Below are positions 1-36,400 of a stretch of DNA of 36,400 bases, one piece after another. The stretch is from an uncultured Pseudobutyrivibrio sp. (GTDB taxonomy: Bacteria; Bacillota; Clostridia; Lachnospirales; Lachnospiraceae): contig CAMEWP010000004.1 in NCBI GenBank assembly GCA_945946605.1, positions 1 to 36,400 on the forward strand, written 5' to 3'. The number at the start of each line of letters is the position of its first letter. The first letter of the stretch is position 1. The notes beneath the pieces were generated by a model that was given only the letters and a program-made list of their open reading frames with translations, was not told the DNA's origin and did no database searches. The translations under genes and the position numbers were made by a program.

Positions 1-936
1 AAGCTTGGATTTAACGGTCTTGTGGTAACAGATTCTACCCTGATGGTAGGTTATATGCAGTGCATGCCCAGACGCAAGGCAGTTCCTTACTCCATTGCCT
101 GCGGCTGCGATATCATTCTGTTTAACCGGAATATTGATGAAGACTTTGAATATATGAGACAGGGTATCGAAAGCGGTATCGTGTCCATGGAACGTGTGGA
201 TGAGGCTGTTACCCGTGTTCTTGCCACCAAGGCTGCCATGAATTTACATAAAAAGAAGGCAGAGGGCACTATTGTACCTTCCGCAGATCCCATGGCAGTG
301 ATCAATGACCCAAAGACCAAGGAATGGACAAAAGAGTGTGCGGACAAGGCCATCACGCTGGTAAAGGATAATCGCCATCTGCTGCCCTTAAGCCCTGCAA
401 AGACCAAGCGGATCTATCTGAATGTTATTGAAAATTATGTCAGCAACAAGTCCACCTTTGCAGCAGACATTAAGGCCCGTCTGGAGAAGGAAGGATTTGC
501 CGTGACCCTGCGGAAGAGAAAGATGGATCTGAACATGGATCTGATGAACAAGGGAATTCCTACCCCCACACTTCTTCGTGTGATGAAGGAGATCTCTGCC
601 AATACACAGGATTTTGTCAGCCAGTATGACATGGCCATGATCGTTTTGAATATGGAGACTGTCTCCAATGCCACTGTTGTCCGTGTCAACTGGAAAGTGA
701 TGTTTGGCCTTGGCAATGATATCCCCTGGTACTCCGGAGAAATGCCCCTGGTGGTAGTCAGCACAGCCAACCCCTATCATCTTCTGGACATCCCTATGGC
801 ACATACCTACATCAATGCCTATACAGGAAGCGGTGTGGTGCTGGATGCACTCTTTGAGAAACTCATGGGCAGAAGCGAGTTTAAGGGTATTTCCCCGGTA
901 GATCCCTTCTGCGGTCATGAGGACACCATGATCTAG
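1..936 (+). CDS. Glycoside hydrolase family 3 (beta-N-acetylhexosaminidase/beta-glucosidase-like), C-terminal part; 5' end is outside the window
   Basis: Frame +1 is open from base 1 (KLGFNGLVVTDSTLMVGYMQ...); GH3-like LVVTD and 'AGCDIILFNRN...SGIVSMERVDEAVTRVLATKAAMNL' pattern. Confidence 0.82.
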   Translation, partial: KLGFNGLVVTDSTLMVGYMQCMPRRKAVPYSIACGCDIILFNRNIDEDFEYMRQGIESGIVSMERVDEAVTRVLATKAAMNLHKKKAEGTIVPSADPMAVINDPKTKEWTKECADKAITLVKDNRHLLPLSPAKTKRIYLNVIENYVSNKSTFAADIKARLEKEGFAVTLRKRKMDLNMDLMNKGIPTPTLLRVMKEISANTQDFVSQYDMAMIVLNMETVSNATVVRVNWKVMFGLGNDIPWYSGEMPLVVVSTANPYHLLDIPMAHTYINAYTGSGVVLDALFEKLMGRSEFKGISPVDPFCGHEDTMI

Positions 937-964
937 GAAAATCCCGGATAGAGAGGACAGCAGG

Positions 965-1597
965 ATGATAAAAGGAATTATATTTGATCTGGACGGCGTC
1001 ATCTGTTTTACGGATAAGTTCCACTATATGGCCTGGAAGCAGATGGCGGATAATCTGGGGATCTATTTTGATGAGGAGATCAACAAAAGACTCCGGGGCG
1101 TAAGCCGTATGGACAGCCTGGAGATCATATTAGAAAGAGCGGACAGAACATTTTCGGCGGAGGAAAAGGAAGCACTGGCTGCGCAGAAGAATGAGACGTA
1201 CAGAGAACTTTTGCAGCAGATGTCAGAGGCGGATCTTTCCGATGAAGTACGGGATACCTTACAGGAACTGCGCAACCGGGGATATCAGCTTGCCATCGGT
1301 TCCTCCAGCAAAAATACCAGGACCATTCTTGAGAGGATCGGACTGGGAGATTTCTTTGATGCCATCAGTGACGGAACCAATATCACAAGATCCAAGCCGG
1401 ATCCGGAAGTATTTTTAAAGGCGGCGGAATTTATCGGCCTGGCGCCGGAGGACTGCCTTGTGGTGGAAGATGCGGACGCAGGAATTGAGGCGGCGGCAGC
1501 AGGGGGATTTGCATCTGCCGGACTGGGGGATGCAGCCAAAAATCCCAAGGTAACCTACCCTATGGAGAAGTTTTCCGATCTGCTGGATATTCTATAA
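965..1597 (+). CDS. pgmB: Beta-phosphoglucomutase-like HAD hydrolase
   Basis: N-term MIKGIIFDLDGVICFTDKFHYMAWKQMAD, 'IGSSSKNTRTILERIGL', 'KPDPEVFLKAA..LGLAPEDCLVVEDADAGIEAA' pattern typical of beta-PGM. Confidence 0.88.
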   Translation: MIKGIIFDLDGVICFTDKFHYMAWKQMADNLGIYFDEEINKRLRGVSRMDSLEIILERADRTFSAEEKEALAAQKNETYRELLQQMSEADLSDEVRDTLQELRNRGYQLAIGSSSKNTRTILERIGLGDFFDAISDGTNITRSKPDPEVFLKAAEFIGLAPEDCLVVEDADAGIEAAAAGGFASAGLGDAAKNPKVTYPMEKFSDLLDIL

Positions 1598-1636
1598 ATA
1601 CTTTCTTAAATGTTTATTAAATAAAATAGGGTGATA

Positions 1637-1665
1637 TTGACTTTGCAGGTTGAAAAAGCTACAGT
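1637..1665 (+). promoter_or_regulatory. Candidate sigma-A promoter, TTGACT-17-TACAGT
   Basis: -35 TTGACT 1637-1642, 17-bp spacer, -10 TACAGT 1660-1665, upstream of the 1769 ORF. Confidence 0.5.
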
Positions 1666-1675
1666 ATTCTCTGAT

Positions 1676-1702
1676 GAACCGACGAGGAAACATCGTCGGT
1701 TC
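1676..1702 (+). other. Perfect 10-bp stem-loop GAACCGACGA-GGAAACA-TCGTCGGTTC
   Basis: Inverted repeat 1676-1685 / 1693-1702, just after the predicted transcription start. Confidence 0.7.
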
Positions 1703-1768
1703 CTTTATGGTCTGACTGATATTTGGGGAGTGCAGGATCATCAAATTGCAGGATAAGGAGAATGTACG

Positions 1769-2197
1769 ATGAAAGAAAAACTTGCAAGATTTATGGCCGG
1801 AAGAAATGGTGTGGATACTCTTGGAAAGACATCCCTTTGGATTTCCATGATCCTTCTGGTGGTTACCTTATTTACCCATCAGGGCTGGGTTTATATTTTA
1901 GCACTGGCAGCACTGATTTATTCTTATTTCCGTATGATGAGCCGGAACACCTCCAAGCGGTATCTGGAGAATCAGCATTTCCTTCAGAAGACCTATAAGA
2001 TCCGCAGCTGGTTTGCAGGCCTGGGAAATAAAGCAAAATATCAGAAGAGCAAGGCAGTGTATGACAGAGAGCAGCGAAAGATCTATAAGATCTTCTATTG
2101 CCCGTCCTGTAAACAGAAGATCCGTGCACCCAAGGGAAAAGGTAAGATCTGTATTACCTGCCCCAAGTGCAAGATGGAGTTTGTAAAGAGAACCTAG
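1769..2197 (+). CDS. Small membrane protein with C-terminal zinc ribbon
   Basis: Two hydrophobic segments near the N-terminus, then CPSC...CPKC; RBS aaggag upstream. Confidence 0.75.
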   Translation: MKEKLARFMAGRNGVDTLGKTSLWISMILLVVTLFTHQGWVYILALAALIYSYFRMMSRNTSKRYLENQHFLQKTYKIRSWFAGLGNKAKYQKSKAVYDREQRKIYKIFYCPSCKQKIRAPKGKGKICITCPKCKMEFVKRT

Positions 2198-2209
2198 AGG
2201 AGCAGCCTT

Positions 2210-3079
2210 ATGTTTGGATATATTAATGTGAATCGCAAGGAATTATCCAAAGAAGATGAACAGATCTATCAGTCCTATTACTGTGGACTCTGCCGTCAGT
2301 TAAAAGAGATCGCAGGTGCCAAGGGACAGATGCTTCTGAATTATGACATGACATTTCTGATTCTTCTGCATACAGGACTCTATGAACTGGAACGGGAGGA
2401 GATATCCTTCCATTGTATGGTGCATCCGGGCAAGAAAAAGATCGGTTATATCAATGAGGTGACATCTTATGCGGCAGACATGGATATTGTGCTGAGCTAC
2501 TACAGCCTTATGGATGATTATCGTGATGACGGCAGTCAGGGCAAGCGGGTTCTGGCAGGATTGTTCCGGAAGAATTATGAAAGGATCCGCCAGCAGTATC
2601 CGCGACAGGTAAAGGCTGTGGAGGAATATATGCGCAAACTTGCAGAGGCGGAAGCCAGAAGAGAGAAAAATATCGATATTGTTGCCGGTTATACCGGAGA
2701 GATGTTGGGAGAACTCTTTGTCTGGAAAGAAGATGTCTGGGAGAAAGACCTGCGTAATATGGGATATTATATGGGAAAATACATTTATATCCTGGATGCC
2801 TACGATGATCTGGAAAAAGATGAAAAGCACGGCAATTACAATCCCTTGCGGAGCCTGAAGAAGGAGTGCGGCAAGGATTATGAAACATTCTGCCGACAGA
2901 GCCTTACCAGTCTTATGGCGGAGTGCGCCAAGTCATTTGAGCGGATGCCGATCCTGATGCATGCGGAGATTCTGCGTAATATCATTTACTCCGGTGTCTG
3001 GACCAAATACGAATATACACGACTGAAGAAGAAACGTGAGTTGGAAAAAGAAGAGACAAAAGGAGGAGCACATTCATGA
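2210..3079 (+). CDS. DUF5685-like uncharacterised protein
   Basis: [10 protein letters not shown]-terminal motif and overall pattern; stop overlaps the start of the J-domain gene (ATGA). Confidence 0.72.
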
Positions 3080-3810
3080 CGGACCCATACAGGGTGCTGG
3101 GAGTGTCCAGGGATGCATCTGATGATGAGATCAAAAAGGCTTACCGTACCCTGAGCCGAAAGTATCATCCGGATGCCAATATCAATAATCCGAATAAAGC
3201 GCAGGCCGAGGAGAAATTCAAGGAAGTACAGCAGGCCTACGATCAGATTATGAAGGAAAAGCAGCAGGGCAGTGCCTACGGCGGTTACGGCTACGGCGGC
3301 TATGGCAGCAGCGGCCAGAGTACCGGTGGAGCCTATCGCAATTATCAGGAGGAAGATCCCTGGGGATCCTGGGGACCCTTTGGCGGTTTCTATGGAGGTT
3401 ACGGCGGACAGCAGGGCGGTTTCGGCAGCCAGGCAGATGCCAATGAGCCAAATGAGATGAAGGCGGCAGCCAATTATCTGAATAATCATTATTACAGAGA
3501 AGCATTAAATGCCTTAAACGGTATGGATGCCTCAGCCCGGAATGCCAAGTGGTATTATTACAGTGCCAGAGCCAATCAGGGGCTGGGAAATCATGTGACT
3601 GCAAAAGAAAATATTGCCAGAGCGGTACAGATGGAGCCCAATAACAGCACTTATCGTCAGTATCAGCAGCAGTTGGAGAATGGCGGCGGCTGGTATGAGT
3701 CCAGAAGTGCCCAGTATGAGCGCCCCTATGCCAACACCGGAAGATGGTGTGCCAGCATGCTCGTTCTGAATCTTATGTGTAATTTCTGCTGTTTTGGCAG
3801 ATGTTGTTAA
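3076..3810 (+). CDS. J-domain (DnaJ-like) protein with Gly/Tyr-rich linker, TPR-like region and Cys-rich tail
   Basis: [33 protein letters not shown] (HPD motif), [10 protein letters not shown] linker, C-term [11 protein letters not shown]. Confidence 0.88.
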
Positions 3811-3816
3811 AACCAT

Positions 3817-3886
3817 AAAAAAGCACCTTTCCCTGTGAGGGTCGATTCATCCACGGATGGATGTTCACAGGAAAAAGGTGCTTTTT
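3817..3886. terminator. Bidirectional intrinsic terminator between convergent genes
   Basis: AAAAAGCACCTTT.CCTGTGA ... TTCACAGGAAAAAGGTGCTTTTT, with a nested ATCCA-CGGA-TGGAT inner hairpin. Confidence 0.88.
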
Positions 3887-3895
3887 GTCTATCGA

Positions 3896-4324
3896 TTATT
3901 TGCCGGAGTATTTCTCCTCGCAGTATTTGCAGCGGTAAATCTCACGTTCTTCATCTGTCAGAACAAAGATCTGATCCAGCTCCTGTTCGATGGAGGTGAT
4001 ACAGCGGGGATTTTTACAGCTGATGACGTTTTTGATCTGTTTGGGAAGACGGAGTTCCTTCTTCTCCACAATGTGGTTTTCCTTGATCACATTTACTGTA
4101 ATATTGTGATCAATGTATCCTAAAATGTCGAGATCCAGAGCTTCAATGGGGCATTCCACTTTGATGATATCCTTTGAACCCATCTTGTTGCTCTTGGCAT
4201 TCATGATGATGGCAACGGTACAGTCAAAACGGTCCAGATGCAGATCGTGGTAGATCTTCATGCTCATGCCTGCCTGGATATGGTCTAAAACAAAGCCTTC
4301 CTGAATTCCACTGATATTTAACAT
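3896..4324 (-). CDS. pyrI: Aspartate carbamoyltransferase regulatory subunit
   Basis: [25 protein letters not shown]..., C-terminal CKNPRCIT...[10 protein letters not shown] zinc site; adjacent to pyrB. Confidence 0.95.
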
Positions 4325-5238
4325 ACTTCCACCTCCAGCAATGTGAGAATCAGAGCCATCCGGATGTAGACACCGTACTGTGCCTGACGGAAGTAAGCGG
4401 CTCTCGGGTCATCGTCCACTTCCACGGAAATTTCATTGACACGGGGAAGGGGATGGAGCACCATCATATCCTGTTTGGCCAGTGTCATCTTATTGCCGTC
4501 CAGAATGTAGAAATCTTTCATGCGCAGGTAATCTTCCTCGTTGAAGAAGCGTTCACGCTGTACCCGGGTCATGTACAGAATGTCAAGATCCGGCATGGCG
4601 TCCTCTAATTTTTCCACTTCCACATAGGGGATGTGGTTCTTCTCTAAAACATCTTCCCGGATATAACTGGGAACCCGCAGTTCCTCGGGAGAGATCAGGA
4701 CAAATTTAATGTTGGGGTAGCGCACCAGTGCATTGATCAGGGAATGTACGGTACGGCCGAATTTCAGATCACCGCAGAGACCGATGGTGAGATCTTTGAT
4801 CTCATGACGCAGGGAGCGGATGGTATAAAGATCTGTCAGTGTCTGGGTGGGATGCTGGTGGCCGCCGTCGCCTGCATTGATCACCGGAATGGTGGAATGA
4901 GAGGATGCAACCAGGGGAGCACCTTCCTTGGGATGACGCATAGCGCAGATGTCTGCGTAGCAGGAGATCACACGGATGGTGTCGGAAACGCTTTCTCCCT
5001 TGGCAGCAGAACTGCTGTCAGCAGAAGAAAATCCCAATACAGAACCGCCAAGATTTAACATGGCAGCCTCAAAACTTAAACGGGTACGGGTGCTGGGCTC
5101 GTAAAAACAGGTAGCCAGCTTCTTACCCTTGCAGCTGGAAGCATATTTTTCGGGATTGGCCTGGATATCATCCGCCAGATCCATTAGGTCTTCCAGTTCC
5201 TGGGTAGTAAAATCCAAAGGACTCATTAGATGACGCAT
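4318..5238 (-). CDS. pyrB: Aspartate carbamoyltransferase catalytic subunit
   Basis: ATCase motifs [31 protein letters not shown]; start at 5238 with aaggagg RBS. Confidence 0.97.
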
Positions 5239-5266
5239 ATTTTCCTCCTTTATGTGTATCAAAATG

Positions 5267-5324
5267 GATGGTGAACCATCGAATTTGCTGTAAATATGAT
5301 AGTACAGGAAGGACTGTTTCGCAA
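5267..5324 (-). promoter_or_regulatory. Candidate pyrB promoter and leader dyad
   Basis: Minus strand TTGCGA (5319-5324)-17-TATCAT (5296-5301); GATGGT-GA-ACCATC dyad at 5267-5280 downstream of the predicted start. Confidence 0.45.
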
Positions 5325-5351
5325 GAGGAAAATCTGTTCGCAATGGGTGGA

Positions 5352-5795
5352 TCAGTGGAAGGATCTGTCATTTTCCAAGGACAAAATTTTTTCAAAGATC
5401 AGCCCTGCCCCGGCCCAGAAAGGGGCATAATCCAGCCGGATGACGCCGTGAACATTGTACTTTGCTTTGCCGTAGTCCCAGGGGCAGCAGGAGAAATGTT
5501 TTAACAGCATACCGCTTACATATTCCACCGTAAGGATCCCACCGCTGTAAATGGCGCCCCGGAGTGCTGCAGGGAGACCCCGGAGCCGGCGACTGATAGG
5601 ATAAATGAAAGCCGCCAGACCGTAGATGGGAAACATCCACAGAGAGGTATGGCCCATGAGCCGGTGATCCGGATGCCGGGGGTTTTTCGGGTGCAGCAGG
5701 CTGCCTGCTGCCGTAAAAATAATTTCCATGCACCAGCCGACGATGCCGCAGATGAGAAAATTTTTCTGATATTGTTCGAAGGGATGTTGTTTCAT
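5352..5795 (-). CDS. Putative ABC transporter permease-like membrane protein (PF06541-like)
   Basis: Hydrophobic protein, [10 protein letters not shown]...[26 protein letters not shown]; start taken as the internal M ([12 protein letters not shown]). Confidence 0.65.
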
Positions 5796-5876
5796 GACAG
5801 GGGATCCTCTTTTTCTTTGGCACATCAAAGCACCGCAACTTTATGGTAGCAGTATTTGCCGGCGGAGCGGTTTCTA

Positions 5877-5926
5877 TGTAAAAAGAACCAGGAATCATTT
5901 CTGTAAAAAGAACCAGGAATCATTTC
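5877..5926. repeat. Two perfect tandem copies of a 25-bp unit TGTAAAAAGAACCAGGAATCATTTC
   Basis: 5877-5901 and 5902-5926 identical by direct reading. Confidence 0.95.
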
Positions 5927-5952
5927 CAAATTGAAGGAAAGTTTGTTATAAT
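5923..5952 (+). promoter_or_regulatory. Candidate murE operon promoter (TTTCCA-18-TATAAT)
   Basis: Consensus TATAAT at 5947-5952, 32 bp before the ATG; weak -35 at 5923-5928. Confidence 0.55.
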
Positions 5953-5983
5953 CTAATGTATATTATTGTGCATATGAGAGGCG

Positions 5984-7471
5984 ATGAATATGAAGAATAT
6001 CAGGCAGTTACTGGAAAGACTGGATTATACATTACTGCAGGGGGATCTGGAAGGCGAGATCACGGAGCTTGTCTACGATTCCCGGAAAGCCTGTGAGGGC
6101 TGTATGTTTGTCTGCATCCGGGGAACCGTGGTGGACGGACACCGTTTTGCGGCGGATGTGGCAGCAAAAGGAGCAAAGGTCCTTGTGGTGGAAGAAGAGG
6201 TAGAACTGCCACAGGATGCGGCAGAGAATGTGGCACTGGTGAAGGTGGCAGATACCAGGGCGGCACTTGCGTACCTTTCGGCAGCATATTTTGACTATCC
6301 GGCAGATACCTTAAAGGTCATCGGTGTCACCGGAACCAAGGGCAAGACCACCACTACCTACATGGTAAAATCTATTCTGGAGAGTGCAGGTTACCGGGTG
6401 GGTCTCATCGGCACCATTGAGGCCATTATCGGAGAAGAGACCATTCCGGCCAGCAACACCACACCGGAGAGTTATGTGGTGCAGCAGTATTTCCGCCGGA
6501 TGGCAGATGCCGGCTGTGACTGTGCGGTGATGGAAGTATCCTCCCAGGGGCTGATGATGCACCGGGTGGATGGATTTACCTTTGAGATCGGAATTTTCAC
6601 CAATATCGAGCCGGATCACATCGGACCAAATGAGCATGCTTCCTTTGAGGAATATATGGCCTGCAAAGCCATGCTTTTTTCCAGGTGCAGACTTGGCATT
6701 GTAAATATGGATGATCCCCATTACAAGGATATCTTAAAGGATCATACCTGTCAGGTGGAGACCTATGGATTTTCACCGGAAGCGGATATCCGGGCAGAGG
6801 ATACCCAGCTGGTAAAGAAACCGGGATATCTGGGAGTTTCCTATCATGTGGCAGGTCTGGTGGAAGGACCTGTGGAGATTGATGTGCCCGGGAAATTTTC
6901 CGTTTACAATTCTTTGACTGCCATTGCTATCTGCCATCATTTTAAGGTGACCCTTGCGGATATGCAAAAAGCCCTGAAGGTGGCAAAGGTAAAGGGACGC
7001 ATCGAGATGGTAAAGGTTTCGGATGATTTTACACTGATGATCGACTATGCCCACAATGCCATGAGTCTGGAAAGTCTTCTGACTACACTGCGGGAGTACG
7101 AACCGGGCCGTCTGGTGTGTCTGTTTGGCTGCGGGGGCAACCGGTCCAAACTGCGCCGCTATGAGATGGGAGAGGTGTCAGGCCGTCTGGCGGATCTGAC
7201 CATTATCACCTCCGACAATCCAAGAGATGAGGATCCCCAGGACATCATAGACGACATTAAGATTGGTATGGCAAAGACGGATGGAAAATATGTGGAGATC
7301 ATAGACCGCAAGGAAGCCATCCGATACGCTATAGAGCATGGAAAGAAAGACGATGTGATCGTACTGGCAGGAAAGGGACATGAGGATTACCAGGAGATCA
7401 AGGGAAAGAAGTATCCCATGGATGAGCGGGTGCTCATTGCAGAGGTACTGGAAGAGTTGAAGGACAGATAG
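5984..7471 (+). CDS. murE: UDP-N-acetylmuramoyl-L-alanyl-D-glutamate--2,6-diaminopimelate ligase
   Basis: GVTGTKGKTTTTYM P-loop, SNTTPES, DNPRDEDP motif. Confidence 0.94.
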   Translation: MNMKNIRQLLERLDYTLLQGDLEGEITELVYDSRKACEGCMFVCIRGTVVDGHRFAADVAAKGAKVLVVEEEVELPQDAAENVALVKVADTRAALAYLSAAYFDYPADTLKVIGVTGTKGKTTTTYMVKSILESAGYRVGLIGTIEAIIGEETIPASNTTPESYVVQQYFRRMADAGCDCAVMEVSSQGLMMHRVDGFTFEIGIFTNIEPDHIGPNEHASFEEYMACKAMLFSRCRLGIVNMDDPHYKDILKDHTCQVETYGFSPEADIRAEDTQLVKKPGYLGVSYHVAGLVEGPVEIDVPGKFSVYNSLTAIAICHHFKVTLADMQKALKVAKVKGRIEMVKVSDDFTLMIDYAHNAMSLESLLTTLREYEPGRLVCLFGCGGNRSKLRRYEMGEVSGRLADLTIITSDNPRDEDPQDIIDDIKIGMAKTDGKYVEIIDRKEAIRYAIEHGKKDDVIVLAGKGHEDYQEIKGKKYPMDERVLIAEVLEELKDR

Positions 7472-7497
7472 CAGCAAAAGACAGGAGAAGAGACCGG

Positions 7498-9759
7498 ATG
7501 AGGTATGCGGATATCATTATTGATATTTCCCATGAAAAATTAGATAAGACATTCCAGTATGGGATTCCGCCGGAACTGGAGGATCAGGTCCGGCTGGGAA
7601 TGCAGGTGTGGATTCCCTTCGGCAATGGTAACCGCAGGATCAGAGGGTATGTGGTGGAGTTTTCAGAGGAGCCCAAGGTGGCACCGGAGAAGATCAAGGA
7701 CATCGCAGGGATCCCAAAAGATGCTATTGCCATTGAGACACAGCTCATTGCCCTGGCTGCATGGATGAAGGAACATTACGGCGCCACCATGAATCAGGCC
7801 TTAAAGACCGTGATTCCCATTAAACGCCGGGAGTCTGTCCGGGAGAAAAAGGAAGTGCACTTAAATGTCAGCAGAGAAGTTGCACAGAGGGAACTGACGG
7901 AACTGATGGCCCGGAAAGGCCACAGCATGGCCAAGGAACGGCTGCTGAAGGAACTGCTGGCTCAACCTGTGATGTCCTGGGATACCATTACAGGCAAACT
8001 TCACATTTCTTCTTCAGTGATCCGTGATCTGGAAAAGCGAGGGATCCTGTCCATCTCCTTTATCAGAAGTTACCGCAACCCTGCGGAAGGGTTGGAACAG
8101 GCCAAAGACCATGTGCCGTTAACGGCCATGCAGCAGGCGGCAGTGGATGTGTTCTGCAAAGATTATGACAGGCAGGATTACGGAACTTATCTGCTCCATG
8201 GAGTTACAGGAAGCGGCAAGACGGAAGTATACATGGAGATGATCGACCATGTACTTTCCATGGGCCGGCAGGTTATCGTGCTGATCCCGGAGATCGCCCT
8301 GACATACCAGACCCTGATGCGGTTTTACCGCCGCTTTGGAGCCCAGGTGTCCATTTTAAATTCCAGAATGTCACCGGGAGAGCGGTTTGACCAGTATGAG
8401 CGGGCAAAATCCGGTGAGATACGGATCATGGTGGGGCCCAGGAGTGCCCTGTTTACACCGTTTGAGGATGTGGGGCTCATCGTGATGGATGAGGAGCATG
8501 AGGCGTCCTACAAGAGTGAGACGGTACCCAAATACCATGCCAGGGAGACAGCCATCGCCAGGGCAAAGATGTGCGGCGCTTCCGTGGTGCTGGGATCTGC
8601 CACACCTTCCGTGGAAAGCTACCGGAAGGCGGAGCTTGGAGAATACCGGCTGCTGTCGCTGCCTGTGCGGGTGGCAAAACAGCCTATGCCGGAGTGTGAA
8701 GTGGTGGATCTGCGGCAGGAACTGCGGGAGGGAAACCGTTCCATTTTCAGCAGATCCCTTCAGGAGGCCATTGCACAAAGGCTGGAGAGAGGAGAGCAGA
8801 CCATGCTCTTTATCAACCGCCGGGGAATGGCGGGCTTTGTTTCTTGCAGGGCCTGTGGCCATGTGATAAAATGTCCTCATTGTGATGTCTCCCTGAGCCT
8901 TCATGCAGGGGGACGGATGCAGTGTCATTACTGTGGATATGAGACGGCAAAGCCCGAGCGCTGCCCATCCTGCGGATCAAAGTATATCGGCGGATTTAAG
9001 GCAGGAACCCAGAAGATCGAAGAACTGGTAAAACAGGCATATCCCAAGGCCCGGGTTCTTCGGATGGATATGGACACAACAAGGGGAAAGAACGGCCATC
9101 AGGAGATCCTGTCCGCCTTTTCCAATCAGGAAGCGGACATCCTCATTGGCACCCAGATGATCGTAAAGGGACATGATTTTCCCAATGTGACCCTGGTGGG
9201 GATTTTAGCGGCAGATCTTTCCCTGAATTCCAGTGATTACCGCAGCAGCGAGAGGACCTTTCAGCTGCTGACCCAGGCGGCGGGAAGAGCCGGCCGGGGA
9301 ACAAAACCAGGAAGGGTGATCATCCAGACGTATCAGCCGGACCATTACAGTGTGACGGCAGCAGCCCATCAGGATTATGAGGAATTTTACCGTCAGGAGA
9401 TCTTTTACCGCAAAATGATGCAGTATCCGCCGGCGGCTCATATGCTGGTGATGCAGATCACTTCCCCGGTTTTAGAGGATGCTTTGGAGCTTTCCGAAGC
9501 GCTGGCCGAGCAGGCAAAAAGTTACCGCAAGGCAGTGCTTGGTGATGACGGCGCCAGAAATCGCCTGCAGATCAGTGGGCCGACGGAGGCGGCCATCTCC
9601 CGGGTAAATGATATTTACCGCAGGGTGATCTATATAAAGGATGAAGAATATGACAGCCTCATAGGATTAAAGGACATGGCAGAGAAGTTTCTGCTGGAAC
9701 ATCCTATTGGGCGGCAGAGTTATGTATGGTTTGATTTTGATCCCATGAATGGATTTTAA
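7498..9759 (+). CDS. priA: Primosomal protein N' (replication restart helicase)
   Basis: HGVTGSGKTEVYMEMI, DEEHEASYKSE, four-Cys-pair zinc region, IGTQMIVKGHDFPNVTLVGIL. Confidence 0.97.
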   Translation: MRYADIIIDISHEKLDKTFQYGIPPELEDQVRLGMQVWIPFGNGNRRIRGYVVEFSEEPKVAPEKIKDIAGIPKDAIAIETQLIALAAWMKEHYGATMNQALKTVIPIKRRESVREKKEVHLNVSREVAQRELTELMARKGHSMAKERLLKELLAQPVMSWDTITGKLHISSSVIRDLEKRGILSISFIRSYRNPAEGLEQAKDHVPLTAMQQAAVDVFCKDYDRQDYGTYLLHGVTGSGKTEVYMEMIDHVLSMGRQVIVLIPEIALTYQTLMRFYRRFGAQVSILNSRMSPGERFDQYERAKSGEIRIMVGPRSALFTPFEDVGLIVMDEEHEASYKSETVPKYHARETAIARAKMCGASVVLGSATPSVESYRKAELGEYRLLSLPVRVAKQPMPECEVVDLRQELREGNRSIFSRSLQEAIAQRLERGEQTMLFINRRGMAGFVSCRACGHVIKCPHCDVSLSLHAGGRMQCHYCGYETAKPERCPSCGSKYIGGFKAGTQKIEELVKQAYPKARVLRMDMDTTRGKNGHQEILSAFSNQEADILIGTQMIVKGHDFPNVTLVGILAADLSLNSSDYRSSERTFQLLTQAAGRAGRGTKPGRVIIQTYQPDHYSVTAAAHQDYEEFYRQEIFYRKMMQYPPAAHMLVMQITSPVLEDALELSEALAEQAKSYRKAVLGDDGARNRLQISGPTEAAISRVNDIYRRVIYIKDEEYDSLIGLKDMAEKFLLEHPIGRQSYVWFDFDPMNGF

Positions 9760-9772
9760 GGAGGATAATAAA

Positions 9773-10249
9773 ATGGCATTAAGACAGGTGAGAGTACAGG
9801 GAGACAGTGTTTTGACAAAGGTCTGCAGACCGGTGCAGCATATGACTCCCAGAATAAAAATGTTGATCGAGGACATGTTAGATACCATGTATGAGGAGGA
9901 CGGTGTAGGGCTTGCGGCTCCTCAGGTAGGTGTTCTGCGTCGGGTGGTAGTCATCGATGTGGGAGATGGCCCCATCATTATGATCAATCCGGAGATCATT
10001 GAGACAGAGGGAAGCCAGACCGGAGAAGAGGGATGCTTGAGTCTTCCGGGTAAATCCGGTACCGTCACAAGGCCGAATTATGTGAAGGCAAAAGCCCTTG
10101 ACGAAAATATGGAGCCTTTTGAGATTGAGGGAACAGAACTTCTGGCCCGGGCAATCTGTCATGAACTGGATCATCTGGACGGACATATGTATACAGAAAA
10201 AGTGGAAGGTCCCCTCCATGATGTAGTAGCAGAGGAGGAAGCAGAGTAA
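9773..10249 (+). CDS. def: Peptide deformylase
   Basis: GVGLAAPQVG, EGCLSLPG, CHELDHLDG motifs; start at 9773 with aaggagg RBS. Confidence 0.97.
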   Translation: MALRQVRVQGDSVLTKVCRPVQHMTPRIKMLIEDMLDTMYEEDGVGLAAPQVGVLRRVVVIDVGDGPIIMINPEIIETEGSQTGEEGCLSLPGKSGTVTRPNYVKAKALDENMEPFEIEGTELLARAICHELDHLDGHMYTEKVEGPLHDVVAEEEAE

Positions 10250-11211
10250 TGAAGGTTATCTTTATGGGAACACCGGATTTTGCGGTGAGCACTCTTTCCG
10301 CCATTGCGGAGGCAGGCCATGAGATCCTTCTGGCAGTGAGCCAGCCGGATAAGCCAAAGGGACGGGGCAAGCAGCTGCAGTTTCCGCCGGTAAAACAGTG
10401 GGCGGTGGAACATGATATTCCGGTGTATCAGCCAAAGAGGATCAAAGATCCTGAGGCGGTGGAATATCTGCGGGGATTTGACGCGGATATCATTATTGTG
10501 GCGGCTTTCGGCCAGATCTTACCGAAAGAGATCTTAGAGATGCCAAGATTTGGCTGTGTCAATGTCCATGCGTCACTGCTTCCAAAATACAGAGGCGCTG
10601 CGCCCATCCAGTGGGCAGTCATCAACGGAGATAAAGTCAGCGGTGTTACAACCATGCAGATGGGTGTGGGACTGGATGACGGCGATATGCTGATGAACAA
10701 AACAGTGGAGCTGGCTGCAGATGAGACTGGCGGCAGCCTTTTTGACCGCCTGGCGGTTCTTGGCGGAGAACTCTGTGTGGAGACCATGAAGGGACTGGAA
10801 GAGGGAACCATCACACCGGTTCCCCAGGATCCCAGGGAGGCTACCCATGTGGGAATGATCCAAAAGAGCATGGGCAGAATGGATTTTACCCAGTCTGCCG
10901 GAGCGCTGGAATGTCTGATCCGGGGATTAAATCCCTGGCCAAGTGCCTATACTTATATGGATGGTAAGATGTTAAAGGTGTGGAAAGCAGCTGTGGCAGA
11001 GGACCTTCCTCACCAGACAGAGGAAAATCCCGTCATCGCGGAACATCCCGTTCCGGGAATGGTGTGCCGTGTAGATAAAGAAGGCATCTGGCTTCTGACA
11101 GGAGAGGGATATCTGATCCTGCAGGAAGTACAGCTGGAAGGAAAGAAGAGAATGGCAGCCGCAGATTTTCTGCGGGGACATGAGCTGGCCGTGGGAACTG
11201 TGCTGGCTTAG
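10249..11211 (+). CDS. fmt: Methionyl-tRNA formyltransferase
   Basis: VIFMGTPDFAV, HASLLPKYRGAAPIQWAVINGD. Confidence 0.97.
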   Translation: MKVIFMGTPDFAVSTLSAIAEAGHEILLAVSQPDKPKGRGKQLQFPPVKQWAVEHDIPVYQPKRIKDPEAVEYLRGFDADIIIVAAFGQILPKEILEMPRFGCVNVHASLLPKYRGAAPIQWAVINGDKVSGVTTMQMGVGLDDGDMLMNKTVELAADETGGSLFDRLAVLGGELCVETMKGLEEGTITPVPQDPREATHVGMIQKSMGRMDFTQSAGALECLIRGLNPWPSAYTYMDGKMLKVWKAAVAEDLPHQTEENPVIAEHPVPGMVCRVDKEGIWLLTGEGYLILQEVQLEGKKRMAAADFLRGHELAVGTVLA

Positions 11212-11237
11212 AGAAGCAAAAGGAGGTTACGATCAGA

Positions 11238-11957
11238 ATGTACGGATATGGATATTATGGATTTTACTGGGATCCTACCTACTGGCTTGTGGTTGTGGGA
11301 GCAGTGATCTGTCTTTTGGCATCAGCTAAGGTGAACAGCACTTTCAAAAAATATTCCCGCTATCGCAGTCAGTCCGGTATGACCGGTGCCCAGGCGGCAG
11401 AGCGGATCCTTTACAGTGCGGGGATTTATGATGTGCAGATCCGCCGTGTCAGCGGCAATCTTACAGATCATTATGATCCTTCCAAAAAGACCCTGAACCT
11501 TTCTGATAGTGTTTACGGCAGCAACAGTGTAGCTGCCGTGGGAGTGGCTGCCCACGAGTGCGGTCATGCCATCCAGCACCAGATTCATTATGTACCGCTG
11601 ACCCTGCGTACGGCTATCGTGCCGGTGGCCAATCTGGGTTCTACCCTGGCGTGGCCCCTGATTTTAATCGGACTTCTGTTCTCCAGCAGCACAGGAAGTT
11701 TTCTGATCACACTGGGGATCGTCTGTTTTTCGGCAGCAGTGCTGTTTCAGCTGGTGACACTTCCGGTGGAATTCAATGCGTCCTCCCGGGCAGTAAAGAT
11801 CTTAGGAGAGACCGGGATTCTGGGAGATGAGGAACTGAAATACACGAGAAAGGTGCTGGGAGCGGCAGCTCTGACCTATGTGGCCAGCGCAGCTTCCGCA
11901 ATTTTACAGCTGCTGCGTCTGGTCCTTTTGACAGGAGGAAAGAGAGATCGTGACTGA
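11238..11957 (+). CDS. Neutral zinc metallopeptidase, YugP-like
   Basis: AAHECGHAIQHQ (HExxH-type) motif, TM helices, PVEFNASSRA. Confidence 0.9.
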   Translation: MYGYGYYGFYWDPTYWLVVVGAVICLLASAKVNSTFKKYSRYRSQSGMTGAQAAERILYSAGIYDVQIRRVSGNLTDHYDPSKKTLNLSDSVYGSNSVAAVGVAAHECGHAIQHQIHYVPLTLRTAIVPVANLGSTLAWPLILIGLLFSSSTGSFLITLGIVCFSAAVLFQLVTLPVEFNASSRAVKILGETGILGDEELKYTRKVLGAAALTYVASAASAILQLLRLVLLTGGKRDRD

Positions 11958-13260
11958 GGTCAATACAAGAGAAATCATTCTGGATTGCCTGATGGAGATA
12001 TTAGAGCGGGGATCCTATTCCCATATCGTACTGCAGCAGGTGCTGGAAAAATACCAATATCTGGATAAAAGACAGCGTTCCTTTATCACCCGTGTGGTAC
12101 AGGGGACGGTGGAACGCAAAATAGAGATGGATGCGGTGCTTGACGCAGTTTCTGCCACACCGGTAAAGAAGATGAAACCGGTGATCCGCACCATTCTCCG
12201 GTTTTCTGTTTATCAGATCATGTATCTGGATGGCGTGCGGGATGCGGCAGTCTGTGACGAGGCGGTAAAACTTGCAAAAAAGAGAGGCTTTTATCAGCTG
12301 CGGGGAGTTGTAAACGGTGTGTTACGCAGTGTCTGCCGGCAGGCAGGACAGCTGGAATTTCACGATCTGTCCACCCGTTATTCGGTGCCCCAATGGCTCA
12401 TAGATCTTTGGAGACAGGAGTATGATGACAAGACCATAGAGCAGATGCTTATGGCTTTTCTTGCCCCTGCACCTACAACCATCCGGGTGAATACGGACCG
12501 TATTTCTGTGGAAGAATTAAAAGAGAGACTGGGAAAAAAGGGAATTTTGGTAAAAGAGCATCCCAGACTTCCCTATGCCCTTGTGATTGATCAGTTTGAC
12601 CATCTGAAGGGGATGGAAGAATTTTCTTCCGGGCTTTTTTATGTTCAGGATGTCAGCTCCATGATGGTGGCACAGGAAGCCGGACTAAAGCTTGGAGATT
12701 ATGTCATCGATGTGTGCGGAGCCCCCGGGGGCAAAAGCCTGCATGCGGCATCCCTTCTGGCCGGTACCGGCATGGTAGAGTGTCGTGATCTGTCGGAGGA
12801 AAAAGTCTCTCTGATCCGACAGAATATCAGTAGAAGCGGCAGAAATAATATCCGGGCGGTAAAGATGGATGCCACCCTCTATGATGAGGCATCCCGTCAA
12901 AAAGCAGATGTGTTGTTCTGTGATCTGCCCTGTTCCGGACTTGGGATCATCGGCAAAAAACCGGATATCAAGTACCATATGACACCGGAAAAGATCGCAT
13001 CTTTAGTGCTGCTGCAGCGGCAGATTCTTGGGGTTTGTGCATCTTATGTGAAGGATCAGGGAACCATGGTGTATTCTACCTGTACCATTGACCGTCAGGA
13101 AAATCAGGATAATGTAACCTGGTTTCTGGGAGGGCATCCGGAATTTTCCTGTGTGAAGATGGAACAGATGCTGCCGGTGGAAGGAGAACAGGACGGATTC
13201 TTTTATGCGGTTCTGAAGAAGAATGAGATAGAAGGATCCGTCAGTGAAAATGAAAAATGA
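11950..13260 (+). CDS. rsmB: 16S rRNA (cytosine-967-C5)-methyltransferase
   Basis: NusB-like N-terminus, YVIDVCGAPGGKSLHAA, LFCDLPCSGLG; GTG start. Confidence 0.94.
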   Translation: MTEVNTREIILDCLMEILERGSYSHIVLQQVLEKYQYLDKRQRSFITRVVQGTVERKIEMDAVLDAVSATPVKKMKPVIRTILRFSVYQIMYLDGVRDAAVCDEAVKLAKKRGFYQLRGVVNGVLRSVCRQAGQLEFHDLSTRYSVPQWLIDLWRQEYDDKTIEQMLMAFLAPAPTTIRVNTDRISVEELKERLGKKGILVKEHPRLPYALVIDQFDHLKGMEEFSSGLFYVQDVSSMMVAQEAGLKLGDYVIDVCGAPGGKSLHAASLLAGTGMVECRDLSEEKVSLIRQNISRSGRNNIRAVKMDATLYDEASRQKADVLFCDLPCSGLGIIGKKPDIKYHMTPEKIASLVLLQRQILGVCASYVKDQGTMVYSTCTIDRQENQDNVTWFLGGHPEFSCVKMEQMLPVEGEQDGFFYAVLKKNEIEGSVSENEK

Positions 13261-14303
13261 TGAAAGAAGAAAAAAGGGTGGATATTAAATCCCTGCCCTA
13301 TGACGCGTTAATTACATATATCACCCAGATGGGAGAAAAACCTTTCCGGGGAAAGCAGCTTTATGAGTGGATGCATGTCCATAAGGCGGCTTCCTATGAG
13401 GATATGACCAATCTGCCCAAGGCTTTGCGGCAGAAATTATCAGAGGAGACGGAATACACCTGCTTAAAACAGGTGGAATGTCAGATCTCTGCCCAGGATG
13501 GCACACGCAAATATCTGTTTGCCCTATCCGACGGCAACATGGTGGAGAGTGTTCTGATGAAATATAAACACGGCAACAGTGTGTGTATTTCCTCCCAGGT
13601 GGGTTGCCGTATGGGATGCAGGTTCTGTGCTTCCACCTTAGATGGCCTGGAGCGGAATCTTGCACCTTCCGAGATGCTGGATCAGATCTATCGCATCGAA
13701 GCAGATCTGGGAGAGCGGGTTTCCAATGTGGTGGTGATGGGCACAGGTGAGCCTATGGATAATTACGACAATCTGCTGACCTTTATCCACATGCTGACAG
13801 ATGAGCACGGAGCCAATATCAGCCAGAGAAATCTTACGGTGTCCACCTGCGGTATCGTGCCGAAGATCCGGCAGCTGGCAGAGGAACATCTGCAGATCAC
13901 ATTGGCTCTGTCCCTTCATGCACCAAACCAGCAGAAGCGACTGGAACTGATGCCCATTGCCAGAACCTATGACATTGCCCAGGCGGTGGATGCCTGTCGC
14001 TATTATGCAGCCGAAACCGGCCGAAGGGTAACCTTTGAGTACAGTCTGGTGGCCGGAGTGAATGACAGCCAGCAGGATGCCAGGGAACTGGCATCCCTGA
14101 TCGGAGGCATGAACTGCCATGTTAATCTGATCCCGGTGAACCCCATTAAGGAGCGGGACTATCATGCCACGAAACGCGGAGAAGTCCTGGCGTTTCAAAA
14201 TAGACTTGCAGATTATGGGATAAATGTTACAATAAGAAGAGAAATGGGCTCTGATATAGACGGAGCCTGTGGACAGTTACGAAGGAGACATAAGGAGAGC
14301 TAG
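13257..14303 (+). CDS. rlmN: 23S rRNA (adenine-2503-C2)-methyltransferase (radical SAM)
   Basis: CISSQVGCRMGCRFCAST, MGTGEPMDNYDNLL, ALSLHAPN. Confidence 0.97.
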   Translation: MMKEEKRVDIKSLPYDALITYITQMGEKPFRGKQLYEWMHVHKAASYEDMTNLPKALRQKLSEETEYTCLKQVECQISAQDGTRKYLFALSDGNMVESVLMKYKHGNSVCISSQVGCRMGCRFCASTLDGLERNLAPSEMLDQIYRIEADLGERVSNVVVMGTGEPMDNYDNLLTFIHMLTDEHGANISQRNLTVSTCGIVPKIRQLAEEHLQITLALSLHAPNQQKRLELMPIARTYDIAQAVDACRYYAAETGRRVTFEYSLVAGVNDSQQDARELASLIGGMNCHVNLIPVNPIKERDYHATKRGEVLAFQNRLADYGINVTIRREMGSDIDGACGQLRRRHKES

Positions 14304-14309
14304 GAAGCC

Positions 14310-15056
14310 ATGAAGTTTCATGCCATAACAGATATGGGACGCGTGCGCGGACAGAACCAGGACAATGTATTCGGCACCGGGGAGAGCATCGGTGTGCTGC
14401 CGAATCTGTTTCTGGTAGCTGACGGCATGGGTGGCCATAAAGCCGGCGACTATGCTTCCAGGAAGGCCATTGACATGGTCAGGGAAAGCGTGGAAGCCAG
14501 CAGAGAGGAAGAGCCGGTGGCGGTTTTACGCCAGGCGATTACAACTGCAAATGAGGAGCTGTTCTTGGAAGCGTCAGAGGATCGTGATAAATCGGGAATG
14601 GGTACCACCTTTGTGGCAGCCACCATCTCGGATCGGGAACTTCTGGTTGCCAATGTAGGGGACAGCCGGCTGTATGTACTTCATGACGGACAGTTGCGGC
14701 AGGTGACCTTAGATCATTCCCTGGTGGAAGAGATGGTCCGGACAGGGAATATGTCCCAGGAGGTGGCATCCCATCATCCCAGGAGAAATATGATAACCAG
14801 AGCAGTTGGAGCAGAGCGTACAGTAGATGTGGATTTCTTTGATGTTTCCTTGTCGGGGGATGAGATGATTCTGTTATGCTCAGATGGCTTAAGTAATATG
14901 ATAGAGGATGATACCATCCGTGATCTTCTGTTGGAGGAAGGCACTACAAAGGACAGGGCAGAGCGCCTGGTGCAGGAGGCCAACCAAAAGGGCGGAAGAG
15001 ATAATATCACAGTAATAGTAGTAGAACCATTTTCCAGTGAGGTGAAAGCATGTTAG
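14310..15056 (+). CDS. prpC: PP2C-type Ser/Thr protein phosphatase
   Basis: FHAITDMGRVRGQNQDNV, LVADGMGGHKAG, LLCSDGLSNMI, GGRDNITVIVV. Confidence 0.93.
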   Translation: MKFHAITDMGRVRGQNQDNVFGTGESIGVLPNLFLVADGMGGHKAGDYASRKAIDMVRESVEASREEEPVAVLRQAITTANEELFLEASEDRDKSGMGTTFVAATISDRELLVANVGDSRLYVLHDGQLRQVTLDHSLVEEMVRTGNMSQEVASHHPRRNMITRAVGAERTVDVDFFDVSLSGDEMILLCSDGLSNMIEDDTIRDLLLEEGTTKDRAERLVQEANQKGGRDNITVIVVEPFSSEVKAC

Positions 15057-17014
15057 CAAAAGGAACGTATATTGCGGATCGTTATGAGATTTTAGGCAGA
15101 GTAGGAGCCGGCGGTATGTCGGATGTATATAAAGCAAAGGATCATATCCTTGGCAGGGAAGTAGCCGTAAAGGTATTGAAGGCAGAGTTTGCGGAGGATG
15201 TTACCTTTGTGACCAAGTTCCGTTCCGAGGCTCAGTCTGCAGCAGGATTGGAACATCCCAATATTGTTAATATCTACGATGTAGGCAGTGAAAACGGTAT
15301 GTACTACATTGTGATGGAGTATGTGGAAGGCATCACCCTTAAGACTTATATCGAGAAAAAAGGCCGCCTGAATTTCAAGGAGGCCATCAGTATAGCAATC
15401 CAGGTGGGAAGAGGCATTGAGGCAGCCCACAATAAGAATATCATTCACAGGGACATTAAGCCCCAGAATATCATTATTTCCACAGAGGGTAAGGTGAAGG
15501 TTACGGATTTTGGTATTGCCAGAGCTGCCACATCCAACACCATTCATGCGGATGTGATGGGATCGGTACATTATTCTTCTCCGGAACAGGCCAGAAACGG
15601 CTATGTGGATACCAGAAGTGACATTTATTCCTTAGGTATCGTTATGTATGAGATGGTCACCGGTCGTGTGCCTTTTGACGGGGATTCCACCGTGGCCATT
15701 GCCATTCAGCATCTGCAGGAGGAGATGGTGGAGCCCAGCGCATATGCAGCTGATCTGCCCATCAGCTTGGAGAAGATCATTATGAAGGCTACCATGAAGA
15801 ATCCGGATCGCCGGTATGCTACCATGGAAGACCTTTTGATGGATCTGAAAAAGGCTCTGGTGAGCCCCAACGAAGATTTTGTTACCATCGTGGATGCAGA
15901 TGATGCGGAAAAGACCCGTGTGGTTTCAGCGGCAGAGCAGGAGAAGATCCGTCAGGAGATCATGTCCGGAACAGAGGATAATGAGCCGGATGATGAGGAC
16001 GATGAAGAGGATGAAGGCCCGGTAAATCCTAAACTGGAGAAGGCTTTCACCATTATGGGCATTGCAGCGGCAGTTATTATTATCGCACTGGTGATCTATC
16101 TGGTGGGAAGTTTTATGGGATGGTTCCATTTCGGAGGCAACAAGCAGCAGGATGAAGGGGAAGAATCCGCAGAATATGAGATGATCAGCCTGCTGGGCAT
16201 GACCATGGATGAGGCAGAAAAAGCTCTTGACGATGCAGACATTGCGGTAGGTCTGAAAAAGATCGGTACAGCTTCCTCAGATGAATATGAGGAAGGTCAG
16301 ATCATGGAGCAGAACATTAAGAAGGGTGATAAGGTTTCTGCCAATACCACCATCAAGGTAACGGTCAGCAGCGGTGTTGGCAATATCCAGATCCCCAATG
16401 TGGTAGGTCAGGATGAGTCTGCCGCCATCAAAGCCTTAGAGGATAAGGGCTTTAAATACAGCAGAAATTATGAGTACAGCAGCGATGTGCCCCAGGGAAA
16501 GGTCATTTTCCAGAATCCCAGTGGCAACGGCAAGAAGGGTGATACCATCACCATCGTGGTGAGTCAGGGCGTGGAATCCGTTAAGGTTCCCTCTGTTTTG
16601 AATATGGATCAGTCATCTGCTCAGAGCCTGCTGATATCCAGCGGCCTCAGCGTAGGAAGCATTACCCAGGAGTACAGTGAGAGCGTTGCTGCAGGCGGTG
16701 TGATCCGTCAGGGAATCAGCAGCGGCAAGACCGTAGATGCAGGTACCGCTGTGGATCTTGTGATCAGTAAAGGTAAGGAACAGATCCTGTACAGCTTCTC
16801 CAGAAGCATCAGCCTTGACTATGATGTGCCTACCAAGGTGGAATTAAAAGATGCCAACGGCACTACAGTAAGTACCTGGACCTGGGATCCGGAAAGCCCC
16901 AACTTAAATATTTCCGCATCCAACATTACCACCTCCTCAGGAACACTGTACTATACACCCCAGGGATCTACCAGCCCGGATAGTTCTGTGGCGGTTACCT
17001 TCACCAAACAGTAG
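15050..17014 (+). CDS. prkC: PASTA-domain Ser/Thr protein kinase (PrkC/Stk1 family)
   Basis: Kinase core HRDIKPQNIII, DFGIARA; TM helix then PASTA repeats. Confidence 0.95.
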   Translation: MLAKGTYIADRYEILGRVGAGGMSDVYKAKDHILGREVAVKVLKAEFAEDVTFVTKFRSEAQSAAGLEHPNIVNIYDVGSENGMYYIVMEYVEGITLKTYIEKKGRLNFKEAISIAIQVGRGIEAAHNKNIIHRDIKPQNIIISTEGKVKVTDFGIARAATSNTIHADVMGSVHYSSPEQARNGYVDTRSDIYSLGIVMYEMVTGRVPFDGDSTVAIAIQHLQEEMVEPSAYAADLPISLEKIIMKATMKNPDRRYATMEDLLMDLKKALVSPNEDFVTIVDADDAEKTRVVSAAEQEKIRQEIMSGTEDNEPDDEDDEEDEGPVNPKLEKAFTIMGIAAAVIIIALVIYLVGSFMGWFHFGGNKQQDEGEESAEYEMISLLGMTMDEAEKALDDADIAVGLKKIGTASSDEYEEGQIMEQNIKKGDKVSANTTIKVTVSSGVGNIQIPNVVGQDESAAIKALEDKGFKYSRNYEYSSDVPQGKVIFQNPSGNGKKGDTITIVVSQGVESVKVPSVLNMDQSSAQSLLISSGLSVGSITQEYSESVAAGGVIRQGISSGKTVDAGTAVDLVISKGKEQILYSFSRSISLDYDVPTKVELKDANGTTVSTWTWDPESPNLNISASNITTSSGTLYYTPQGSTSPDSSVAVTFTKQ

Positions 17015-17022
17015 GTGAGCCC

Positions 17023-17919
17023 GTGGCACAAGCAATCAATAAAACAGGTAAGATTATAAAAGGCATTTCCGGATTCTACTACATTTATGTGGTGGGATCC
17101 GGAATTTATGAATGTAAGGCAAAAGGAATTTTCCGCCAGAAAAAAATGAAGCCACTGGTGGGAGATCACGTGACCATAGAAGTGCTGGATGAGGAGAACA
17201 AGCTGGGGAATCTTGTGGATATTGCTCCCCGTTTCAGTGAGTTGATCCGTCCTGCAGTGGCCAATGTGGATCAGGCTCTGGTGATCTTTGCCGGCCATGA
17301 TCCGGAACCGAATTTCCAGCTGTTGGACCGCTTCCTGGTGATGATGGAATATCAGCAGATCCCTGTGCACATCTGCTTTAATAAGGCAGATCTTCTGACG
17401 AAGGAGGAGCAGGATGATCTTTGCGGGATTTATGATGCGGCTGGGTATCAGGTGCTCTTTACCGATGCGCAAAAAGGAACTGGCGTGGAGGAGATCCGCA
17501 GCCTTCTGGCTGACAAGACCACCACAGTGGCAGGTCCTTCCGGTGTGGGAAAATCCACTCTGGTCAACTGCCTGATGGAGGATGCTGTTATGGAGACCGG
17601 CGCCATCAGTGAAAAGATCCGCCGGGGCCGTCATACCACCCGTCACAGTGAACTTTTGTATCTGGGAGAGAATACGTTTCTGATGGATACACCGGGATTT
17701 TCTTCCATGTATCTTCCGGAGTTTGAGAAGGAGGATCTGAAGAACTGTTATCCGGAGTTTCTTCCCTACAGCGGAGACTGCCGTTTTCTTGGATGCAGTC
17801 ACACCCATGAGCCGGATTGTGCGGTAAAACAGGCTTTAGAAGAGGGCAGGATCAGCCCTGTGCGTTATGAAAATTACAAATATCTTTATCATGAACTGGA
17901 GCAGGCAAAGAAATACTGA
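17023..17919 (+). CDS. rsgA: Small ribosomal subunit biogenesis GTPase
   Basis: Circularly permuted GTPase motifs: FNKAD, GPSGVGKSTLVN, DTPGFSS; C-terminal Cys/His zinc region; GTG start. Confidence 0.95.
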   Translation: MAQAINKTGKIIKGISGFYYIYVVGSGIYECKAKGIFRQKKMKPLVGDHVTIEVLDEENKLGNLVDIAPRFSELIRPAVANVDQALVIFAGHDPEPNFQLLDRFLVMMEYQQIPVHICFNKADLLTKEEQDDLCGIYDAAGYQVLFTDAQKGTGVEEIRSLLADKTTTVAGPSGVGKSTLVNCLMEDAVMETGAISEKIRRGRHTTRHSELLYLGENTFLMDTPGFSSMYLPEFEKEDLKNCYPEFLPYSGDCRFLGCSHTHEPDCAVKQALEEGRISPVRYENYKYLYHELEQAKKY

Positions 17920-17946
17920 CTGCCCCATGGCAAAAGGAGAAATCAA

Positions 17947-18597
17947 ATGAAATGCTTATCCCCATCCATACTGGCAGCTGATTACGGACACCTGGCAGAG
18001 GAAATCTGTAAGGTAGATGAAGCAGGAGCCCAGTATATCCATATCGATGTGATGGACGGCGTGTATGTGCCCAATATTTCCATTGGGATGCCTGTTATCA
18101 AGTTACTGCGTTCCTGTACGGACCGTATTCTGGATGTTCATCTGATGATAACAGAGCCTCAGCGTCATATTGCTGCCTTTGCGGAGGCGGGAGCCGATAT
18201 TATCACCGTACATGCAGAGGCCTGCACACACTTAGACCGCACCATCTCAGCTATTAAGGAGCAGGGAGTTTTAGCAGGCGTGGCATTAAACCCTGCAACC
18301 CCTATTTCTGTGTTGGAACATGTGCTTCCCATGGTGGATATGGTGTTGATCATGACGGTAAATCCGGGATTTGGCGGCCAGAAACTGATTCCCTATACCT
18401 TAGATAAGGTAAGGGAACTGAACAAGGTGATCCTTCGGAGAGGATTAAAAACAGATATCGAGGTGGACGGTGGCATCACCCTGGAAAATGTGGATGAGTG
18501 CCTGTCTGCCGGAGCCAACATTATTGTGGCGGGAAGTGCAGTGTTTGCCGGTGATTCCGCGGCAAATGTGGAGGCATTTCTGGAAAAGATGCAGTAG
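17947..18597 (+). CDS. rpe: Ribulose-phosphate 3-epimerase
   Basis: LSPSILAADYGHLAEE, HIDVMDGVYVPN, MTVNPGFGGQ, VDGGI. Confidence 0.97.
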   Translation: MKCLSPSILAADYGHLAEEICKVDEAGAQYIHIDVMDGVYVPNISIGMPVIKLLRSCTDRILDVHLMITEPQRHIAAFAEAGADIITVHAEACTHLDRTISAIKEQGVLAGVALNPATPISVLEHVLPMVDMVLIMTVNPGFGGQKLIPYTLDKVRELNKVILRRGLKTDIEVDGGITLENVDECLSAGANIIVAGSAVFAGDSAANVEAFLEKMQ

Positions 18598-18633
18598 TAT
18601 ACAATGCAGTAGTACAGGAGAAAGGTTTTTGGA

Positions 18634-19281
18634 ATGATGACGACCTATATTGTTTCCGGTGGCAGTTTGTCACCGGATTTTTTGAAAGAACAGTTAGAGA
18701 AGACAGAGGATGCCTATATCATTGCGGCAGACCGGGGACTGGAAGTGTGTATGTCAGCCGGCGTGGAGCCGGATCAGGTGATCGGAGATTTCGACTCCAT
18801 TGATCAGGAGGCAAAGGAGCACTTTTTGTCTGAGGCGAAAAATATCACAAAACTGAACCCTATCAAGGATGATACCGATACGGAGGCGGCGCTGCAGCTT
18901 GCTTTTTTGCATACATCCGGTGATATTGTGATCCTGGGGGGCACCGGCACAAGACTGGATCATGTGCTGGGAAATATTGCTCTGCTGGGCCAGGGATTTG
19001 AGCACAATAGAAGTGTGATCCTTCTGGACGAACATAACCGCATCCGCCTGCTGAAGGATGATTTTTCCATAAAAAAACGAGAGCAGTACGGCAAATATGT
19101 GTCGCTGCTCCCGTATTCTACTGAAGTTAAGGGACTTACCCTGAGAGGATTTTATTATCCTCTGACGGATTTTACCCTGACCGGTTACACATCTCTTGGC
19201 ATCAGCAATGAAATCTCAGAAGAGGAGGCTTCTGTGACTTTCACGGAAGGAGTCCTCATCATGGTAGAATCCAAAGACTGA
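18634..19281 (+). CDS. thiN: Thiamine diphosphokinase
   Basis: AADRGLEVCMSAGVEPDQVIGDFDSID, DDTDTEAAL, GGTGTRLDH. Confidence 0.92.
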   Translation: MMTTYIVSGGSLSPDFLKEQLEKTEDAYIIAADRGLEVCMSAGVEPDQVIGDFDSIDQEAKEHFLSEAKNITKLNPIKDDTDTEAALQLAFLHTSGDIVILGGTGTRLDHVLGNIALLGQGFEHNRSVILLDEHNRIRLLKDDFSIKKREQYGKYVSLLPYSTEVKGLTLRGFYYPLTDFTLTGYTSLGISNEISEEEASVTFTEGVLIMVESKD

Positions 19282-19288
19282 TGCGATA

Positions 19289-20737
19289 TTAGTGAAGGGC
19301 TTCTAATGTGGCCAGAAGCAACTGCCAGGTTCTTTCAACAGAAGAGATGGACAGCTGTTCTTTTGGCGTGTGTACATCCCGCATCTGTGGACCAAAGGAG
19401 ATGGCATCCAGACCCTGGATCTTGGAGGCGAACACGCCGCATTCCAACCCTGCATGGATTCCTTCCACAACCGCATCTTTACCAGACAATTTTTTGTATT
19501 CCCTGACAAGAATCTCTGTGATCACGGAGTCCGGGCGGTAATCCCATCCGGGATAATCACCTTTCACTTCGGTAGATCCTCCCATAAATCCGGTGAGAGA
19601 ATCCAGCTGATAAATGAGATAGCGTTTTTCAGACTCCTTGGAACTGCGGACGGAATATCCCAACTGAATGAGGTCGTCTGTCATCTGAAGGATTCCAAGA
19701 TTTAAGGAAGTCTGCACCAGGCCTTCGATTTCCGGACTCATTTTCTGGACACCGGAGGGAAGGTGGGTCATCAGTAGGATGGCCGCCTGTGAGGTTTTCT
19801 TTGAAACAGCTGTTACTTCAGATTCCTTCGTAAGGGTAAGATCCAGATGAGCATCCGGATCTGCTGCGCGCTGCTCGTCCTTTATCTGATCAAAGGTATC
19901 ACGGATCACATCAGCGATACGGTCCAGATCACTTTGAGGTACTGCGATACGGGCCGAGGCAGCATGGGTAATGGCATTGTCCTTTATACCGCCCTGAAGG
20001 GTGATGATACGGCAATCTGCAGTGCGTGATGCCATAAGAAGGAGCCGGGCAAGAGCATTGGCTGCATTCATGCGGCCTTTGTTGATCTCTGTGCCGGAGT
20101 GCCCCCCGGTAAAGCCTGTCAGGGCAATCTCTACAGCAGCGGCTTTGATGGTCTCGGTTTTATAGGGGAGATTGCAGAAGACGGTGGCACCGCCGGCACA
20201 GCTGACGGTAAAGATGCCTTCATCTTCGGAATCCATATTTAACAGGATCTTTCCCTTCAGATCCGAGGTATCCAGAGCGGTTGCCCCCAGAAGACCGATC
20301 TCTTCATCCGTGGTAAAGACCGCTTCCACAGCAGGGTGTGACAGGGTATCGTCATCTAACAGCGCAAGCATATACGCTACGGCAATGCCGTTGTCTGCAC
20401 CAAGAGAGGTGCCTTTTGCACTGATATAATCTCCGCAGATTTCAAGGTCAAGACCTTCTTTTGTCATATCTTTCTGACAGTCGGCAGTCTGAACTGCCAC
20501 CATATCCATATGTCCCTGCAGAATGACAGCAGGAGCATTTTCATAGCCGGCAGTGGCTTCCTTTTTGATCACTACATTGTACGCCTCATCCTGACGACAG
20601 GACAGATTTCGTTCTTTTGCAAATTCCATCAGATAATCACTGATCTGTCTGACATTTGTAGATCCGTGAGGGATACGGCAGATGTCCTCAAAAAATGAAA
20701 ATACTTTCTTTGGTTCTAATTCAGATAAAACACCCAT
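19289..20737 (-). CDS. pepD: Aminoacyl-histidine dipeptidase, M20 family (PepD)
   Basis: IPHGSTNVRQISDYL, LQGHMDMVA, LGADNGIAVAY, TTDEEIGLLGA, GGHSGTEI. Confidence 0.94.
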   Translation of the reverse strand: MGVLSELEPKKVFSFFEDICRIPHGSTNVRQISDYLMEFAKERNLSCRQDEAYNVVIKKEATAGYENAPAVILQGHMDMVAVQTADCQKDMTKEGLDLEICGDYISAKGTSLGADNGIAVAYMLALLDDDTLSHPAVEAVFTTDEEIGLLGATALDTSDLKGKILLNMDSEDEGIFTVSCAGGATVFCNLPYKTETIKAAAVEIALTGFTGGHSGTEINKGRMNAANALARLLLMASRTADCRIITLQGGIKDNAITHAASARIAVPQSDLDRIADVIRDTFDQIKDEQRAADPDAHLDLTLTKESEVTAVSKKTSQAAILLMTHLPSGVQKMSPEIEGLVQTSLNLGILQMTDDLIQLGYSVRSSKESEKRYLIYQLDSLTGFMGGSTEVKGDYPGWDYRPDSVITEILVREYKKLSGKDAVVEGIHAGLECGVFASKIQGLDAISFGPQMRDVHTPKEQLSISSVERTWQLLLATLEALH

Positions 20738-20791
20738 GGTTCTATTCCTATTCCTTTCTCATCCATATGGATCATAGCGGCATTTTTTGGC

Positions 20792-21139
20792 TTATTTATT
20801 CTGATAAACGATAAAACCGTTGCTTTTTAAAATGCCAAAATATTTACAGAGTCTCTCATACAGCTGGTTCGAGGCCTCGGTATGTTCGGCTTCCAGTTGT
20901 TTGCCGATTTCGTAAATGGTCTTCTGACCATCGATCTGTTTCCAGACAAAACTTCCGTAGCCCTCCAGCTTGATGTAGCTGCACCGGGGGCGGTGGAAGA
21001 ATTTCTGTGCGATCCAGTTATAAAAACCGGTGTGTTCCACGGTGATCTCCACCACGCCGTCCTCCAAAACCTTCCAGGGAAGGTCGGGACGGATGGCGGG
21101 AATCAGATCAACATAATTTTTTTCTTTACGATCTTTCAT
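20792..21139 (-). CDS. PqqD-family protein (RiPP recognition element-like)
   Basis: WKVLEDGVVEITVEHTG...SYIKLEGYGSFVWKQIDGQKTIYEIGKQLEAEH...LCKYFGILKSNGFIVYQNK follows the PqqD/RRE pattern. Confidence 0.78.
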   Translation of the reverse strand: MKDRKEKNYVDLIPAIRPDLPWKVLEDGVVEITVEHTGFYNWIAQKFFHRPRCSYIKLEGYGSFVWKQIDGQKTIYEIGKQLEAEHTEASNQLYERLCKYFGILKSNGFIVYQNK

Positions 21140-21173
21140 TGCGTTTTCTTTTCTTTAATATGCTTTTTCAGAA

Positions 21174-23102
21174 TTATTTCTTCTTCTGCTTTCTGACGGT
21201 AAAGGATACCAGGGTTGCGATCAGTAAAGCAAATGCAGCCAGACCCACCCAGTTGCCAACAGCGTAGAAGTTGTCTCCGTAAATACCGGAAAGATCAAAA
21301 ATGGAATCTACACCAATGACAGCCAGAATAGCAAGAAGGATACCTACAATACCTTCTCCGGCGATCATACCTGCGGAGAAAAGAACACCGTTTTCCACAG
21401 TGGATTTCTTCTCTGCTTCGCTGGAGTATTTACGATTGTTCTCCACAAACCATTTTACAATACCACCAACCATGATAGGTGCACTTAAGTGGATGGGCAG
21501 GTAAAGACCGATAGCAAAAGCAAGAACCGGGATTCCCAGAATCTCAACTACGATAGCAAGGAAAATACCGATACCGATCAGTACCCAGGGAAGGGTGCCG
21601 CCCATAACGCCTTCCACAACCATTTTCATCAAAGTTGCCTGAGGCGCTGAAATCTGCTCGGAACCAAATCCCCATGCTGCATTCAGAAGGTACATGACAC
21701 CACCGATGGTAACGGCGGCAACTACAGCACCGATGAGCTCACCGATCTGCTGGTTCTTAGGTGTGGCACCAACAATGTAACCGGTTTTCAGATCCTGTGA
21801 AGTATCACCGGCCATAGCGGCAACGATACAGATGATGGAACCGATGGCGATGGCTGCGATCATACCTTCAGAACCGATGGTGCCGGTTGCTTTCAGGATC
21901 AGTGTGGTAACGATCAGGGTAGCGATGGCCATACCGGAAACCGGGTTGTTACTGCTTCCTACGATACCTACCATACGGGCAGATACAGTTGCGAAGAAGA
22001 AACCGAATACGATGATGATCAGAGCACCGATAAAGTTTACCGGGATGGTGGGGATCAGCCACATAGCAATGGCCAGGATCACGATACCAACCAGGATCAC
22101 CGGCATGGGAAGATCACGGGAGGTACGGTCATTGCCGGAAGCACTTTTGCCCAGACCGGAAATGGCTTTCTTAAAGGTGCGTACCATGGTGGGGAAAGTC
22201 TTAACCAGACTGATGACACCGCCGGCAGCTACGGCACCGGCACCGATGTAACGGATATACTGGCTCCATAAGGACCATACATCCAGCTGGTTAAAGGCGA
22301 TGAGTTCTCCGGCGCTGTTTGCAACGGCAGAGAGCGCATCTCCTCCGAAAAATGCGATGCAGGGCATCAGCACAAACCAGGAAAGGACACCGCCGGCCAG
22401 CATATAACTGGATACTCTGGGTCCGCAGATGTAACCAACACCTGCCAGTGCCGGAAGTACATCCATACCTACGCCGCAGGTATATTTACCTTTGAAGGAG
22501 AAGTCTACTTCGCTGGGGAATAATTTCAGACCGTCAGCAATAAACTTGTAAACAGCAGCGATGCCAAGACCGGAGAAAACGATTTTGGATTTCTCGCCGC
22601 CTTCTTCTCCAGCCAGAAGAACTTCTGCACAGGCAGTTCCTTCCGGATAGGGAAGTGTTCCATGTTCCTCAACGATCAGTGCGGAACGAAGGGGTACCAT
22701 GAACAGTACGCCCAGAATACCGCCGCACAGAGCGATCAGGGTAATGGTCAGGAAAGAGGGCATTTCACATTTGCCTTCTGCTGCCCACATAAAAAGTGCG
22801 GGCATGGTAAAAATAGCTCCTGCAGCCAAAGACTCTCCGGCAGAACCGATGGTCTGTACCATGTTGTTTTCCAGGATAGAATCGCGCTTTAAGATCACGC
22901 GGATCACACCCATGGAAACAACGGCAGCCGGGATAGATGCAGAAACTGTCATACCAACACGCAGCCCAAGGTACGCATTGGCAGCACCAAATACCACTGC
23001 CAGGATAATTCCGAGGATGACAGATACCACTGTCATCTCCGGCATTACCTTATCAGCAGGGATAAATGGCTTGAAATTTTTCTTGTTTTCGTTGTTTTCC
23101 AT
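21174..23102 (-). CDS. OPT-family oligopeptide transporter
   Basis: 642 aa, many TM helices; EMTVVSVILGIILAVVFGAANAYLGLRVGMTVSASIPAAVVSMG. Confidence 0.92.
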   Translation of the reverse strand: MENNENKKNFKPFIPADKVMPEMTVVSVILGIILAVVFGAANAYLGLRVGMTVSASIPAAVVSMGVIRVILKRDSILENNMVQTIGSAGESLAAGAIFTMPALFMWAAEGKCEMPSFLTITLIALCGGILGVLFMVPLRSALIVEEHGTLPYPEGTACAEVLLAGEEGGEKSKIVFSGLGIAAVYKFIADGLKLFPSEVDFSFKGKYTCGVGMDVLPALAGVGYICGPRVSSYMLAGGVLSWFVLMPCIAFFGGDALSAVANSAGELIAFNQLDVWSLWSQYIRYIGAGAVAAGGVISLVKTFPTMVRTFKKAISGLGKSASGNDRTSRDLPMPVILVGIVILAIAMWLIPTIPVNFIGALIIIVFGFFFATVSARMVGIVGSSNNPVSGMAIATLIVTTLILKATGTIGSEGMIAAIAIGSIICIVAAMAGDTSQDLKTGYIVGATPKNQQIGELIGAVVAAVTIGGVMYLLNAAWGFGSEQISAPQATLMKMVVEGVMGGTLPWVLIGIGIFLAIVVEILGIPVLAFAIGLYLPIHLSAPIMVGGIVKWFVENNRKYSSEAEKKSTVENGVLFSAGMIAGEGIVGILLAILAVIGVDSIFDLSGIYGDNFYAVGNWVGLAAFALLIATLVSFTVRKQKKK

Positions 23103-23121
23103 TGTTTATCTCCCATTCTGT

Positions 23122-23137
23122 TATATTGGTATATTGG
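23122..23137. repeat. Tandem 8-bp repeat TATATTGG x2 in the opt leader
   Basis: TATATTGGTATATTGG between the predicted opt start site and ATG. Confidence 0.6.
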
Positions 23138-23156
23138 TAAAAAAACATACCTACCT

Positions 23157-23185
23157 ATTTTAACTTGATACGGGAGAAATAGCAA
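23157..23185 (-). promoter_or_regulatory. Candidate opt promoter TTGCTA-17-TAAAAT
   Basis: Minus strand -35 at 23180-23185, -10 at 23157-23162. Confidence 0.5.
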
Positions 23186-23193
23186 TAGTTTAT

Positions 23194-23256
23194 TGCGTCG
23201 GGGACGGTTCTTTTGCCACGCAGATTGTCCCACTGTCATGAGGGGTGTCCCTTTGC
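23194..23256. repeat. REP-like element at the 3' end of the RAYT gene
   Basis: 23194-23218 TGCGTCGGGGACGGTTCTTTTGCCA is identical to 24191-24215; 23239-23256 resembles the inner part of the 39-bp arm. Confidence 0.88.
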
Positions 23257-24015
23257 CACAGTTCTTTCGATAACACCGCGAGGAATGCCTGTCAGACGGT
23301 TAAGCTGTCTGATAGAAATTCCCTTCTTTTTCAAAAGCAGAATGTATTCTTCTCTTTGAGACAGAGAAAGATTTTGGAAGTCCGTTACTGTATGACAATT
23401 GCAAACATCTGCAATGATATCTCTGGCCACATCATCTGGGAGTCGATGTTTCATATTATCAACATCTAAGCATGCTGCATCGCGATAACAATAGGCGTGA
23501 TGCAGGTCGTAAAATGATGTTAGGTTTCCTAATATATTTAGAATAAATTCGGTGTCTACCAGCGTGGAATTGGAAGAAATATATTGATGAAAACTGCTCC
23601 ATGGATAGGAAAGACCGCATTCATTTTCCAAACCAGCTTTGAGAGGATTACAGTGGATATAGCAAAGAACATTCAGCAGATATGAGGTATCAAGAACAGG
23701 TTCACTGTAAAAGCGACCTTGTTGGAGAGGACCTGTTCTCTGATATTTCATGTTAAACCAGACGGCATATCGGGTGTTAATCTTTTCGAAAACAGAAGAG
23801 AGAGGCGTACTGCCAATATGGATCAGCAGATGCACATGATTGCTCATAAGACAATAGGCATATAAATGATAGTCGCACTCCTTTTTATAATATTCAAGGA
23901 TCTGGAGATATTTTTGATAATCTTTGTCTTCTTCGAACAACAGTTGTCGATCGATACCCCTGATCACAACATGGTAAACATCAGTAGGGGATAGTTTTCT
24001 GGATTTTCTTGGCAA
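23236..24015 (-). CDS. REP-associated tyrosine transposase (RAYT, Y1/HUH superfamily)
   Basis: SRKLSPTDVYHVVIRGIDRQLLF, MSNHVHLLIHIG (HxH), YLLNVLCYIHCNPLKAGL, YPWSSFHQYI; flanked by REP-like sequence. Confidence 0.9.
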   Translation of the reverse strand: MPRKSRKLSPTDVYHVVIRGIDRQLLFEEDKDYQKYLQILEYYKKECDYHLYAYCLMSNHVHLLIHIGSTPLSSVFEKINTRYAVWFNMKYQRTGPLQQGRFYSEPVLDTSYLLNVLCYIHCNPLKAGLENECGLSYPWSSFHQYISSNSTLVDTEFILNILGNLTSFYDLHHAYCYRDAACLDVDNMKHRLPDDVARDIIADVCNCHTVTDFQNLSLSQREEYILLLKKKGISIRQLNRLTGIPRGVIERTVAKGHPS

Positions 24016-24190
24016 TGTAGATACTCCTTTTGATTAAACAATAAATTCTAATAAAATAGCGGAAACATTAGAAAACCGGGAGAACCGGTATGTTCTGATA
24101 AACAAGATGTAAGAAGTTTAAGATACCATTTTAGTGGTTCTAGATTACCTTAAAATATGAGAAATGTAAAGAACTTTTATGTGCGTCGTG

Positions 24191-24310
24191 TGCGTCGGGG
24201 ACGGTTCTTTTGCCATGAGGGTTGTCCCTATGGATGCGTTTTTTATATATACCAATAATAACCCAGACCACAGGGACAACCCTCATGGCAAAAGAACCGT
24301 CCCCGACGCA
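24191..24310. repeat. REP palindrome: perfect 39-bp inverted repeat with 42-nt centre
   Basis: 24191-24229 is the exact reverse complement of 24272-24310. Confidence 0.95.
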
Positions 24311-24330
24311 GAAATCGCAAAAGTAATCCC

Positions 24331-24359
24331 TTGACAACTCTTGGCGGATAGTGTATTCT
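24331..24359 (+). promoter_or_regulatory. Candidate feoA promoter TTGACA-17-TATTCT
   Basis: Consensus -35 at 24331-24336, -10 at 24354-24359. Confidence 0.7.
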
Positions 24360-24366
24360 AAGCACA

Positions 24367-24388
24367 GTTATATAAGACTAACTTATAT
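24367..24388. promoter_or_regulatory. Candidate operator at the feoA start site
   Basis: GTTATATAAGACTAAC (24367-24382) overlapping the perfect dyad ATATAAG-ACTAA-CTTATAT (24370-24388). Confidence 0.5.
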
Positions 24389-24406
24389 GGAATGGAGATG
24401 ATAATT

Positions 24407-24619
24407 ATGAGATTAACAGATGCACATGAAGGAGCAGAATACACCATCAACAGAATCAATACCCAGGATGAGGAGTTAAATGCCTTCCTTTTTTCTCTGG
24501 GATGTTACAGTGGAGAGCCCATTTCCGTGGTGTCAAGAAAAAAGAGTGGTCTTGTGGTTTCCATCAAAGATGGCAGATATAACATTGATCATCTTTTGGC
24601 AGATGCCATTGAGGTATAA
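24407..24619 (+). CDS. feoA: FeoA-family ferrous iron transport protein
   Basis: MRLTDAHEGAEYTINRINTQDEELNAFLFSLGCYSGEPISVVSRKKSGLVVSIKDGRYNID; directly upstream of feoB. Confidence 0.88.
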   Translation: MRLTDAHEGAEYTINRINTQDEELNAFLFSLGCYSGEPISVVSRKKSGLVVSIKDGRYNIDHLLADAIEV

Positions 24620-24645
24620 AACCATCAAAGAAGGATAGAAAATCA

Positions 24646-24671
24646 GGTGACATAAGTCACCGATATTTTTT
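24646..24671 (+). terminator. Weak intrinsic terminator/attenuator-like hairpin between feoA and feoB
   Basis: GGTGAC-ATAA-GTCACC followed by GATATTTTTT. Confidence 0.4.
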
Positions 24672-24679
24672 ACATGATG

Positions 24680-24695
24680 GTTAGGCGTGACTAAC
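24680..24695. promoter_or_regulatory. Second candidate operator GTTAGGCGTGACTAAC upstream of feoB
   Basis: GTTAG-N6-CTAAC dyad; same GTTA-N8-TAAC layout and GACTAAC right half as the feoA site. Confidence 0.5.
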
Positions 24696-24735
24696 ACAAG
24701 AAGGATGAATATAACTATATAGAAAAAGCAAAACA

Positions 24736-26721
24736 ATGAGAATTGCAATGACAGGAAATCCAAACTCGGGTAAAACCACCATGTTCAATGCCTTGACAGG
24801 ACAGAACGAGCATGTGGGAAACTGGGCCGGGGTGACCGTTGATAAAAAGGAACATGCGGTAAAGAAAACTTTTTATGAGGGTGATGAGGAAGTGATTGCT
24901 GTGGATCTTCCGGGGGCGTACTCTATGTCGCCTTTCACATCTGAGGAGAGCATCACAAGTTCCTATGTAAAAAAGGAACATCCTGACGTGATCATCAATA
25001 TCGTGGACGCTACAAACCTCAGCAGAAGTTTGTTTTTTACCACCCAGCTGCTGGAACTTGGGATTCCTGTGGTGGTGGCTCTTAACAAAGATGACATTAA
25101 TATAAGGAAAGACACTAAAATTGATGAAAATCTTCTTGCCCAAAAACTGGGCTGCCCGGTTATAAAAACTTCGGCAATCTCGTCGACTGGTCTGAAAGAA
25201 GTGATGGGGGCAGCCTTTGCTGTGAAGGGAAAGGAAGTGGCTGCCCCGTACCGACAGGGAGACATCGATCTGACAAACCGACAGGAAGTAGAGGCGGCGG
25301 ACAGAAAACGATTTGCCTTTGTAAATGAAATCGTTGCCAAAACAGAGTCGAGAAAGCAACTGACAAAAGATAGAAAATTGGACGATGCCATCGATCAGGT
25401 GGTGACACATCCGGTATGGGGGCTGTTGATCTTTGCAGCAATCATGTGGCTGGTGTTCTTTATTTCCCAGTCCACCTTAGGTACCTGGCTTTCGGAAATT
25501 CTTACCGGATGGATCGAAATCTTCCAGGAATGGGTTGCCGGAAAGGTGGAACATGCGTCCCCTATCTTACAGTCCATTCTGGTTGACGGAATCATCGGCG
25601 GCGTAGGTGCTGTGGTAGGTTTCCTTCCCCTGGTGATGATCATGTATTTCCTGATCGCCCTGCTGGAGGACTGCGGTTACATGGCCAGAGCTACGGTTGT
25701 GCTGGATCCCATCTTTAAGAGAGTGGGGCTTTCCGGAAAATCCGTGATTCCCATGGTCATTGGAACCGGATGCGGTGTGCCGGCCATCATGGCCTGCCGT
25801 ACCATTAAAAATGAAAGAGAACGCAGAGCGACAGCAATGCTTTGCACCTTCATGCCCTGCGGCGCAAAACTTCCGGTGATTACCCTGTTTGCCGGAGCAT
25901 TCTTCCCGGGATCCAAATGGGTTGGGCCTCTCATGTATTTTGTGGGAATCGGTCTGATCCTTCTGGGGGCGCTTTTGATCAAAGAGATCACAGGCATGAA
26001 ATATCGGAAAACTTTTTTTATTATGGAGCTTCCGGAGTATAAAGTGCCTTCCCTTGGATTTGCTGTAAGATCCATGCTGGAGCGCGGAAAATCTTACATC
26101 GTAAAGGCCGGCACCATTATCCTTGTCTGCAACACGGTGGTTCAGATCATGGCAACCTTCACACCTACCCTTGCTGTGGCAGCGGAGGATAGTTCCGATT
26201 CCATTCTTGCAGCAATCGCATCACCCTTTGCGGTGCTTTTGGTACCCGTTGTGGGCTTTGCAAGCTGGCAGCTGGCAGCGGCAGCAATTACCGGTTTTAT
26301 CGCAAAAGAAAATGTGGTTGGAACTCTTGCTACGGTATTTTGCATTACAAACTTTATCGACACGGAAGAACTGGCGCTGGTATCAGGTGGAAGTGAAGTG
26401 GCAGCAATTATGGGCCTTACACAGGCGGCAGCCCTTGCCTATCTGATGTTTAATCTGTTTACACCGCCCTGTTTTGCAGCACTGGGAGCCATGAATTCAG
26501 AGATGAAATCAGGTAAATGGCTGGCGGGAGCCATCGCTTTCCAACTGGCAACGGGATTTACCATTGGATTTGTGGTGTACCAGGGTGGAACACTTCTTAC
26601 AACCGGTGCCTTGGGATCGGGATTTGTAGGCGGCCTTACCGCGGTGCTGGTGATGGTGGCAGTGATTGCAGGACTGTGTGTCCGCAGCAGAATGAACTTA
26701 AAAAAGGAATACGCGCTTTAA
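24736..26721 (+). CDS. feoB: Ferrous iron transport GTPase/permease FeoB
   Basis: MTGNPNSGKTTMFNALTG, DLPGAYSM, NKDD; GTGCGVPAIMACRTI membrane domain. Confidence 0.97.
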   Translation: MRIAMTGNPNSGKTTMFNALTGQNEHVGNWAGVTVDKKEHAVKKTFYEGDEEVIAVDLPGAYSMSPFTSEESITSSYVKKEHPDVIINIVDATNLSRSLFFTTQLLELGIPVVVALNKDDINIRKDTKIDENLLAQKLGCPVIKTSAISSTGLKEVMGAAFAVKGKEVAAPYRQGDIDLTNRQEVEAADRKRFAFVNEIVAKTESRKQLTKDRKLDDAIDQVVTHPVWGLLIFAAIMWLVFFISQSTLGTWLSEILTGWIEIFQEWVAGKVEHASPILQSILVDGIIGGVGAVVGFLPLVMIMYFLIALLEDCGYMARATVVLDPIFKRVGLSGKSVIPMVIGTGCGVPAIMACRTIKNERERRATAMLCTFMPCGAKLPVITLFAGAFFPGSKWVGPLMYFVGIGLILLGALLIKEITGMKYRKTFFIMELPEYKVPSLGFAVRSMLERGKSYIVKAGTIILVCNTVVQIMATFTPTLAVAAEDSSDSILAAIASPFAVLLVPVVGFASWQLAAAAITGFIAKENVVGTLATVFCITNFIDTEELALVSGGSEVAAIMGLTQAAALAYLMFNLFTPPCFAALGAMNSEMKSGKWLAGAIAFQLATGFTIGFVVYQGGTLLTTGALGSGFVGGLTAVLVMVAVIAGLCVRSRMNLKKEYAL

Positions 26722-26745
26722 AGACAATGAAAAGGAGGAACTCAG

Positions 26746-26916
26746 ATGGCAGATGCAATTGTAGTAATTATTATACTTGTGGCTTTTTCCCAGGCAATCA
26801 GATATATTATAAAAGAAAAGAGAAGGGGCAATGGCTGTATCGGCTGTCCCAATGCCTCAAAATGCGGCGGGGGCTGCCAATGTGAGAAAACATCACAAAC
26901 CAAAAGCCGCCCTTGA
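26746..26916 (+). CDS. FeoB-associated Cys-rich membrane mini-protein (56 aa)
   Basis: MADAIVVIIILVAFSQAIRYIIKEKRRGNGCIGCPNASKCGGGCQCEKTSQTKSRP; aggagg RBS; directly downstream of feoB; absent from the supplied ORF track. Confidence 0.87.
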   Translation: MADAIVVIIILVAFSQAIRYIIKEKRRGNGCIGCPNASKCGGGCQCEKTSQTKSRP

Positions 26917-26993
26917 GAAATATCAGATGATGTGCTATATTTAAGTTCTGTAATTATGCCATGAAAGTACAATTCAAAGGAGAATATATAGAT

Positions 26994-28091
26994 ATGAAAT
27001 TAGGCATTGTCGGACTCCCAAATGTTGGGAAAAGCACATTATTTAACTCACTGACCAAGGCGGGAGCAGAATCTGCAAATTATCCCTTCTGTACCATCGA
27101 CCCCAATGTAGGTATCGTTACGGTGCCGGATGACCGGCTGAAGAAGTTAGGGGATCTCTACCATTCCAAGAAAGTTACCCCTGCGGTGATTGAATTTGTA
27201 GATATTGCCGGTCTGGTAAAAGGTGCCAGCAAGGGTGAGGGACTGGGCAATCAGTTCCTGGCAAATATCCGTGAAGTGGATGCCATTGTCCATGTAGTGC
27301 GCTGTTTTGATGATTCCAATGTGGTTCATGTGGACGGAAGTGTAGATCCCAAGAGAGATATTGAGACCATCAACCTGGAACTTTTGTTCTCTGATATGGA
27401 GATTCTGGAGCGCCGCTACGCAAAGACATACAAGCAGGCCAGAATGGATAAGACCCTGGCAAAGGAAGTGGCAATGTTAGAGCGCCTGAAGGATCATCTG
27501 GAAGCCGGCAACATGGCTAAGACATTTGAAGTTCAGGACGAAGATGAGGAACTGATCTTCAAGGGATACAACCTGCTGACTGCAAAGCCTGTGATCTATG
27601 CGGCAAATGTGGATGAGGACAGCCTGACAGATGACGGGGCTTCCAATGAATATGTGGCAGCAGTGCGTGAGTATGCAGCCGGCGAGGGCAGCGAGGTATT
27701 TGTGATCTGTGCCCAGATCGAGGAGGAGATCGCAGAACTGGACGATGAGGAAAAGGCAATGTTTCTGGAGGAACTGGGCTTAGAAGAGTCCGGCCTGGAA
27801 AAGCTTATCAAGGCAAGCTACAGCCTGTTAGGCCTTATCAGTTATCTGACATCCGGCGAGGATGAGACCCGTGCATGGACCATCAAAAAAGGAACAAAGG
27901 CACCTCAGGCAGCCGGTAAGATCCACACAGATTTTGAGCGTGGATTTATTAAGGCTGAAGTGGTAAATTATCAGGATCTTTTAGACTGCGGAAGCACAGC
28001 GGCAGCAAAGGAAAAAGGACTTGTCCGGGTGGAGGGCAAGGAATATGTGGTACAGGACGGCGATGTGATCCTGTTCCGTTTCAATGTATAA
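26994..28091 (+). CDS. ychF: Redox-regulated ATPase YchF (OLA1/Obg family)
   Basis: MKLGIVGLPNVGKSTLFNSLTKAGAESANYPFCTIDPNVG; TGS-like C-terminus. Confidence 0.97.
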   Translation: MKLGIVGLPNVGKSTLFNSLTKAGAESANYPFCTIDPNVGIVTVPDDRLKKLGDLYHSKKVTPAVIEFVDIAGLVKGASKGEGLGNQFLANIREVDAIVHVVRCFDDSNVVHVDGSVDPKRDIETINLELLFSDMEILERRYAKTYKQARMDKTLAKEVAMLERLKDHLEAGNMAKTFEVQDEDEELIFKGYNLLTAKPVIYAANVDEDSLTDDGASNEYVAAVREYAAGEGSEVFVICAQIEEEIAELDDEEKAMFLEELGLEESGLEKLIKASYSLLGLISYLTSGEDETRAWTIKKGTKAPQAAGKIHTDFERGFIKAEVVNYQDLLDCGSTAAAKEKGLVRVEGKEYVVQDGDVILFRFNV

Positions 28092-28104
28092 TAAGAACCA
28101 ACAG

Positions 28105-28144
28105 ATCCCTTCTGTCATACAGTATAATGGCAGGAGGGATTTTT
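28105..28144 (+). terminator. Terminator-like hairpin downstream of ychF overlapping the RBS of the next gene
   Basis: ATCCCTTCTGTCAT / ATGGCAGGAGGGAT, 14 bp with two G.U pairs, 8-nt loop, then TTTT; ATG at 28145. Confidence 0.72.
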
Positions 28145-28408
28145 ATGCGTATGTGTGAACTGCAGGAAAAAGAAGTGATCAATATCTGTGACTGCAAGTA
28201 TCTGGGACGGGTGATGGATCTTGAGTTTAATGAGTGCGACGGATGTATCCGGGCCATTATTGTGCCGGAACCGGGGAAATTTCCCGGCTGTTTTACCAGA
28301 GAACGTATCTTTTGCATTCCTTGGTGCAGGATTGTAAAAATCGGGCCGGATGTGATTTTGGTGGAGATCAAAGATCTGAAGGATGTCATCGACAAGGAGA
28401 ACCGATAG
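28145..28408 (+). CDS. YlmC/YmxH-family sporulation protein (PRC-barrel-like)
   Basis: MRMCELQEKEVINICDCKYLGRVMDLEFNECDGCIRAIIVP...IPWCRIVKIGPDVILVEI. Confidence 0.87.
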   Translation: MRMCELQEKEVINICDCKYLGRVMDLEFNECDGCIRAIIVPEPGKFPGCFTRERIFCIPWCRIVKIGPDVILVEIKDLKDVIDKENR

Positions 28409-28426
28409 AAGAAGGAGGACCAAAGG

Positions 28427-29395
28427 ATGGAATATGTAAAAATACCATATGTAAAAAAAGAGGTTTCCAGGATCATTTACGGAACAGCAATGCAGCCCTT
28501 TATGATGGGTGGAGATGGAAATGAACTGCTGGATGCCATGTATCATTTGGGAGTGAATACATTTGATACGGCAAGAAACTATATGGCAGCTGAAGTTTCC
28601 CTGGGAAATTGGCTGGAGACAAGGGGGATACGTGATGGTGTGGTGATTCTTTCAAAATGTGGACATCCCAGTCCGTCTGGGGAAAAGAGGATCAACGAAC
28701 AGGAAATCAGGAAGGATTTTCAACAATCTTCCCAGTATCTGCATACAGATTACATTGATATTTATCTGCTTCACCGGGATGATCCTGAGGTTCCGGCCGG
28801 AAATGTGGTGGAAATTTTCAACGCCATGCATGCTGAGGGCAAAATAGGTGCGTTTGGTGGATCCAACTGGACACATGAGCGTATTGCAGAAGCAAATGAA
28901 TATGCTTACAAGCATAATTTAATTCCGTTCACCGTATCAAGTCCTAATTATGGGCTTGCAGATCAGATGGAGGATCCTTGGGGAGGTGGATGTGTGACGA
29001 TATCAGGTCCATCGAATGAAAGTGCAAGAGAGTGGTACCGAGAGAATCAGATGCCGGTGATTGCCTATTCCAGTCTTGGACGAGGTCTGTTTTCTGGAAA
29101 ATTAAAGAGTTCTGATATCGAAAATGCAGATAAATATTTGGATCCTGCTGCAATGAAAGGTTATGGATATCCGGAGAATTATGAACGACTGAGAAGATGT
29201 GAAGAATTGGCAGAAGCAAAAGGTGTCAGCGTGCCACAGATTGCCATGGCATGGATTTTTGGTCAAAATCTGAATACCTTTGCGGTAGTAAGCACATCAA
29301 AACCGGAGAGAATGCGGGATAATATTGCGGCGCTGTCCATAGAATTGAGTCAAGAGGAAGTTTTATATCTGGATTTGAAGAAGATGACCCTTTAA
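28427..29395 (+). CDS. Aldo/keto reductase
   Basis: NTFDTARNY, VILSKCGHP, DYIDIYLLHRDDP, GAFGGSNW motifs. Confidence 0.9.
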   Translation: MEYVKIPYVKKEVSRIIYGTAMQPFMMGGDGNELLDAMYHLGVNTFDTARNYMAAEVSLGNWLETRGIRDGVVILSKCGHPSPSGEKRINEQEIRKDFQQSSQYLHTDYIDIYLLHRDDPEVPAGNVVEIFNAMHAEGKIGAFGGSNWTHERIAEANEYAYKHNLIPFTVSSPNYGLADQMEDPWGGGCVTISGPSNESAREWYRENQMPVIAYSSLGRGLFSGKLKSSDIENADKYLDPAAMKGYGYPENYERLRRCEELAEAKGVSVPQIAMAWIFGQNLNTFAVVSTSKPERMRDNIAALSIELSQEEVLYLDLKKMTL

Positions 29396-29420
29396 TCAGG
29401 CAGTAAACAGGCGGTATTGC

Positions 29421-29450
29421 TTGACAATAAAAGGGGTGTTTTCGTATACT
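29421..29450 (+). promoter_or_regulatory. Candidate nrdR promoter TTGACA-18-TATACT
   Basis: -35 29421-29426, -10 29445-29450. Confidence 0.6.
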
Positions 29451-29499
29451 GAGAGCAAAAGAATCTGTAAACTTTACCATACGGAAGTGAGGAAAAACA

Positions 29500-29958
29500 A
29501 TGAAGTGTCCGTTTTGCAGCAGTGATAATACCAGAGTGATCGATTCAAGACCGGCAGATGACAATTGTGCCATCCGGCGCCGGAGAATGTGTGATGAGTG
29601 CGGCAAGCGGTTTACTACCTACGAGAAGGTGGAAACCATTCCTATGATCGTCATCAAAAAGGACAATGCCAGAGAGCAGTATGACCGCAGTAAGATCGAG
29701 GCCGGTGTGCTGCGTGCCTGTTATAAACGACCGGTGTCTGTGGATGCCATCAACCAGCTGGTGGATGAGGTGGAGACAGAGATCTTCAGCCGGGAAGAGA
29801 AGGAGATTCCTTCAGCTGACATTGGTGAGATCGTCATGGACAAGCTGAAGGATTTAGAGGCGGTTGCCTATGTGCGTTTTGCCTCCGTATATCGTGAGTT
29901 TAAGGATGTAAACACCTTTATGGCAGAACTGAAAAAAATGCTGGATAAGGATCAGTAG
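29500..29958 (+). CDS. nrdR: Transcriptional repressor NrdR
   Basis: MKCPFCSSDNTRVIDSRPADDNCAIRRRRMCDECGKRFTTYE, ATP-cone. Confidence 0.97.
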   Translation: MKCPFCSSDNTRVIDSRPADDNCAIRRRRMCDECGKRFTTYEKVETIPMIVIKKDNAREQYDRSKIEAGVLRACYKRPVSVDAINQLVDEVETEIFSREEKEIPSADIGEIVMDKLKDLEAVAYVRFASVYREFKDVNTFMAELKKMLDKDQ

Positions 29959-30004
29959 ATCATAAAGGTATGATAGAACAACAGAGAAGAGAAAGGAATA
30001 AGAG

Positions 30005-30562
30005 ATGAAACACAGTTTATATCCCAATGATTATGTTTCGTCCACTTATGCCATTGATTTTGCCGCGCTGGCCCGGGAGGGTTATCGGGGCATTATCTTT
30101 GATGTGGATAATACCCTGGTGCCTCACGGCGCGCCGGCGGATGAGAGGGCCAAAGCTTTGTTTGCGGAGTTACATGACCTGGGTTATGGATGCGTGTTGC
30201 TGTCCAACAATAAAGAACCCCGTGTAAAAATGTTTTCTGAGGCGGTGGTTGGGGCACAATATATCTACAAAGCAGGAAAGCCGGGAACGGCCAATTACTG
30301 CAAAGCCATGGAGATGATGGGGACAACAAAGGAGAATACGTTGTTTGTAGGTGATCAGATCTTTACCGATGTGTGGGGAGCAAACCGGGCCGGCATCCGC
30401 AGTGTGCTAGTAAAGCCCATTCTTCCCTGGAAGGAAGAGATCCAGATCATATTAAAGCGTTTCCTGGAAGCCCTGATATTGGCGGGATATGCCGTCTATC
30501 GGAAAAACGGCAAAACCATACAGCCTGTGCCCTTAAGACAGCCGAAGGATCAGGCAGAGTAG
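30005..30562 (+). CDS. YqeG-family HAD IIIA-type phosphatase
   Basis: YRGIIFDVDNTLVPHGAP, LLSNNKEPRV, KPGTANYCKAM, GDQIFTDVWGANRAG. Confidence 0.92.
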   Translation: MKHSLYPNDYVSSTYAIDFAALAREGYRGIIFDVDNTLVPHGAPADERAKALFAELHDLGYGCVLLSNNKEPRVKMFSEAVVGAQYIYKAGKPGTANYCKAMEMMGTTKENTLFVGDQIFTDVWGANRAGIRSVLVKPILPWKEEIQIILKRFLEALILAGYAVYRKNGKTIQPVPLRQPKDQAE

Positions 30563-30622
30563 GGACAGAGAAGACAAAGCATAATATAAAATAAAGATAA
30601 GAAAAGAAGGAAGGACTTTATT

Positions 30623-31060
30623 ATGAAGATTGCAATTGGAAATGATCATGCAGCAGTGGAGATGAAACAGGAGATTAAGGCTTATCTGGAAGAACTGGGC
30701 CATGAGGTAACAGATTACGGAACCAACTCCAACGAAAGCTGCAATTATCCGGAAGTTGGCGAAAAGGTAGGCCGTGTAGTGGCTGCCGGTGAGGCAGACT
30801 GCGGCGTGCTGATCTGTGGCACCGGTGTAGGAATTTCCATCGCAGCCAATAAAGTACCGGGAATCCGGGCAGCTGTTTGTTCCGAGACCACAACGGCACG
30901 GCTGGTAAAGGAACATAACAATGCCAATATCATTGCCTTCGGTGCAAGAATTGTGGGCATTGAAACCGCAAAGGATATTGTAAAAGCATATCTGGATGCA
31001 GAATTTCTGGGGGGAAGACATCAGACCCGGATCGATATGATCTCTGAAATAGAAAAATAA
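30623..31060 (+). CDS. rpiB: Ribose-5-phosphate isomerase B
   Basis: MKIAIGNDHAAVEMKQEIKAYL, CGTGVGISIAANKVPGIRAAVC. Confidence 0.94.
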   Translation: MKIAIGNDHAAVEMKQEIKAYLEELGHEVTDYGTNSNESCNYPEVGEKVGRVVAAGEADCGVLICGTGVGISIAANKVPGIRAAVCSETTTARLVKEHNNANIIAFGARIVGIETAKDIVKAYLDAEFLGGRHQTRIDMISEIEK

Positions 31061-31122
31061 TCCGAAATAAAAAGGAATCCGGAAGGAAAAGAATTCCGGA
31101 AGAAACGGAAGGAGAGGGTAAT

Positions 31123-32274
31123 ATGGGAATGATCAAGGCAATCACAAAATCTATCGGGGGAGGACTTGCTGATCAGTGGCTGGAAGTAGTGGAGCCGGAG
31201 AATATGGGAGACCAGACCGTATTTACCGCCGGTGTCATGACCCGCAAGGGGGCAAATGTAAAGGGCAATCCCCACACCGTTTCCAATGGTTCTATGATCC
31301 ATGTATATGATAATCAGTTCATGATCCTGACAGACGGGGGAAAGATCATTGATTACACGGCAGAACCGGGATATTACAAAGTGGATCAGTCTTCCATGCC
31401 TTCCCTTTTCAACGGGGAAGTGGATGAGGCTATGGATGAGGTGTTTGAGCGGGTAAAATTCGGTGGTACAACGCCTAAGGATCAGCGGGTATTTTACATC
31501 AATCTCCAGGAGATCAAGGGGATCAAATTCGGAACCCGCAACCCCATCAATTATTTTGACAACTTCTACAATGCAGAACTGTTTCTGCGTGCCCATGGAA
31601 CCTACTCCGTAAAGATCGTAAATCCCCTTCAGTTTTATGCGGAAGTGGTTCCGAAGAACCGGGATCATGTGCAGATAGATGAGATCAATGACCAGTATCT
31701 TTCTGAATTTTTAGAGGCGCTGCAGTCAGCCATCAATCAGATGTCGGCAGAGGGACTGCGGATTTCCTATGTCAGCGGCAAGGCCAGAGAACTGGGTAAA
31801 TATATGGCAAATATCCTGGATGAGGACTGGCGGCAGATGCGGGGCATGGAGATCCAGTCAGTGGGAATTGCCAGCATTTCTTATGACGAGGAATCCCAGC
31901 GTCTCATCAATATGCGAAATCAGGGAGCCATGCTTTCGGATCCCATGATCCGTGAAGGCTATGTCCAGGGCGCAGCAGCCAGAGGAATGGAGGCGGCAGG
32001 TGCCAATGCAGCCGGCTCCATGGCAGGTTTTATGGGCATGGGAATGGCTGGAAATGTAGCAGGAAATTTCATGGGAGCAGCATCCCAGGCCAATATGGCA
32101 CAGATGCAGATGAATGCAGCCATGCAAAACGGAGCATATCAGAATGCAACATACCAGAACGGGGCAAATCCAAACGGAGCGGCACCGAATCCTTCTTCCG
32201 AATGGATCTGCAGCTGCGGTAATCACAATACGGGAAAGTTCTGCAGTGAATGCGGAAAGGCAAGGGAGTCATGA
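31123..32274 (+). CDS. SPFH-domain protein with C-terminal zinc ribbon (YdjI-like)
   Basis: SPFH-like N-terminus, Ala/Gly/Met-rich linker, CSCGNHNTGKFCSECG tail. Confidence 0.82.
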   Translation: MGMIKAITKSIGGGLADQWLEVVEPENMGDQTVFTAGVMTRKGANVKGNPHTVSNGSMIHVYDNQFMILTDGGKIIDYTAEPGYYKVDQSSMPSLFNGEVDEAMDEVFERVKFGGTTPKDQRVFYINLQEIKGIKFGTRNPINYFDNFYNAELFLRAHGTYSVKIVNPLQFYAEVVPKNRDHVQIDEINDQYLSEFLEALQSAINQMSAEGLRISYVSGKARELGKYMANILDEDWRQMRGMEIQSVGIASISYDEESQRLINMRNQGAMLSDPMIREGYVQGAAARGMEAAGANAAGSMAGFMGMGMAGNVAGNFMGAASQANMAQMQMNAAMQNGAYQNATYQNGANPNGAAPNPSSEWICSCGNHNTGKFCSECGKARES

Positions 32275-33359
32275 CGGTAGTCAGTTTTAAATGCCCCAAC
32301 TGCGACGGAGAGCTGGTATACGATCCGGAAACGGCAAAGTATAAATGCGAATATTGTAATTCCATATTTGACCAGGATGTGCTTTCCGATATGATGCCCG
32401 GTGAAGGACAGACTAAGGAAAGCACACAGGAGAACACGCAGGAGCAGACCGGGGAACAGAACAGGGAAGATGAAGGAACGTCCAAGCAGAGCGCGGTTGT
32501 ATACAGCTGCCCCAGCTGCGGCGCACAGATTGTCACAGAGGAGACCACAGCGGCCACCTTCTGTTATTACTGCCACAACCCTGTGATCCTTCAGGGACGG
32601 CTGGATGGTGACTATCATCCCGATGGAATTCTTCCCTTTACCATCAGTAAGGAAAAAGCGAAAGAGACATTTCTGCAGTACATAAAAAAGAAATGGTTTG
32701 TTCCCCGCGGCTTTTTCAGTGAGAGAAATCTGGCCACCATGACCGGTGTATATTTCCCTTACTGGCTTTATGATGCCAAACTGGAGGGAGGCATCGAAGG
32801 CGAAGGACAGAAGGTCAGAGTCTGGGTACATGGGGATACGGAATACACCGAGACAAAAATATACCGGGTGGTGCGTCGGGGAGAGGCAAAAATTTCCCAT
32901 ATGCCGGAGAATGCGCTGCAAAAAGCGGATGCACGGCTGGCAGAGGGCGTGCTGCCATATCCTTTTGAGCAACTGGAGCCATTTGACATGGGATATCTGT
33001 CAGGATTTATGGCGGAGAAGAGGGATGTGGAGTCAGATGCCATCACACCACAACTTCGGCAGCAGGCAAAAGAGGATGCAGAGCATCTGTTCCGGGAAGA
33101 TGTTCAGGGGTACACCGGTTTTTCTGTCCGTCAAAGTGACTTTTCGGTGATGGAAGAACATTGGAACTATGTGCTCCTTCCGGTATTGACACTGACATAT
33201 CAGGGCAGGGATGGGAAAATTTACTATTTTTCCATGAATGGCCGCACAGGACAGGTCAGCGGTGAACTGCCTGTGGATGGCGGGCGTCTGGCCCTTATGG
33301 CTGCCATTGTTTTTGTAATCGTGGGCCTGATAGGTCTGCTTATCGGCTGGCTGATCTAA
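32271..33359 (+). CDS. TFIIB-type zinc ribbon membrane protein (YdjG-like)
   Basis: FKCPNCDGELVYDPETAKYKCEYC, second CPSCG...CYYC, C-terminal TM helix; ATGA overlap with previous gene. Confidence 0.82.
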   Translation: MTVVSFKCPNCDGELVYDPETAKYKCEYCNSIFDQDVLSDMMPGEGQTKESTQENTQEQTGEQNREDEGTSKQSAVVYSCPSCGAQIVTEETTAATFCYYCHNPVILQGRLDGDYHPDGILPFTISKEKAKETFLQYIKKKWFVPRGFFSERNLATMTGVYFPYWLYDAKLEGGIEGEGQKVRVWVHGDTEYTETKIYRVVRRGEAKISHMPENALQKADARLAEGVLPYPFEQLEPFDMGYLSGFMAEKRDVESDAITPQLRQQAKEDAEHLFREDVQGYTGFSVRQSDFSVMEEHWNYVLLPVLTLTYQGRDGKIYYFSMNGRTGQVSGELPVDGGRLALMAAIVFVIVGLIGLLIGWLI

Positions 33360-33418
33360 CCCGTGGGCTGATATACGGCACAAAGTGTGATGACAGCACG
33401 AACTGTGACGAAAAAGAG

Positions 33419-34366
33419 ATGGGAGAGTGGAATACCGTGAAAAATAAGATTCATTGGCCAAGACAGATCCATCGTACGATCATTGCTTCCATGTTGATGG
33501 CAGCTGCAACATTCCTTCTGGTGCTGCCCCTGCTTTATGGAACACCGGAACACCAGGTAAAGGAAGTACAGGAAACCTGGCACGGCACCCAGGAGACAGA
33601 GGCAGGAGACCTTTCAGATTCTTCCCGGGGCAGGGCACAGCTTTTCGACAGGGGAGATATTCTGACAGAGTCGGAGGAACAGGAGATCCTGTCTGCATTG
33701 GAACAGCTTTCTGATGAGACGAAATGGACCTGTTTTGTCCTGACAACGGAAGATGCCGGTGGACTGACAGCTCAGGAGTATGCGGATGATTTTGTGGATA
33801 CCAATGCCTATGAGGAGGACGGTGTCTGTTTCCTTATCGATATGGATAACAGGGAAATTTATATTTCCACCACAGGGGAGGCAATCCGTTACCTGACGGA
33901 TAACAGGCTGGAAGAGATCCTGGATGAGGCATATGGGGATGTTTCCACAGGGGATTATGCGGATGGCTTTCTTGCCATGATCCGGGAAACGGCAGACTGG
34001 TATGAGCAGGGGGTTTACAGTGACCAGTACAATGTGGATGAGCAGGGCAACCGGGATCCGTATATTCAAAAAAAGAAGGCCCTGACCGGTACGGAAACAC
34101 TGATGGCACTGATCGTGGCAGCCATTGCAGCAGCGGGATCTGTGGCATTGGTCTGCGGCAGGTACCGGCTGAAGATCGGCGGTTACCGGTACGATTTCCG
34201 GGGAAATTCCCAGGTGCGGATGGATATCAGAGAGGATCATCTGGTTCACCAGATGCTAAGCCACAGAAAACTCCAGAATGAGAATTCAGGCGGCGGAGGA
34301 CACAGCAGCTCCATACATACCAGCAGCGGCGGTGGTACCCACGGTGGCGGCGGAAGACGCTTTTAG
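33419..34366 (+). CDS. TPM-domain protein with Gly-rich tail (YdjH-like)
   Basis: LFDRGDILTESEEQEILSALEQLSDET..., two TM helices, GGGGHSSSIHTSSGGGTHGGGGRRF tail; alternative GTG start at 33437. Confidence 0.8.
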   Translation: MGEWNTVKNKIHWPRQIHRTIIASMLMAAATFLLVLPLLYGTPEHQVKEVQETWHGTQETEAGDLSDSSRGRAQLFDRGDILTESEEQEILSALEQLSDETKWTCFVLTTEDAGGLTAQEYADDFVDTNAYEEDGVCFLIDMDNREIYISTTGEAIRYLTDNRLEEILDEAYGDVSTGDYADGFLAMIRETADWYEQGVYSDQYNVDEQGNRDPYIQKKKALTGTETLMALIVAAIAAAGSVALVCGRYRLKIGGYRYDFRGNSQVRMDIREDHLVHQMLSHRKLQNENSGGGGHSSSIHTSSGGGTHGGGGRRF

Positions 34367-34385
34367 CCATATTTCCAGAAAATAC

Positions 34386-34414
34386 TTGAAAAAGCATATC
34401 ATATCATATAAAAT
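34386..34414 (+). promoter_or_regulatory. Candidate efp promoter TTGAAA-17-TAAAAT
   Basis: -35 34386-34391, -10 34409-34414. Confidence 0.5.
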
Positions 34415-34463
34415 GTAGAATAAGAGCGGGCAAATTGTGCCCATATATAAGGAGGACGAAAGA

Positions 34464-35021
34464 ATGATAGTAGCCGGTGATTTTAAGAACGGTGTCACAA
34501 TCGAATATGATAATAATGTTTATCAGATTATCGAGTTCCAGCATGTAAAGCCTGGTAAGGGTGCAGCATTTGTAAGAACCAAGTTGAAGAATATTGTAAA
34601 CGGTGGTGTGATCGAGAAATCCTTCCGCCCCACTGAGAAGTTTGATATGGCTCATATCTCCCGTGTGAATATGCAGTATCTGTACAATGACGGAGATCTG
34701 TATTACTTCATGGATGTAGAGACCTACGAGCAGCTGGCAGTCAGCGCAGAGGATGTTGGCGATTCCCTGAAGTTCGTTAAGGAGAACGAGGAAGTTAAGG
34801 TTTGCTCCTACAAGTCTAAGGTATTTGCTATCGAGCCGCCTCTGAACGTAGAGCTCGAGATCACCGAGACTGAGCCGGGATTCAAGGGCGATACCGCTAC
34901 AGGCGCTACCAAGCCTGCCGTTGTAGAGACCGGTGCTACCGTTTATGTACCGCTGTTTGTTGAGCAGGGCGACAAGATCAAGATTGACACCAGAACAGGT
35001 GAGTATCTGTCCAGAGTATAA
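34464..35021 (+). CDS. efp: Elongation factor P
   Basis: [43 protein letters not shown]; aaggagg RBS. Confidence 0.97.
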
Positions 35022-35040
35022 GAAAGCAGCAGGGATTTTC

Positions 35041-35256
35041 ATGAAAAAGAAAGACATGCCGTTGTCGGTGCTTCTTCGTCAGCGAGATACCTATGCTGTA
35101 TTCGATGAGGAATTCCGCAAGGGTAGATGGCTGGATCTGACAGCTTTGCTGGAGTCAGAAGGGACGATCCGGGATTTGTATCAGGACGGACTGGTTCCGG
35201 CCCAGGTGCTGGATGCCATCACAGAGCGTTTGGACCAGTTAGATGAAATGGAATAA
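35041..35256 (+). CDS. Hypothetical 71-aa protein downstream of efp
   Basis: MKKKDMPLSVLLRQRDTYAVFDEEFRKGRWLDLTALLESEGTIRDLYQDGLVPAQVLDAITERLDQLDEME; followed by a terminator. Confidence 0.65.
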   Translation: MKKKDMPLSVLLRQRDTYAVFDEEFRKGRWLDLTALLESEGTIRDLYQDGLVPAQVLDAITERLDQLDEME

Positions 35257-35265
35257 AGTAAGAGG

Positions 35266-35311
35266 AAGTCTGTATGTTACATCATGTAGCATACAGACTT
35301 TTTTATTTTTT
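35266..35311 (+). terminator. Intrinsic terminator
   Basis: AAGTCTGTATG...CATACAGACTT then TTTTATTTTT. Confidence 0.9.
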
Positions 35312-35344
35312 GATCAAATGATAAGGAGGCCAAATAAGAGAAGT

Positions 35345-36031
35345 TCACGAAATAATTTCCGTCAGATCTTTGTCTCTGCAGATAATGTAGTGGAAGGTTT
35401 TCCCGACTTTACTGCTGTCGCACAGCAGGTATTTATGGTTTGACTGCTGAAGGAGTACACGGCGAAGCTGAGCTTCGGACTCGGAGTAGTCGGTGACGGT
35501 ATGGTTGTCAAATCCGCCGCAGGAGAAGAACAGATCGTCGAAGTACACAGATCTTGCCACATTGATGGCATCTTCTCCAACGAAAGCCATGGAGCGGGGC
35601 AGCAGCGCACCTCCAAGACAATATACCGAGAGGCCTGCCTCTCCCAGAAGAGAGCAGATCTCCACACCATTGGTGTATATTTTTATATTCTGACGTCGCC
35701 GTAAATACGGGATCATATGAAGGCATGTAGAAGAGCCGTCGATAAAGATGACAGTGTTATCCTGGAGTCTTTCGGCGGCTTATTGTGCGATGAGATCCTT
35801 TTCTTTGTGGTTCTTTTTGAAACGCAGTTTCACAGGGGTGTTGATGACTTCTCCGCACAATTCCACACCACCGTAGCTTCGTTTTACATATCCCATCTGT
35901 TCCAACTCTGCTAAGTATCTGCGGATAGTTGAGGGGCTTGTATAGAGCTGTTCAGCCAGACGATTTACGGTGACATATCCGGTTTCTTCGATCAATTTTA
36001 ACAGCTCATTTTTGCGTTCATCTTTTATCAT
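35345..36031 (-). pseudogene. DeoR/GlpR-family transcriptional regulator interrupted by an in-frame TAA (35780-35782)
   Basis: HTH half MIKDERKNELLKLIEETGYVTVNRLAEQLYTSPSTIRRYLAELEQMGYVKRSYGG...KDLIAQ, stop, then AAERLQDNTVIFIDGSSTCLHMIPYLRR... in the same frame. Confidence 0.85.
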
Positions 36032-36049
36032 GATCTGTGACCTCCTAAA

Positions 36050-36129
36050 TGCGCAAAAGTGCTTATATTTGCGCGTTTTCAACCGGCTGATTTGCTCAAT
36101 GAGCAGTTTTTGCGCCGTTGGTTGCGCAA
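36050..36129. promoter_or_regulatory. Cluster of TTGCGC/GCGCAA motifs in the divergent DeoR-HAD intergenic region
   Basis: TGCGCAAAA 36050-36058, TTTGCGCG 36068-36075, TTTTTGCGCC 36107-36116, TTGCGCAA 36122-36129. Confidence 0.5.
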
Positions 36130-36187
36130 TCATGCAATTTGTAATAAGATTAACACATATGCAAAAGAAAGTAAAGGAATTCGAAAA

Positions 36188-36394
36188 ATGGAAAAATTAA
36201 AACAGAAAAAGTTATTCCTGCTGGATATGGACGGGACGATTTACCTTGACAATGATCTGTTTGAAGGTACCCTGCCGTTACTGAAATACATCAGAGAGAT
36301 CGGTGGAAAATATCTGTTCCTTACCAATAATTCCTCCAAAAGCGTTTCTGCTTATATTGAAAAGAGTAAAAATAATGTAATTGATACCACATAA
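36188..36394 (+). pseudogene. HAD-IIA (NagD-like) phosphatase N-terminal part, apparently ended early by TAA; the rest would lie beyond the window
   Basis: KKLFLLDMDGTIYLDNDLFEGTLPLLKYIREIGGKYLFLTNNSSKSVSAYIEKSKNNVIDTT*EN. Confidence 0.6.
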
Positions 36395-36400
36395 GAGAAT

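Follow-up and report, generated by a model that had tools for sequence, protein, structure and literature searches.

A RAYT gene flanked by inverted repeats

In the window, the whole 36,400-nt stretch of DNA analysed here, the rsgA-rpe-thiN operon (17023-19281, plus strand) and the gene for the GTPase YchF (26994-28091, plus strand) enclose an interval (19282-26993) that holds pepD-pqqD-opt and a RAYT gene on the minus strand, followed by feoA, feoB and a FeoB-associated ORF on the plus strand. The pepD-pqqD-opt block (19289-23102) encodes an M20 peptidase, a PqqD-like protein and an OPT transporter, a neighbourhood kept at other loci in relatives, where opt is accompanied by pqqD and often by pepD. 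The ORF between feoB and ychF (26746-26916) encodes a small FeoB-associated, Cys-rich membrane protein.

RAYTs are domesticated Y1/HUH transposases tied to the dispersal of REP palindromes. The gene at this locus (Y1/HUH REP-associated tyrosine transposase; 23236-24015, minus strand) has a TTG start with AAGGAG just upstream and encodes 259 aa with a putative C-terminal HTH-like tail. The protein matches Pfam Y1_Tnp (E 7.5e-13) and reaches 59.3 bits against NCBIfam REP_Tyr_transpos, under the cut-off of 80; by its sequence, it is related to this equivalog but lies outside it. In a five-member alignment, the HUH motif NHVH (N59-H60-V61-H62) and residues Y119, N123 and P124 of the catalytic-tyrosine motif YIHCNP are invariant, so that both HUH histidines and the catalytic tyrosine of the RAYT or class 2 TnpA_Y1 domain are intact. 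The W[EQ]/FQ motif is missing, with LQ aligned where TnpA_REP has WQ. E. coli TnpA_REP in complex with a REP hairpin is the best PDB match (4er8, E 2.7e-7) and is the nearest solved structure both by sequence and by model. The AF2 model, of moderate confidence (mean pLDDT 72.7), has C-terminal helices at residues 218-230, 235-242 and 246-256; HTH matches in Pfam are below cut-off for this protein and better in its relatives. The gene is present in single copy in the window's genome, a 78%-complete assembly. The sequence-only reading of a RAYT gene at this locus is thus borne out by the Y1_Tnp domain, the HUH histidines and the catalytic tyrosine.

Inverted repeats, each with TGCGTCGGGGACGGTTCTTTTGCCA, lie on both sides of the gene, at 23194-23231, 24191-24228 and 24273-24310. 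The earlier description of a RAYT gene bracketed by REP-like sequence with an identical 25-mer holds, in that the window contains three exact copies and both flanks carry the repeat; the description of the flanks needed revision, as an inverted pair makes up the right element and the left array extends further than described, to about 23261. The left terminal inverted repeat (23194-23231, plus strand), 3´ of the RAYT gene, is a single core copy, TGCGTCGGGGACGGTTCTTTTGCCACGCAGATTGTCCC. It continues into further ~20-bp tandem unit(s) ending in GTGTCCC (23232-23261, plus strand), which overlap the 3´ end of the gene and encode its last codons, a layout found also in the repeats of sister RAYTs. 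The right element (24191-24310), 5´ of the gene, is REPIN-like, with two inverted core copies in a perfect 39-bp stem. As DNA this pair folds at -58 kcal/mol (z -14.6), and the left copy folds no better than shuffles.

The terminal inverted repeats (TIRs) score 56 compared with a shuffle maximum of 25, giving the two-sided arrangement of TIRtron/TIRYT elements. GGGGACGG departs at one fixed position from GGGGWSAS, a motif of most TIRtron/TIRYT members, not all; GGGGACAG is present in some members of the RAYT family, for example L083. No GT[AG]G-footed hairpin, the mark of a canonical REPtron, was found in the window's repeats or folds, and Rfam gave zero matches across the whole window.

Copies of the repeat in the window's genome and in relatives

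A search of the 1.89-Mb assembly with the 15-mer core, allowing up to one mismatch, gave 13 copies, and a 22-mer with up to three mismatches was found at 12 sites genome-wide; the reversed control gave 0. The repeat therefore has dispersed copies, as some TIRtron/TIRYT elements do. The exact 25-mer occurs four times, three times in the window and once on another contig (C79), so it is not confined to the window. Copies take the form of inverted pairs (C5), 43-nt hairpins and single cores. The hairpins, GCGTCGGGGAC...GTCCCCGACGC, lie on C32 and C79 and have z values of -3.3 and -4.5 as ssDNA. We also noted that on C79 the 43-nt repeat (L006) is located just 5´ of the RBS of a site-specific-recombinase-like gene. 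As to the link proposed earlier between the RAYT gene and repeat dispersal, the part that concerns repeats dispersed in the genome is confirmed.

Among 299 family genomes, 64 have a RAYT match and 19 carry the exact 15-mer core (reversed control 0 in each genome). The two co-occur: 13 of the 19 core genomes have a RAYT match, compared with 64/299 overall (Fisher p 6.4e-6). Two genomes have at least 2 core copies but no RAYT match, and G001, a genome of the same genus as the window's, lacks both RAYT and core. At 51 of 73 family RAYT loci the TIR score exceeds the best shuffle by 10 or more; these TIRs usually start with GGGGACG, and across the 73 loci the repeat sequence often tracks the RAYT subgroup. 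The window's RAYT clusters with those of L057-L060, L094 and L095 (support 92/99), whose repeats have in common a GGGACG(G/T)TTCTT(T/C)T-like core as well as tandem ~20-bp units; related RAYT genes have related repeats. A contig scan with the single window protein returned four loci only.

The sequence around the common core varies. Stem arms differ by genome, often in inverted pairs: the core sits between TGAGTCA and TGACTCA in G255 (L186-L192) and between AAGACA and TGTCTT in G104 (L138-L147), which has 73 exact core copies, many in inverted pairs, and the arms differ again in G114 (L178-L185). A general description of the repeats as stem-loops with a conserved loop and a genome-specific stem applies to G255 and, in part, to G104 and G114; it was rejected for the window's genome, where a mean of 1.7 of 6 positions pair, no higher than the cross-genome level. 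On contig C48 of G421, at about 4300-10050, at least five repeat copies are spaced ~1.2-1.8 kb apart, as if there were one per intergenic gap.

Promoters, neighbours and the order of events

The promoters that the sequence-only reading assigned to the flanking genes, TTGCTA-17-TAAAAT for opt (23157-23185, minus strand, 8 bp outside the left repeat) and TTGACA-17-TATTCT for feoA (24331-24359, plus strand, 20 bp outside the right repeat), are correct as sequence, and both point outward from the RAYT island. Since promoter-like matches in the region do not exceed the chance count (6 observed, 5.9 expected), the two are predictions only. Palindrome-like sequences lie before feoA (ATATAAGACTAACTTATAT, 24370-24388) and before feoB (GTTAGGCGTGACTAAC, 24680-24695); these could be metal-regulator (DtxR/MntR-type) operators.

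The thiN-ychF gap measures 7.7 kb in the window. The rsgA-rpe-thiN operon is a conserved left neighbour of ychF in relatives: in 10 of 29 relatives ychF is immediately preceded by rsgA, rpe or thiN on the same strand, the thiN-ychF gap is mostly 38-268 bp where the two adjoin, and in several relatives without a RAYT gene the operon stands directly before ychF. The ychF gene is also a conserved neighbour of the window's RAYT clade. RAYT genes of this clade adjoin ychF in three other genera: G260 has the window's gene order, rsgA-RAYT-ychF, and in G238 and G215 the RAYT gene and ychF are immediate neighbours that diverge; the flanks of the remaining RAYT loci examined contain no ychF. Sister RAYTs beside ychF, together with thiN-ychF adjacency in relatives, suggest that the RAYT-ychF association probably predates the opt and feoAB neighbours, and that the RAYT gene at this locus is probably older than both. 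Read most simply, this synteny would mean that RAYT arrived near ychF before the opt and feoAB blocks, which were then added around it.

We therefore favour, with a probability of roughly 0.7, a single-copy TIR-flanked RAYT ("TIRtron", with a TIRYT-like HUH protein) that has its own small family of dispersed GGGGACGGTTCTTTTG repeats and that was resident between thiN and ychF before opt and feoAB. The unit would have occupied the rsgA-rpe-thiN/ychF interval since before several Lachnospiraceae-like genera diverged, and the pepD-pqqD-opt block on one side and the feoAB block on the other are probably later additions that produced the present opt-RAYT-feoA layout. By analogy with E. coli TnpA_REP, the protein may recognise single-stranded repeat hairpins, with the C-terminal HTH probably adding to recognition, and its catalytic tyrosine may cut them; the repeats would thereby be spread by RAYT as non-autonomous elements. 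Layouts that look like insertion between two promoters may thus have the reverse history, in which the transposase gene was there first.

According to the sequence-only reading, opt and feoA instead already had a short divergent promoter region between them, with ~28 bp separating the two -35 boxes, when the island inserted there, and the island could now insulate or modulate both promoters. Both predicted -35 boxes do lie just outside the repeats, and the repeats are dispersed, hence probably mobile. The comparison with relatives, however, does not support this history. Adjacency of opt and feoA is absent among the feoA relatives examined and among the 29 best opt relatives, so that the sampled relatives provide no opt/feoA empty site, and with sister RAYTs adjoining ychF, chance alone would have to explain why the window's RAYT gene also lies near ychF, at ~2.7 kb. 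In addition, RAYT is directed toward opt, co-directional with it and with no terminator predicted between the two genes, so insulation is not the obvious outcome and read-through from RAYT into opt would be at least as plausible. We regard insertion between the two promoters as improbable. A clean empty site with both flanks was not found for any RAYT island; two-flank candidates for the sister islands in G215 and G238 were rejected, as homology on one side ends at the repeat edge, and the opposite side has a different flank or runs off the contig. In 16 of 19 other G238 congeners and 4 of 5 other G215 congeners, the match covers the ychF side and not the RAYT gene, so that the gene would need to have been lost many times or else to have inserted next to ychF repeatedly. 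The only congener of the window's genome sampled is 85% complete, with no ychF orthologue in the assembly.

Repeated targeting of the ychF site is accordingly a live alternative to common ancestry, if a rather unlikely one. Independent insertions would be guided by a preference for the DNA of ribosome-binding sites (CTCCTT when read on the element strand); the lack of RAYT at ychF in most congeners fits this history. The upstream repeat edge abuts the Shine-Dalgarno (SD) sequence of the divergent gene at L057, L058 and L060 (ychF) and at L095 (an nth-like gene), and in G215 10 of 26 copies abut an SD compared with 3.8% of background intergenic positions (p 2e-8). Against this, the effect is weak in G421 (4/29, p 0.02), not significant in G153 (2/13) and absent from the window's genome (0/13), where the right repeat borders on the feoA -35 region instead of an SD. 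We devised the SD test post hoc, and CAAAG, or part of it, may belong to the element, so the SD-abutting repeats are a lead only. Another possibility is that the repeats have largely or wholly lost mobility and now serve chiefly as regulatory binding sites, with the HTH tail binding ~20-bp spaced GGGAC/GTCCC half-sites and repressing RAYT and its neighbours. The HTH-like C-terminus, the tandem ~20-bp GTCCC units and the single RAYT copy in the window's genome are consistent with such a role, but many genomes have dispersed and paired copies at a distance from RAYT genes, which call for a spreading mechanism, and the protein's HTH matches fall under Pfam cut-offs, making this quite unlikely.

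The SD-abutting repeats of G215 are followed by a start codon (usually CAAAGGAG-N-ATG) and most of them face open frames; the loci with SD-abutting outer edges are L060, L148, L149, L151, L154, L156, L157, L286, L287 and L256. A tentative and rather doubtful extension of this lead is that the HTH-tailed RAYT clade mobilises GGGGAC-cored repeats with a preference for RBS DNA, copies landing just upstream of the SD and leaving it intact. If true, this preference would put a structured repeat in many mRNA leaders.

Comparison with known RAYT systems

In the TIRtrons described by Di Nocera et al. (2013, PMC3733652), a RAYT-like gene is flanked by terminal inverted repeats with the motif GGGGWSAS, and dispersed copies occur in moderate abundance. 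Most TIRtron RAYTs fall in TnpA_Y1 subclass 2.1, which is equated with Bertels group 1 and has HTH tails, and REP-like sequences were not found there (Quentin et al. 2018, PMC6006769). The window's unit resembles TIRtron/TIRYT elements in its RAYT-like gene, long terminal inverted repeats and GGGG motif, in repeats that at times overlap the 3´ end of the gene, and in dispersed copies that are moderately abundant and occur in dimers. It differs in having GGGGACGG where the published consensus is GGGGWSAS, and in a repeat whose conserved core, GGGGACGGTTCTTTTG, is longer and which includes tandem ~20-bp GTGTCCC units. With subclass 2.1 the protein has in common NHVH, Y---NP, a length of about 240-260 aa, single copy number, TIRs and, putatively, an HTH-like C-terminal tail; unlike that subclass, it has LQ for W[EQ]/FQ, and its genome contains related dispersed repeats whereas the survey reported no REP-like sequences.

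The likeness to E. coli TnpA_REP and its REPtron (4er8) extends to the HUH fold, the catalytic residues and inverted, REPIN-like repeat pairs. However, the window's protein is longer, with an extra C-terminal domain, and its repeats have no GTAG foot and are defined by a conserved core and half-sites. GGGGACGGTTC was not found printed in a RAYT-repeat context in the literature searched. Judged on sequence, the unit is best classed among the TIR-flanked RAYTs (TIRtron/TIRYT) and fits the TIRtron/subclass 2.1 kind, differing in the motif GGGGACGG and in its clear dispersed repeats. For RAYTs like those of subclass 2.1, reported without REP-like repeats, the window and its relatives provide gene-repeat pairs with a common core, which makes recognition by RAYT directly testable.
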